64,000 nucleotides of DNA, taken from assembly GCA_016283755.1 (NCBI GenBank), contig JAEENO010000018.1:1-64000 (forward strand), read 5' to 3'. The stretch's first letter is position 1. Every line of letters starts with the position of its first letter. Under the pieces are notes generated by a model. The model had not been told where the DNA came from and made no database searches. It worked only from the letters and a program-made list of their open reading frames with translations. The position numbers and the translations under genes were made by a program. Source of the DNA: Lachnospiraceae bacterium. Lineage in GTDB: Bacteria; Bacillota; Clostridia; Lachnospirales; Lachnospiraceae. Positions 1 through 64,000 of the stretch are shown one piece after another.

Positions 1-743
1 ATTCCAAGCCCCTTTTTTGCTAACGCGAAAGCTGTCTGGATATTGGCTGATTCGCAGAAGACGTGAGGTACAATCTGGTGCTTTTTAAAATAGGAATCAA
101 CTATAGTTCTGATTCTGTCACCCTTCTTAAGTAAGATAAAAGGCTGATTCTTAAACGCCGTTATATCAACCGCCTCTGAGAATTCTTCGCGCTTCTTCTG
201 ACATTCGTCTCCGAATAATTGCTCCATTATCGGTACAGGGACCGCAAGGAAGATTCTGTCCGCTGATAGCTCGGTTACTTCAGCAGAAGGCGAGAAGAAC
301 GGGGAGAAACCTAAGATCAGGTCAACTGCGCCGTGCTGGAGCATGTCTTCTAAGTTAACCGCATTGGCTTCTTCTATTCTTATGTTAACATTCGGGTGCT
401 CGGCCCTATATGGCGGCAGCAGTAGCGGTAAAAGCGCCTGACCTCGGGTATATGTTATACCGATCGTAAGCTCACCCTTGATATCGCCCGATAAATCCTT
501 GACCTCGCTTAAGAACTGGCTTCTTATATCGAGGATCTGTCCGCTTGTCTCTACAAGTCTTGCGCCTGCATAAGTAAGAGACAGTCCCGGGCTTCTCTCA
601 AATAACTGGGTTCCTATCTCTTCCTCAAGCTTCGTTATATGATTGGACAGAGCCTGCTGTGAGATATGAAGCTTATGTGCGGCCTTGGTAATATTCATTT
701 CCTCGGCTACCACAAGAAAATAATTTAGGTTGGTAAAATTCAT
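1..743 (-). CDS. LysR family transcriptional regulator (C-terminus truncated by window edge)
   Basis: Manual reverse-strand translation begins MNFTNLNYFLVVAEEMNITKAAHKLHISQQALSNHITKLEEEIG, a typical LysR HTH; open to base 1; divergent from the downstream operon. Confidence 0.88.
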   Translation of the reverse strand, partial: MNFTNLNYFLVVAEEMNITKAAHKLHISQQALSNHITKLEEEIGTQLFERSPGLSLTYAGARLVETSGQILDIRSQFLSEVKDLSGDIKGELTIGITYTRGQALLPLLLPPYRAEHPNVNIRIEEANAVNLEDMLQHGAVDLILGFSPFFSPSAEVTELSADRIFLAVPVPIMEQLFGDECQKKREEFSEAVDITAFKNQPFILLKKGDRIRTIVDSYFKKHQIVPHVFCESANIQTAFALAKKGLG

Positions 744-1020
744 AAATTATCCCATCATGTAAAAGTGTTAATTTTAAGTGGCTAAAAAGTTAAGTAATTG
801 TCAATGCTGGTGGTACTTCTCAGCCTATATAACAATACTACTACCATATAGGGATAAAATCAATAGACTACAACCTTTTTATTGTGGAAAAGCCATATAA
901 AAAAGTGTTTTTAACATCTGCTTAGTGGTGATACTATAGTAGATGGTGTTTGTGAACGATATTTTGCCTCAAAACGACCTAAGAGGCTACAGGTTCAACG
1001 AAAAAAGGTAGGTATTTATT

Positions 1021-1245
1021 ATGGCACAGAAAAAATTAGTGTTAAACTCTGCTTGGTGCAAGGGTTGCGGAATCTGCGCAGCATTCTGTCCTAAGCAGGT
1101 ACTCGCTTTGTCGGACGAGAAAGTGACTATCGCTAATGAAGATGCGTGCATCTTCTGTGGTCAGTGTGAGCAGAGATGCCCTGACTACGCAATCTATATT
1201 GAAGATAAAGAGGAGGTAGGTAATCAATGGGTAAGACCGTATTAA
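1021..1245 (+). CDS. korD: 4Fe-4S ferredoxin-type delta subunit of 2-oxoacid:acceptor oxidoreductase
   Basis: Two CxxCxxCxxxC clusters (CKGCGICAAFCP, CIFCGQCEQRCP); first gene of alpha/beta/gamma oxidoreductase operon. Confidence 0.85.
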   Translation: MAQKKLVLNSAWCKGCGICAAFCPKQVLALSDEKVTIANEDACIFCGQCEQRCPDYAIYIEDKEEVGNQWVRPY

Positions 1246-2357
1246 TGCAGGGTAACGAAGCCGTTGTAGAAGGCGCAATCGCTGCAGGTATGCGCTTTTA
1301 CGCAGGTTATCCGATTACTCCTTCAACAGAGATAGCTGAGCAGTCAGCAGTTCGCCTTCCTCAGGTAGGCGGTAAATTCATTCAGATGGAAGATGAGATT
1401 TCTTCTATGGCAGCAACAATCGGTGCTTCGGCAGCAGGCGTTAAGGCCATGACGGCATCTTCCGGCCCGGGCTTTTCCTTAAAGCAGGAGAACTTAGGCT
1501 ATGCATGCATTACAGAGATTCCTTGCGTTGTAGTAGACGTACAGAGATCAGGACCTTCAACAGGTCTTCCTACAAGTCCTTCACAGGCTGATGTAATGCA
1601 GGCTAAGTGGGGAACTCACGGTGATCATCCGGTTATCGCTCTTTCCCCGTCATCAGTTCGCGAGACATATGATTTGATCATAAGAGCATTTAACTTGGCA
1701 GAGAAGTATCGTACACCGGTTATCTTCCTTATGGATGAGATCGTTGGACATTTAAGAGAAGGTATTGAGATACCGGATCCTAAGGACCTTGAGATTATCA
1801 ATCGTCCTGTTAAGAAGTTCGCTAAGCAGAACGGTCTTCCTTACCATGTAGAGGAAGGCGAGTGGGTACCGACAATGCTTCCTTTCGGACAGGGTCAGAG
1901 ATACCACATTACAGGTCTTGCTCACGGCGAGTCGGGATTCCCGACCAACGATAATGCTACAGCAGGTAAGCTTGTTCGCCGCCTTATCGACAAGGTTGAG
2001 AAGAATTATGATGATATCGTTCAGTGCGAAGAAGTTATGTGCGATGATGCAGATGTTGCAGTAGTATGCTTCGGTGGTACAGCAAGAGCAGCTCAGTCAG
2101 CAATCGAGCAGGCAAGAGAAAAAGGAATTAAGGCCGGTATGTTCCGTCCTATTACAATATGGCCATTCCCGAGTAGAGAGCTTGAAGCTTTATCCAAGAA
2201 GGTTAAGAAGATCGTTGTTGCAGAGCACAACGACGGCCAGATTCTCTTAGAAGTACAGAGAGTCGTTAAGAACAATTGTAAGGTTGATTTCGTTGGAAAG
2301 ATTGATGGTTCGGTTCTTACACCGCCTGTAATCCTTTCCAAGATCGAGGAGGAATAG
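1227..2357 (+). CDS. korA: 2-oxoacid:acceptor oxidoreductase subunit alpha
   Basis: GYPITPSTEIAE and SGPGFSLKQE motifs; overlaps the delta subunit. Confidence 0.9.
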   Translation: MGKTVLMQGNEAVVEGAIAAGMRFYAGYPITPSTEIAEQSAVRLPQVGGKFIQMEDEISSMAATIGASAAGVKAMTASSGPGFSLKQENLGYACITEIPCVVVDVQRSGPSTGLPTSPSQADVMQAKWGTHGDHPVIALSPSSVRETYDLIIRAFNLAEKYRTPVIFLMDEIVGHLREGIEIPDPKDLEIINRPVKKFAKQNGLPYHVEEGEWVPTMLPFGQGQRYHITGLAHGESGFPTNDNATAGKLVRRLIDKVEKNYDDIVQCEEVMCDDADVAVVCFGGTARAAQSAIEQAREKGIKAGMFRPITIWPFPSRELEALSKKVKKIVVAEHNDGQILLEVQRVVKNNCKVDFVGKIDGSVLTPPVILSKIEEE

Positions 2358-2359
2358 TA

Positions 2360-3199
2360 ATGGCAAGTGAATTAATAGATAAATATATGCGACCTGAGCA
2401 CCTTCCTCATATCTGGTGCCCGGGATGCGGTAACGGAATTATTATGCGTGATGTTGCACAGGCTATCGAGAATCTTGGTCTTGATCATGACAAGGTAGTA
2501 ATCGTATCCGGTATCGGATGCTCATCACGTGCCGCAGGTTACATGGATTTCAACACGATTCACACGACACACGGCCGTGCAATCGCTTTTGCAACAGGTA
2601 TTAAGCTTGCAAATCCTGAACTTAACGTAATCGTTCTTGCAGGTGACGGAGATATCTCCGCAATCGGTGGTAATCACTTGATCCACGCTGCAAGACGTAA
2701 CATCGGAATTACAGTTGTTGTATTTAACAATAACATTTATGGTATGACAGGTGGTCAGTACTCACCGACAACTCCTCGTGGAGAGAAGGGTACAACCGCT
2801 CCTTACGGTAACATTGACCGTTCATTTGATATCGCAGGTCTTGCTTATGGAGCAGGTGCTTCATTCGCAGCAAGAGGTTCTGCATATCACGTACAGCAGA
2901 CAATTTCTTACATCCAGCAGGGTATCTCTCACAAGGGATTCTCCATTATCGATGTAGCAGCTATCTGCCCTACATATTATGGACGTAAGAACAAGAAGGG
3001 TTCTGCGGTTGATATGATGAAGTATCAGCGTGATAACGCAGTTATGCAGGACAAGGCAGTTACAATGACTGCAGAAGAGTTAAAAGGTAAGGTTATAATC
3101 GGAGTTCTTGCTCAGGTTAACTACCCTGAATTCACTAAAGAATACCAGAAGATCATCGATCGTCTCGGAAGGGAGGCAGAAGAACGTGAGCACCGCTAA
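2360..3199 (+). CDS. korB: 2-oxoacid:acceptor oxidoreductase subunit beta (TPP-binding)
   Basis: WCPGCGNGI; GDGDISAIGGNHLIHAARRN TPP motif. Confidence 0.92.
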   Translation: MASELIDKYMRPEHLPHIWCPGCGNGIIMRDVAQAIENLGLDHDKVVIVSGIGCSSRAAGYMDFNTIHTTHGRAIAFATGIKLANPELNVIVLAGDGDISAIGGNHLIHAARRNIGITVVVFNNNIYGMTGGQYSPTTPRGEKGTTAPYGNIDRSFDIAGLAYGAGASFAARGSAYHVQQTISYIQQGISHKGFSIIDVAAICPTYYGRKNKKGSAVDMMKYQRDNAVMQDKAVTMTAEELKGKVIIGVLAQVNYPEFTKEYQKIIDRLGREAEEREHR

Positions 3200-3806
3200 G
3201 AAAACAACAGAAACTAAAGAAGTTAAGAAAGCTGCCGCAAAAGCTCCTGCAGCTAAGGCAGATAAGGCCGAAAGAACCAAGATGGAGATCCGTCTTACAG
3301 GTTCCGGCGGACAGGGTGTCATTCTTGCAACAATTATTCTTGCTGAAGCAGGTATTGAGGCAGGCAAGTATGTAGCTCAGTCTCAGGCATACGGTCCTGA
3401 GGCAAGAGGAGGTTCATGTAAGGCTGAGGTTATTATCGACGAGAAGCCGATCGGTTTCACTAAGGTAGAAAAGCCTACATTCTTCATGGCTCTTACACAG
3501 AAGGCATTAGACCAGTATGCACCGGGCTTAAGCAAGCATTGTATCGTATTGCTTGATTCTTCACTTGAGACACCTGAGTGCTTACTTGCTAACAAGGTAT
3601 ACAAGGCTCCAATCCTTGAGAGTGCTATTAAGGAAGTTGGTAAAGCAATGACAGCTAATATCGTAGCAGTCGGAGCAATCAATGCAATCCTTAATCTTGT
3701 ATCGGACGAAGACCTTCATACAGCAGTTATGTCACACGTTCCGAAGGGAACAGAAGAGCTTAACGAGAAGGCTCTTAAGGTCGGCATGAAGTTAATTAAG
3801 AAATAA
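3186..3806 (+). CDS. korC: 2-oxoacid:acceptor oxidoreductase subunit gamma
   Basis: GSGGQGVILA motif; GTG start at 3186 after RBS gggagg fits better than the ORF-track start 3108. Confidence 0.88.
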   Translation: MSTAKKTTETKEVKKAAAKAPAAKADKAERTKMEIRLTGSGGQGVILATIILAEAGIEAGKYVAQSQAYGPEARGGSCKAEVIIDEKPIGFTKVEKPTFFMALTQKALDQYAPGLSKHCIVLLDSSLETPECLLANKVYKAPILESAIKEVGKAMTANIVAVGAINAILNLVSDEDLHTAVMSHVPKGTEELNEKALKVGMKLIKK

Positions 3807-3813
3807 TTATGTG

Positions 3814-3841
3814 TGCGGCGGCAATTTGCCGCCGCATTTTT
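3814..3841 (+). terminator. Rho-independent terminator after korC
   Basis: TGCGGCGGC-aattt-GCCGCCGCA followed by TTTTT. Confidence 0.85.
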
Positions 3842-3850
3842 CACATGCAG

Positions 3851-3921
3851 CTAGGTGGCACATAAGTGCCGGAACCTTGCTGCCACGACGCACCGCGCCA
3901 TAGGCGCATTACATGTGCGTC
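3851..3921 (+). repeat. Two-hairpin repeat module, copy A
   Basis: AGGTGGCAC-ataa-GTGCCggaACCT then GACGCAC-c-GCGCC-ata-GGCGC-attacat-GTGCGTC; second copy at 22810-22881. Confidence 0.75.
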
Positions 3922-3942
3922 TTCCAAGACAAAGGAGATAAT

Positions 3943-5424
3943 ATGTACGAAGATCGTATTTTGAACAGCGCTCTTATGAGTAAGATAATGCCGGCTTCAG
4001 AGGCAGCATCCCTTATCAAAGAGAATATGAAGCTTGGTTTCTCCGGCTTTACATCCGCAGGATATGCAAAGCTTATCCCTACAGAGATTGCAAAGCAGGG
4101 CACAGCCAAGAACTTGACAGTTATATCCGGCGCATCAACAGGCGCGGAACTCGACGGTGAACTTGCCAAGGCAGGTCTTATGGGACGCCGTCATCCTTTC
4201 CAGAGCAATAAGGACAGCCGTAACTCAATTAATGCAGGAACCACCGAATATGCCGATTATCATCTCGGAATGCTTCCGAGATATCTTCGTCAGGACATTT
4301 TCGGAGATCTTGATTATGCAATCGTTGAGTGCTGTATGATCCTTGAGGACGGTTCACTTGTTCCTACGCTTACAGTCGGTGCAACCAATGCAATCGTAGA
4401 AAAGTCCAAGAAGGTACTTGTTGAGCTTAATACATCTGTCCCGACAGGTGTATACGGAATGCATGATATCTTCAATCCTGATTGCGGTGAGCCTATTCCG
4501 TTAACTTCTTCAAGCCAGCGTATCGGTGAGAAGTCAATTAAGTGCGGAATCGATAAGATTGCCGGCATCGTTATTAACGAAAATCGTGGGGAGTGCCCGA
4601 AGTTTAAGCCTGTCGATGAAGTTTCACAGAAGATCGCAGACCATATCATTTTGTTCTTAAGAGAAGAAGTTAAGAAGGGCCATTTACCGGAGAACTTATA
4701 TCCGTTACAGTCGGGCGTAGGCGCAGTTGCTAACGCTGTACTTGCAGGACTTTCCAATGCGGGATTCAAGCACCTCTCAATGTACACAGAGGTTGTACAG
4801 GACTCCGCGGTAGAGCTTTTATACGATGGTATTATGGATACGTTATCTACAACAGCTGTTTCTCTTTCTGAGGAAGGCCTTGCAAAGTTCTATGATAACT
4901 TTGATAACGTTAAGGATCATATCATAATCCGTCCGCAGGATATTTCCAATCATCCTGAAGCAATAAGAAGACTTAAGCTTATATCTATGAATACAGCAAT
5001 CGAAGCTGATATCTACGGCAACGTTAACTCGACTCACATCTCCGGTTCCAAGATGATGAACGGTATCGGAGGTTCCGGAGACTTTGCAAGAAACGCAGGT
5101 ATCTCAATCTTTATGACTCCGTCCGTTGCAAAGGACGGCGCAATTTCATCAATCGTTCCGTTCTGCTCACACGTTGACTCAACAGAGCATGATGTATGTG
5201 TAATCGTAACCGAGCAGGGACTTGCAGATCTTCGTGGCCTTAGCCCTAAGGAGAGAGCCGAAGCTATCATCGAGAAGTGCGCTCATCCTGATTATAAGGA
5301 TGAACTTCGAGAGTACTTCAAGCATGCTTGTGAGGTTGCTCCGGCTAACCATACACCGCATGACCTTGAGCACTGCTTCGATATGCACACACGCTTCATC
5401 AAGACAGGAACGATGAAGAAATAA
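3943..5424 (+). CDS. Acetyl-CoA hydrolase/transferase family protein (succinate/acetate CoA-transferase type)
   Basis: ATG 3943 after AAAGGAG; GFTSAGYAKLIPTEIA, GIGGSGDFARNAG and EQGLADLRGLSPKERA motifs. Confidence 0.85.
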   Translation: MYEDRILNSALMSKIMPASEAASLIKENMKLGFSGFTSAGYAKLIPTEIAKQGTAKNLTVISGASTGAELDGELAKAGLMGRRHPFQSNKDSRNSINAGTTEYADYHLGMLPRYLRQDIFGDLDYAIVECCMILEDGSLVPTLTVGATNAIVEKSKKVLVELNTSVPTGVYGMHDIFNPDCGEPIPLTSSSQRIGEKSIKCGIDKIAGIVINENRGECPKFKPVDEVSQKIADHIILFLREEVKKGHLPENLYPLQSGVGAVANAVLAGLSNAGFKHLSMYTEVVQDSAVELLYDGIMDTLSTTAVSLSEEGLAKFYDNFDNVKDHIIIRPQDISNHPEAIRRLKLISMNTAIEADIYGNVNSTHISGSKMMNGIGGSGDFARNAGISIFMTPSVAKDGAISSIVPFCSHVDSTEHDVCVIVTEQGLADLRGLSPKERAEAIIEKCAHPDYKDELREYFKHACEVAPANHTPHDLEHCFDMHTRFIKTGTMKK

Positions 5425-5459
5425 TTAGCTTAAATTCCATTCTTTTAAATATTTACCTT

Positions 5460-5495
5460 AAGAGGCGACCGGTGGCAACATTGGTTGCTTCTTTT
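5460..5495 (+). terminator. Probable Rho-independent terminator
   Basis: AAGAGGCGACC / GGTTGCTTCTT 11-bp stem with two GU pairs, then TT. Confidence 0.55.
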
Positions 5496-5620
5496 ATGTA
5501 AATAGATATTTGAAGAAAATAGAACGTGTCATCATTAAAATTCTGTTAACTCAATATAGACAATAGATATTTCTGTATATATAATAAAAATGTGACCAAT
5601 AAAATGAATGGGGGTATTAT

Positions 5621-6799
5621 ATGTTAAGGAATATTAAAACAAGATTGATATCATTACTATTAATCTCAACTTTTCTTATTAGTGTATGTGGAATTATGCC
5701 ATGTGATGTAAGGGCTAAAGAAGGTATAATAAGCACGGAATATGCAAAGAAGATTGCTGTATTACATATACAGTCTTTTATTGCTAATAATGAAAAAGAT
5801 GAGTTGAGTAAATGGGAGTGGGGTGTATATATAGAAGAACCTGTTCCAATGTACTCGCCTGATGGATATATAGAGGCGTATTATATAGATGTTGTTGACA
5901 AAGAGAAGACTTCAGTTGGATATGTTATAGTTGGAGCGAATAAAACACATCCCCCGATTATAGAATACGGTATTTGCAATGAATTTTATCCTGCTGTTAT
6001 GGCAAAAGTGCTGGAGGCGGATACATTTTATTACCTGGGTTCGGTTTTCTACTTGATTGGTAATGAAAAGGCAGTGTGGGACGTTAGTGGCTTTGGCAGT
6101 TATAATCAAATTGATAAAGAAAATTTGAAAAATGTAAAAGTTATATGCGATAATTATGCAGAAAGTTGGATATATTGGGAAAAAGCTGTTAACGATTTTA
6201 AGGTTAGTATTGAAGACGGTAGGGTAAATGAGTCATCATACACGGTAAGAATATTTAATAGACCAAGACAAAATGATGTGAATGGTTATAATCAACCATA
6301 TACTATTATGGATGCTTTTCCGGGCGAAGTATTCCATTGCTTCCCGGTAGCAAGTGTTAACTTGTTTATCTATTGGACTCGATATGGTGGCTCTCATTAT
6401 TCGGTATTAAGACAACCAAATGATAGACAGTGGCGTCATACATTTAATATCTTGAAAGAGTATGAGAATACAATTGAGGTTGAAGGTCCTGAAGGTGGAA
6501 CAAAAGCAGAAGATGGGGCGAATGGGTTAAATAGGTATATTAGGGAATGCGGACTACATAATTTTACACAAAGTATAGGTAATCCAGATAAGTTTATGTG
6601 CATGGATGAAATTGACGATGGAAGACCTTATATAATCGATTATGAGCATCCGCAGGTAAGCAGACACGCAATGCTCGTATTGGGTTATAGAAACGAGAGC
6701 ACATTCAGTTTTAGAGTAGTTGATGGCTTTTCAGGTTATGCGGGTCGTTTCTTTACGATTGATGATATGTATGGAATAGTAACAATTGAAATATACTAA
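5621..6799 (+). CDS. Secreted papain-like/C39-like cysteine peptidase candidate
   Basis: N-terminal signal peptide; CFPVASVNLFIYW (Cys) and SRHAMLVLGYRN (His) catalytic-style motifs, then VVDGFSG. Confidence 0.6.
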   Translation: MLRNIKTRLISLLLISTFLISVCGIMPCDVRAKEGIISTEYAKKIAVLHIQSFIANNEKDELSKWEWGVYIEEPVPMYSPDGYIEAYYIDVVDKEKTSVGYVIVGANKTHPPIIEYGICNEFYPAVMAKVLEADTFYYLGSVFYLIGNEKAVWDVSGFGSYNQIDKENLKNVKVICDNYAESWIYWEKAVNDFKVSIEDGRVNESSYTVRIFNRPRQNDVNGYNQPYTIMDAFPGEVFHCFPVASVNLFIYWTRYGGSHYSVLRQPNDRQWRHTFNILKEYENTIEVEGPEGGTKAEDGANGLNRYIRECGLHNFTQSIGNPDKFMCMDEIDDGRPYIIDYEHPQVSRHAMLVLGYRNESTFSFRVVDGFSGYAGRFFTIDDMYGIVTIEIY

Positions 6800-6814
6800 T
6801 TATTGGGGGCATAA

Positions 6815-7381
6815 ATGAGTAAACGTGTATTGTCGATTTTATTTGCAACGGTGTCACTTGTTCTTATTAGCCTGATTATACCATTAGTTTTGATAAGACC
6901 TAAAACACTATATGATGCATCCTTTAAAAACTGGGAAGAGTATAATTTCAATTATTATGTTGGGTGGGGAAAATACAATTATGATAAAGAAGAATACGAG
7001 GAAGGGTATTATTATCGTGAAGATATTATTGTTGATTTAAAACAGGAAGAAGCAAGAGAGTTTTTTGAAGATGTCAACAGAATTAGAGTTGTCAGATACT
7101 ATGGGAGAAGAAAGAAGTTGACGAAAAAAGAAGATATAGTTTATTGTCTGCTTATTAATAGGTATAATGAATCAATTAAAGCAGGCGGTATGTTGTGGAG
7201 TATAGATTTTTACAAAAATGGCAAGACACTGGCATCAGCTTTTTATGATATTCACAAAAAACGTTCAATAATGGATTCTGGAATCTACTTTTCTGATTTG
7301 ACAGTTAATAATAATGATTACAATGCTTTTGCTGAAAAGTATTTTAAGACTAATGATATCGGAGGACAAGCCGATGAATAA
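6815..7381 (+). CDS. Hypothetical membrane-anchored protein
   Basis: One N-terminal TM helix; ORF immediately downstream of the peptidase; RBS attgggggc. Confidence 0.6.
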   Translation: MSKRVLSILFATVSLVLISLIIPLVLIRPKTLYDASFKNWEEYNFNYYVGWGKYNYDKEEYEEGYYYREDIIVDLKQEEAREFFEDVNRIRVVRYYGRRKKLTKKEDIVYCLLINRYNESIKAGGMLWSIDFYKNGKTLASAFYDIHKKRSIMDSGIYFSDLTVNNNDYNAFAEKYFKTNDIGGQADE

Positions 7382-7970
7382 GAGAAGAGTAAGCGAAAGC
7401 GTATTGCTTTATCTGGCTTCTACATTTGTATTTGCGGAACTTTTAATTGAACAAGCCATTATAGGGTTTTCTGCATATTTGGGCGCTGCAAATGGAATGT
7501 TTCAGAGGGAAACACTGTTCGTTTCGTATTTGTCTATATTGTTCTTGCTGTCGATTGTATATTTGACAGGAAATAAGTCTATAGCGGTTGTGATACCGGT
7601 GCTTATGTATATTGCATATATGGTAAATGCCCTGTACTATTGGTTTAATGGATATGATATGTTAAGGCTTGATGCATATATTATATTCGCCGCTATAGTA
7701 ATAGTCAGTAATGTTAAGAAATTTAAATATAGGGATGAGATTGTGGTGGCGCTCGGATTGTTGCCGGGGATACTGATGTTGGCGTCGGTAATCTATAAGT
7801 TTTTTGCAGCATATTTATACTTATATTTAGATGAATCGGTATGGACGATCATATGTGATGTCCTCCAAGTATGCTCATTGGCAATGGCAAGCCTTTGCTA
7901 TTTTGGTTCATCTAAACAGGCGATAATGCAGAGACAGAAGAGTGGTGGAAAAGTAAAAGCTATGTTATAA
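7374..7970 (+). CDS. Hypothetical polytopic membrane protein
   Basis: ATG 7374 preceded by ggagga; several hydrophobic segments; overlaps previous stop. Confidence 0.6.
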   Translation: MNKRRVSESVLLYLASTFVFAELLIEQAIIGFSAYLGAANGMFQRETLFVSYLSILFLLSIVYLTGNKSIAVVIPVLMYIAYMVNALYYWFNGYDMLRLDAYIIFAAIVIVSNVKKFKYRDEIVVALGLLPGILMLASVIYKFFAAYLYLYLDESVWTIICDVLQVCSLAMASLCYFGSSKQAIMQRQKSGGKVKAML

Positions 7971-8019
7971 TTAGAAAGAGAATGTTTTTGAGGCAATATT
8001 CTATGTGGGGTATATTACA

Positions 8020-8427
8020 ATGAATATATTGTTTTTTTTGACACCTAAGGTTGAAGTTAAGTGCATAGATGCAAGCTCTACAGTGCGCCAGGCACTCGAG
8101 AAGTTGCAGGCAAGCGGATATACTGCGCTTCCTATTATTAATAAGCGCGGCAAATATGTCGGAACCATATCGGAGGGCGACCTTCTCTGGTTTATAAAAG
8201 CTCATCCCGAGATGAATCTGTTTGACACTGAGGATGTAAGCTTGAAATGTGTCGAGAGACGCCGCGACAATAAGCCGGTATCTGTTAATGAAGATATCGA
8301 TTCATTGTGGGAGAAGATAATAGCGCAGAACTTCGTTCCCGTAATCGATGATGATAACATCTTCATCGGAATTGTTACAAGAAAAGCGGTAGTAAGCCAT
8401 CTTGCCAAGGAGTGCAAGGATAAGTAA
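8020..8427 (+). CDS. CBS domain-containing protein
   Basis: Tandem CBS pattern (ALPIINKRGKYVGTISEGDLL ... VPVIDDDNIFIGIVTRKAVV). Confidence 0.85.
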   Translation: MNILFFLTPKVEVKCIDASSTVRQALEKLQASGYTALPIINKRGKYVGTISEGDLLWFIKAHPEMNLFDTEDVSLKCVERRRDNKPVSVNEDIDSLWEKIIAQNFVPVIDDDNIFIGIVTRKAVVSHLAKECKDK

Positions 8428-8492
8428 TATATATAGAGGAAACAGTTTGCGGAGGGGCATAAGCTCCTCCGATTTAGATGAAAGGATAATAT

Positions 8493-9398
8493 ATGTGGAT
8501 AGCTGACAGATGGAAAGATTATGAGGTAATGGATACATCTTCGGGTGAAAAGCTCGAACGCTGGGGTAACTATACCCTTGTGCGTCCCGACCCTCAGGTC
8601 ATCTGGAATACGGATAAGAAAGCGCAAGGCTGGAAGAAAATGAACGGCCACTATCATAGAAGTAAAGCAGGCGGCGGTGAGTGGGAGTTTTTTGATCTTC
8701 CCGAGCAGTGGAGCATTAATTATAAGGTAGAAAAAGGAAGTAATCTCACATTTAATCTTAAGCCGTTCAGCTTTAAGCATACGGGTCTATTTCCGGAGCA
8801 GGCGGTTAACTGGGACTGGTGCTCGGTTAAAATAGCTGATGCAATTAAGAACGGTACATGTAAGACAACTGACGGTGATGGTGTTCCGAAAGTTCTTAAC
8901 CTCTTCGCTTATACAGGCGGAGCAACACTTGCAGCTGCATCCGCAGGAGCAAGGGTAACTCATGTTGATGCATCGAAGGGAATGGTTACCTGGGCTAAGG
9001 AGAACGCCGCGTCATCAGGATTGTCCGAAGCTCCGATTCGCTGGATAGTTGATGACTGTGTTAAGTTTGTAGAGCGTGAGATTCGTCGCGGTAATAAGTA
9101 CGATGGAATTATAATGGATCCGCCTTCATACGGAAGAGGACCTAAGGGGGAGACCTGGAAGATAGAAGAGTCGGTATTCCCGTTTATCGAATTATGTACT
9201 GAGTTACTGTCCGATAATGCGCTTTTCTTCCTTATTAATTCTTATACCACAGGATTACAGCCTGCAGTACTTACATATATGTTATCTACTGCATTGAAGA
9301 ATCGCGGTGGACATGTTGAAGCATCCGAAATCGGACTTCCGGTGTCAAGCAATAAGCTTGTTCTCCCGTGCGGGGCAACCGGACGATGGTATAATTAA
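8493..9398 (+). CDS. Class I SAM-dependent methyltransferase (COG1092/RlmI-RlmK-like)
   Basis: VLNLFAYTGGATLAAASAGARVTHVDAS; DGIIMDPPSYGRG. Confidence 0.85.
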   Translation: MWIADRWKDYEVMDTSSGEKLERWGNYTLVRPDPQVIWNTDKKAQGWKKMNGHYHRSKAGGGEWEFFDLPEQWSINYKVEKGSNLTFNLKPFSFKHTGLFPEQAVNWDWCSVKIADAIKNGTCKTTDGDGVPKVLNLFAYTGGATLAAASAGARVTHVDASKGMVTWAKENAASSGLSEAPIRWIVDDCVKFVEREIRRGNKYDGIIMDPPSYGRGPKGETWKIEESVFPFIELCTELLSDNALFFLINSYTTGLQPAVLTYMLSTALKNRGGHVEASEIGLPVSSNKLVLPCGATGRWYN

Positions 9399-9504
9399 GA
9401 AATATATTACGAAGGTATAGTATCGGAATACGATTTCAAGTCTCGCTACGCTGTAATTCGTATGATTAAGATTAAAATGATCAGGTTATAAATTCTGTAG
9501 TGTG

Positions 9505-9705
9505 AGCATATGATTCAAGTTAAGTAAGCGCGTTAACGCAGCACTTAACGAATACAAGCAAGGATAGCTAGGAGCTCGAACTGTTTGAGCCGTCTCGCGA
9601 TATAAGGCGAGACGAGCGAGTTTCGAGCGACGAACGCGTGGTCATCCTTGCGCAGTATGAGTTTAGTGACGGAGTTACAGCGCGACGCAACTTGAATCCA
9701 TATAC
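9505..9705. repeat. Long imperfect inverted repeat (MITE-like or giant hairpin)
   Basis: GATTCAAGTT (9512-9521)/AACTTGAATC (9689-9698); nested CAAGGAT/ATCCTTG, GCTCGAACT/AGTTTCGAGC, CGTCTCGC/GCGAGACG. Confidence 0.75.
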
Positions 9706-9800
9706 AAACACCATATATAGTATAAAGATATGTATAAAATACAATAGATTTGATGATAGTAGATTGTTCTTGAAAAAGTACAAAATTTATAAAAAAACTC

Positions 9801-9829
9801 TTGCAACGCCCACTATATGCGTGTATAAT
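9801..9829 (+). promoter_or_regulatory. Sigma-A type promoter of S10 operon
   Basis: TTGCAA - 17 nt - TATAAT, with upstream A-tract. Confidence 0.8.
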
Positions 9830-9869
9830 CAATTCTGCTGTGACATGAGAGCTATGAAACGAAAGGTTG

Positions 9870-10033
9870 CTGCTACATGTTAAGAAGAAGCATATAGCGG
9901 GTTTTTTCGTGGAGCGAGTCATGTAAGAAACTGGCGACAAGTCACTGTACTTCATTAGAACGTCTACTATAGGTAGAAACAACGTGTGAAAGTCTTCGAC
10001 ACACACGGGAGAGTGTACAGTCACCGCTTGTCG
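9870..10033 (+). promoter_or_regulatory. Structured S10-operon leader RNA (candidate r-protein autoregulatory leader)
   Basis: Terminator-like hairpin CTGCTAcATG/CATaTAGCGG + GTTTTTT, then multibranch structure closed by GACAAG/CTTGTC and ACTGTAC/GTACAGT with two inner hairpins. Confidence 0.6.
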
Positions 10034-10074
10034 TACTGATATTTATTAAGTGCGAATAGGAGGCGACTTTTTTT

Positions 10075-10395
10075 ATGGCAAGTCAAGTAATGAGAATCAC
10101 ACTCAAGGCGTATGAGCATCAGTTAGTAGATGCATCCGCTAAGAAAATTATCGAAACTGTTAAGAAGACAGGTTCACAGGTATCAGGTCCGGTACCGCTC
10201 CCAACAAAGAGAGAGGTAGTTACAATCCTTAGATCTGTATTTGTTAACAAGGATTCAAGAGAGCAGTTCGAGCTCAAGACTCATAAGAGACTCATCGATA
10301 TCATTACACCAACACAGAAGACTGTTGATGCATTATCTAAGTTAGAGATGCCTGCAGGTGTGTATGTAGATATCAAGATGAAAGAAAAGAAATAG
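10075..10395 (+). CDS. rpsJ: 30S ribosomal protein S10
   Basis: Sequence and S10 operon position. Confidence 0.97.
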
Positions 10396-10513
10396 GTAAA
10401 ATCCTGAAACTGGTTTAGTATAGAAGCAACTTAAAAAGTTCCACTTATACAGGCTCATGTTCTAGGATGAACGGATTATCCGTTCCGCTGTAGAGTAAAC
10501 AGGAGGTAGTAAA

Positions 10514-11191
10514 ATGAAGAAAGCAATTTTAGGAACAAAAGTCGGAATGACTCAGATCTTCAACGAAGACGGAGTACTCGTTCCGGTAACTGTATTGCAG
10601 GCAGGTCCTTGCGTAGTTACCCAGATCAAGACTGTTGAGAACGACGGTTACAGCGCAGTTCAGGTTGGATTCGCTGACAAGAAGGAAAAGGTAACAACAA
10701 AGGATGCCGCAGGCAAGAAGGAAATTAACCACAGAAACGGCGTTAACAAAGCTATGGCAGGTCACTTCAAGAAAGCAGGAGTTACTTCCAAGAGATTTGT
10801 TCGCGAGTTCAAGTTTGAGAACGCTGCTGATTACAAGTTAGCAGATGAGATTAAGGCAGATATCTTCGCAGTAGGCGATAAGGTTGATGCAACTGCAATC
10901 TCCAAAGGTAAGGGATTCCAGGGTGCAATCAAGAGATATGGTCAGCACAGAGGACCTATGGCACACGGTTCAAAGTTCCATCGTCATCAGGGTTCCAACG
11001 GCGCTTGCTCAAGTCCTTCCAGAATCTTCAAGGGTAAGGGAATGCCTGGACATATGGGTAGCGTAAAGGTTACAGTTCAGAACTTAGAGATCGTAAGAGT
11101 TGATGCAGAGAACAATCTTCTCTTAGTTAAGGGTTCTGTACCTGGACCAAAGAAATCTTTAGTAACAATCAAGGAATCTGTTAAGGCTTAA
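10514..11191 (+). CDS. rplC: 50S ribosomal protein L3
   Basis: [15 protein letters not shown]. Confidence 0.98.
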
Positions 11192-11220
11192 TCGCCGAGA
11201 CAGAAAGGAGGAACACTTAG

Positions 11221-11841
11221 ATGGCAAAAGTAACTGTTTATAATATGAAAGGCTCTGAAGTAGGAAGCCTTGAGCTTAACGATGCCGTATTCGGAGTAGA
11301 TGTTAACGAGCATCTTGTTCACATGGCAGTAGTTCAGCAGTTAGCAAACAACCGTCAGGGTACTCAGAAGGCTAAGACACGTGCCGAAGTTAGCGGTGGC
11401 GGAAGAAAGCCTTGGAGACAGAAGGGTACAGGACGTGCAAGACAGGGTTCAACAAGATCTCCTCAGTGGACACACGGTGGCGTAGTATTCGCTCCAACAC
11501 CAAGAGATTACACATTCAAGTTGAACAAGAAGGAAAAGAGAGCAGCATTAAAGTCTGCACTTACAGCAAAGGTTAACGATCAGAAATTCATCGTTCTTGA
11601 TGAGCTTAAGTTAGACGCAATCAAGACAAAGGAATTCCAGACAGTATTAAACAACCTTAAGGTTGAAGGCGCTTTGGTTGTATTAAATGATAATGACCAG
11701 AACGTAATTCTTTCTGCAAGAAACATTCCTGCAGTTAAGACAACACAGATCAACAGCTTAAACGTATTTGATGTTCTTAAGTATCAGAACGTTGTTACAA
11801 CAAAGGCAGCTGTTGCATCTATCGAGGAGGTGTATGCATAA
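11221..11841 (+). CDS. rplD: 50S ribosomal protein L4
   Basis: [25 protein letters not shown]. Confidence 0.98.
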
Positions 11842-12140
11842 TGGCAGCAATTAAATATTACGACGTAATCCTTAAACCGGTTATTACAGAGAAGAGTATG
11901 AATGCTATGAGCGAGAAGAAGTACACTTTCCTTGTTCATCCGGAAGCAAATAAGACAATGATCAAAGAAGCCGTAGAGAAGATGTTTGACGGTACTAAGG
12001 TAGCATCCGTTAACACAATCAATCTTGACGGAAAGACCAAGAGACGTGGTTTGACATACGGCAAGACAGCAAAGACGAAGAAAGCAATCGTTCAGTTAAC
12101 AGAAGACAGCAAAGAGATTGAAATCTTCGCAGGATTATAA
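11841..12140 (+). CDS. rplW: 50S ribosomal protein L23
   Basis: [12 protein letters not shown]; operon order. Confidence 0.97.
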
Positions 12141-12206
12141 TCCATTAAAAGTTATGTGTCATGAATACGCGACACGATATTAAGACGTATTGAAAGGAGA
12201 ACTAAA

Positions 12207-13049
12207 ATGGGAATTAAGACATATACCCCATATACACCTTCAAGAAGAAACATGACAGGTTCTGACTTCACAGAGATTACAAAGTCAACACCTGAGAAGT
12301 CCTTAACAGTTTCTTTAAAGAAGAATGCCGGCCGTAACAACCAGGGTAAGATAACAGTTAGACATCACGGCGGCGGAAGCAGAAGAAAATACAGAATCAT
12401 TGATTTCAAGAGAAATAAAGACGGTATCGTAGCAACAGTAATGTCAATCGAATACGATCCGAACAGAACAGCAAATATCGCACTTATCTGCTATGCAGAC
12501 GGCGTTAAGAGCTACATCTTAGCACCTGAAGGATTAAAGGTAGGCGATAAGCTCATGAACGGACCTGAGGCAGAAGTTAGAATCGGAAATTGTCTTCCGT
12601 TAGAGAAGATTCCGGTTGGTGCCGAGATCCACAACATCGAGTTATATGCAGGCAAGGGCGGACAGTTAGTACGTTCAGCAGGCCTTGCAGCACAGTTAAT
12701 GGCTAAGGAAGGCAAGTATGCAACACTTAGACTTCCATCAGGCGAAATGAGAATGGTTCCTCTTAATTGCCGCGCTACAGTAGGTATCATCGGCAACGGA
12801 GAGCACAGCCTTGTTAAGATCGGTAAAGCAGGACGTAAGCGTAACATGGGTATTCGTCCGACAGTCCGTGGTTCCGTTATGAACCCTAATGACCATCCAC
12901 ACGGTGGTGGTGAAGGACGCGCACCTGTAGGTCGTCCTGGTCCATGTACTCCTTGGGGCAAGCCTGCTCTTGGATTAAAGACCAGAAAGAAGAACAAGCA
13001 GTCTAATAAGCTTATCGTAAGACGTAGAGACGGTAAGGCAGCGAAGTAA
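12207..13049 (+). CDS. rplB: 50S ribosomal protein L2
   Basis: [34 protein letters not shown]. Confidence 0.98.
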
Positions 13050-13065
13050 TTAAGGAGGAAGAAAC

Positions 13066-13347
13066 ATGGCACGTTCATTAAAAAAAGGACCATTTGCAGA
13101 CAAGAGCTTACTTAAGAAAGTAGACGCTATGAACGCATCAGGTGACAAGTCGGTAATCAAGACCTGGTCCCGTCGTTCTACAATCTTCCCTCAGATGGTT
13201 GGACTTACAATCGCAGTACATGACGGTAGAAAGCATGTACCGGTATATGTAACAGAAGATATGGTTGGCCACAAGCTCGGCGAGTTTGTTGCAACAAGAA
13301 CTTTCAAAGGACATGGCAAGGACGAGAAGAAGTCCGGCGTTCGTTAA
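13066..13347 (+). CDS. rpsS: 30S ribosomal protein S19
   Basis: [16 protein letters not shown]. Confidence 0.98.
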
Positions 13348-13377
13348 TAGAGATTAGTAGAAAGGAGGTTTTTACCA

Positions 13378-13764
13378 ATGGCTAAAGGACATAGAGCCCA
13401 GATTAAGAGAGAGAGAAATGCAGTTAAGGATACACGCCCATCGGCAAAGTTATCTTATGCAAGAATTCCTACTCAGAAGGCATGCTTCGTTTTAGATGCT
13501 ATCCGTGGTAAAGACGTAGAGACAGCACTTGGTATCTTAGCTTATAACCCAAGATATGCTTCAAGTGTTATAGAGAAGTTATTAAAGTCAGCAGTTGCTA
13601 ACGCTGAGAACAATAATGGTTTAAAGGCAGAGAATCTTTATGTAGAGGAGTGCTTTGCTAACAAAGCTCCGACAATGAAGAGAATCAGATGTAGAGCACG
13701 CGGCAGCGCTAACAGAATTGAGAAGAAGATGAGCCACATTACAGTAGTGCTCAACGAAAGATAA
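13378..13764 (+). CDS. rplV: 50S ribosomal protein L22
   Basis: Operon position; [20 protein letters not shown]. Confidence 0.97.
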
Positions 13765-13774
13765 GGAGGCCAAT

Positions 13775-14431
13775 ATGGGACAGAAAGTTAATCCTCATGG
13801 ATTAAGAGTCGGAGTAATCAAGGATTGGGACTCTAAGTGGTATGCTGAAGGCGAGTTCGCTGATTACTTAGTTGAAGATTATAACATAAGAAAGTTTCTT
13901 AAGAAGAAATTATATAACGCAGGTGTTTCCAAGATTGAAATCGAGAGAACAACTGATAGAGTTAAGGTTTCTGTATTCACTGCTAAGCCGGGCGTAGTTA
14001 TCGGTAAGGGCGGTGCAGAGATCGAGAAGATTAAGGCTGATATCCAGAAGTTTACAGACAAGAAGTTACTTGTAGACATCAAGGAAATCAAGAAGCCTGA
14101 TAAGGATGCTCAGTTAGTAGCTGAGAACATCGCACTTCAGTTAGAGAACCGTGTATCTTTCCGTAGAGCAATGAAGTCTTGCATGGGAAGATCAAGAAAA
14201 GCAGGAGCATTGGGAATTAAGGCAGCTTGTTCAGGTCGTCTCGGCGGCGCTGATATGGCTCGTACAGAGTTCTACACAGATGGAACTATCCCGCTTCAGA
14301 CATTAAGAGCTGATATCGATTATGGATTCGCAGAGGCAGATACAACATACGGCAAGGTTGGCGTAAAGGTATGGATCTACAAGGGCGAAGTCCTTCCAAA
14401 AAAGGCAGCTAAGGAAGGGAGAGATGACTAA
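13775..14431 (+). CDS. rpsC: 30S ribosomal protein S3
   Basis: [18 protein letters not shown]. Confidence 0.98.
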
Positions 14432-14868
14432 TGTTAATGCCAAAGAGAGTTAAACGCCGTAAACAGTTCCGTGGCACAATGACAGGAAAGGCGTTAAGAG
14501 GAAATAAGATCAGCAATGGTGAATATGGTATTGTTGCTACAGAACCTTGCTGGATTAAGTCAAACCAGATAGAAGCAGCCCGTATCGCTATGACACGTCA
14601 CATTAAGCGTGGTGGTAAGGTATGGATTAAGATTTTCCCTGATAAGCCTGTTACAGCTAAGCCGGCTGAAACTCGAATGGGTTCAGGAAAAGGTGCTACA
14701 GAATATTGGGTAGCAGTAGTTAAGCCTGGTCGTGTATTATTCGAGATCGCAGGTGTTCAGGAAGACGTTGCAAGAGAAGCACTCCGTCTTGCTACACACA
14801 AGTTACCTTGTAAGTGCAAGATCGTTTCACGTGCAGACTTAGAAGGCGGTGAATCAAATGAAGAGTAG
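14431..14868 (+). CDS. rplP: 50S ribosomal protein L16
   Basis: [15 protein letters not shown]. Confidence 0.98.
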
Positions 14869-15061
14869 TAAATATGTAGAAGATTTAAAGGCAAAGAATG
14901 TAACTGAGTTACAGGAAGATTTAACAACAGCAAAGAAGGAACTTTTCAATTTAAGATTCCAGAATGCTACGAATCAGCTTGACAATACCGGTAGAATTAA
15001 AGAGGTTAGAAAGAATATCGCAAGAATTCAGACCGTAATTACTGAGAAGTGTCAGCAGTAA
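14858..15061 (+). CDS. rpmC: 50S ribosomal protein L29
   Basis: [34 protein letters not shown] 14858. Confidence 0.96.
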
Positions 15062-15085
15062 TACCGATAGGAAGGAGTACTAATC

Positions 15086-15340
15086 GTGGATAGAAATTTA
15101 AGAAAAACACGTGTGGGTATCGTTGTCAGCAACAAGATGGATAAGACAATCACAGTTGCAGTTCGTGATAACGTTAAGCACCCATTATACGGCAAGATCG
15201 TAAAGAAGACATATAAGTTAAAAGCACATGACGAAGAGAACACCTGCAATATCGGTGACACCGTTAAGGTTATGGAGACAAGACCATTATCTAAGGATAA
15301 GAGATGGAGACTTGTTGAAGTCATGGAAAGAGCGAAATAA
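15086..15340 (+). CDS. rpsQ: 30S ribosomal protein S17
   Basis: [16 protein letters not shown]. Confidence 0.97.
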
Positions 15341-15358
15341 TTAAAGGAGGCTACATAC

Positions 15359-15727
15359 ATGATTCAGTCAGAAAGTAGATTGAAAGTAGCCGATAACACC
15401 GGCGCAAAGGAAATCCTTTGCATTCGTGTAAACGGCGGTTCAGTTAGAAGATATGCCAATATAGGCGATGTAATTACTGCTACGGTCAAAGATGCAACAC
15501 CAGGCGGAGTTGTTAAGAAGGGCGACGTAGTTAAGGCAGTTGTTGTACGTACAGTTAAGGGCGTTCGTCGTAAAGACGGTTCTTACATTAAGTTTGATGA
15601 AAATGCTGCAGTTATCATTAAAGATGATAAAACCCCTAGAGGAACTCGTATTTTTGGGCCTGTAGCCAGAGAGCTTCGTGATAAGCAGTTTATGAAGATT
15701 GTATCACTTGCTCCGGAAGTATTATAG
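15359..15727 (+). CDS. rplN: 50S ribosomal protein L14
   Basis: [18 protein letters not shown]. Confidence 0.98.
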
Positions 15728-15737
15728 GAGGTGCAGG

Positions 15738-16043
15738 ATGTTAAAGATCAAGAAGGGCGATACAGTTAAGGTTATCGCAGGAAAAGACAGAGACAAGACC
15801 GGCAAAGTTATTTCCATCGATCGCAAGAACAACAGAGTTACCGTTGAGGGAATCAACATGGTAAAGAAGCATATGAAGCCTAGCATGGCTAATCAGGAAG
15901 GTGGAATCGTTTCCCAGGAAGGTTCTATCGATATTTCCAACGTTATGTTAGTTCATGATGGACAGCCTACAAGAGTAGGATTCAAGATGGACGGAGATAA
16001 GAAAGTTCGTTACGCAAAGTCCACCGGCGAAGTAATTGACTAA
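15738..16043 (+). CDS. rplX: 50S ribosomal protein L24
   Basis: [23 protein letters not shown] 15738. Confidence 0.97.
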
Positions 16044-16067
16044 TAATGTTAAGGAGGACACATAGTT

Positions 16068-16607
16068 TTGAGTAGACTTAAAGAACAGTACCAGAACGAG
16101 ATCGTAAAGAACATGATCGATAAGTTCGGTTACAAGAATATTATGCAGGTACCAAAGCTCGATAAGGTTGTTATCAACATGGGTGTTGGTGAAGCAAAAG
16201 AAAACGCTAAGTTATTGGAAGCAGCTATGAACGACCTTGAGATTATTGCAGGTCAGAAGCCGGTTGCTACCAAGGCTAAGAATTCCGTAGCTAACTTCAA
16301 GATTAGAGAAGGTATGGCAATCGGATGTAAGGTTACATTAAGAGGCGAGAAGATGTATGAGTTCGTTGATCGTTTAATCAACCTCGCACTTCCGCGTGTA
16401 CGTGACTTCCGTGGTGTTAATCCTAACGCTTTTGACGGAAGAGGAAATTATGCACTTGGTATCAAGGAGCAGTTAATCTTCCCTGAAATCGAGTACGATA
16501 AGGTAGACAAGGTTCGTGGTATGGATATCATCTTCGTTACCACAGCTAAGACAGATGAAGAAGCACGTGAGTTATTGACACAGTTCAATATGCCGTTTGC
16601 TAAATAA
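16068..16607 (+). CDS. rplE: 50S ribosomal protein L5
   Basis: TTG start; L5 sequence and operon order. Confidence 0.97.
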
Positions 16608-16624
16608 GCAGGAAGGAATTAATC

Positions 16625-16810
16625 ATGGCAAAAACAGCAATGAAAGTAAAGCAGCAGCGTAAGCAGAAGTTCTCTACAAGAGAATACAATCGCTGCAGAA
16701 TTTGTGGTCGTCCACATGCATATTTAAGAAAATACGGAATTTGCAGAATTTGTTTCCGTGAATTAGCTTATAAGGGACAGATCCCGGGAGTTAAGAAGGC
16801 AAGCTGGTAA
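16625..16810 (+). CDS. rpsZ: 30S ribosomal protein S14 type Z (zinc-binding)
   Basis: [25 protein letters not shown]. Confidence 0.97.
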
Positions 16811-16857
16811 AAAGCTTGAACCCTTAACACATCCCCAACATATAGGAGGAAATATAA

Positions 16858-17262
16858 ATGATTACAACAAGTGATCCAATTGCAGATATGCTTACAAGAA
16901 TCCGTAATGCAAATACTGCAAAGCATGATACAGTTGAAGTTCCGGCATCAAAGATTAAGATCGCCATCGCTGATATCCTTGTTAACGAAGGATACATCGC
17001 TAAGTATGACCTTGTTGATGACGGCAGCTTTAAGAACCTTCTTATCACATTAAAGTATGGTGCAGATAAGAATGAAAAGATTATTACAGGAATCAAGAGA
17101 ATCTCAAAGCCTGGTCTTCGTGTATATGCAGGCAAAGACGAGCTTCCTAGAGTTCTTGGCGGATTAGGTATCGCAATCCTTTCAACAAACCAGGGTGTTA
17201 TCACTGATAAGGAAGCAAGAAAGCTTCAGGTCGGTGGAGAAGTACTTGCGTTTGTTTGGTAA
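16858..17262 (+). CDS. rpsH: 30S ribosomal protein S8
   Basis: [14 protein letters not shown]. Confidence 0.97.
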
Positions 17263-17326
17263 TTAGATACGTTAGTTTAGTAAATACAGATAAAATATTG
17301 TTTAAAGAATTATAGGAGGTACGGGC

Positions 17327-17866
17327 ATGTCACGTATAGGAAGAATGCCAATCGCAATCCCGGCAGGCGTTACTGTTACGATTGCAGAAAATAATCATGT
17401 GACTGTTAAGGGACCTAAGGGAACCTTAGAGAGAGCACTCCCTGTAGAGATGGAGATTAAGCTCGAAGGAACAGAAGTTACTGTAACAAGACCGAACGAT
17501 TTAAAGAGAATGAAGTCTTTACACGGACTTACAAGAACTCTTATCAACAACATGGTTGTAGGTGTTACAGAAGGATATCAGAAGGAGCTTGAAGTTAACG
17601 GTGTTGGTTACAGAGCAGCAAAGTCAGGCAACAAGCTTACATTAAACTTAGGATATTCACACCCTGTAGAGATGATCGATCCTGAAGGAATCGAGACATC
17701 TGTAGACGGTAACAAGATTATCGTTAAGGGTATAGATAAAGAAAAGGTTGGCCAGTTTGCGGCTGAGATCAGAGAGAAGAGAGCTCCTGAACCTTATAAG
17801 GGCAAGGGAATCAAGTATACTACTGAGACTATCAGACGTAAAGTTGGTAAGACCGGTAAGAAGTAA
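17327..17866 (+). CDS. rplF: 50S ribosomal protein L6
   Basis: [26 protein letters not shown]. Confidence 0.98.
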
Positions 17867-17885
17867 GTAAAGGAGAGTACGAGAA

Positions 17886-18254
17886 ATGGTTGGAAAGAAA
17901 TCAAGAACTTTAGTTCGTGAAGATAAGCATAGAAGAGTACGTAATCGTTTCGCAGGTACAGCTGAAAGACCTCGTCTTGCAGTATTCAGAAGTAACGATC
18001 ATATGTATGCTCAGATTATCGACGACACTGTAGGTAACACTCTTTGCTCTGCTTCTACCTTAGAGAAGGATATCAAGTCCGGTCTCGATAAGACCAATAA
18101 CGTAGAAGCTGCTGCAGCAGTTGGTACAGCTGTTGCTAAGAAGGCTTTAGAGAAGGGTATTAAAGAAGTTGTCTTCGATAGAGGCGGATTCAAATATGAC
18201 GGAAAAGTCAAGGCACTTGCAGAAGCTGCAAGAGAAGCCGGACTTACATTCTAG
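17886..18254 (+). CDS. rplR: 50S ribosomal protein L18
   Basis: [31 protein letters not shown]. Confidence 0.97.
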
Positions 18255-18272
18255 CAAGGAGGAAACGAGTAC

Positions 18273-18779
18273 ATGAAGCGTACAAACATTGATACAAGAG
18301 AGCTTGAAATTGAAGATATTTCCTTTATCAAGCCTGTTACCAAGGTTGTTAAGGGTGGTAATATTAGAAGATTTTCAGCTTTAGTAGTTGTAGGTGACAA
18401 GAATGGTCATGTAGGCGTTGGCCTTGGTAAAGCTAAGGAAGTTCCGGAAGCTATCCGTAAGGGCAAGGAAGACGCATTAAAGAATATGATCGAGGTTAGA
18501 CTCGATGAGAACAATAGTATTCCACACGATATTACCGGAAAGAATACCGGAGCATCAGTGTTATTAAAGAGAGCACCTCAAGGTACCGGTGTTATCGCAG
18601 GTGGTCCTGCACGTGCCGTATGCGAGCTTGCAGGTATCAAGAACATCCGTACCAAGTCTTTGGGATCAAATAACAAGAGAAACGTAGTACTTGCTACTAT
18701 CGATGCTCTTAGCCAGTTAAAGGGACCTGAAGAGGTTGCAAAACTCCGCGGTAAGTCTGTTGAAGAAGTACTGGGTTAA
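18273..18779 (+). CDS. rpsE: 30S ribosomal protein S5
   Basis: [23 protein letters not shown]. Confidence 0.98.
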
Positions 18780-18793
18780 GGAGGTAATTTAAG

Positions 18794-18976
18794 ATGGCAA
18801 AGACATTAAAGATAACACTTGTTAAATCTCCAATCGGAGCAGTACCGAAGAATAAGAAGACAGTTGAAGCACTCGGTTTAAGAAAGCTTCATCAGACAGT
18901 TGAAATGCCTGATAACGAGGCAGTTCGCGGTATGATTCATAAGGTACAGCATTTAGTAAAAGTTGAGGAAAATTAA
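18794..18976 (+). CDS. rpmD: 50S ribosomal protein L30
   Basis: Size, sequence and position. Confidence 0.96.
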
Positions 18977-19000
18977 AATAAGATAGGAGGTGTCACAAAG

Positions 19001-19441
19001 ATGGATTTATCAAATTTAAGACCTGCTGATGGTTCTAAGCACAGTGATAATTTCAGAAGAGGACGTGGACACGGTTCAGGAAACGGTAAGACAGCCGGTA
19101 AGGGACACAAGGGACAGAAAGCTCGTTCCGGAGCTCCGAGACTCGGTTTCGAAGGTGGCCAGATGCCATTATTCAGACGTATTCCAAAGAGAGGATTTAA
19201 GAATAGAAATACTTTAACAATCGTAGGCATTAACGTATCCGCATTAGAAGTATTTGATAATGGTACAGAAGTTAATGTAGAAGCATTAATGGAGAAGGGT
19301 ATCATTAAGAATCCAAGAGATGGTGTTAAGATTCTTGGAAACGGAGAATTAACCAAAAAGCTTACCGTTAAGGCAAATGCATTCTCAGAGGGTGCTAAAG
19401 CTAAGATCGAAGCTGCTGGTGGAAGCATCGAGGTGATCTAA
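19001..19441 (+). CDS. rplO: 50S ribosomal protein L15
   Basis: [24 protein letters not shown]. Confidence 0.97.
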
Positions 19442-20760
19442 TGTTTGAGACACTTACAGGCGCTTTTAAAATCAAGGAATTAAGAAAAAAGATATTTTTT
19501 ACATTTTTGATGCTTGTAGTAATCCGTGTTGGTTCACAGATTCCGCTTCCGGGCGTTAACGGTGAATTATTCCAGGAATGGTTTAAGAGTCTTGCAAATG
19601 ACTCCTTCGGATTCTTAAGCGCAATTACAGGTGGTTCATTCGAGAAGATGTCCATCTTCGCATTAAGCATCACACCATACATCACATCATCCATTATTAT
19701 TCAGCTTCTTACCATTGCAATACCTGCACTTGGTGAGTTACAGCAGGATGGTGAAGATGGTAGAAAGAAACTCGCTGCACTTACACGTTATACAACCGTT
19801 GGTCTCGCAGTTATCGAGTCAGTCGCAATGACAATTGGTTTCTCAAGATCAGGTTACTTAACATCTGACAGCTTTTTCGTATATGCAACGATTATCATCG
19901 GACTTACAGCAGGTTCTGCAGTACTTATGTGGATCGGCGAGAGAATTACAGAGCATGGTGTTGGAAACGGTATCTCAGTAGTACTCGTTATCAACATTAT
20001 CTCAAGAATTCCTAGCGACATTATGAGTCTTAAGACAAAGTTCGTTGAAGGCAAGAATATCGGTAATGCACTTCTTGCAATTGCTATTATCCTTGCAGTA
20101 ATCCTTGCGACAGTAGTACTCGTTATCCTTTTACAGGATGCACAGAGAATCATCCCTGTACAGCAGAGTAGAAAGATGGCAGGTCAGGCCTCATTTGCAG
20201 GCGCTGCATCTTCTTCAATCCCGTTAAAGGTTAACACTTCGGGTGTTATCCCGGTAATCTTCGCTCAGTCACTTATGACTACACCTGTTGTTATTGCATC
20301 ACTTGTAGGCAAGTCTGAGGGAACAGGTTTCTGGTATGATGTACTTCGCGGACTTTCCGAGCACAACTGGTGCAAGTTAAGCCAGCCTAAGTACACATGG
20401 GGATTACTCCTTTATATTGTACTTATAGTTGCTTTTGCTTACTTCTATACGCAGATTACATTCAATCCTTTAGAAGTAGCCAATAACTTAAAGAAGAGCG
20501 GTGGTTTCATCCCTGGTATCAGACCGGGTGAACCGACAAGCACTTATCTTGCGGATGTATTAAAGTACATCGTATTCATCGGTGCTGTTGGACTTATCAT
20601 CGTATCTGTAATCCCAATCTTCTTCAACGGTATCTTTAATGCGAGCGTTTCCTTCGGTGGAACCTCACTTATCATTATCGTCGGAGTTGTCATTGAGACA
20701 TTAAATCAGATCGAAGCTCAGATGAGAACACGTAACTATAAGGGCTTTTTAAAGAACTAA
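19441..20760 (+). CDS. secY: Preprotein translocase subunit SecY
   Basis: SecY signature regions, about 10 TM segments, operon position. Confidence 0.98.
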   Translation: MFETLTGAFKIKELRKKIFFTFLMLVVIRVGSQIPLPGVNGELFQEWFKSLANDSFGFLSAITGGSFEKMSIFALSITPYITSSIIIQLLTIAIPALGELQQDGEDGRKKLAALTRYTTVGLAVIESVAMTIGFSRSGYLTSDSFFVYATIIIGLTAGSAVLMWIGERITEHGVGNGISVVLVINIISRIPSDIMSLKTKFVEGKNIGNALLAIAIILAVILATVVLVILLQDAQRIIPVQQSRKMAGQASFAGAASSSIPLKVNTSGVIPVIFAQSLMTTPVVIASLVGKSEGTGFWYDVLRGLSEHNWCKLSQPKYTWGLLLYIVLIVAFAYFYTQITFNPLEVANNLKKSGGFIPGIRPGEPTSTYLADVLKYIVFIGAVGLIIVSVIPIFFNGIFNASVSFGGTSLIIIVGVVIETLNQIEAQMRTRNYKGFLKN

Positions 20761-20773
20761 TTGAATTTATAAT

Positions 20774-20824
20774 AAAACAGCGGCTCGAACACCGGTATAG
20801 GTATTCGAGCTAACGCTGTTTTCG
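20774..20824 (+). terminator. Hairpin between secY and adk (partial terminator/attenuator)
   Basis: AAAACAGCG-GCTCGAA ... TTCGAGC-taa-CGCTGTTTT. Confidence 0.5.
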
Positions 20825-20835
20825 TAAGATATTAA

Positions 20836-21492
<657 letters not shown>

Positions 21493-21495
21493 TCG

Positions 21496-22302
21496 ATGGC
21501 AATTACGATTAAATCAGAACGTGAAATTGAACTGATGAAAGAGGCCGGAGTAATTCTTGCCAAGGTTCATCAGGATTTAGGACACGCACTTAAGCCGGGT
21601 ATGTCGACACTTGAAGTTGATAGATTAGCTGATGAAATGATAAGAAGTTATAATTGTCTTCCTTCATTTAAAGGCTATAATGGTTATCCGGGTTCTGTAT
21701 GCGTATCGATTAATGAGGAAGTCGTACACGGCATCCCGAAAAAAGACAGACTTATAAAAGACGGTGACATCGTAAGTCTTGATATAGGTGTTATACATAA
21801 AGGTTATCAGTCTGATGCGGCTCGTACGCACGGCGTTGGTAACATAAGTGAAGAAGCCAGACTTCTTATAGAAAGAACAAGGCAGAGCTTTTTCGAAGGA
21901 ATGAAAGTTGCATCCGATGGACATCACTTGTTTGAAATATCGGCTGCGATCGGAAATTATGCAGAAAGCTTCGGCTACGGAGTAGTAAGAGATCTTGTAG
22001 GTCACGGAATCGGAACCAATATGCATGAGGACCCACAGATTCCGAACTTTAAGCAGTTACTTAGAGGACCGAAGATTAGAGCAGGCATGACATTCGCCAT
22101 TGAACCGATGATCAATGCGGGAACATGGGAAGTTGAGTTTGATACTTACGGCGACGGCTGGTCGGTAGTAAGTGCGGACGGTTCTTTATCCGCTCATTAT
22201 GAGAATACGATTCTTATAACGAAGGGAAGACCTGAGATACTTACACTTACCGAAGAAGAGATTGCGGAAGGTTTGTATGACAGATTATGTCCCGATAAAT
22301 AA
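21496..22302 (+). CDS. map: Type I methionyl aminopeptidase
   Basis: GDIVSLDIGVIHKGYQSDAART; GHGIGTNMHEDPQIPN. Confidence 0.96.
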   Translation: MAITIKSEREIELMKEAGVILAKVHQDLGHALKPGMSTLEVDRLADEMIRSYNCLPSFKGYNGYPGSVCVSINEEVVHGIPKKDRLIKDGDIVSLDIGVIHKGYQSDAARTHGVGNISEEARLLIERTRQSFFEGMKVASDGHHLFEISAAIGNYAESFGYGVVRDLVGHGIGTNMHEDPQIPNFKQLLRGPKIRAGMTFAIEPMINAGTWEVEFDTYGDGWSVVSADGSLSAHYENTILITKGRPEILTLTEEEIAEGLYDRLCPDK

Positions 22303-22342
22303 TCGGATTATATATAGATAAGATTTTAAAAGGAGAGAATAT

Positions 22343-22561
22343 ATGTCCAAAACAGACATTATCGAAGTTGAAGGAAAAGTTATAGAAAAGCTCCCGAACG
22401 CAATGTTCCAGGTTGAACTTGAGAATGGACATCAGGTTATTGCTCATATAAGCGGTAAGCTTAGAATGAATTTCATCCGTATTTTACCGGGTGATACAGT
22501 TACTTTAGAACTTTCCCCATATGATTTAACAAAGGGAAGAATTGTATGGAGAGATAAATAA
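22343..22561 (+). CDS. infA: Translation initiation factor IF-1
   Basis: [42 protein letters not shown]. Confidence 0.98.
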
Positions 22562-22569
22562 AAAAAGTG

Positions 22570-22598
22570 TTGCAAGTCGTTATTGAGTATGATACAAT
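22570..22598 (+). promoter_or_regulatory. Internal sigma-A type promoter upstream of rpmJ
   Basis: TTGCAA - 17 nt - TACAAT. Confidence 0.65.
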
Positions 22599-22605
22599 GA
22601 TAGAC

Positions 22606-22655
22606 GGACGCTTTTAGGGAAAGGGTAAAAGTGCGCCTTTTTTCGCGTTTTACCC
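22606..22655 (+). promoter_or_regulatory. Putative attenuator (mutually exclusive terminator/antiterminator hairpins)
   Basis: GGACGCTTTTA/TAAAAGTGCGCC + TTTTTT versus GGGTAAAAgtGCG/CGCgTTTTACCC. Confidence 0.55.
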
Positions 22656-22691
22656 AATAGCAATATTTTATTGAAAGGAGGAACTACTTAA

Positions 22692-22805
22692 ATGAAAGTA
22701 AGAACTTCAGTAAAACCAATTTGCGAAAAGTGCAAAGTTATTAAGAGAAAAGGTTCTATCAGAATTATCTGCGAGAATCCTAAGCATAAGCAGAGACAGG
22801 GTTAG
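22692..22805 (+). CDS. rpmJ: 50S ribosomal protein L36
   Basis: Manual translation [37 protein letters not shown]; too short for ORF track. Confidence 0.97.
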
Positions 22806-22809
22806 CAGC

Positions 22810-22881
22810 AAGGTGGCACGAAGTGCCGGAACCTTACTGCCGTGATGCGCTCATCGCCGCAGGCGATTCCGTATGCGCATC
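22810..22881 (+). repeat. Two-hairpin repeat module, copy B
   Basis: AAGGTGGCAC-gaa-GTGCCggaACCTT then GATGCGC-tc-ATCGCC-gca-GGCGAT-tccgtat-GCGCATC; pairs with copy A. Confidence 0.75.
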
Positions 22882-23166
22882 CGCCCGTCACAAGCCGTAA
22901 CTAATCGGTTTGCAGACGGAAGCTGACTCGATTATGCATCATTATTATGTGCGGCTGCCGATTGTAAGTATCTATGCAATCGGTTCATAATAGACGGCGT
23001 GAATTGCCGGCTTACAAAAGCTTAATACCGAGAGCTTTTATAAGCGCATATTCGATTACGATAGCTTTGACTTACACACATTTCAGGCCGGGCAACCGGA
23101 GCTGTAAGGGGAAGCATATCGCGTATTACAATGATTTTTTAGATTAATGTGGAGGTGTAAATACAC

Positions 23167-23535
23167 ATGGCTCGTATTGCAGGTGTAGATTTACCAAGAG
23201 ATAAGCGCGTAGAAATCGGCTTAACTTATATTTATGGTATTGGACGCGTAAGCGCAACTAAGATTCTTGAGAAGGCTGGCGTTGATATTGACGTTAGATG
23301 CAAGGATTTAACAGATGATGATGTTAAGAAGATTAGTGCTGTTATTGATGAAGACTTCACTGTAGAAGGAGATCTTCGCCGTGAGACAGCTCTTAACATT
23401 AAGAGATTACAGGAAATCGGATGCTATCGTGGTATCCGTCACAGAAAGGGACTTCCGGTTCGTGGTCAGCATACCAAGAATAATGCCAGAACAAGAAAGG
23501 GTCCTAAGAAGACTATCGCTAACAAGAAGAAATAA
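23167..23535 (+). CDS. rpsM: 30S ribosomal protein S13
   Basis: [26 protein letters not shown]. Confidence 0.98.
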
Positions 23536-23589
23536 TTGTTAGTGTAATTCGCATGTATTTATATTTTTAGAAAGTAGGTTAGTTTAGAT

Positions 23590-23985
23590 ATGGCAAAGCA
23601 GGCAACAAAGAAAATTGCAAAGCGTCGTGTAAAGAAAAACGTTGAACACGGACAGGCACATATTCAGGCATCTTTCAATAACACTATTGTTACTATTACA
23701 GATGCTCAGGGTAACGCTCTTTCATGGGCAAGTGCCGGTGGTCTTGGATTTAGAGGTTCAAGAAAATCTACTCCATATGCTGCACAGATGGCAGCAGAGA
23801 CAGCTACAAAGGCTGCTCTTATTCATGGTTTAAAGACTGTTGACGTAATGGTTAAGGGACCTGGTTCAGGTAGAGAAGCAGCTATTCGTGCGCTTTCAGC
23901 AAGCGGACTTGACGTAGTTAGCATTAAGGATGTTACTCCGGTTCCACATAACGGATGTCGTCCACCAAAGCGTAGAAGAGTCTAA
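23590..23985 (+). CDS. rpsK: 30S ribosomal protein S11
   Basis: [30 protein letters not shown]. Confidence 0.98.
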
Positions 23986-24003
23986 TTAGGAGGATTTGTA
24001 AAG

Positions 24004-24594
24004 ATGGCAATTAATAGAACACCGGTTTTAAAAAGATGCAGATCTTTAGAGTTAGATCCAATCTTTTTAGGTTATGATAAAAAGTCCAGAAGAACAAAAA
24101 CAAGAACCAAGAAGGTTTCCGAGTACGGACTTCAGTTAAGAGAGAAGCAGAAGGCTAAATTCATCTATGGTGTATTAGAGAAGCCTTTCCACAACTATTA
24201 TGAGAGAGCTGACAAGATGCCTGGTATGACAGGTACCAACCTCATGATCTTACTTGAGAGAAGACTTGACAACGTAGTATTCCGTGCAGGTTTCGCAAGA
24301 ACAAGAAGAGAAGCTCGTCAGACAGTTGATCATAAGCATGTATTAGTAAATGGTAAGAAGGTTAATATTCCATCTTATCTTGTAAAAGCAGGAGATGTAA
24401 TCGAACTCACAGAGAGAGCTAAGGGCTCGGTTAAGTATAAGGCTGTTATGGAAGTTACAGGTGGCAGACTTGTACCTGAATGGTTAGATGTTGACCAGGA
24501 TAACTTCAAGGCTACAATTAAGTCATTACCGAATAGAGATGCTATTGATGTTCCGGTAGATGAAATGCTTATCGTCGAGTTATATTCTAAATAA
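24004..24594 (+). CDS. rpsD: 30S ribosomal protein S4
   Basis: [42 protein letters not shown]. Confidence 0.97.
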
Positions 24595-24647
24595 GGTGTA
24601 AGCAATACTTAGCATTACTTAAAATCAATTTAAGGAGGGACTTTGTA

Positions 24648-25607
24648 GTGTTCGATTTTGAAAAACCAAATATTGAGATTGCCGAAATCTCTGATGATAA
24701 AAGGTATGGAAGATTTGTAGTAGAACCTCTTGAGAGAGGCTACGGTACAACACTTGGTAATTCTTTAAGAAGAATTATGCTTTCATCTCTTCCTGGTGCT
24801 GCAGTTACCAAGGTTAAGATTGAGGGTGTTTTACACGAGTTTTCTTCTATTCCGGGTGTCAAGGAAGATGTTACTGAGATTATCATGAACATCAAAAATT
24901 TGGCAATTAAAAACACCAGTTCATCCAACGAACCTAAGACTGCTTACATTGAGTTTGAAGGTGAAGGCGTTGTTCATGCAAGCGATATTCAGGTTGATTC
25001 TGATATCGAGATCATGAATCCTGACCTTCCGATCGCAACCTTAAACGGTGGTGCAGATTCCAGATTATATATGGAACTAACTATCGGAAGAGGCCGCGGA
25101 TATGTAAGTGCTGATAAGAATAAGACAGAGGATACACCAATCGGTGTTATCGCAATCGATTCTATTTATACACCTGTTGAGCGTGTTAACTTACGCGTTC
25201 AGAACACTCGTGTAGGACAGATGACAGATTATGATAAGTTAATCCTTGATGTATTTACTAACGGCACATTAGCTCCTGATGAGGCAGTAAGCCTTGCTGC
25301 AAGAGTTTTATGTGAGCATTTAAATCTCTTTGTTGATCTTTCTGACAGCGCACGTGACGTTGACGTTATCGTTGAAGCTAAGGAAGATGGCAGAGAAAAA
25401 GTGCTTGAGATGAATATCGACGAATTGGAATTATCCGTTCGTTCATATAACTGCTTAAAGCGAGCAAATATCAATACAGTTCATGAACTTACACAGAAGA
25501 CTCAGGACGAGCTTATGAAGGTTCGTAACCTCGGACGTAAGTCATTTGAGGAAGTTCTTGAGAAGTTGAAAGAATTAGGCTTAGAATTAGCCAGTGGTGA
25601 TGAATAA
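24648..25607 (+). CDS. rpoA: DNA-directed RNA polymerase subunit alpha
   Basis: [28 protein letters not shown]; alpha-CTD. Confidence 0.98.
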
Positions 25608-25711
25608 TTCGATAAGTCCAAAAGGCACGAGTTATTAATTATAAAATACCCATGTTCGTTATGTAAGACCAAAAGGCGATGACGGATATTACAAAATGGA
25701 GGAAATTAGAT

Positions 25712-26248
25712 ATGGCAATGTATCGTAAACTTGGCAGAACATCTGACCAGAGAAAAGCATTATTAAGAAATCAGGTAACCAATCTTCTTAACAACGGCAA
25801 GATCGTTACAACCGAAGCTAAGGCTAAGGAAGTTCGTAAGATTGCCGAGCATCTTATCACAATGGCTGTTAAGGAGAAGGATAACTTTGAAGAAGTAACT
25901 GTTAAGGCTAAGGTTGCCCGCAAGGACAAGGACGGCAAGAGAGTTAAGGAAGTTATCGACGGCAAGAAGGTAACAGTTTATGATGAGATTGATAAGACAA
26001 TCAAGAAGGATAAGCCTTCACGTCTTCATGCCAGAAGAGAAATGCTTAAGGTATTATATCCTGTAAAGGAAGTACCGGCAGACGGAGCAGGCAAGAAGAA
26101 GAATACAGTTGAAGTTGATCTTGTTAATAAATTATTCACTGAGATTGCTCCAAAGTATGAGAATCGCAACGGTGGTTATACCAGAATCGTAAAGATTGGC
26201 CAGCGTAAGGGCGATGGAGCTCTCGAAGTTGTACTTGAGTTAGTTTAA
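25712..26248 (+). CDS. rplQ: 50S ribosomal protein L17 (with internal insertion)
   Basis: [27 protein letters not shown] 25712; terminal gene of alpha operon. Confidence 0.96.
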
Positions 26249-26260
26249 TAAGGTAGGTTA

Positions 26261-26288
26261 AAAAGCCGGTGCTTATGCACCGGCTTTT
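26261..26288. terminator. Bidirectional Rho-independent terminator
   Basis: AAAAGCCGGTGC-ttat-GCACCGGCTTTT between convergent genes. Confidence 0.92.
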
Positions 26289-26321
26289 GATTTGTCTATC
26301 TTAAAATAATAATATTGGGAC

Positions 26322-27755
26322 TTAGTAATTATCAATCTCTTCTTCTGCAAGAGGAAGAGAGAAAGTAAAGGTTGTTCCTACATTTACGGTACTGGTAACT
26401 GTTATCTTTTCATTATGAGCCTGAATAATTTCTTTTACTATGGAAAGACCAAGACCTGTACCTTTCTTGTTCTGTCCTCTTGAAAGATCCGCTTTGTAAA
26501 AACGATTGAAAAGCTTATCGAGGGACTCTTTCGGAATGCCGACACCCTGATCGCTAACTGAGACATATAATTTCTCCGAATTATGGATTTTTGTCTCTAT
26601 AGTAATAGTCGTATTCTCTTTCGAGAATTTGATTGCGTTATCGAGCAAATTATAAAGTACCTGCTGTATCTTACCTTTATCGGCATGAACTTTCATTACC
26701 TCGCCTGTAAGTAAAAGCTTAATTTGAACGTGTTTATTGGTCGCCTGAACCTCTGAAGATTCGGATGAAGCAATTATTACATCGTTGATATCAAAGTCTG
26801 TAATTTCAAGATTAAAGTCTCTGGAGCCTATTCTGTTAAGGTCGAGAAGCGAATTGGTAAGATTGGTAAGCCTGTCTGCTTCGTCTAAGATTCTTTTCAG
26901 ATATTTCTCGTGAAGCTCCGGTGGAATTGTACCGTCAAGCATCGCTTGCAGATAGCCTCTTACTGAAGTAAGCGGAGATCTGAAGTCATGCGATACATTG
27001 GAGATAAACTTTCGCTGTTCATCTTCGTGAGTATCAAGCTTTGTCGCCATGAAATTAAATGTACTTATAAGGTAGTTGAGTTCATCGCTGCTATAAAGAT
27101 ATATCTGCGGCTTAAAGTTACCCGAGGAGTATTCTTTGGCTGCAACGAGCATAGCGTTAATAGGCTTTAAGAAGTATATAAGCGATATAACAACGGCGAT
27201 AAGCGCCAGAGCAAGTACGATAAACATTGTTTTATATACAATACTCATATAACTGTAAGCAGTTTCCATAGCGACTGAAAGCGGTTTGTTCATTACGAGA
27301 TATCCGCAGGTCTTATATCGCACGTTAATCGGAATATATACACTTATGTAGTCCTCATCGTAATAGTCATAGAAAGTGCCCGTTGTTGAATAATCGTTCT
27401 TAAAGTAAGCCAGTAAATCAACGATCTTGAACCTTACCGGTACTGCCTTGGAAGAAGCATTAACGGCGCAGGATATAGAACCGTCTTCATTAACAAGCCA
27501 CATATCCGCTTTGCTATATGTTCCGTACAGACGCATATTGGTGCGAAGTCTTGCAGCATCCGTAGAACCGGAATAATATAAAAGACAGTACGAACTTGAA
27601 AAAGAAGCTGCATTTTCGTATAGGATTTTGGCTTCGCTTTTGGAATAAGAGTTGATAAGAAGCGGTTTAATAAAAAGCGATACAATTATAATGCTTAAAA
27701 TGGCAAAAGCGAGATATGTCAGCGCACATCTCGCTATTATTTTATTAGTATTCAT
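26322..27755 (-). CDS. Sensor histidine kinase
   Basis: HAMP; FISNVSHDFRSPLTSVRGY H-box; ATPase GTGLGLSIVKEI. Confidence 0.93.
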   Translation of the reverse strand: MNTNKIIARCALTYLAFAILSIIIVSLFIKPLLINSYSKSEAKILYENAASFSSSYCLLYYSGSTDAARLRTNMRLYGTYSKADMWLVNEDGSISCAVNASSKAVPVRFKIVDLLAYFKNDYSTTGTFYDYYDEDYISVYIPINVRYKTCGYLVMNKPLSVAMETAYSYMSIVYKTMFIVLALALIAVVISLIYFLKPINAMLVAAKEYSSGNFKPQIYLYSSDELNYLISTFNFMATKLDTHEDEQRKFISNVSHDFRSPLTSVRGYLQAMLDGTIPPELHEKYLKRILDEADRLTNLTNSLLDLNRIGSRDFNLEITDFDINDVIIASSESSEVQATNKHVQIKLLLTGEVMKVHADKGKIQQVLYNLLDNAIKFSKENTTITIETKIHNSEKLYVSVSDQGVGIPKESLDKLFNRFYKADLSRGQNKKGTGLGLSIVKEIIQAHNEKITVTSTVNVGTTFTFSLPLAEEEIDNY

Positions 27756-27758
27756 ATA

Positions 27759-28460
27759 TTACTTCGTCTCGAATTTGTATCCGATTCCCCATACTGTTGC
27801 AAGGCGCCAATCATCCGTGTCTTTAACCTTTTCACGGAGACGCTTAACGTGAACGTCTACTGTTCTGGTATCGCCAAGATAGTCATAGCCCCAGATGTGC
27901 TCTAAGAGCTGCTCTCTCGTGAATACCTGATTTGGTGATGAGCAAAGGAAGAATAAAAGCTCCAACTCCTTCGGAGGCATATCAATCTTCTCGCCGAGGT
28001 ATGTTACGGAATAGTTGGTAAGGTTAACTGTAAGTCCCGGATATTCAACAACCTTCTGCTGAGTATTCTGCACACTTGCGATTTCTGCCTGATGATAACG
28101 GCGAAGCACTGCTTTGATTCTTGCAACGAGCTCTTTGTTATCGAATGGCTTGGTTACATAGTCGTCTGCACCGAGCTCAAGACCAAGCACCTTGTCAAAA
28201 AGCTCACCCTTGGCAGATGACATAATAATCGGGGTAAGAGCTTTTGCACGAATCTCTCTACATACCTGATATCCGTCAATGCCCGGAAGCATGAGGTCAA
28301 GTAATACGAGATCCGGCTGAAATTCATCGAAAACCTTAACGGCTTCCAATCCATCGTATACACTTTTAGTCTCAAAACATTCTTTTTCGAGATATAATGA
28401 AACTAATTCTGCGATGTTCTCGTCGTCGTCGACGATTAAAATTTTTTGTTTTGCTGACAT
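27759..28460 (-). CDS. OmpR/PhoB-family response regulator
   Basis: Receiver VDDDENIAELV...LDLMLPG; winged helix DTRTVDVHVKRLREK. Confidence 0.94.
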   Translation of the reverse strand: MSAKQKILIVDDDENIAELVSLYLEKECFETKSVYDGLEAVKVFDEFQPDLVLLDLMLPGIDGYQVCREIRAKALTPIIMSSAKGELFDKVLGLELGADDYVTKPFDNKELVARIKAVLRRYHQAEIASVQNTQQKVVEYPGLTVNLTNYSVTYLGEKIDMPPKELELLFFLCSSPNQVFTREQLLEHIWGYDYLGDTRTVDVHVKRLREKVKDTDDWRLATVWGIGYKFETK

Positions 28461-28508
28461 AGTCCCTCCATTATTTAAGTTCCCTACTTAAATCTTTATA
28501 TTTAATTC

Positions 28509-30881
28509 CTATTTAAATTCTGCTATCGTTACGCCTGCATCGCCTTCGCCGAAGACGCCCGGACGGTAGGATTGTACATATTTGCAACGTTTAAGATGTT
28601 GATGAACCGCATTTCGTAAGGCACCTGTGCCTTTACCGTGCACGATTCTTACACTTGTTAAGTGAGACATATATGCATCGTCCAAGTATTTATCCAGATG
28701 CGCCAACGCTTCATCAACCGTCATGCCGATAAGATTGATCTCCGGACTTATTGTTGCAGCCTTTGAAAGGCCTGTGGCTACATAAGAATTCTTTTTCTTT
28801 TTGTTGGAGGATAAATCCTCCGCAACAAGGCTTAAATCCTTGATGTTAACGGATGAACGCATAATTCCCATCTGAACAAAGAGATTACCTTTGCTGTCAG
28901 GCAGCGTGTGGACCGTTCCGTTAAGGTTAAGAGAATGAACTCTTACCGTATCGCCTATATGTAATGAAGAAGGATCTTTGATGCCTTCCGTTACAATTGC
29001 TTTAGATTCGATATTGGCAGAAGATTTCTTCATCTGCTCGCGCACCTTGGCACGCTTTTCTTCCATTTCGGCAAGATTCGGAGCCTCTGACGCATATTTG
29101 TTGAAATCACGAATTGTCTGATCTGCAACTTCTTTGGCTTCGGAAAGAATGCGGTTAGCTTCAAGCGATGCCTCTTCAATAAGACGCTTTCTTCTGTCCG
29201 CAATATCGTCCTGCTTTTTTGCAAGTGAATCCTTTAATTCTTTTATCTCTTTCTCGTATCTTGCGGCGTTATCCTGGGACTCCTGAAGTGCTACACGACG
29301 TTCTTCAAGTTCTGTTAGCACATCTTCGAAAGCTTCGGCATCTTTGGTAATTCTGCTTTTGGCATCATCGATTATGTAAGAAGGTAATCCTATCTTACCT
29401 GATATTGCAAAAGCATTACTCTTGCCCGGAACGCCGACCAATAATCTATACGTAGGAGATAAAGTTTCTACATTGAACTCGCAGCATGCATTCTCAACTC
29501 TGTCCGTAGAAAGAGCAAATACTTTAAGCTCTGCATAGTGAGTGGTTGCCATAAGCTTACATCCGCGATTCTTAAGGTCTGTAAGAATTGCAATTGCAAG
29601 TGCAGCACCTTCCGTTGGGTCGGTACCGGCACATAACTCATCAAAGAGGATGAGGGAGTGCTCGTTGGCATGTTCTTCTATATTAACTATATTCGTCATA
29701 TGGGACGAAAATGTACTTAAATTCTGCTCAATACTTTGCTCGTCACCGATATCGGCGTACACTTCTTCGAAAAGCGCCAGCTCCGAGCGGTCACCTGCCG
29801 GAATGTGAAGACCCGCCTGCCCCATAAGTGTAAGTAAACCTACAGTCTTAAGGGATACCGTTTTGCCACCCGTATTAGGACCGGTAACGATAAGAAGATC
29901 GAATCCATCGCCGAGCGTTACATCAATCGGAACGATGTGATCCGAATTAAGGAGAGGGTGACGCGCATGCCTTAAGTTGATGATTCCCTTAGTGTTAAAT
30001 GTAGGCTTAACAGCATTGTAAACCTTTGCGAGCATTCCTCTTGCGAAGATAAAATCAAGCATTGTTAAGCACTTGAAGTTACTTCTTAGTTCATCTATAT
30101 GTTCTGCTGCAAGATTGGAAAGCTGCGACAATATTACTTCTATTTCTTCCGCTTCTTTAAGCTCTAGCTCGGTAAGTTCGTTATTAAGCTTAACAATGGC
30201 CATAGGCTCGATGAAGAAAGTTGAACCCTTGCCGCTCTGGTCGTGAACCATGCCCGGAAGACGATTTTTCGCATCTGCCTTAACGGATAGACAATATCTG
30301 CCGTCACGCATCGTAACGAGGTTATCTTGTAATATTCCTTCGGCACTTGCGGAAACGATAAGAGAACTCATCTCTGTTCTTATCTTCTCGTTAACGGTCT
30401 TCATCTTACGGCGGATGTTCTTAAGGTTCGGTGATGCGTCATCGGCAATTTCCGTCTCTGAAAGGATGCATCTTGTAATCTCGGAATACAATTCCGGAAT
30501 AGAAGAAAGTCCGTGGAAAAGCTCTGAAAGCGAGTCTTCAAAATCGTTGCTTTGCTCATTTCTGTCGTAACTTATTGCACGTCTTGCGGTTGTTAGCAAA
30601 GAGCACATATGAAGAAGCTCCGTCTGATTAAGAACGCCTCCTATCGATAATCGCTTCATTGCTTCGTGAAGATCGTATACTCCGGAAAGATCCAGATCTC
30701 CGTGGCGCAAGATTCTTGTCAATGCATCGTCTGTTTCAGTAAGCATTGAATTGATCTTGGGAAGATCGTATGACGGTTTAAGGTCAGCGCATCGTTTCTT
30801 GCCTGATTCGGTAGCTGCGAATGAAGTGAGCTTTTCTATTATTTTGTTGTATTCCAATGTCTTAAGCACTTTGTGGTTCAT
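28509..30881 (-). CDS. mutS2: Endonuclease MutS2 (ribosome-collision/anti-recombination factor)
   Basis: TGPNTGGKTVSLKTVGL Walker A; DELCAGTDPTEGAALA; C-terminal Smr domain VRIVHGKGTGALRNAV. Confidence 0.95.
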   Translation of the reverse strand: MNHKVLKTLEYNKIIEKLTSFAATESGKKRCADLKPSYDLPKINSMLTETDDALTRILRHGDLDLSGVYDLHEAMKRLSIGGVLNQTELLHMCSLLTTARRAISYDRNEQSNDFEDSLSELFHGLSSIPELYSEITRCILSETEIADDASPNLKNIRRKMKTVNEKIRTEMSSLIVSASAEGILQDNLVTMRDGRYCLSVKADAKNRLPGMVHDQSGKGSTFFIEPMAIVKLNNELTELELKEAEEIEVILSQLSNLAAEHIDELRSNFKCLTMLDFIFARGMLAKVYNAVKPTFNTKGIINLRHARHPLLNSDHIVPIDVTLGDGFDLLIVTGPNTGGKTVSLKTVGLLTLMGQAGLHIPAGDRSELALFEEVYADIGDEQSIEQNLSTFSSHMTNIVNIEEHANEHSLILFDELCAGTDPTEGAALAIAILTDLKNRGCKLMATTHYAELKVFALSTDRVENACCEFNVETLSPTYRLLVGVPGKSNAFAISGKIGLPSYIIDDAKSRITKDAEAFEDVLTELEERRVALQESQDNAARYEKEIKELKDSLAKKQDDIADRRKRLIEEASLEANRILSEAKEVADQTIRDFNKYASEAPNLAEMEEKRAKVREQMKKSSANIESKAIVTEGIKDPSSLHIGDTVRVHSLNLNGTVHTLPDSKGNLFVQMGIMRSSVNIKDLSLVAEDLSSNKKKKNSYVATGLSKAATISPEINLIGMTVDEALAHLDKYLDDAYMSHLTSVRIVHGKGTGALRNAVHQHLKRCKYVQSYRPGVFGEGDAGVTIAEFK

Positions 30882-31000
30882 GCGCCTTGCTCCCAAGAAT
30901 AAAGTATATCAATTATATTTTATCAAAATGAGCGGCAAATTCAAGCAAATATTGTATTTTGACGGAGTAGTTTGTATAATTATAAAGTGAGGTAAGTATT

Positions 31001-32194
31001 ATGCAGATAAAGATTAAGCGAAAACCTATTAATAAAAAGAAATTGTTGAGAGGCATATATATTGCCGCGCTTATGGGACTGGTATTCGGAACGGTTTCTG
31101 CACTTTCGTTTGCGTTTTTATTTAACGGACTCGGAAAGTATATGAGCGCAACAACTCCGACGGTTATAATACAGCAGGAAGCTGAGGAAACCCAGGAGAT
31201 TGTGCCGGTAAGTAAAGATGTAAACAGCAGCAGACTTAAGAGAGAGCTTTATTCAATCAAGAGTATGGTAGAAAAAGCGCTTGTCCGCTTCGATATCGCC
31301 AAGACAGAATCTTATGTAATTGCCAAGGGCGAGTCAAATGTTAAGATGGGGATAGTTTTTTCGAAGAATAGCAAGATAATCTATATTCTGTCAACACCTG
31401 ATTCGTTAAGGGGGAAGGTATTCGTTGATGTTACATTTCATGACGGCACGACAGTAGAAGGACGTGTAATTGAGACGGATTATATTTCCGGATTATCTGT
31501 TGTAAGAATTGATACATCGAGTATTAACCAGTCACTATATGATTCGATTCCGGACATTGAGTTTGGAAACTCCAATAAGATTGTAGCCGGAGATATGGTT
31601 CTTGCCATAGGCAATATTAACGGTACTGCTATTTCGTCGATAGTAGGTAATGTTGCAAATGTTAATGAGACTTTTTCCTGCCTTGACGGAGAGCTGGCAA
31701 TGATTGGAACCGATATTCCGTCACAGTCAACGACTAACGGCTTTTTATTCAACGGTTCGGGACTTTTGTGCGGTATTATATCGCATGGTAATGATTCTAC
31801 TAAAGCAGATGTCAATATGATTAATGCAATAGGTTGTTCGGATCTTACGGCGACAATCTATAAGCTTAGCGAGGGTATTCCGTTTCCGTATATAGGTATC
31901 AGGACGCGCACTATCAATTATATGACTTCGGAAATATACGGTATTCCGCTTGGAATATTTGTAAGTGAAGTAGAGATGGATTCGCCTGCATTTGAGGCAG
32001 GACTTAGAGTGGGTGATATCATTGTTGCATCGGGCGATGATTCGCTTCTTACAGGAAGAGGGCTGCATACCCTTCTTATGGGAATTAATCTTGATAAAGG
32101 TTCGGAAAGAATAATAAGATTCAGAGTCTTAAGAGGAATGGACGGAGCATATGAAGCAAGAATAATCCCGGTAGATCCTGAAGAACGCAACTAA
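31001..32194 (+). CDS. HtrA-like (S1C) protein with PDZ domain, predicted catalytically inactive
   Basis: One TM anchor, trypsin-like fold pattern, PDZ; catalytic H/D/S positions appear substituted. Confidence 0.7.
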   Translation: MQIKIKRKPINKKKLLRGIYIAALMGLVFGTVSALSFAFLFNGLGKYMSATTPTVIIQQEAEETQEIVPVSKDVNSSRLKRELYSIKSMVEKALVRFDIAKTESYVIAKGESNVKMGIVFSKNSKIIYILSTPDSLRGKVFVDVTFHDGTTVEGRVIETDYISGLSVVRIDTSSINQSLYDSIPDIEFGNSNKIVAGDMVLAIGNINGTAISSIVGNVANVNETFSCLDGELAMIGTDIPSQSTTNGFLFNGSGLLCGIISHGNDSTKADVNMINAIGCSDLTATIYKLSEGIPFPYIGIRTRTINYMTSEIYGIPLGIFVSEVEMDSPAFEAGLRVGDIIVASGDDSLLTGRGLHTLLMGINLDKGSERIIRFRVLRGMDGAYEARIIPVDPEERN

Positions 32195-32238
32195 TAAAAT
32201 AAAGAATTAATTATACAAAACGGGTTGGAAGGGAAAAC

Positions 32239-33192
32239 ATGAAATACATCGAGACATTAAAAGAAGGTATGAACGTAAAGGACATATACCTTTGCAAGCA
32301 GCGTAAGTGTGCGCTTATGACTAAGAACGGTAAGCAGTATGATGATATAATATTGCAGGACAAGACCGGCACCATGACCGGTAAGATATGGAATCCGAAT
32401 GATTCTGCGATAGAAGATTGTGACGATCTTGATTATGTAGAGATATCCGGTAAGGTTACCTTGTTTAACAGTCAGCTTCAGATTACGGTAGACAGACTTC
32501 GCAAAGTGTCGGAAGGCGAATATATTCCGTCCGATTATATCCCTACCTCTGATTATGATATTGAGGAGATGTTCGGCAAGGTACTTAAGTTCGTCGATTC
32601 TGTTAAGAATCCGTATCTTAATGCGTTGCTTAAGCATTTCTTTGTTGAAGATAAGGATATTGTCAAGGCGTTCAAGAGTCAGTCCGCTGCTAAGACGTTA
32701 CACCATGGATTTGTCGGCGGATTACTGGAACACTCGCTTTCAGTTGCTACTATGTGTTGGTACATTGCGGAACATTATAAGATATTAAATCGAGATTTAT
32801 TAATTACGGCAGCACTTCTTCACGACATAGGCAAGATAGAAGAGTTCTCTGATTTCCCGCTTAATGACTATACGGATGCAGGAAATCTTCTCGGCCATAT
32901 TGTTATCGGATCCGAGATGGTAAGCGATGCTGCCAAGAATATAGAAGGTTTTCCGGTAGCGCTTTTAAATGAACTTAAGCATTGTATCTTATCACATCAT
33001 GGTAAGTTTGAGTATGGCTCACCTAAAAGACCTGCAATTGCAGAGGCTATAGCACTTAACTTTGCGGACGATATGGACGCAAAGCTTGAATATTGTAAGG
33101 AATTGTTCAGGTCTCCTAACCAGGAGGGCGGAGATTGGCTCGGATACAATAGATTCTTTGAGAGCAATTTCAGAAGAACCACGGAGAAGTAG
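32239..33192 (+). CDS. OB-fold/HD-domain 3'-5' exoribonuclease, YhaM family
   Basis: N-terminal OB fold; HD motif LEHSLSVA...LLHDIGKIEEF. Confidence 0.85.
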   Translation: MKYIETLKEGMNVKDIYLCKQRKCALMTKNGKQYDDIILQDKTGTMTGKIWNPNDSAIEDCDDLDYVEISGKVTLFNSQLQITVDRLRKVSEGEYIPSDYIPTSDYDIEEMFGKVLKFVDSVKNPYLNALLKHFFVEDKDIVKAFKSQSAAKTLHHGFVGGLLEHSLSVATMCWYIAEHYKILNRDLLITAALLHDIGKIEEFSDFPLNDYTDAGNLLGHIVIGSEMVSDAAKNIEGFPVALLNELKHCILSHHGKFEYGSPKRPAIAEAIALNFADDMDAKLEYCKELFRSPNQEGGDWLGYNRFFESNFRRTTEK

Positions 33193-33193
33193 A

Positions 33194-34576
33194 ATGGATA
33201 AGAATGATATCTTTGAAGTTACAATTGAAGATATGAGTCATGACGGGGAGGGAATCGGTAAAGTTGGCGGATTTCCGCTCTTTATTAAGGACGCTGTTAT
33301 AGGCGACGTTATAGAAGCTAAGGTTACGAAGCTTAAGAAGACATACGGATATGCAAGGCTTAACAATATTGTTAAGCCTTCTTCATTAAGAGTTACCCCT
33401 AAGTGTCCGCTTCATAAAAAGTGCGGTGGCTGTCAGATTCAGGCGATGGATTACAGTGGCCAGCTAAAATTTAAACATGATTTAGTTATTAATAATCTTA
33501 CACGAATAGGCGGGTTTGGCGAAGAGGTTGCTGAAATTATGGAGCCTATAGTGGGAATGGATGAACCGTATAGATATCGTAATAAGGCACAGTTCCCGGT
33601 AGGAGAAAAAGACGGACGTGTTATTATGGGATTCTATGCGGGACGTACGCATGACATAATGGAATGTGACGACTGCGTCTTGGGCGATGAGAAAAATGCT
33701 CTCATACTTAATGCCATAAAGTCGTACATGGCGAAGTTCAATATTCCTGCATATGATGAAGCAAGCGGTAAGGGACTTATAAGACATGTCCTTATTCGAA
33801 AAGGTTTTGCAACGAATGAGTGGATGGTATGCCTTGTGATAGCAGGTGAAAAATTGTTGCACTCTGATACATTGGTCAGTATGCTTCGTGATGCAATGCC
33901 GGAGATTGTTTCGATTAGTATAAGCCCTAATAAGAGGCGTGATAATGTCATAATGGGAGATGATTTTACCGTATTATACGGAGAATCATATATACATGAG
34001 AAGCTTTCGGGGATTACATATAAGATAAGCCCACTTTCTTTCTTTCAGGTTAATCCGATACAGACCGAGAAACTGTATGCAAAAGTGGTAGAATATGCAA
34101 ACCTTACGGGCAAGGAGAATGTCTGGGATTTATATTGCGGAACCGGAAGCATATCGCTATTCCTCGCCGGGAAGGCCGGAAAAGTGCATGGAGTAGAGAT
34201 TATTCCTCAGGCTATAGATGATGCAAGAGAGAATGCCAAGGCTAACGGTATTGAAAATGCAGAGTTTTTCGTAGGTAAGGCGGAAGACGTATTCGCTGAA
34301 CAGGTACTTACGGAGGGAAGTGCTAATTACGGCGAGAAGATAGACGTCGTTGTCGTAGATCCGCCTCGTAAGGGGTGTGACGCGAAGCTTCTTGATACAA
34401 TTCTTAAGATGGCGCCTTCTCGTATAGTATATGTAAGCTGTGACAGTGCTACTCTTGCCCGAGATTTGAAAATCTTATGTGAAACAGATTATAGAATTGA
34501 TAAACTTCAGTGCTTCGACCAATTTCCGCATACGGTTCATGTTGAGACTGTAGTTCTACTGTCAAAAGCAAATTAA
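33194..34576 (+). CDS. 23S rRNA (uracil-5-)-methyltransferase, RlmD/TrmA (RumA) family
   Basis: TRAM domain; CPLHKKCGGCQIQ; DLYCGTGSISLFLA; DPPRKGCD. Confidence 0.92.
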   Translation: MDKNDIFEVTIEDMSHDGEGIGKVGGFPLFIKDAVIGDVIEAKVTKLKKTYGYARLNNIVKPSSLRVTPKCPLHKKCGGCQIQAMDYSGQLKFKHDLVINNLTRIGGFGEEVAEIMEPIVGMDEPYRYRNKAQFPVGEKDGRVIMGFYAGRTHDIMECDDCVLGDEKNALILNAIKSYMAKFNIPAYDEASGKGLIRHVLIRKGFATNEWMVCLVIAGEKLLHSDTLVSMLRDAMPEIVSISISPNKRRDNVIMGDDFTVLYGESYIHEKLSGITYKISPLSFFQVNPIQTEKLYAKVVEYANLTGKENVWDLYCGTGSISLFLAGKAGKVHGVEIIPQAIDDARENAKANGIENAEFFVGKAEDVFAEQVLTEGSANYGEKIDVVVVDPPRKGCDAKLLDTILKMAPSRIVYVSCDSATLARDLKILCETDYRIDKLQCFDQFPHTVHVETVVLLSKAN

Positions 34577-34688
34577 TATAGCGGCCTTGCCGGAATCCCT
34601 TTTTGCGTTCCGCGACAATATGTTGCTACCGGTTTTTTTATATGTTTTTTTATGCTATAATACTCGGAGATTAGGGAGGTAGTAAACT

Positions 34689-35618
34689 ATGGCAGGAAAG
34701 ATGAATGAGGCTTTTATTGCAGGACGTGAAGTAATTGAACAAGGGGAAGTTGCAACTTATATCCCGGAATTGGGAAAAGCAAATAAAAATGATTTGGGCA
34801 TTTGTATTAAAACTTTAGACGGCAAGGTGTTTACAGAAGGAGATTATCAGAAACGATTTACGATACAAAGTATTTCAAAAGTGATTTCTTTATCTGCAGC
34901 CATTCAAATCTGTGGCTACGACAAAGTGTTTTCAAAGGTGGGGATGGAACCATCCGGAGAATCTTTTAATTCTTTAGTGGAACTGGATTTAAGAAAGAAT
35001 CTTCCTTTTAATCCAATGATTAATTCAGGAGCATTGACTACTGCCAGCCTTTTGGTACCATATATGACATTCGAGGATATGCTGGACTACACTAAAAAGG
35101 TATGTATGGATGAGGATATTACCATGAATGATGAGGTATACCGGTCTGAAATGAAGAATTCTTCCAGAAACCGTGCTATTGCTTACTTATTGGAAAGTAA
35201 GGGCATCATTGAAAATGGTGTAGATCGAAGCTTAATGCTTTATACCAAGATGTGTTCTATGTCTGTCACTGCAGAAAGTCTGGCGAATTTTGCGCTGCTT
35301 TTGGCGAATGATGGCGTAAGCCCGGTGGATAACAAGCGTTTAATTGATAGTCGTAATGTGCAGGTGTTAAAGACCATTATGTTAACCTGCGGCATGTATG
35401 ACGGTTCCGGAGAATTTGCAGTGAAGGTAGGTCTTCCATCCAAGAGTGGTGTAGGAGGTGGCTTGATGAGCGTCTGCGATAAGGAGGCGGGAATCGGCAT
35501 TTATGGTCCATCCTTAGATGGCAAGGGCAATAGCATCGCCGGTTGCAAAATATTAGAAGTGTTATCCAATAAAATGGATTTACATTTATTCTCCCGAACG
35601 AAAATGGACACGGAGTAG
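34689..35618 (+). CDS. glsA: Glutaminase A
   Basis: FTIQSISKVISL; NPMINSGAL; SGVGGG. Confidence 0.93.
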   Translation: MAGKMNEAFIAGREVIEQGEVATYIPELGKANKNDLGICIKTLDGKVFTEGDYQKRFTIQSISKVISLSAAIQICGYDKVFSKVGMEPSGESFNSLVELDLRKNLPFNPMINSGALTTASLLVPYMTFEDMLDYTKKVCMDEDITMNDEVYRSEMKNSSRNRAIAYLLESKGIIENGVDRSLMLYTKMCSMSVTAESLANFALLLANDGVSPVDNKRLIDSRNVQVLKTIMLTCGMYDGSGEFAVKVGLPSKSGVGGGLMSVCDKEAGIGIYGPSLDGKGNSIAGCKILEVLSNKMDLHLFSRTKMDTE

Positions 35619-35668
35619 AGATGAGGATATTATTAACGATAAGATTAAAATAAATCCTCAAATGTTAT

Positions 35669-35696
35669 GCCGTGGCTTATTAGTCACGGCTTTTTT
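35669..35696 (+). terminator. Rho-independent terminator after glsA
   Basis: GCCGTG-gcttattagt-CACGGC + TTTTTT. Confidence 0.85.
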
Positions 35697-35765
35697 ATTC
35701 CCACCCGAGGTCTCCGAGAAGAATTATGTACCTTTTAAATGAAGAAGAAATGGAGACAAACGAAA

Positions 35766-36079
35766 GTGAATAATGAAGAAATAGTACTCGGAAGAGTAAT
35801 TGAAGTCAGAAAGAACAGTTTTATAGTAGACCATAATGGTAAGGAAGCTTATGCAAAGCTTAAGGGTAAGTTCTACGAAGAAACTGCAAGCATGATACAG
35901 AACCGGGGTGTGCGATTAAGGCCGCAATTGCAAGCGGTGAGCTTGATGAAAAGCGCTTTTATCTCTACAAAAGTCTTGATAAGGAGACCGGCGCCAATAA
36001 TTATGCCAAGATGAAACAGATTGCAAAAAAGCATAAGCTTATGGAACGGGAAAGCATGAAGATGAAATTCCAAAGATAA
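35766..36079 (+). pseudogene. rsgA: Internally deleted, frameshifted remnant of ribosome biogenesis GTPase RsgA
   Basis: N-terminal OB-like [36 protein letters not shown] in one frame; C-terminal [31 protein letters not shown]... in another; GTPase domain absent. Confidence 0.75.
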
Positions 36080-36105
36080 TAAAGGTTTCGTCAAGTTTCG
36101 TACTT

Positions 36106-36141
36106 GGAATGCTTTATGCATTCCTTGCACTATGGTATAAT
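36106..36141 (+). promoter_or_regulatory. Palindrome-containing promoter 1
   Basis: GGAATGCTTTATGCATTCC then TATAAT at 36136. Confidence 0.5.
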
Positions 36142-36192
36142 AAATAGAGAATAGTGTTAAACAGTACAGACAGTTATTTTGGGAGGAATCAC

Positions 36193-36795
36193 ATGCTGCT
36201 TTATATTATGAGACACGGTGAGACAAGCTGGAATACCGACAGAAGAATTCAGGGTAGAACAGATGTGGAACTTAATGAGAATGGTCTTGAAATGGTTAAG
36301 AAAAGCGCTGAAGGTATGAAGAATATCAAATTCGACTATATCTATTCAAGCCCTCTTACAAGAGCCTATACAACGGCAGAGATCATACTTCAAGGCAGGG
36401 ATATTCCTCTATTTACTGATGGCAGACTTATGGAAGTATGCTTTGGCGAGTGGGAAGGCAGGGATATCACAACAAGACAGGATATGCTTGAAGCATTTTT
36501 CGATCACCCGGAGACATACGTTGCAACGGGAGGCGCGGAATCCTATGAAGATATATTGGAAAGAGCAAGAGATTTTCTTGAAGATGTAATATATCCGCTG
36601 GTGGTTGTTAAGCCTGACTGTAAGATACTGATAACGGGGCATGCTGCGATTAATAGAGCCCTTTCCGCAGTTCTTAAGAATACACCGATTAAGGATATCT
36701 GGGCACCGCCTCACAGAAAAAACTGCGCTGTAGACATATATGAATTAAATGAAGAATGCATTAAAGTTGTCGAAGAAGCGCATTATTACTTCTGA
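36193..36795 (+). CDS. Histidine phosphatase family protein (phosphoglycerate mutase-like)
   Basis: MRHGETSWNTDRRIQGRTDVELNENG; ITGHAAINR. Confidence 0.92.
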   Translation: MLLYIMRHGETSWNTDRRIQGRTDVELNENGLEMVKKSAEGMKNIKFDYIYSSPLTRAYTTAEIILQGRDIPLFTDGRLMEVCFGEWEGRDITTRQDMLEAFFDHPETYVATGGAESYEDILERARDFLEDVIYPLVVVKPDCKILITGHAAINRALSAVLKNTPIKDIWAPPHRKNCAVDIYELNEECIKVVEEAHYYF

Positions 36796-36828
36796 TCATT
36801 GTGATAACAATTAAACATCGGATATATG

Positions 36829-36856
36829 GCCGCGGTTTATGGACCGCGGCTGTTTT
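36829..36856. terminator. Terminator between convergent genes
   Basis: GCCGCGGT-ttatgg-ACCGCGGC + TGTTTTA. Confidence 0.8.
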
Positions 36857-36857
36857 A

Positions 36858-37982
36858 TTACTTTGACATGAAATAGCCCGGCAACGCAACGAATGCGAAG
36901 AAAAGAAGGCTTATAAGTGTGAAGTATTTAATGAATTTCATGCCTCCCTTTGGATATTCGCGCACATATATTCTGTAATTGATCACCGATGCAAGAGAAC
37001 CGATCAAACTGCAAAGTCCCGCAGAATCAAGTCCGTAGAGAAGCGCTTTTACATTTTCCGAGAACGGATAGAGCACGATAGATGCCGGCACGTTTGAGAT
37101 AAACTGGCTTAATAAGATACTTACGATATACTCGTGACCGCCTACAATCTTATGAAGGAAAGCGGCGATTGTCTCATTGCTTGCAATTGAAGACGAGAAT
37201 ACGAAGAAGCACAGGAAAGTAAGTAAAAGCACATAGTCGGTTTTGATAAGGATCTTGTAATCGATAATTGCAACAAGTACTGCAACGATTATAACGGCAA
37301 TCGGCCAGCAGGAAGTTCTTGTTACAATCGTAGTAAGAACCATTACAAAAAGCAAAAGATATGCAATCTGTTTCTTCTTATTAAGTTCATTATCGGGAAC
37401 GGTAAAGTCCGCATCTTCGATATGAGCTTTTTCTTTAAGGTTCTTTCTGTATGGGAATGCCACGAAAATGATAAGGAGGAAAAGCGAGATTATCCATATC
37501 GGGAACATTATTCCTATAAAGGCAGCAGCCGACATACCTGACTGGCTGTAGATGAATAAGTTCTGCGGGCTTCCGAAAGGCATAAGAAGTGAACCGCGCA
37601 CAGCTGCAATATTCTCCATCGCAAGGAGCGGCAAGATAAATTGCTCACGGCGTGCGGCACGAAATAATATTATTGTCAAAGGTACGAAGATTATTAAAGA
37701 CACATCGTTGGTCACGAACATTGAGCTGAAGAATACCGAGAACACAAGGAAAAGCGAAAGCGTAACAAGGTATCCCGTCTTACTTGCAAGGCGAAGCAAC
37801 GGGTTAAATATATGCTCTTTCTTAAATCCCTCCAGAATTGTAAGCATCATAAATAAAGTGCCGAGTGTATGCCAGTCTATTGCGGTTAAAAGCTCCTTAT
37901 TCGGCGGTGTTATGAAAAGCGATATTATTGCAGCTATTACGGAAACCGTAAGCATTGGTTCTTTTTTTATTATCTTAATCAT
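36858..37982 (-). CDS. SLC13/ArsB-like anion permease
   Basis: About 10 TM helices; FVTNDVSLIIFVPLTI; GSPQNLFIY. Confidence 0.8.
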   Translation of the reverse strand: MIKIIKKEPMLTVSVIAAIISLFITPPNKELLTAIDWHTLGTLFMMLTILEGFKKEHIFNPLLRLASKTGYLVTLSLFLVFSVFFSSMFVTNDVSLIIFVPLTIILFRAARREQFILPLLAMENIAAVRGSLLMPFGSPQNLFIYSQSGMSAAAFIGIMFPIWIISLFLLIIFVAFPYRKNLKEKAHIEDADFTVPDNELNKKKQIAYLLLFVMVLTTIVTRTSCWPIAVIIVAVLVAIIDYKILIKTDYVLLLTFLCFFVFSSSIASNETIAAFLHKIVGGHEYIVSILLSQFISNVPASIVLYPFSENVKALLYGLDSAGLCSLIGSLASVINYRIYVREYPKGGMKFIKYFTLISLLFFAFVALPGYFMSK

Positions 37983-38144
37983 TTGATTACCTCTTTGAAT
38001 TATGCCCGTAAGGCATTATCATTCTATCACAGCTTATCGAATAAGTATATAAATTCACCGAATGTTCGTTGGAAAAAAACGCGTAATGGTGGTAACATTA
38101 ACTCAAGCGTGATTTAATACGGGCAGTTTTAGGAGGTTAATCTT

Positions 38145-39623
38145 ATGGAAGAAAACAGACTCGCACAAAAGCTTTATTCCAAGGCGCATCATTTATTGTT
38201 CTGGGGTCATGTGTGTACTACATTTTTCCTTATAGTAGGCTGTATGTCTCAGATGCATTTTGCAGAGCTTGAACCATATCGAAGTATAGTTCCGAGCGTG
38301 GCAGGAGCTATCGTACTTTTAGTTGCAATAGTATTATTCATAAAATACAGAGGACAACTTCTGTATTCGAGATTTGTGGCATATGGTTTTACTGTTGTAT
38401 ATGCGCTTACATTATTGGTTGGGGGAGGTAATGGTACATACCCTTATCTTATCCCGTTGCTTTTCGGAATCATGATAACCATGGATCTTTTTACCACTAA
38501 GGTTATAGCAATCGCATTTATGTGCCTTAACCTTATTAAAGCCGGTATGATGTTGGCACAGGATGGATTTGAGGCAGCCGGTGAGCAGATTATGATAGAG
38601 GTTATTATCTCTGTGCTTACGACAATTGCGGTATTTCGCGGAGTAATTATTTTAAGCGAGTATGTAACAAGTTCTGTAAGAGATGCCAATGATAATGCAA
38701 TCAAGACAGATGAAGTAGCGGTCAAGATAAGAACAGTAGCAGGCAGCGTGGAATCCAAGATGAGTACGGTTAATGAAGCAATCGGGCGAATTGAGGAAGC
38801 AACAGGTGCCATGAATCTCTCGTTGCATGGAATATCAGATGGTATTGCGGATAATGCCAATGCAATAGCACACCAGACGGAGAGAACCAATGCAATCGCC
38901 AAGATTATAGAAGATACCAATGACAAGGCGCGCGCCATAATCGATGCAACACGTGAAGTTGAAGAGAGTGTCAACTCCGGAAGAACTGCGATGTCAGAGC
39001 TTACAAAACATGTAGGTCAGGCAATTGAATCAGGTAATAACATGAAGATTTCTGCAGAGAATCTTCAGAAGCGTTCGGAGTCGGTTCGTGAGATTACGGA
39101 TATGATTCTTAATATATCTTCTCAGACCAACCTTCTTGCACTTAATGCGTCTATAGAAGCAGCACGTGCAGGTGATGCCGGACGTGGATTCGCAGTGGTA
39201 GCTGATGAGATAAGAAAGCTTGCCGAACAGACCAAGGATGCAACCGAGCAGATTACGGAGATTCTCGATCAGCTTGCAGAAGATGCCAATGATGTGGCCG
39301 GAAAGGTTGATGAGAGTGTCAGTATTTCCAATTCGCAGCGTGAACTTGCGAAAAATACAAATGAGAAGTTCGTTGATATTAAGAGAACCATATCTACGCT
39401 TAATGAAGGTATGACGGATATGGAGAATCTTATGAGCGAGCTACTTGCAAATAATAAAGAGATTGTAGATTCTGTAAGTACTCTTTCATCCGGCTCCGAA
39501 GAGATGTCCGCAAGTACAGAGGAAGTAGCTGCCAACAGTAACGAGAATGTTGAGATGGTAAGACGCTTCTCGATGATTATGAAGGATATAAGTGCAGAGC
39601 TTGATCAGCTTAAAAACGCATAA
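38145..39623 (+). CDS. Methyl-accepting chemotaxis protein
   Basis: [41 protein letters not shown] signature (ISSQTN variant). Confidence 0.95.
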
Positions 39624-39640
39624 GCATATGTTTATATAAA

Positions 39641-39669
39641 AGAGGCATCATTTTGATGTCTCTTTTTTT
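39641..39669 (+). terminator. Rho-independent terminator
   Basis: AGAGgCATCA-ttt-TGATGtCTCT + TTTTT. Confidence 0.85.
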
Positions 39670-39744
39670 CTTTTAAAACCATTATGTTAAAAGAGCCTTT
39701 ATGTGATAATATATAAATATAATTATCTTAGAAGGAGATGAAAT

Positions 39745-40551
39745 ATGAGAACTTTGTATATAGACTGCGGTATGGGGGCTGCGGGCGATATGCTTACAGC
39801 AGCATTACTTGAGCTTGCGGACAATAAGGATGAGATGGTAAAAGCGCTTAACGGCCTTGGTATACCGGGGGTTACGTATGTTGCGGAGGATGCAGTTAAG
39901 TGCGGGATCAAGGGCACACATATGGCTGTTAGATTCAATGGAGCGGAAGAAGATGAGCATATGCATGAGCATCATGACCATGAGCATCATGACCACGAGC
40001 ATCATGACCACGAGCATCATAATCATGAACATCATCACGAACATCATGGTATGCATGATATTGAGCATATCGTGAGTCATATTAATGTAAGCGACAAGAT
40101 TAAGAAAGACATTCTCTCCGTCTATAATCTTATAGCGGAAGCTGAAAGCGATGCGCATGGTTGCCCAATATCTGAGATTCATTTTCATGAAGTGGGCAGT
40201 ATGGACGCGATTGCGGATGTTACTGCGGTATGCTTCCTTATGGACAAGCTTAATGCAGAGAAAGTTATTGCATCACCCGTACATGTAGGTGCGGGTACTG
40301 TTAAGTGTGCACACGGAATCTTGCCGGTTCCGGCACCTGCGACAGCGTACATATTGCGCAATGTGCCAATCTACGGCGGCGAGATTAAGAGCGAATTATG
40401 TACACCTACCGGTGCGGCACTTTTGAAGCATTTTGTAAGTGAATTCGGCAATATGCCTGTTATGACAACCGACAGAATCGGATACGGCATGGGCAAGAAA
40501 GATTTTGAACGCGCAAACTGTGTAAGAGTAATGCTCGGAGATGCAAAGTAG
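39745..40551 (+). CDS. larC1: Nickel-pincer cofactor biosynthesis protein, LarC N-terminal part (LarC1) with His-rich segment
   Basis: YIDCGMGAAGDMLTAALLEL; HFHEVGSMDAIADV; GILPVPAPATAYIL. Confidence 0.88.
   Translation: MRTLYIDCGMGAAGDMLTAALLELADNKDEMVKALNGLGIPGVTYVAEDAVKCGIKGTHMAVRFNGAEEDEHMHEHHDHEHHDHEHHDHEHHNHEHHHEHHGMHDIEHIVSHINVSDKIKKDILSVYNLIAEAESDAHGCPISEIHFHEVGSMDAIADVTAVCFLMDKLNAEKVIASPVHVGAGTVKCAHGILPVPAPATAYILRNVPIYGGEIKSELCTPTGAALLKHFVSEFGNMPVMTTDRIGYGMGKKDFERANCVRVMLGDAK
39958..40050 (+). repeat. In-frame His-rich tandem repeat within larC1
   Basis: catgaccacgagcat-type units encoding (H-D-H-E-H)n. Confidence 0.85.
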
Positions 40552-40585
40552 AATGCTTTATGCATTCTAACTAATGTGGTATAAT
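40549..40585 (+). promoter_or_regulatory. Palindrome-containing promoter 2
   Basis: TAGAATGCTTTATGCATTCTA then TATAAT at 40580. Confidence 0.5.
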
Positions 40586-40618
40586 ACTTTTTATATTTTA
40601 ACTTCGGAGGTACTACTG

Positions 40619-42037
40619 ATGAACTTGAAACTTAACAAGAAAAGGACTTTTCTGATCGGATTTGCATTCTTTGGAATCCTTCTTTTGTGGCAGGTATACG
40701 ATGCGTGGTGTCCTACATTCTTAACGGATATTTTTGCCAATAAGATGTACGGCCTTACTTCTGCGGAACTTAAACTTTCCGATCCTGCCAAGATTCTTAA
40801 TGTTCAGTGGATGGTCGGTATCATTATGGCATGTGATAATATCGCAGCTTTAATACTTCTTCCTATTTTCGGAAGACTTTCCGATAAGACACATACCAAG
40901 ATCGGTAAGAGAATGCCTTATATTTTAACGGGGACAATGATTTCTGCAATAGCATTTCCGTTTATACCGATTTTCTTCCATTACAATAATATAGTCGGCA
41001 TGGTAATCACTATGGCGATTGTTCTTATGTTCATGATGATGTACAGGAATCCTGCAGTTGCATTGATGCCTGATATCACTCCTAAGCCGCTTCGTGCCAA
41101 GGCTAACGGAATCATCAATATCATGGGATATTTTGGTGGAGCTGCTGCAACGGTTCTCGGTATTTTCCTTAAGCTAAGCGATTATATCAATGTAACGGAC
41201 AGAGCAGATAAGTTATGGATAATTGAGATTCCATTTATTGTTGCATCTGTTCTTATGGTAATTTCCGCATTAGTTCTTGCATTTACCATTAAAGAGAACG
41301 ATCTCGCGATTGAATTAAAAGATGAGATGGCGGAAGGCGAGAAGTACGCAGAGATTGCTACTCCTGTATCCGATGACGGTACAATGTCGAAGGAGAACAA
41401 GAATATGCTTATGGCTATTCTTTCTGCGGAATTTTTGTGGTTTATGGCCGATAATGCAATCGGAACATATATCGGTAACTATGTAATCTATCATCTTAAT
41501 TCCGTATCCAAGGCTACGATGATATTAACAATAATCGGCGGTCTTGCATCAGTTATAGGTTTTGCTACGGCAGGTATGATTGCTGACAGGATAGGAAGAA
41601 AGTGGACTATTTCATCGGGTCTTATTCTTACCTTTGTCGGATTATTCATTATGATATTTATTCACCCGACCGGTGTTGTTGTCGGTGCTAACGGTGAGTA
41701 CGCATTCCCGACACTTCTTTATGTGGTATGGATTATTAAGGGCTACGGCATGGCACTTGTTCATAACTGCTCTTTCCCTATGGTTGTCGAGCTTTGCTCC
41801 TCAAAAGAGATTGGAAAGTTCACGGGATTCTATTATACGGCAAGTATGTCCGCTCAGACAGTTACTCCTGTTTTACTCGGGCTTTTGCTTACAAGAATGG
41901 GTGTCTGGGGCGTATTACCAATCTATGTAACCGCTCTTATAGCAATAAGCGCACTTGTCTTTATTACGCTTGTTAAGAATGTAAGAGGTGGCGGCAATAA
42001 TGCTAAGGGTTTGGAGGCGTTTGCAGGTGAAGACTAG
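40619..42037 (+). CDS. MFS transporter (sugar/GPH or SLC45-like)
   Basis: 12-TM pattern; GRLSDKTHTKIGKRMPYIL. Confidence 0.85.
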   Translation: MNLKLNKKRTFLIGFAFFGILLLWQVYDAWCPTFLTDIFANKMYGLTSAELKLSDPAKILNVQWMVGIIMACDNIAALILLPIFGRLSDKTHTKIGKRMPYILTGTMISAIAFPFIPIFFHYNNIVGMVITMAIVLMFMMMYRNPAVALMPDITPKPLRAKANGIINIMGYFGGAAATVLGIFLKLSDYINVTDRADKLWIIEIPFIVASVLMVISALVLAFTIKENDLAIELKDEMAEGEKYAEIATPVSDDGTMSKENKNMLMAILSAEFLWFMADNAIGTYIGNYVIYHLNSVSKATMILTIIGGLASVIGFATAGMIADRIGRKWTISSGLILTFVGLFIMIFIHPTGVVVGANGEYAFPTLLYVVWIIKGYGMALVHNCSFPMVVELCSSKEIGKFTGFYYTASMSAQTVTPVLLGLLLTRMGVWGVLPIYVTALIAISALVFITLVKNVRGGGNNAKGLEAFAGED

Positions 42038-42767
42038 TAAAGAACATTTCTGGCATGTTAACTTCGCACACAGAGGTCTACATGACATCAGTAATAAAGT
42101 TCCCGAGAATTCATTGCTTGCTTTTAAATTGGCTGCGGATAACGGGTACGGTGCCGAACTTGATGTTCAGCTTTCTAAGGACGGACAGGTTGTGGTTTTT
42201 CATGACAACGATTTAAAGCGTGTCTGTGGAATTGACGCAAAAGTTTCCGCATATGATTATGAGGATCTTCATAAAATGAAGCTCCTTAATACCGAAGAGA
42301 CGATTCCGTTATTTACGGATGTTTTAAATGAGTTTAAGCGCGGCGGAGGACCTTTGATTGTTGAGCTTAAGACAGGAAAAAGGAATAACGAATTATGCGA
42401 GAAGACATATAAGATTTTACAGGATTATCCGGGAATCTACTGTATAGAATCTTTCGATCCGATGATCGTAAGATGGTTTATGAAGAATGCGCCTGATGTC
42501 TTCAGAGGGCAGCTCGCAGCAGGATATAAGGATTATCGACCTACATATCCACCGATTCTTGCGTTCTTTTTATCGCATTGCAGTTTCTGCTTTCTTAATA
42601 AGCCTGATTTTATCGCTTATCAGAATGTGAAAAGACCGCGATATGTTTTAAGTAAGCGCAAAAAGGGTGTTATGCTTTTCGCGTGGACATCAAGAAAGCC
42701 TGATATAGACCAGAAGTTAAATGATGCGGTAATCTTTGAGAAGTACCGCCCGGAATTAAAGTATTAA
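42027..42767 (+). CDS. Glycerophosphodiester phosphodiesterase family protein
   Basis: FAHRGLHDISNKVPENSLLAFKLAADNGYGAELDVQLSKDGQVVVFHD. Confidence 0.92.
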   Translation: MKTSKEHFWHVNFAHRGLHDISNKVPENSLLAFKLAADNGYGAELDVQLSKDGQVVVFHDNDLKRVCGIDAKVSAYDYEDLHKMKLLNTEETIPLFTDVLNEFKRGGGPLIVELKTGKRNNELCEKTYKILQDYPGIYCIESFDPMIVRWFMKNAPDVFRGQLAAGYKDYRPTYPPILAFFLSHCSFCFLNKPDFIAYQNVKRPRYVLSKRKKGVMLFAWTSRKPDIDQKLNDAVIFEKYRPELKY

Positions 42768-42802
42768 AAGTATAAAAGATAAGGTTTTAGAAAGGGTTTA
42801 TT

Positions 42803-43900
42803 ATGCCAAGGGTAGCGATAGACAAGCTTAAAGAGGGGATGGTCATTGCCCATGACATCAAAAGCACAAAGAATCAGCTCTTGCTTGTAAAGGATTCCGT
42901 TCTTACAAGCCAGATGATTACTCAGCTTGCATGTTACGGTATTGACAGCGCATTTGTAGTTGAAGGCGATATGCCTCCTGCTGCTAAAGAAAAAGTTATG
43001 AAGTTCAAAGAGGTCGATGAGGCTTATATTAAAAAGCTCTTAAAGACCCCGCAATTTCAGACATTTAAGAAGAACTACTTCAGCGCAGCGGATGCTGTTG
43101 AAGTACAGTTTAATGATATAGTATCAAGAGGCAGTAAGCTTGAAAGCGAAGAGCTTTTGGCGGGAGCCAACAGATTGTTCGACGAGAATGCATCTACCGC
43201 TTATGCACTTCTCGGAATGCTTAATGCACTTAAGATGACAGATGATTCTACATATTCACATTGCGTTAATGTTGCAATTATCGCGCGTATGATAGGAACC
43301 TGGGTTAAGATGTCGCAGAAGGATCTCGATAAGCTTACGCTTGGAGCGCTTTTACACGATATAGGCAAGTGCAGCGTTCCGGAGGAGATAATTAAGAAAA
43401 GCGGCAGGCTCCTTCCGAGAGAATATGAGATTGTCAAGATGCATACTACGTACGGATACGGCATTTTAAGGGGACAGGAGCTTGATCCGGATGTTATCGA
43501 CGTTGCACTTCATCATCATGAAAGAAATGACGGAAGCGGTTATCCTCACGGACTCATGGGTGGAGGAATCGCTGATTTCGCTGCGATTACCGCAATCGCG
43601 GATGTGTATGATGCGATGACTTCGCCGAGAATATATAGAGCTGCAATGTGCCCGTTTGATGTTATTGCAACCTATGAGCGTGAGGGATTACAGAAATATG
43701 ATGCAAGATATATAACTATTTTCTTACGTAAGATTGCGGACTCTTATATTAACAGCGAAGTTATGATGAATAACGGCGAGGTTGTTCGAATAATCAATAC
43801 GAATGAGCAGCATCTTACAAGACCTATGGTACAGAATTCCGCAGGCGAGATCATTAAGCTTGAGGAGTGCCCGGAGTTATATATTGAGGCTATTTGTTAG
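42803..43900 (+). CDS. HD-GYP domain protein (predicted c-di-GMP phosphodiesterase)
   Basis: LLHDIGK ... HHHERNDGSGYPHGL. Confidence 0.93.
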   Translation: MPRVAIDKLKEGMVIAHDIKSTKNQLLLVKDSVLTSQMITQLACYGIDSAFVVEGDMPPAAKEKVMKFKEVDEAYIKKLLKTPQFQTFKKNYFSAADAVEVQFNDIVSRGSKLESEELLAGANRLFDENASTAYALLGMLNALKMTDDSTYSHCVNVAIIARMIGTWVKMSQKDLDKLTLGALLHDIGKCSVPEEIIKKSGRLLPREYEIVKMHTTYGYGILRGQELDPDVIDVALHHHERNDGSGYPHGLMGGGIADFAAITAIADVYDAMTSPRIYRAAMCPFDVIATYEREGLQKYDARYITIFLRKIADSYINSEVMMNNGEVVRIINTNEQHLTRPMVQNSAGEIIKLEECPELYIEAIC

Positions 43901-43957
43901 TTATATTAAGGTTACGTGTGAATTAAGTTAGTTTGCTTTTGATTAGAGGTGTAAACG

Positions 43958-45865
43958 ATGGATTACGTATTATACTTTGATTATGCGGCTGTAATGCTTA
44001 TGATTGCGCTCGGCAATCACTTCTTCTATTCCAAGACCATTAAGAACCAGCGTCTTAATATTTTTGGTGTGCTTATTATGACCATAAGTGTGGCGACGGT
44101 TCTTGATATTGTAACGGTGCTTTTGAACGGGAATATGCATGTTCCTGTATGGGCGCTTTATCTTCTTAACGGCGTATATCTGCAGGAAGTATCGGTCGTA
44201 ACCTGTATATTTGTAGTATATGTATACATTATCTGTAACGAAGGCAAGACCATAGGCTTGAAAGAGTACATGGCTTTATCTTCGATAGAGTTTTTGTACG
44301 GAATTCTTTTGCTCCTTACACCTTTTAACAGTTGGATATTCTATATAGATGAGAATCATAAGTATTATCATGGCAAGTACTCATATATTATGTATGTAAT
44401 TGCCGTCTTTTATATTCTCTTTGGTATTTTCTATGCATACAGGAACAGGCGAAAGCTTAGTACATGGACACGTTTTTCGCTTCTTTTCTATCCTTTTGCA
44501 ATGATCTTTACGATTATATTGCAGATTCTTATTCCTAATATCCTTCTTATGCAATTTGTTGCTGCGATTGCCTGTCAGCTTATTATTTTTTCGATTGAGA
44601 ATCCGCAGGATTATAAGAACAGGGAGTTTGATATCTATAACATGAAGGCTTTCGGCGAAGCCTTTCAATATGAAGTATACAAGAATAAGGCGTTTAAGAT
44701 GCTTGCCCTTAAGGTAAGCGGTATAAGATCCATACACGATCTTATGGGTATCAATGCGGGACGCGCGGCTTCGAAGGCTATTATCGATTATATGCTCACT
44801 ATAGTAAACCGTCGTAAGCTTTATTATCTTGAAGATGATATGTTCTGCATAATGGGTGATTATACAGAGGCTGAATGGGCCAAGATTCGTGAGCAGATAA
44901 GCGATAGATTCAGAAGACCTTTCGAGATTGACAGAGTTCCGCTTTCTTTTGAAGTATATATGTGTGTAATCTCGTATCCGGATAAGGCATCCTGCCTTGA
45001 TGATGCAATCGAGATGATGAATTATGCATTAAGAGAGGCTGAGACCAATACGCATAAGCCGATTGTATATGCAGATGCGAATATCTTAGAACAAGGTCAC
45101 AGAGAGACTCAGATAGTTCAGGTTTTAAAGAATGCCGTTAAGGATAAAAAGTTCGTTGTATATTATCAGCCTATATTTAATACCAACGAAGGAAGACCGA
45201 CAAGAGCCGAGGCGCTTGTTCGGCTTATTGATGACGAGATGGGATTTATAAGTCCTGATGAATTTATTCCGATAGCGGAACGTAACGGACTTATAGTAGA
45301 CATCGATTCTATTGTATTAAACGAAGTATGCAAATTTATTGTTGAGAATAAGCTCTGGGAGCGCGGTATTGAGAAGATGGATATCAACCTTTCGGCGGTT
45401 CAGTGTATGCAGGAAGATCTTTCTTACAGGATCCTTGATGTAATGGAAGCTTATCAGGTACCGTATAAGATGATTAACCTTGAGATAACCGAGACCGCTG
45501 CTATTGCATCGGAAGATAACCTTCGCCGTAACATGGAGCGACTTATGGCTAAGGGAGTTAATTTCTCGGTTGATGACTATGGAACGGGATTTTCCAATAT
45601 TTCGACGATTATCGACTATCCGTTTACGGTAGTTAAGATAGATAAGAACATGCTCTGGAAGGCGATGAAGAACCGCCAGGCTATGATGGCTTTAAAGCAC
45701 ACCATCGAGATGCTCTTTAATATGGGACTTGAGATTGTTACAGAAGGAATAGAAGATAAGGATATGGCAGATCTTCTTGTTGAACTTAACTGTTATCTTC
45801 ATCAGGGCTTCTATTATTCACGCCCTGTTCCTGCAGAGCAGTTTATGGACTACATCAATAAATAG
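43958..45865 (+). CDS. Membrane protein with degenerate GGDEF and EAL domain
   Basis: N-terminal TM region; GGDEF replaced by LEDDM; EALVRL, DDYGTG, TEGIE, HQGFYYSRP. Confidence 0.88.
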   Translation: MDYVLYFDYAAVMLMIALGNHFFYSKTIKNQRLNIFGVLIMTISVATVLDIVTVLLNGNMHVPVWALYLLNGVYLQEVSVVTCIFVVYVYIICNEGKTIGLKEYMALSSIEFLYGILLLLTPFNSWIFYIDENHKYYHGKYSYIMYVIAVFYILFGIFYAYRNRRKLSTWTRFSLLFYPFAMIFTIILQILIPNILLMQFVAAIACQLIIFSIENPQDYKNREFDIYNMKAFGEAFQYEVYKNKAFKMLALKVSGIRSIHDLMGINAGRAASKAIIDYMLTIVNRRKLYYLEDDMFCIMGDYTEAEWAKIREQISDRFRRPFEIDRVPLSFEVYMCVISYPDKASCLDDAIEMMNYALREAETNTHKPIVYADANILEQGHRETQIVQVLKNAVKDKKFVVYYQPIFNTNEGRPTRAEALVRLIDDEMGFISPDEFIPIAERNGLIVDIDSIVLNEVCKFIVENKLWERGIEKMDINLSAVQCMQEDLSYRILDVMEAYQVPYKMINLEITETAAIASEDNLRRNMERLMAKGVNFSVDDYGTGFSNISTIIDYPFTVVKIDKNMLWKAMKNRQAMMALKHTIEMLFNMGLEIVTEGIEDKDMADLLVELNCYLHQGFYYSRPVPAEQFMDYINK

Positions 45866-45918
45866 TGTATGAAAAAGTACTTTAACTTTGATTGATATTA
45901 TGCTACAATACTTCCGTA

Positions 45919-46040
45919 ATCTTTGGGGCAGGTGTGATTCCTGACCGGTGGTAACAGTCCACGAACCTTGATGAAGCCAGTAGTCAGGGCCGATGCGGTG
46001 TGATTCCGCAACCGACGGTATAGTCCGGATGGGAAAAGAT
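45919..46040 (+). ncRNA. FMN riboswitch (RFN element)
   Basis: ATCTTTggGGCAGGTGTGATTCCTGACCGGTGGTAACAGTCCACGA...AGTCAGGGCCGATGCGGTGTGATTCCGCAACCGACGGTATAGTCCGGATGGGAAAAGAT. Confidence 0.95.
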
Positions 46041-46060
46041 GGTTACATTTAATATTTAAC

Positions 46061-46093
46061 GCCCTTGGAAGATTATCTTTCAAGGGCTTTTTA
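46061..46093 (+). terminator. FMN riboswitch expression-platform terminator
   Basis: GCCCTTGgaa...tttCAAGGGC + TTTTT. Confidence 0.85.
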
Positions 46094-46139
46094 AAACCCC
46101 GTGACCACTGGTAATAATTATAAGTGGAGAGTAACAAAA

Positions 46140-46751
46140 ATGAGAAAAGAAACAACAAAAAAGAGCAGTAAAATTGACGTACATATGCTTACATTCACAC
46201 CGATGCTCGCGGTAATAGCTTTTATCCTTATGTACATCGAGATGTCGGTGCCGATTATGCCGTCATTCCTTAAGTTCGACATATCCGATATGCCTGCATT
46301 CATCGGAAGCTTCGCATTCGGACCGCTTTGCGGAACACTTATCTGTCTTCTTAAGAATTTACTGCACTTGCCGTTTTCACAGACAGCGGGAATCGGTGAG
46401 CTTGCCAATTTCATTGTCGGAGCATGTTACGTAATTCCTGCGGGAATTATCTATAAGGCTCGTAAGAGTAAGCGCCATGCTTTATTCGGTTCACTTGTAG
46501 GATGTTGCATAGCAGGTCTTGTATCAGTCCCGGTTAACTTCTTTATAGTTTACCCGTTCTATTACAAGATGATGCCTAAGGAAGTAATCCTCGGATTATA
46601 TCAGGCAATCTTACCTGTAGTAAATGACATTCTTTCATGCTTACTTATCTTTAACCTTCCGTTTACGATTGTTAAGGGGTTGATTGCAACTATAATAACA
46701 ATGCTTATATATAAGCCGCTCTCACCGATTATTAAGGGAAGAAAGGCTTAA
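46140..46751 (+). CDS. ribU: Riboflavin ECF transporter S component
   Basis: About 5-6 TM; FDISDMPAFIGSFAFGPLCGTLICLLKNLLH; downstream of FMN riboswitch. Confidence 0.92.
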   Translation: MRKETTKKSSKIDVHMLTFTPMLAVIAFILMYIEMSVPIMPSFLKFDISDMPAFIGSFAFGPLCGTLICLLKNLLHLPFSQTAGIGELANFIVGACYVIPAGIIYKARKSKRHALFGSLVGCCIAGLVSVPVNFFIVYPFYYKMMPKEVILGLYQAILPVVNDILSCLLIFNLPFTIVKGLIATIITMLIYKPLSPIIKGRKA

Positions 46752-46796
46752 GTAAAAGCTATACATTTTAAACTACAAATAGGGGGAAGTGCTTTT

Positions 46797-47816
46797 ATGA
46801 CGTATAAGGAAGTATTGGAAAATGCCCGTAATAATATGGGTACATTATGTAAGTCTTGTATAACCTGCGACGGAAGAGCATGTCGTAATACGATTCCGGG
46901 TCCGGGAGCCAAGGGCGCAGGCGATGCCGCAATAAGAAATTATGATATGTGGCAGAAGATTCGTCTTAATATGGATACTTTGACGGATGTTAAGAAGGCA
47001 GATACAGCATTCGAGATATTCGGTCATTCATTTGCACTTCCTGTATTTGCAGGACCGGTAGGTGCCGTGGCAATGCATTACGGTGATAAATATAATGATA
47101 AAGTATATAACGATATTCTTGTACGTGCCTGTAAAGATGCGGGAATAGCAGCATTTACGGGCGATGGAACGGATCCGCTTGTTATGCAGGGCGCGACAGA
47201 TGCGATTAAGAATGCCGGAGGTATCGGTATTCCTACAATCAAGCCTTGGAATATAGATACAATTAAGGAAAAAGCCGTACTTGTCAATGAATCTAATGCA
47301 TTTGCGGTTGCTATGGATGTTGATGCCGCAGGATTACCGTTCCTTAAGAATATGAATCCGCCTGCAGGTGCTAAGTCGGTTGACGAATTAAAAGAGATTA
47401 TTTCTCTTTTTGATAAGCCTTTTATCGTAAAAGGCATAATGACGGTTAAGGCTGCAAGAAAAGCTCAGGACGCCGGTGCTTCCGCAATCGTTGTATCGAA
47501 TCACGGCGGAAGAGTATTGGGAGAGACACCTTCTACTGCTGAAGTTCTTGCAGATATTAAGAATGAAGTCGGCAATAAAATGAAGATATTTGTCGACGGC
47601 GGAATAAGAACCGGTGCTGATTGCTTTAAGGCATTGGCGCTTGGCGCAGATGCCGTTATAATTGCAAGACCGTTTGTTAATATGGTATACGGCGCTGAAG
47701 ATGAAGGCGTTAAGGTATACGTAGATAAGCTTACGGGTGAGCTTTCCGATACGATGCTTATGTGCGGAGCAAGCAAGCTTTCGGACATTAACCGTGATAT
47801 GCTTTTTAATTATTAG
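46797..47816 (+). CDS. FMN-dependent alpha-hydroxy-acid oxidizing protein
   Basis: TIM-barrel motif VSNHGGRVL; DGGIRTGADCFKALALGADAVIIARP; N-terminal CKSCITCDGRAC. Confidence 0.88.
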   Translation: MTYKEVLENARNNMGTLCKSCITCDGRACRNTIPGPGAKGAGDAAIRNYDMWQKIRLNMDTLTDVKKADTAFEIFGHSFALPVFAGPVGAVAMHYGDKYNDKVYNDILVRACKDAGIAAFTGDGTDPLVMQGATDAIKNAGGIGIPTIKPWNIDTIKEKAVLVNESNAFAVAMDVDAAGLPFLKNMNPPAGAKSVDELKEIISLFDKPFIVKGIMTVKAARKAQDAGASAIVVSNHGGRVLGETPSTAEVLADIKNEVGNKMKIFVDGGIRTGADCFKALALGADAVIIARPFVNMVYGAEDEGVKVYVDKLTGELSDTMLMCGASKLSDINRDMLFNY

Positions 47817-47823
47817 GAATACT

Positions 47824-48456
47824 ATGACTAAAAAAGAAAGAGCCTCAATCATAATTGAACGAATGAATGAAGAATACGGTACGGATAAGACTGTATATTT
47901 AAACCATGAGAATGCATGGCAGCTGCTTATTGCTGTTATAATGTCGGCCCAGTGCACCGATAAACGCGTGAACATGGTGACTGAGGAGCTTTTTAAGAAG
48001 TATCCGACACTTCAAAGCTTTGCGGATGCAGACTTAAAAGAGCTTGAAGAAGACATTCATTCTACGGGCTTTTATCATAATAAGGCAGTGAATATTATAG
48101 CCTGTGCCAAGAAACTTATCGAAGATTACGGCGGAGAGGTTCCGTCCGATCTTGACAGTCTTCTGACTCTTCCCGGTGTAGGCAGGAAAACCGCGAATGT
48201 TATTCGCGGCAATATATACGATATAGAGTCTATAGTTGTGGATACGCATGTGAAGCGAATTTCGAAGAAATGGGGCTTTACAAAAAGCGACGATCCGACG
48301 GCAATAGAATTTGATCTTATGAAGCTTCTTCCGAAAGAGGCCTGGATACTCTACAATATCCATGTTATTGCACTTGGAAGAAGCATATGTACCGCAAAGA
48401 ATCCCGATTGCGGTAATTGCTATCTTAAAGATATCTGTCCGTCATACATGAAATAA
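47824..48456 (+). CDS. nth: Endonuclease III
   Basis: HhH LPGVGRKTANVIRG; VDTHVKRIS; C-terminal Fe-S cysteines CTAKNPDCGNCYLKDIC. Confidence 0.96.
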   Translation: MTKKERASIIIERMNEEYGTDKTVYLNHENAWQLLIAVIMSAQCTDKRVNMVTEELFKKYPTLQSFADADLKELEEDIHSTGFYHNKAVNIIACAKKLIEDYGGEVPSDLDSLLTLPGVGRKTANVIRGNIYDIESIVVDTHVKRISKKWGFTKSDDPTAIEFDLMKLLPKEAWILYNIHVIALGRSICTAKNPDCGNCYLKDICPSYMK

Positions 48457-48476
48457 TTTAAGAATTTTTCAACCGA

Positions 48477-49091
48477 TTATGTATGGACTAAATCATTAAG
48501 CTTTAGTATAATAGTTTGTTTGGAGAGAGAGTTTAATGTACCTGCGATATTGATAAGATCGTCGATACGATTAAGCTCGTTATTGTCGCGATAGATGTTG
48601 GCAAGTAACACATAATTATCGGTGATGTCGGTGCGAATACCGACTGCATATTCGAGAAATCTTCTTGCGGATACAGTATCACCGATTTCATTATAAGCCT
48701 TGCCGATAGAATAGAGCACTTTGCAGTAAGATGTGAAGTTATCATCGCATTCACTTAATTCCGTGATATTGGCGGTGCCATATTTGAGTTTAAGGTCGGT
48801 ATTGCTTATACCTGTAAGATTTAAGATTTTCTTATCCTTGAAGGTTTTAAGTTCGGATAAAAGCTCAGTAATCTTAGGGTCTGAAGAATCGGTATTAAGT
48901 AAGGCTTCGTCCGGTACAATATAAGGGAGCGCGGAGATATCGCGCTTTTTAACAGAGTTTGCTTCGGATTCCTTTTGGAAGAAGTCATCGCGCTTTTTTT
49001 GGTCCTTCTTAACGGCTCTTGCGCGAAGGAGACCGACGATGCCGAATATAATAAGAATATATGGAAGAATAAGATTAGGTATATGTGGCAT
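48477..49091 (-). CDS. Hypothetical TM/TPR-like protein
   Basis: N-terminal TM; helical repeat AYNEIGDTVSARRFLEYAVG. Confidence 0.6.
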   Translation of the reverse strand: MPHIPNLILPYILIIFGIVGLLRARAVKKDQKKRDDFFQKESEANSVKKRDISALPYIVPDEALLNTDSSDPKITELLSELKTFKDKKILNLTGISNTDLKLKYGTANITELSECDDNFTSYCKVLYSIGKAYNEIGDTVSARRFLEYAVGIRTDITDNYVLLANIYRDNNELNRIDDLINIAGTLNSLSKQTIILKLNDLVHT

Positions 49092-49130
49092 AATAATACT
49101 TCCTTTATAATAAATTCCCGGAGGTCAGTA

Positions 49131-49223
49131 ATGAATCAGAAGAGAAAGCAGAGAATAGCACTTGTTGTAGTAATAATACTTGTTATATCTATGGTATTGC
49201 CGCTTCTCGTAGCTATGCTTTAA
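49131..49223 (+). CDS. 30-aa single-TM miniprotein
   Basis: ATG after ggaggtc; MNQKRKQRIALVVVIILVISMVLPLLVAML*. Confidence 0.6.
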   Translation: MNQKRKQRIALVVVIILVISMVLPLLVAML

Positions 49224-49285
49224 TAATAATGTAATTGTTTTAAATAATACTGTCAATGTATTTAATATAGAAAGTGGGTTATAAA

Positions 49286-50788
49286 ATGAGTAAGAAATTA
49301 GGAGTCGTATTAGGTATTATTGTATGTCTTGCGGCAATCGTTGTTGCAATGCCTTCATTGGCAAGTAAGGCTGCAGATAATGAGACAATATATGAAGGAG
49401 TGTTCATCGGTAAGACGGATGTAGGCGGAATGACATTACTTGAAGCAGAAGATGCTGCAAAAGCAATTGCTGACAGCGTGCTTTCAACTCCGGTAACACT
49501 TAATTGCGAGGGTAAGACGGTTGATGTATTACCTGAGGTAATAGGCCTTAAGTGGGTTAATACCGATGTAGCAGAGGAAGCATTGGAGCTTGGAAGATGC
49601 GGTAATCTTATTAAAAGATATAAGGACCAGAAAGATTTAAAGCAGAGCGCAGTTGAATTTAAGCTTATATTCACTTTGGATGAGGAGCTTTTACGCGGGC
49701 TTTTAACAGAAAAAGAGAAAAAGTTCAATGTTGAGGCAATTGATAACGGCCTTACATTTGACGGTACAACCTTTACTTTCGTTGAAGGACAGGCGGGAGT
49801 TATGGTTGTTATAGAAGATTCCATCAAGGAAATTGAGAGAATCTATGAAGAGGGCATAGTTGAGCCAATAGCGGAGATCGCACTTGTAAGTCAGATTGAT
49901 GAGCCGAGAGGAACAAGAGAAGAGCTTGGAAGAATCAAGGATGTTCTTGGTTCATTTAATACAGATTATTCGTCATCTGCATCAGGAAGAGCAGGCAACG
50001 TTGCAAACGCTACATCCCTTATTAACGGCACTGTAGTATATCCGGGAGAGGTTTTCTCCGTACATGATACCATCTCTCCGATTACCGAGGAGAACGGTTA
50101 TCAGCTTGCGGGTGCTTACGAGAACGGTACGGTAGTTGAAGCTGTAGGCGGTGGTGTATGCCAGGTTTCTTCAACGTTATATAATGCAGCAATAAGAGCA
50201 GAGCTTGAAGTTGTAGAGCGTTCACCACATTCTATGATAGTTACATATGTACAGCCTTCAATGGATGCTGCAATTGCAGGTGATTATAAGGACTTTAAGT
50301 TCAGAAACAATACCGATGCCCCGATATATATTCAGGGTTATACCAAGAACAGAAAGTGCTATTTTGTAATCTACGGTGAAGAGACAAGAGACCCTAACAG
50401 AAAGGTTACTTTTGAATCTGAAGTTGAATCCGAAGAGATACCTGAACCGCAGTTTAAGATGGTTGAACAGCCGATAGGTTTCATCAATAAGGTTCAGGGT
50501 GTACATCAGGGTTCAAAGTGCGTACTTTATAAGATTATTACAGTTAACGGACAGGTTATAAGCAAGGAAGTATTCAACAGAAGTACCTACAAGGCATCTC
50601 CTGCAATTTATGAAATCGGTGTTTCGTCATCTCATCCTGAAGCAGTTAAGGCGATTAAGGAAGCAATTGCAACGGGCGATATAGAGAAGATTAAGACTGC
50701 AGCATCCTATTGGAGCGATGAAGCTATTAAGAAGCGTGAGCATCCTGATGACGAGCCTGACGATGAGCCTGATGACAACGAGGAGTAG
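49286..50788 (+). CDS. VanW family protein with peptidoglycan-binding-like N-terminus
   Basis: GAYENGTVVEAVGGGVCQVSSTLYNAAIRAELEVVERSPHSM. Confidence 0.9.
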   Translation: MSKKLGVVLGIIVCLAAIVVAMPSLASKAADNETIYEGVFIGKTDVGGMTLLEAEDAAKAIADSVLSTPVTLNCEGKTVDVLPEVIGLKWVNTDVAEEALELGRCGNLIKRYKDQKDLKQSAVEFKLIFTLDEELLRGLLTEKEKKFNVEAIDNGLTFDGTTFTFVEGQAGVMVVIEDSIKEIERIYEEGIVEPIAEIALVSQIDEPRGTREELGRIKDVLGSFNTDYSSSASGRAGNVANATSLINGTVVYPGEVFSVHDTISPITEENGYQLAGAYENGTVVEAVGGGVCQVSSTLYNAAIRAELEVVERSPHSMIVTYVQPSMDAAIAGDYKDFKFRNNTDAPIYIQGYTKNRKCYFVIYGEETRDPNRKVTFESEVESEEIPEPQFKMVEQPIGFINKVQGVHQGSKCVLYKIITVNGQVISKEVFNRSTYKASPAIYEIGVSSSHPEAVKAIKEAIATGDIEKIKTAASYWSDEAIKKREHPDDEPDDEPDDNEE

Positions 50789-50799
50789 AGGTATATCAG

Positions 50800-51789
50800 A
50801 TGAAGATAGGTAAAGTACCGGAGAACGTTCTTAAGCGCTCAGTACTTGGACAAATAGGACGACGCCGCGAGGAAGTTATACTTTCTGCGGCTGTCGGTGA
50901 AGATTGTACGGCCTTGTCTCTTTCGGGAGATGAGGTATTTGTCATGTCTACGGATCCTATTACGGGAACCGTTCATGACATAGGTCATCTGGCAGCAAAA
51001 ATAACCGCCAATGACCTTGCGTCCGCAGGCGCCGAGCCTGTCGGAATTATGATCACAATGCTTTTACCTGAAGAGGTCACAGAAGAAGAGCTAAAGAGCA
51101 TTATGGCTGATATTGAGGATGAGTGTAAGGCTTGCAATATGGAGATCTTAGGTGGCCATACAGAGATTACGAAAGCGGTCAATCAGGTAATTATATCCGT
51201 AACCGGTGTGGGTAAGGCTGATAAGAATAATATAGTCAAGACAAGCGGTGCGCGTCCTAATATGGATATTCTCATTACCAAGTGGATCGGACTTGAAGGT
51301 ACGTCCATTATCGCCAAGGAAAAGCGCGAAGAGTTACTTACACGCTTCTCCGCCAAGATGATTGACGATGCGGCAGACTTTGACAAGTATATTAGCGTTG
51401 TTGAGGATTCTAAGATTGCCGTTAAATACGGTGTATCCGCAATGCACGATGTGACGGAAGGCGGTATATTCGGAGCACTCTGGGAGATGGGCGAAGCTTC
51501 GGGTGTCGGTCTTAATATAGATGTTAAAAGTATTCCTGTTAAGCAGGAAACTGTTGAGATATGCGAATTTTTCGGTATAAGCCCGTATGAGCTTATATCT
51601 TCGGGTTCTATGCTTATGGCGGCACGCGATGGTGTAGGCCTTGCAATGGAATTAAAGCGCCACGGAATTGAGGCCACTGTTATAGGTAAGGCAGTTCGCG
51701 GTAACGACAGACTGCTTCTTAACGGCGAGGAGAAGAGATTCTTAGAGCCGCCTAAGTCGGATGAATTATATAAGGTGGTAGGAAGATGA
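50800..51789 (+). CDS. AIR synthase-related protein (HypE-like)
   Basis: STDPITGTVHDIGHLAAKITANDLASAGAEPVGI; GGHTEIT. Confidence 0.85.
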   Translation: MKIGKVPENVLKRSVLGQIGRRREEVILSAAVGEDCTALSLSGDEVFVMSTDPITGTVHDIGHLAAKITANDLASAGAEPVGIMITMLLPEEVTEEELKSIMADIEDECKACNMEILGGHTEITKAVNQVIISVTGVGKADKNNIVKTSGARPNMDILITKWIGLEGTSIIAKEKREELLTRFSAKMIDDAADFDKYISVVEDSKIAVKYGVSAMHDVTEGGIFGALWEMGEASGVGLNIDVKSIPVKQETVEICEFFGISPYELISSGSMLMAARDGVGLAMELKRHGIEATVIGKAVRGNDRLLLNGEEKRFLEPPKSDELYKVVGR

Positions 51790-52286
51790 TAAACGTTGTC
51801 TTACTTGAGCCGGAGATTCCTTTTAACACGGGAGCTATAGGAAGAACCTGCGTAGCAACGGGATGCAGGCTTCATCTGATAGAACCTCTCGGATTTTCAA
51901 TAGATGAGAAGTCCGTACAGCGTGCGGGACTTGATTATTGGCCGAGACTTGATGTTACAAAGTATGATTGTCTTGATGATTTTCTTGAGAAAAATCCGGG
52001 AATCAAGATGTATTACGCAACGACCAAGGGTCAGAATATCTATTCCGATGTCGAGATACCTGACGGAGCCTATGTAATGTTCGGGAAGGAAAGCGCCGGA
52101 ATCCCTGAGAGAATACTTGCACATCATCACGATGAATGTATTCGCATACCGATGATGGGTGAAGAGCGCTCGTTAAATTTATCGAATTCTGTTGCTATAG
52201 TGGTATACGAGGCATTGCGTCAGCAGGGCTTTCCCGGGATGAATACCTCGGGTCACTTAACTAAGTTTGAGGATTATATAGAATGA
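51786..52286 (+). CDS. trmL: tRNA (cytidine(34)-2'-O)-methyltransferase
   Basis: SPOUT motifs EPEIPFNTGAIGRTCVATG; FGKESAGIPE; RSLNLSNSVAIVVYEALRQ. Confidence 0.93.
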   Translation: MINVVLLEPEIPFNTGAIGRTCVATGCRLHLIEPLGFSIDEKSVQRAGLDYWPRLDVTKYDCLDDFLEKNPGIKMYYATTKGQNIYSDVEIPDGAYVMFGKESAGIPERILAHHHDECIRIPMMGEERSLNLSNSVAIVVYEALRQQGFPGMNTSGHLTKFEDYIE

Positions 52287-53134
52287 GTATAATTAAGGCA
52301 CTTAAACTGAAACATGAATATATACACCGCGATGATGAGGGCAATGTCGACAGTATAGAGACTGCGCTCGACGGGGTGGATCTTGATATTGAAGAAGGCG
52401 ATTTTATCGCGATCTTAGGTCATAACGGTTCCGGTAAGTCTACTCTTGCCAAGCATATGAATGTTATTCTTTCGCCATCTGAAGGAACTATGTGGGTCGA
52501 CGGTAAGGATACAAGGGATGAAGAAAAGCTCTGGGAGATTAGACAGACTGCGGGAATGGTGTTCCAGAATCCTGATAACCAGATAATTGCGGGAATCGTT
52601 GAGGAGGATGTCGGATTCGGTCCTGAGAATATCGGTGTTCCTACATCGGAGATATGGACGAGAGTGGATAATGCCTTAGCAGCGGTTCATATGGAGAAAT
52701 ACCGCAATCACTCACCGAATAAGCTATCCGGAGGTCAGAAGCAGAGAGTTGCGATAGCAGGTGTTATCGCAATGAAGCCTAAGTGCATTATCTTGGATGA
52801 GCCTACAGCGATGCTTGATCCTGTAGGCCGCCGTGAAGTTATAGATACGGTTACGGAATTAAATAAAAAAGAAGGCGTAACGATAATCTTAATTACGCAT
52901 TACATGGAAGAAGTAGTTAATGCGGATAAGGTATTCGTAATGGATCACGGCAAGATTGTGATGCAGGGTACACCACGGGAGATTTTCTCCGATATAGATA
53001 CATTAAAGGGATATCACTTGGATGTTCCGCAGATTACATTACTTGCACATGAGCTTAAGGAAGCGGGACTTCCCATACCTGACGGAGTCCTTACGGAAGA
53101 GGAGCTTTTACACATACTATGTCAATTATCGTAA
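52283..53134 (+). CDS. ecfA1: ECF transporter ATPase 1
   Basis: GHNGSGKSTLAKH; LSGGQKQRVAIAG. Confidence 0.94.
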   Translation: MSIIKALKLKHEYIHRDDEGNVDSIETALDGVDLDIEEGDFIAILGHNGSGKSTLAKHMNVILSPSEGTMWVDGKDTRDEEKLWEIRQTAGMVFQNPDNQIIAGIVEEDVGFGPENIGVPTSEIWTRVDNALAAVHMEKYRNHSPNKLSGGQKQRVAIAGVIAMKPKCIILDEPTAMLDPVGRREVIDTVTELNKKEGVTIILITHYMEEVVNADKVFVMDHGKIVMQGTPREIFSDIDTLKGYHLDVPQITLLAHELKEAGLPIPDGVLTEEELLHILCQLS

Positions 53135-53973
53135 ATCACGTCGATTTCGTATACAGCGAAGGTACCAATACTTCGCAGCATGCGTTAAAGGACGTAAACT
53201 TACAAATTAAAGATGGTGAATTCCTTGGAATTATCGGTCATACAGGCTCGGGTAAGTCTACGCTTATACAGCACTTAAACGGGTTACTTAAGCCTGCAAT
53301 GGGTGAGATTTATTATAACGGACGTGACATTAACGATAAGGACTTTTCAAGAAAAGAGCTTCGTTCCAAGGTGGGTCTTGTATTCCAGTATCCTGAATAT
53401 CAGCTTTTTGAGACGACTGTATTTGAGGATGTATGTTTCGGACCGAAGAACCAGGGACTTTCCGTAAAAGATGCGGGGTTACGAGCTTTTGAAGCATTAA
53501 GAAGTGTTAAGCTTCCGAAGGAAGTTTTCTATCAGTCGCCGTTTGAATTGTCAGGCGGACAGAAGCGTCGCGTTGCAATTGCAGGTGTACTTGCAATGAA
53601 GCCTGAAGTACTTATATTGGATGAGCCTACGGCGGGACTCGATCCGCAGGGCCGTGATGAAATCTTAGAAGAACTTGCAAGACTTCACAGAGAACAGAAC
53701 ATGACAATTATTCTTGTATCTCATTCGATGGAGGACGTAGCTAAGTATGTAGATCGTCTTATCGTTATGGATGACGGTCGCGTGGCATATGACGGAACTC
53801 CGAGAGAGGTATTTAAGAATTATATAGAATTGGAAAAAATGGGGCTTTCGGCACCACAGGTTACATTCCTTATGCATGACCTTAAGAAGAAAGCCTTTAA
53901 CGTTGATGAGGATGCGACTACGGTTACGGAAGCAAGAGATACAATACTTAAGTGTATGGGAAAGGCAAGGTAA
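53119..53973 (+). CDS. ecfA2: ECF transporter ATPase 2
   Basis: GHTGSGKSTLIQHLNGL; LSGGQKRRVAIAG. Confidence 0.94.
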   Translation: MSIIVNHVDFVYSEGTNTSQHALKDVNLQIKDGEFLGIIGHTGSGKSTLIQHLNGLLKPAMGEIYYNGRDINDKDFSRKELRSKVGLVFQYPEYQLFETTVFEDVCFGPKNQGLSVKDAGLRAFEALRSVKLPKEVFYQSPFELSGGQKRRVAIAGVLAMKPEVLILDEPTAGLDPQGRDEILEELARLHREQNMTIILVSHSMEDVAKYVDRLIVMDDGRVAYDGTPREVFKNYIELEKMGLSAPQVTFLMHDLKKKAFNVDEDATTVTEARDTILKCMGKAR

Positions 53974-53979
53974 GAGCTT

Positions 53980-54780
53980 TTGTTACGAGATATTACCATA
54001 GGACAGTATTATCAGGCCGATTCGGTAATCCATCGTCTTGACCCCCGCGTCAAGCTGCTTGGGACCTTCGCCTACGTAATATCAGTCTTTATATTCAGGA
54101 ATATACCCGGCTTTTTGCTTATGACTGCTTTTATATGGCTATGCATAGGCCTGTCAAAAGTGCCTTTTAAATTTATGGTCAAGGGCCTTAAAGCTATAGC
54201 TTTTATCCTTGTACTTACAGGCTTTGTTAATTTGTTTTTGACCCCGGGTGCGCCGGTATTTGAGTGGAAATTCATCGCGATTTCCAAGCAGGGTATATAC
54301 AATACGATTTATATGATAACGAGACTTACCTACCTTGTTGTGGGAACAAGTCTTATGACACTTACGACGACACCGACGAGACTTACGGACGGTATGGAGA
54401 CCGGCCTTAACTTTCTTAATAAGATTAAGGTGCCGGTTCATGAAATCGCAATGATGATGTCTATCGCACTTCGCTTTATTCCGATTCTTATTGAAGAGAC
54501 GGATAAGATTATGAAGGCACAGATGGCTCGTGGAGCTGACTTTGAGAGCGGCAACATTATTAAGAAGGCAAAGAGCATGGTTCCGCTTTTGGTTCCGCTT
54601 TTCGTATCCGCATGGCGTCGTGCGGGAGACCTTGCCATGGCTATGGAAGCAAGATGTTATAACGGCGGTGAAGGAAGAACCAGAATGAAGCCGCTTAGAT
54701 ATTGTAAGACAGACTGGATTGCATATCTTGTTTTATTAATATATATGGCGTTGATGGTAGTTTTAAGAGTATTGTTTTAG
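53980..54780 (+). CDS. ecfT: ECF transporter transmembrane T component
   Basis: QYYQADSVIHRLDPRVKLLGT; ARG motifs AQMARGAD, MEARCYNGG. Confidence 0.93.
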   Translation: MLRDITIGQYYQADSVIHRLDPRVKLLGTFAYVISVFIFRNIPGFLLMTAFIWLCIGLSKVPFKFMVKGLKAIAFILVLTGFVNLFLTPGAPVFEWKFIAISKQGIYNTIYMITRLTYLVVGTSLMTLTTTPTRLTDGMETGLNFLNKIKVPVHEIAMMMSIALRFIPILIEETDKIMKAQMARGADFESGNIIKKAKSMVPLLVPLFVSAWRRAGDLAMAMEARCYNGGEGRTRMKPLRYCKTDWIAYLVLLIYMALMVVLRVLF

Positions 54781-54790
54781 GTGACTTATA

Positions 54791-55546
54791 TTGAGAAGGA
54801 TTAAACTTGTCGTTTCTTATGACGGTACAAATTACTCGGGTTTTCAGATTCAGCCTAATGCCGTCACTATAGAAGAGGAGCTTAATAAGGCATTATCTGA
54901 CCTTTGCGGTGAAGATGTTAAGGTAATCGGTGCAAGCAGAACGGATGCGGGCGTGCATGCGCTCATGAATGTTGCGGTTTTTGATACAAAGATGCGTATG
55001 GCTGCCGATAAGTTTGCTTATGCTCTCAATCAGAGGCTTCCTTCCGATATAATAATTCAGGATTCGTGTGAAGTTCCGGAAGACTTTCATCCAAGATACG
55101 CATCGTCAATTAAGACATATGAGTATAGGATTCTTAATCGTAAGTTTCCGGACCCTTTATTAAAGAATTTTACTTATCCGTATTATTATGAACTTGATGT
55201 TCCTGCGATGAATGAGGCTGCAGGATATTTTATCGGCGAACATGACTTTACGAGCTTTTCAGCGGTTAAGGCGCAGGTTAATACGAGAGTCAGGACCATA
55301 TATGAGTGCTCTGTAACACGTGACGGTGATCTAATTACCTTACGAATTAAGGGTAACGGATTTTTATATAATATGGTGCGTATCATTGCAGGCACGCTTC
55401 TGAAGGTTGGTTCACACGATCTTATGCCTTCGGATATCCCTGCGATTCTTGAAGCCAAGGATAGAGAGGCGGCAGGTCCTACTGCTCCGCCTCAGGGACT
55501 TGTACTCATTTCAATTGAGTACACAGGTGAAGAAAATCGTAAATAA
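54791..55546 (+). CDS. truA: tRNA pseudouridine(38-40) synthase
   Basis: YDGTNYSGFQIQPNAVTIEEEL; GASRTDAGVHAL; FLYNMVRIIAGTLL. Confidence 0.96.
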   Translation: MRRIKLVVSYDGTNYSGFQIQPNAVTIEEELNKALSDLCGEDVKVIGASRTDAGVHALMNVAVFDTKMRMAADKFAYALNQRLPSDIIIQDSCEVPEDFHPRYASSIKTYEYRILNRKFPDPLLKNFTYPYYYELDVPAMNEAAGYFIGEHDFTSFSAVKAQVNTRVRTIYECSVTRDGDLITLRIKGNGFLYNMVRIIAGTLLKVGSHDLMPSDIPAILEAKDREAAGPTAPPQGLVLISIEYTGEENRK

Positions 55547-55549
55547 TTA

Positions 55550-55578
55550 TTGACACACTAGGATTCGTGTACTATAAT
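55550..55578 (+). promoter_or_regulatory. Promoter of rplM-rpsI
   Basis: TTGACA - 17 nt - TATAAT. Confidence 0.8.
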
Positions 55579-55584
55579 GTATTA

Positions 55585-55735
55585 GTCTGACGTGAAGTAG
55601 ACGTATGCTTGATTAGCCCCGAGCATGCGCTTATTATAGATAGACAGTTGTTCGGTTAATAATCGGGTGGTTTCGGACATTTCCATTTGATTTACATTCG
55701 AACGAGAAGTTAATTTATGTAAATTTAAAATAGGA
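55585..55735 (+). ncRNA. Candidate L13 leader (r-protein autoregulatory RNA)
   Basis: About 150-nt untranslated leader between promoter and rplM containing ATGCT/AGCAT hairpin; position matches known L13 leaders in Firmicutes. Confidence 0.5.
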
Positions 55736-55746
55736 GGGTAACTTTC

Positions 55747-56175
55747 ATGAGAACTTATGTTGCAAAGCCGGCAGAGATTGAAAGAAAGTGGTATGTAGTT
55801 GACGCTACAGGATATACATTAGGACGCTTAGCTTCCGAAGTAGCAAAGGTATTAAGAGGTAAGAACAAGCCAATCTTCACACCTAACGTTGATACAGGTG
55901 ATTATGTAATCATCGTTAACGCTGAGAAGATTAAGGTTACAGGTAAGAAGATGAACCAGAAGGTATACTTCCAGCATTCAGATTATGTTGGTGGTGTAAG
56001 AGAGACTTCTTTAAAGGAAATGTTAGATAAGCATCCGGAAAGAGTACTTGAGTTCGCAGTTAAGGGAATGCTTCCAAAGGGACCTCTCGGAAGAGATATG
56101 TACAAGAAGTTATTCGTTTATGCAGGACCGGATCACAAGCATCAGGCTCAGAAGCCGGAAGCTTTAACATTCTAA
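55747..56175 (+). CDS. rplM: 50S ribosomal protein L13
   Basis: [26 protein letters not shown]. Confidence 0.98.
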
Positions 56176-56192
56176 TTAGGAGGTAAGGTAAA

Positions 56193-56603
56193 GTGGCAAA
56201 GGCAGCTAAATCAGCAACAAAGTATTATGGAACAGGAAGAAGAAAAAGTTCCGTTGCAAGAGTTAACTTAGTACCTGGTAAGGGTAAGATTACAATTAAT
56301 AAAAGAGATATCGACGAGTATTTCGGACTTGAGACCTTAAAGGTTATCGTTCGTCAGCCACTCGTTGCAACAGATACACTTGACAAGTATGACGTTATCG
56401 TTAACGTTCGCGGCGGCGGTACAACAGGTCAGGCCGGTGCAGTTCGTCACGGTATCGCAAGAGCATTACTTAAGGTTGATTCTGATGAGTTCAGACCAAC
56501 ATTAAAGAAGGCAGGTTTCTTAACAAGAGACCCAAGAATGAAAGAGAGAAAGAAGTACGGCTTAAAGGCCGCTCGTCGTGCTCCTCAGTTCAGCAAGAGA
56601 TAA
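56193..56603 (+). CDS. rpsI: 30S ribosomal protein S9
   Basis: [17 protein letters not shown] start. Confidence 0.98.
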
Positions 56604-56640
56604 TCAGAGAGCCGACAAAGCCCGAAAATATCGTATTTTC

Positions 56641-56676
56641 ACCCCGGAAGGACATCCCTTTCGGGGTATTTTTTTT
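56641..56676 (+). terminator. Rho-independent terminator after rpsI
   Basis: ACCCCGgAAGG-acat-CCcTTtCGGGGT + ATTTTTTTT. Confidence 0.88.
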
Positions 56677-56746
56677 CTGACGTCAATTCAGCCGTAAAAA
56701 TCCATGGAGGCATTTAGCGGCAAAATGAGGTTCCATAAATAAGAGG

Positions 56747-56775
56747 TTGATTTCCGGTTGCAAAAACACTATAAT
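56747..56775 (+). promoter_or_regulatory. Promoter of the AAA ATPase gene
   Basis: TTGATT - 17 nt - TATAAT. Confidence 0.6.
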
Positions 56776-56824
56776 GATTAGAGAAAAATGCGTATGCACG
56801 CAATAATATCTGCCGAGGTGTATT

Positions 56825-58120
56825 ATGATAGAAAGAAAAAAATACCTTGATATGCTTATCCGCAAAAAGGAAAACGGTATGGTCAAGGTAATAACCGGTA
56901 TCCGACGATGCGGCAAGTCTTATCTTCTTTTTGATATTTACCATAAATATCTTAATTCTGTAGGAGTCGATGATTCGCATATTATCGAGCTGGCTCTTGA
57001 TGACGACGAGAATATCCGTTGGCGTAACCCTATAGAACTCGGAAAGCATATCCGTGAGCTCATGACAGATAAGGAAAGAATGTACTATATCATCCTTGAC
57101 GAGATACAGAAGGTCGCCGAGATACCGAATCCGTATCTTCCGGGAACTGATGAAACGGTCGGCTTCGTTGATGTTGTGCTGGGTTTGATGAAAATAAAGA
57201 ATGCCGATGTTTATGTGACCGGAAGCAATTCAAAGATGCTGTCCTCCGATATTCTGACCGAATTCCGCGGCAGAGGTGACGAGATACGGGTAAACCCGCT
57301 TTCATTCTCCGAGTTTTACAACGCATATACCGGCGATAAGCACGACGCTTGGCAGGAATACTTTACATACGGCGGTATGCCTCTTGTGATGCTGCAAAAG
57401 ACACATGAAGACAAGGCTGCGTATCTCCGCGATCTTTTCGATAAGATATACCTTGATGACATCATCACGAGAAACAGTATAGGTCATGCCAAAAACGTTC
57501 TCGAAGACCTTTTGGATGTGATCTCATCGTCTGTCGGTTCTCTTACCAACCCATTAAAGTTGTCAAACACCTTTGCGAGCGTCAAAAAAATGAGTATCAC
57601 CGATGATACCATTGCAAAATATCTCGATTACTTCATAGATGCTTTTCTACTATACAAGGCACAGAGGTTTGATGTAAAGGGCAGAAAGTATATCGGCTCA
57701 CCGCTCAAATACTACTTCTCCGACATCGGACTGCGCAATGCAAGGCTCAACTTTCGACAGCAGGAAGAAAACCACATAATGGAGAATATTATTTACAACG
57801 AGCTTCGTTATCGTGATTATAGTGTAGACGTCGGCATTGTTGAGTATAATTACAAGAATGCGGAACGAAAAAGCGTCCGTTCGCAGCTCGAAATAGATTT
57901 TGTTGCCGGCAACGGAAGTGATAAGCTTTATATTCAGTCGGCACTCAGTGTATCGGACGAAGAAAAACGTATGCAGGAAGTCAATTCCCTGAAGCGTGTC
58001 AATGACTCCTTCCGCAAGATAGTTGTCATTAAGGATAATATCATACCATGGTATGATAATGATGGGATATACTATATCGGCATTGAAAAGTTTCTGCTTG
58101 GAGAAGGAACAGATGTATGA
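56825..58120 (+). CDS. AAA ATPase with DUF4143-type C-terminus
   Basis: VITGIRRCGKSYLLFDIY Walker A; ILDEIQKV; VTGSNSKML; GRGDEIRVNPLSFSEF. Confidence 0.85.
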   Translation: MIERKKYLDMLIRKKENGMVKVITGIRRCGKSYLLFDIYHKYLNSVGVDDSHIIELALDDDENIRWRNPIELGKHIRELMTDKERMYYIILDEIQKVAEIPNPYLPGTDETVGFVDVVLGLMKIKNADVYVTGSNSKMLSSDILTEFRGRGDEIRVNPLSFSEFYNAYTGDKHDAWQEYFTYGGMPLVMLQKTHEDKAAYLRDLFDKIYLDDIITRNSIGHAKNVLEDLLDVISSSVGSLTNPLKLSNTFASVKKMSITDDTIAKYLDYFIDAFLLYKAQRFDVKGRKYIGSPLKYYFSDIGLRNARLNFRQQEENHIMENIIYNELRYRDYSVDVGIVEYNYKNAERKSVRSQLEIDFVAGNGSDKLYIQSALSVSDEEKRMQEVNSLKRVNDSFRKIVVIKDNIIPWYDNDGIYYIGIEKFLLGEGTDV

Positions 58121-58185
58121 CATTTACGGAGTCAGCATGTATTAAGGGATAGCAATTTTCGTATAAGAGCATAAGGAGAAACGTA

Positions 58186-59001
58186 ATGAGCGCTGAATTA
58201 AACGAGCAGGAGAAGAAAGTAATAGAACAATATAAAGGGTTTCCTGAGTGGAATAGGCTGACTTATACTAAGGCACATGAAACCGAATATATAATAACAA
58301 TGCATTACTTGCATAAGTTCCTGGCTTCAAAAGGAAAGATAGCTGATGTTGGCGCCGGAGGAGGGATATATACGAAGGCCCTGGCAGATGAAGGGTATAA
58401 TGTTGATGCTGTAGAGCTTACCCCTGAATATGTGAATCATATGAAGGAAGAGTTTGCCAATAATGAGCATATCAGAGTTTTCGAGGGGAATGCAAAAGAT
58501 TTGCACTTCTTGAATGACAATGAATATGATCTTGTATTGATGATGGGTCCAATCTATAGTATAAAAGATTTTGATGACCGAAAAAAGGCATGTAAAGAGG
58601 CATTAAGAATTGCAAAGCCCGGAGCACCTGTATTTATTGCCTTTTGCCTGCAGGATGCACCGTTAATCCACGAGATTTTCATGTCGGAAGATCCTGCAAG
58701 TGAAATAACCGAAATAGGCTATGATAGAGAAACTGCTTTGGTAACTGATAATACAGGATCGTCCAGGCTTCTTGATACAATTAGTGAAGTGGATAAAATA
58801 ATCGATGTGGTATGTAAAGAAAATAATGCTCAGAAAGTATGCAGGTTTGCGCAGGACGGACTGTCGCAGATACTTAGTAAGCAAGTGAATTCCATGTCTG
58901 AGAAATCATATTCCGAGTGGATTCAATATCTTATTGCGACTGCAGAGCGAGCAGACCTTATGGGATACTCGGATCATATCGTACAGGTGCTTAAGAAATA
59001 A
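58186..59001 (+). CDS. Class I SAM-dependent methyltransferase
   Basis: IADVGAGGGIYTKALADEGYNVDAVELTPEY; LVLMMGPIYS. Confidence 0.85.
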   Translation: MSAELNEQEKKVIEQYKGFPEWNRLTYTKAHETEYIITMHYLHKFLASKGKIADVGAGGGIYTKALADEGYNVDAVELTPEYVNHMKEEFANNEHIRVFEGNAKDLHFLNDNEYDLVLMMGPIYSIKDFDDRKKACKEALRIAKPGAPVFIAFCLQDAPLIHEIFMSEDPASEITEIGYDRETALVTDNTGSSRLLDTISEVDKIIDVVCKENNAQKVCRFAQDGLSQILSKQVNSMSEKSYSEWIQYLIATAERADLMGYSDHIVQVLKK

Positions 59002-59049
59002 TCCACAGAGTGGTTAGAAGATTATTGATATTTTTTGAGGTAAAAGCGC

Positions 59050-59703
59050 ATGGATGGAATTACAATTAGACTTGAAAATGAAAATGACTACCGAGCAGTA
59101 GAGGAACTTACGCGTAATGCATTTTGGAATGTATATAAACCGGGTGCGGATGAGCATTATTTCGTGCATATGATGAGAAATCATCCTGATTTCATACCGG
59201 AGCTCGCGTTTGTGCTTGAAAAAGACGGCGAGATTGTAGGTAATATTATGTATACGAAGGCATGGCTTGAAGATGAGAGCAGCAATAGAAAAGAAATAGT
59301 TTCGTTTGGCCCTTTATGCGTAGCTCCGAAATATCAAAGACAAAGGCTTGGTAAGATTTTAATAGAGCATTCTTTTGAAGTTGCTCGAAAAATGGGATAT
59401 GATGTGAATATCAACTTTGGAAATCCGGGTAATTATGTAAGCCGCGGTTTCGTTAGCTGTAAAAAGAAAAATGTCAGTTGCTTTAAAAAAGGGAACTTCC
59501 CTACAGCGCTTCTTGTATGCGAGCTTATTCCCGGTGCATTGGACGGTCATGAATGGATGTTTATTCCAAGCACAGCAGCAGATTGCTGTGACGATATAGA
59601 GGCTGTAGAAGAATTTGATAAGCAGTTCGCACCAAAAGAAAAGAAATGGATGCCAAGCCAGGAAGAGTTTTATATCTATAGGCATTCTTCGGTAGTAAGG
59701 TAG
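59050..59703 (+). CDS. GNAT family N-acetyltransferase
   Basis: FGPLCVAPKYQRQRLGKILIEHSFEVA. Confidence 0.9.
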   Translation: MDGITIRLENENDYRAVEELTRNAFWNVYKPGADEHYFVHMMRNHPDFIPELAFVLEKDGEIVGNIMYTKAWLEDESSNRKEIVSFGPLCVAPKYQRQRLGKILIEHSFEVARKMGYDVNINFGNPGNYVSRGFVSCKKKNVSCFKKGNFPTALLVCELIPGALDGHEWMFIPSTAADCCDDIEAVEEFDKQFAPKEKKWMPSQEEFYIYRHSSVVR

Positions 59704-59775
59704 ATAACTGCACCGCTCAAATCTTTTTATACTCATTTTTCTTTTATGTATAAGCTGTAGACTGTACCGGTTTTA

Positions 59776-59804
59776 TTGCAATTCATTAATCCGTTAAGTA
59801 TAAT
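59776..59804 (+). promoter_or_regulatory. Promoter overlapping a terminator hairpin
   Basis: TTGCAA - 17 nt - TATAAT; -10 spans left arm and loop of hairpin. Confidence 0.6.
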
Positions 59805-59826
59805 CATACTTAACGGTATTTTTTAC
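59791..59826 (+). terminator. Rho-independent terminator after GNAT gene
   Basis: CCGTTAAGTAT-aatc-ATACTTAACGG + TATTTTTT. Confidence 0.88.
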
Positions 59827-59846
59827 GAGAAAGGAAGGTATTTTTA

Positions 59847-61754
59847 ATGACCGAGAAAAAGGTTAGAATTCAGGACGACCTCTATGAGGTAGTAAATGGG
59901 GAATGGCTTAAGACAGCAGTAATCCCGGATGACAGACCTACAACGGGCGGTTTTGCAACCTTGGTAGAGAATGTTGAGAAGATTATGATGGGGGACTTCA
60001 AAGATTTTGCCGAAGGCAAGAAGACTTCTGATATCCCTGAGATGCGTTATGCAATCTCACTTTACAAGAAGATTATGGATGAAAAGAGAAGAAATGAGGA
60101 AGGTATTAAGCCTGTGCTTCCGCTTCTTGAAAAGATCAACTCTTTAAAAAGTGTTGATGATTTAAATAATGTGGCAGCAGAGTTTATGATAGAGGGTGTT
60201 GCACTTCCTGCTGAGATGGATGTTACAAGTGATATGGAAGATGCAACAAAGCATTCCTTTATAATCCTCGGACCATCGATCATTTTACCTGATACAACTT
60301 ATTATGCGGACGATAACGAGGCAGGTAAGAAGCTTCTTGGAGTCTATAAGGATATGGCGGAGAAGATTATGAAGTTTTCACCGTTATCCGATGAAGAGCA
60401 GAAGTTATACATCGAAGATACACTTAAATTCGATGCTTTAATCGCGAAGAAGGTCAAGAGTCAGCTCGAGTGGTCTGAGTATTATAAGAACAACAACCCT
60501 ATGAGCGTAGATGAGGTTGCCAAATACGTTGCTCCGTTTGATTTAAAGAAGCTTCTTAATGACTTATATGGTGACAAGGCTCCTACAATAATCGTAGTTT
60601 ACGATCCTAAGGCTATAAAAGAGATGAACGGTTACTTTAACGCAGAGAACTTCAATCTCTATAAGCATTGGTTATATGTTAAGACACTTATTAAGTCAAC
60701 AGCTTGTCTTTCTATGGAACTTAAGACTTTAGGTACGACATATAGACGTGCGCTTACAGGTGTCGTAGCCGATCCTGTACTTGAAAAGGAAGCATATCAG
60801 ATTGCTTCTATGATGTATTCAGAGCCTGTAGGTGTATATTACGGAAGAACTTACTTCGGCGAAGAAGCGAAAAAGGACATTGTAAGCCTTGTTGAGAAGA
60901 TTATCGAGACGTATAAGCTTAGAATGAAGAAGAACACATTCCTTGCAGAACAGACGAAGGAAAAAGCAATAAAGAAGCTTTCAACGATCGTTATTAAAAT
61001 GGGCTATCCGGATGAAATCAGAGAAATCTGGTCAAAGCTTGTATTTGATGAGAATGATTCATTCTTCGAGGCAATGAGAAAAATCGGTGCGGTACGTACA
61101 AAAGATGAGCTTGATAAGCTTCATAAGCCTGTAGACAGAACCGAGTGGGTGATGCCGGGACATATGGTAAATGCTTGCTACAATCCATCAAGCAATGATA
61201 TTACCTTCCCTGCAGCAATTTTACAGAAGCCGTTCTACGCGCTTTCACAGTCTGTAAGTGAGAACTTGGGCGGAATTGGTGCGGTTATCGGCCATGAGAT
61301 TTCACATGCATTTGATAATAACGGCGCTAACTTCGATGAGAACGGTAACTTAAAGAACTGGTGGCTTGAAGAGGACTTTAAGGCATTTAAGGAGCTTACC
61401 AAAGGCATGATCGAGCAGTTCGACGGCATCGAATTCCACGGCGGCAAGGTTAGCGGCGAGCTTACGGTAAGTGAGAATATCGCTGATAACGGTGGTATGG
61501 GTGTAACACTTGAAATTATGCATACACTCGATAATGCAGACTTCAAGGAATACTTTATGAACTGGGCAAGAGTATGGTGCCAGAAGGCAAAAGAAGAGTA
61601 CATTCAGCTTCTTCTTGCAAGTGACGTTCATTCTCCTGCAGTTATACGTGCGAACATGGCTCCGCGTAACTTTAATGAGTGGTATGAGGCATTTGATGTT
61701 ACAGAGAAAGATCAGATGTACGTAGCACCTGATAAGCGTATCAGTATCTGGTAA
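59847..61754 (+). CDS. M13 family metallopeptidase (PepO/neprilysin-like)
   Basis: IGHEISHAFDNNGANFDENG zinc motif; VSENIADNGG. Confidence 0.94.
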   Translation: MTEKKVRIQDDLYEVVNGEWLKTAVIPDDRPTTGGFATLVENVEKIMMGDFKDFAEGKKTSDIPEMRYAISLYKKIMDEKRRNEEGIKPVLPLLEKINSLKSVDDLNNVAAEFMIEGVALPAEMDVTSDMEDATKHSFIILGPSIILPDTTYYADDNEAGKKLLGVYKDMAEKIMKFSPLSDEEQKLYIEDTLKFDALIAKKVKSQLEWSEYYKNNNPMSVDEVAKYVAPFDLKKLLNDLYGDKAPTIIVVYDPKAIKEMNGYFNAENFNLYKHWLYVKTLIKSTACLSMELKTLGTTYRRALTGVVADPVLEKEAYQIASMMYSEPVGVYYGRTYFGEEAKKDIVSLVEKIIETYKLRMKKNTFLAEQTKEKAIKKLSTIVIKMGYPDEIREIWSKLVFDENDSFFEAMRKIGAVRTKDELDKLHKPVDRTEWVMPGHMVNACYNPSSNDITFPAAILQKPFYALSQSVSENLGGIGAVIGHEISHAFDNNGANFDENGNLKNWWLEEDFKAFKELTKGMIEQFDGIEFHGGKVSGELTVSENIADNGGMGVTLEIMHTLDNADFKEYFMNWARVWCQKAKEEYIQLLLASDVHSPAVIRANMAPRNFNEWYEAFDVTEKDQMYVAPDKRISIW

Positions 61755-61758
61755 ATAT

Positions 61759-62661
61759 ATGAAAGCACATTTTCACCTTCCTGGGTTGTTTGAATTTTAC
61801 GAATTATATAAAAAGTTCCTGCAATTATTCTATGAGCACCGTGAGTACTTTTATGATAATTGCGATATAGGTTCGATATACGGCGCGCCTGCAGATTGCC
61901 TCTGGGGAGGCGGCAGGGTTGGATTTGGAGATGCTGATATTAATGATGTATTGAATCTTATAAAAGAGTACGGGATTTCTGCGAGACTTACTTTCAGTAA
62001 TTCTTTAATAACAGAAAAGCACTTGGCCGACAAAAAGTGTAACATGTTATGTGAAGCCTTTGAAAAAGTGGCTTCCAATACTAATGTTTTAAACGGAGTA
62101 ATAGTACATTCCGATTTATTGTTGGATTATCTTAAAAAGCGCTATCCGTATATGTATTTCGTATCTTCAACTACCAAGGTTCTGACTGATTTTAATGATT
62201 TGAAAAAAGAATTGGAACGGGAAGAATATAGATACGTTGTGCCGGACTTCAGACTTAATAAGGAATTCAATAAGCTCGAAAGCTTATCGCAGGAACTAAA
62301 AGATAAAGTAGAGTTTCTATGTAACGAGTGTTGTTCTTTTAATTGCAATGAAAGAAAAAAGTGTTACGAGAATGTAAGTCGTAAGAGTCTTGGCGAAGAA
62401 GCGGAAGATCATATCTGCCATTCTACGGATGCTAAAACCGGTTATCGCTTTTCAAAAGCGATGAAGAACCCGGCCTTTATAGGAACTGACCTTATTTACA
62501 GAGGCTATCTGCCAAACGGCTTTTCTAACTTTAAAATAGAGGGCCGTTCCCTTGGCAGTGCGATTGTATTGGAGTTTTTGCTCTATTACATGACAAAACC
62601 GGAATATCAGTTAAATGTGCGTGAAGAAATATACTTAGACAGTACGTTGGATTTGTTTTAA
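61759..62661 (+). CDS. Hypothetical Cys-rich protein (possible TIM-barrel/U32-like)
   Basis: Cys cluster CNECCSFNCNERKKC; GYLPNGFSNFKIEGRSLGSAIVLEFLLYYM. Confidence 0.55.
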   Translation: MKAHFHLPGLFEFYELYKKFLQLFYEHREYFYDNCDIGSIYGAPADCLWGGGRVGFGDADINDVLNLIKEYGISARLTFSNSLITEKHLADKKCNMLCEAFEKVASNTNVLNGVIVHSDLLLDYLKKRYPYMYFVSSTTKVLTDFNDLKKELEREEYRYVVPDFRLNKEFNKLESLSQELKDKVEFLCNECCSFNCNERKKCYENVSRKSLGEEAEDHICHSTDAKTGYRFSKAMKNPAFIGTDLIYRGYLPNGFSNFKIEGRSLGSAIVLEFLLYYMTKPEYQLNVREEIYLDSTLDLF

Positions 62662-62683
62662 TGATTATAATGAGGGATTAAAT

Positions 62684-63169
62684 ATGAAAGCATATTTTGC
62701 GGGAGGCTGTTTCTGGTGTGTGACACCGATTTATAAGATTTACGGCGTCGATAAAGTAGTCTGCGGTTATTCCGGCGGCGATGAAGTAAATCCTACATAT
62801 GAGGATGTCAAGAAGCAGAAGACAGGTCACAGAGAGACAATCTGCCTTGAATACGATGAGAAGAATGTTACCTATGATAACCTTCTTGATATCTATCTTG
62901 CAAATGTAGATCCGTTTGATTCGGAAGGTCAGTTTATTGATAAGGGATTTTCTTACACCCTTGCAATCTATTACACGACCGAAGATGAAAAGAAAAAAGC
63001 GGAAGCAAAAATTGCAGCTCTTGAAGAAAAAGAAGGTCGCAAGACTGCAATAGCAATAGAGCCGTTTAAGGCATTCTACGAAGCGGAAGAAGAGCATCAG
63101 GATTATTATCTTAAGAATCCTGAGAATTTTGAAAAAGAGCTTATTGAAAGCGGCCGTAAGAAAATTTGA
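62684..63169 (+). CDS. msrA: Peptide-methionine (S)-S-oxide reductase
   Basis: AGGCFWCVTPIYKIYGV; VCGYSGG; HQDYYLKNP. Confidence 0.93.
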   Translation: MKAYFAGGCFWCVTPIYKIYGVDKVVCGYSGGDEVNPTYEDVKKQKTGHRETICLEYDEKNVTYDNLLDIYLANVDPFDSEGQFIDKGFSYTLAIYYTTEDEKKKAEAKIAALEEKEGRKTAIAIEPFKAFYEAEEEHQDYYLKNPENFEKELIESGRKKI

Positions 63170-63175
63170 TACAAG

Positions 63176-63210
63176 TAAAGCCCCGGGATACGAAAAATCC
63201 CGGGGCTTAT
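63176..63210. terminator. Terminator between convergent genes
   Basis: GCCCCGGGA-tacgaaaaa-TCCCGGGGC. Confidence 0.8.
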
Positions 63211-63236
63211 TGTATATCGAAAATAGCTATTGAGAG

Positions 63237-64000
63237 TTAACTCTCCGTCACCTGAGCTTTTTGCATATTGTAATATACGCCCTTTTTCTCCATAAGCTCT
63301 GCGTGAGTTCCACGCTCTACAATTTCACCGTCATTAATTACGAGAATCAAATCTGCATTCATTATTGTTGAGAGGCGATGCGCGATTGCAATAATTGTGC
63401 GTTTTCCTGCAAGTTCACCGATAGCCTTCTGAATCTGACGTTCGGTTGCAACATCGACTGAAGCGGTCGCTTCATCAAGTACAATAATAGGACTCGTACG
63501 TAAGATGGCGCGGGCGATTGCCACACGCTGCTTTTGACCACCCGAAAGTCTTAATCCTCGTTCTCCGACCTGTGTCTCATATTGCTGCGGCATATGGAGA
63601 ATATCTTCATGGATATGAGCAGCTTTGGCAGCAGCTTCTATTTCTTCTCGTGTCGCATCCGGACGCGCATATCCGATGTTCTCGGCGATGCTTCCGTTAA
63701 AGAGGAATGTATCCTGCAATACCGGAGAGATATTATGCCTTAAGCTTTCCAAAGTAACAGTTTTAATATCCTGGCCGTCAATTAATATCTTTCCCTCAAT
63801 CGGGTCGTAGAATCTTGATATAAGCTGGGTTGCGGTGGTTTTACCTACACCTGTCGGACCGACGAGGGCAACCATCATTCCCGGTTCGCATGAGAATGAG
63901 ACATGCTTTAATACCGGAACTTCATTCTCGTAATGGAAGGTTACATTATCAAAGCAAAGTGCGCCTTTTACATCCGTTAACGGCTTTGCGTCCTTTGCAT
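63237..64000 (-). CDS. ABC transporter ATP-binding/permease protein (C-terminal part; N-terminus beyond window)
   Basis: GPTGVGKTTATQLISRFYDP; LSGGQKQRVAIARAIL; frame stays open upstream (KDAKPLTDVKGALCFDNVTFHYENEVPVLKHVSFSCEPG) to base 64000. Confidence 0.9.
   Translation of the reverse strand, partial: AKDAKPLTDVKGALCFDNVTFHYENEVPVLKHVSFSCEPGMMVALVGPTGVGKTTATQLISRFYDPIEGKILIDGQDIKTVTLESLRHNISPVLQDTFLFNGSIAENIGYARPDATREEIEAAAKAAHIHEDILHMPQQYETQVGERGLRLSGGQKQRVAIARAILRTSPIIVLDEATASVDVATERQIQKAIGELAGKRTIIAIAHRLSTIMNADLILVINDGEIVERGTHAELMEKKGVYYNMQKAQVTES

Follow-up and report, generated by a model that had tools for sequence, protein, structure and literature searches.

What is the two-hairpin module that stands twice between genes in this 64,000-nucleotide stretch of a Lachnospiraceae genome (the whole of it hereafter called the window; genome G000), and do its hairpins matter as RNA or as DNA? 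The first-pass annotation had left both an RNA motif and a REP/MITE-like element open. In our reading the module is probably a non-coding, interspersed REP/MITE-like repeat of about 80 bp with two bulged hairpins, which has been repeatedly inserted and lost between genes in the genus, whose hairpins matter as DNA and whose copies are mostly passengers.

The module itself is real: a mechanical two-hairpin descriptor matched the 64 kb exactly twice, at copies A and B, and three shuffled windows not at all. Its places had been given correctly, but the limits proposed at first (3851-3921 and 22810-22881) are too narrow, the hairpins spanning 3847-3921 and 22805-22881. In copy A, on the + strand, the first hairpin (HP1) occupies 3847-3883 (GCAGC-AGGT-GGCAC paired with GTGCC-gga-ACCT-GCTGC), its GCAGC arm thus beginning four bases earlier than had been thought; a CAC linker (3884-3886) leads to the second hairpin (HP2, 3887-3921), whose end is as first given and which consists of the stem GACGCAC/GTGCGTC, the inner hairpin GCGCC-ATA-GGCGC and the 7-nt 3' bulge ATTACAT. 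Copy B, also on the + strand, adjoins the rpmJ stop as had been noted, but its first base is the final G of the TAG codon itself: HP1, with one C/A mismatch, lies at 22805-22840 and, after a CGT linker, HP2 at 22844-22881 (GATGCGC/GCGCATC, inner ATCGCC-GCA-GGCGAT, bulge TCCGTAT). The architecture common to both is an HP1 of lower stem, 3' GGA bulge and 5-bp tip, a 3-nt linker, and an HP2 of 7-bp lower stem, inner 5-6 bp hairpin and 7-nt 3' bulge. Fold z-scores against dinucleotide shuffles were -4.8 and -3.0 on the + strand and -3.9 and -4.0 on the - strand. According to two covariance models (R1 and R2, below) and the conservation of the flanks, the whole of copy A runs from 3845 to 3925 (+), with conserved ends AT (3845-3846) and TTCC (3922-3925). 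The plan of the element is therefore AT, HP1, CAC, HP2, TTCC; outside AT...TTCC conservation drops in the flanks of 14 copies compared, one of which (own_C41) had been anchored wrongly on the 3' side. At some sites a candidate third hairpin beyond HP2 was noticed by eye. The intrinsic terminator after korC (3814-3842, +) is a neighbour of copy A outside the element; a hairpin also occupies its position in the congeners G001 and G004, the latter lacking the element there. It alone has the G+C hairpin followed by a U run that marks an intrinsic terminator, which the element has not.

Copies were counted from model and pattern searches together with inspection of individual loci. The covariance model built from copies A and B (R1), a search that the first-pass annotation had called for, raised the number of strong copies in the same genome to three, with one weak copy besides, and showed that three of the six congeners carry the element too. 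A seven-copy model (R2), with an HP2 pattern search, added more, and an HP2-only model (R3) matched eight places in G000 (two each on contigs C9, C24 and C41, one each on C25 and C35), besides which a diverged two-hairpin copy lies between the C25 copy and rnpB. R3 also gave several matches each in G001, G003 and G004, the weakest of them doubtful, only a weak one in G002 and none in G005 or G006. The totals are about nine copies in the genome of the window, and two to six in three congeners, while in G002, G005 and G006 nothing rose above noise. Across the Lachnospiraceae, bacteria of gut and rumen, R3 matched 39 of 397 genomes at E<=0.01, in many of them by the hairpin tip alone. Two-hairpin relatives occur among these matches, for example in G316 and G215 and, with a different HP1, in G175; other matches belong to multi-copy elements in which the HP2 tip CCAT-NNNN-GNA-nnnn-ATTTTAAATGG is the one part in common, many of them bounded by TAACTGTTCA/TGAACAGTTA-like repeats, and their homology to the window element is less certain. 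At least one further match (L088) resembles coding sequence and seems due to chance. The wider set has in common the HP2 tip CAT-NNNN-GNA-nnnn-ATTTTAAATG, with lower stems that differ in sequence and stay complementary; any tie to the TAACTGTTCA-bounded elements would run through this tip only. In those elements, of about 130-150 nt, TAACTGTTCA/TGAACAGTTA-like inverted repeats enclose two internal hairpins with the tip CCATCGCCGNAGGCGATTTTAAATGG (L059, L060, L090, L091, L097, L100-L103 and L105, at about 1390-1640), and several genera hold some ten or more per genome. A pattern scan of contigs matched only two rumen Lachnospiraceae MAGs, apparently G001 and G004, while two patterns run on viral contigs and a distant blastn search against phages and plasmids gave no match. 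That no family could be recognised for the module holds for the covariance models of Rfam 15 as well: when the window, the module by itself, the leader of rpsM and the relatives were scanned, the module received no match at gathering score.

The sites of these copies (gene names outside the window were assigned by reading translations) are intergenic and unrelated to one another. They include tRNA spacers (Asn-Cys, Asn-Glu, Gly/Pro, Arg-His, Asp-Val, Val-Leu and Ser-Ser), a stable-RNA site upstream of rnpB in G000, G001 and G003, and protein-gene sites between an NlpC-like gene and apt in G004, at gyrB/gyrA, a pilin-like gene and a transporter gene in G274, at argB/argD in G316 and after prfA in G175. 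Some are common to more than one species, and the copies are few, both of which speak against the preferred reading. Almost every site open to comparison has orthologues that lack the element. The korC/CoA-transferase site of copy A is filled in G000 and G001 and empty in G002, G004 and G006; the rpmJ/rpsM site of copy B is filled in G000 and G004, and empty in G005, G006, G008, G013 and G274, while in G001 and G003 only a single hairpin resembling HP1 stands there. In G000 itself an antisense copy occupies one 23S-tRNA-Asn spacer, the paralogue of that spacer being empty; in G003 the same spacer is empty in operon I and holds, in operon II, a copy oriented opposite to that of G000. Truncated copies, and copies standing side by side, occur in the Asn-Cys and Asn-Glu spacers, as on C24 of G000, where a shortened copy stands beside a diverged full one between tRNA-Asn and tRNA-Cys (L008, 590-830). 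No target-site duplication was seen at the sites compared, but around the junction several bases of the empty sites are different, and no exact junction could be defined. This pattern of filled and empty sites points to insertion and loss rather than to a fixed leader of particular genes. The element has dispersed by independent insertions, and the REP/MITE-like half of the original suggestion is thereby supported, with further copies in the same genome, in congeners and in other genera.

The copies also differ by two-sided changes that preserve pairing. Between A and B, the replacement in hairpin 2 of a C-G by a T-A pair and of an A-T by a G-C pair had been read correctly, whereas the change seen in the inner stem depends on the alignment: CGCC/GGCG is common to both copies, though the outer pairs do differ and B is one pair longer. 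Among seven full copies, 95.5% of the cells are paired and six of the 22 pairs have changed on both sides. A count of covariation gave 12 cells with two-sided change against 4.5 in shuffles, a value reached by none of the 500 shuffles, although p-values for pairing are indicative only since the copies share ancestry; in controls with the structure slid along the alignment there were 0-3 such cells and pairing fell to 26-41%. In 14 HP2s the outer and the inner pairs are Watson-Crick throughout, in a hand alignment that is biased towards pairing. Of the two outcomes that had been named as speaking against the idea, the lack of any additional copy and the presence of additional ones with broken pairs, neither turned up.

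Such covariation, together with the stable folds, is what one would expect of a structured regulatory or small RNA (riboswitch, leader or sRNA) on the + strand, yet this reading is already largely refuted and we consider it highly improbable. A cis-regulatory RNA keeps a fixed strand and a constant class of downstream gene, whereas the element occurs in both orientations relative to transcription beside unrelated genes, lacks any Rfam match and is absent from orthologous sites. Moreover, G-U pairs make up only 18 of 512 element pairs (3.5%, in RNA minimum-free-energy folds of 19 copies), against 11.4% in 15 tRNAs and 14.2% in two RNase P RNAs of the same genomes, and they are depleted equally on both strands. 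GNA triloops account for 20 of 25 triloops, the middle base being variable, and such loops make mini-hairpins of DNA extraordinarily stable (Hirao 1994 and Yoshizawa 1997, as cited in PMC6479982). The scarcity of G-U and the GNA triloops favour hairpins kept at the DNA level over an RNA regulator. Compensatory change alone is no proof of selection on RNA, because template switching between the arms of a DNA quasi-palindrome yields the same pattern (as outlined in PMC7202029 and PMC8604942). Template switching of this kind during replication could even account for the matched arms entirely, as a mutational by-product rather than a result of selection on structure: nearly all pairs are Watson-Crick, whole arms have been replaced between copies (GCAGC/GCTGC, GTAAT/ATTAC, AAGAAG/CTTCTT), the loops are of the DNA-stable type, and the mechanism has been described for E. 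coli and yeast (in the accounts of PMC7202029 and PMC3820800). It should, however, erase bulges, yet the GGA bulge of HP1 and the 7-nt bulge of HP2 are retained in most copies (GGA being lost in several), and the CAC linker, the AT/TTCC ends and the GNA loops are conserved too. Their persistence indicates that template-switch correction is not the whole story, and we regard it as a sole cause with some reserve, as a serious candidate that is somewhat doubtful. For those who interpret such alignments, the caution is that compensatory changes can mark DNA palindromes and not regulatory RNA.

The most interesting unexplained feature of the element is its orientation. At independent protein-gene sites all eight copies (counted by hand) are in the sense direction and HP1 mostly adjoins the upstream stop codon; at independent stable-RNA sites nine of ten are antisense, HP1 standing mostly shortly ahead of the 5' end of the mature RNA, and the one exception is the sense copy in the 23S-tRNA spacer of G003. 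The split gives a Fisher one-sided value of 2e-4 and a two-sided one of 4e-4 (0.015, two-sided, for the first 12 sites), for a rule that was noticed post hoc. It suggests that the copies are not neutral passengers everywhere. They may have been exapted in operons and kept since their hairpins act in transcripts, those in sense after a stop codon protecting or processing mRNA between cistrons and those in antisense forming a leader just ahead of pre-tRNA or pre-RNase P RNA, with orientation set by selection after insertion. Both the split and the positions of HP1 would fit this, as would a promoter-like TTGACG-17-TATAAT sequence, found by eye, that precedes the element at the Asn-Cys spacer; the post hoc nature of the rule, its exception in G003 and the element-free orthologues speak against it, and we think it rather unlikely. 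At about the same level of doubt, one may speculate that bipartite DNA-hairpin repeats with GNA triloops are spread family-wide by an unknown recombinase other than Y1 or RAYT, with an orientation set by gene class either through a target rule (single strands exposed by transcription) or through double exaptation, in mRNA and in stable-RNA processing. If family-wide, these repeats would offer a test case for the spread of palindromic repeats without an obvious transposase, their stems being hypervariable yet matched, their tip conserved and their orientation subject to a rule.

Among known systems, the GTAG REPs, REPINs and BIMEs, mobilised by RAYT (TnpA-REP), are likewise short, bulged, intergenic palindromes, often beside stop codons, dispersed and with lineage-specific stems (PMC3733652, PMC3116915). 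Our element differs in its few copies, in its two unlike hairpins in fixed head-to-tail order, in the lack of a RAYT within the genus and in the tag: no GTAG or GTGG stands 0-2 nt 5' of a hairpin, the bases there being AT or TA before HP1 and, on the other strand, GGAA before HP2. The CGTC REPs, including the Rickettsia RPE, are also palindromic repeats without a known transposase, but have an unpaired CGTC tag, simple 8-9 bp stems and 4-5 nt loops (PMC3733652), whereas the CGTC of our element is paired inside the HP2 stem, its stems are composite and bulged and its tips are mostly triloops. MITEs with terminal inverted repeats resemble it as short non-coding mobile elements of intergenic space; here the AT-HP1 and HP2-TTCC ends are not inverted copies of each other, and the TAACTGTTCA-bounded relatives of other genera come closer to that plan. 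A RAYT-like Y1 transposase of G274 (L038, 1200-2250) is flanked by GGGGACGGTC-type palindromes; as these are a different repeat, it was rejected as the enzyme of our element. A GGGACGGTTC palindrome, similar to the GGGGACGGTC type, adjoins the korC-site copy of G001 just upstream of it (L009). IS200/IS605-derived PATE-like elements have two subterminal bulged hairpins and no inverted ends, a plan that fits the handling of single-stranded DNA. That the module is such a remnant, the ends of an IS200/IS605-type element reduced to two subterminal hairpins, would agree with its bulged hairpins, with the lack of inverted ends and with no target duplication having been seen. Yet neither a Y1 transposase nor a full-length parent with matching ends was found for it: Y1 (PF01797) is absent from the seven congeneric genomes G000-G006 (G000 being 99% complete, though MAG assemblies can lose repeats and may miss multi-copy elements), and HP2 does not flank the Y1 genes of other Lachnospiraceae genera, except for one weak overlapping match. 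An R3 match at a tnpA fragment (L133) was not counted as an insertion, the surrounding reading frame not being judgeable. We hold an IS200/IS605 origin to be unlikely. Two RNA-regulator readings, a T-box-like one of AGGTGGCAC and a CsrA-like one of GGA, were dropped as well, sites and strands being inconsistent and the GGA bulge being lost in several copies.

Under the preferred reading, that of an interspersed repeat whose hairpins matter as DNA, the hairpins would act, or have acted, in single-stranded DNA, where a putative trans-acting enzyme would have recognised them, once folded, for copying; either selection on the hairpin or correction through template switching may then keep the arms matched. 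Present copies would mostly be passengers whose hairpins are transcribed within operons, possibly with a slight influence on the 3' ends of mRNAs or on the leaders of pre-tRNA and pre-RNase P RNA. Apparently this is an undescribed variant of interspersed palindromic repeats, within the open-access literature and databases searched: there, nothing relevant was found on a described Lachnospiraceae palindromic repeat or on the tip sequences as text, and the REP survey names no Firmicutes or Clostridia (PMC3733652).

Other RNA features of the window lie apart from the element. Between rpmJ and rpsM, at 22944-23166, stands a conserved structured leader with the alpha-operon genes rpsM-rpsK-rpsD downstream; it was found in G000, G001 and G003-G006, has covarying helices (among them CCGATTG/CAATCGG, CCGCTTAT/ATAAGCGG and CCAATGG/CCATTGG) and has no Rfam match even at E<=1. 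It is possibly a ribosomal-protein autoregulatory leader, a candidate for binding S4 or S13. The known RNAs recognised by the Rfam scan are an S10-Clostridia ribosomal protein leader and an FMN riboswitch (window 9846-9940 and 45915-46044).
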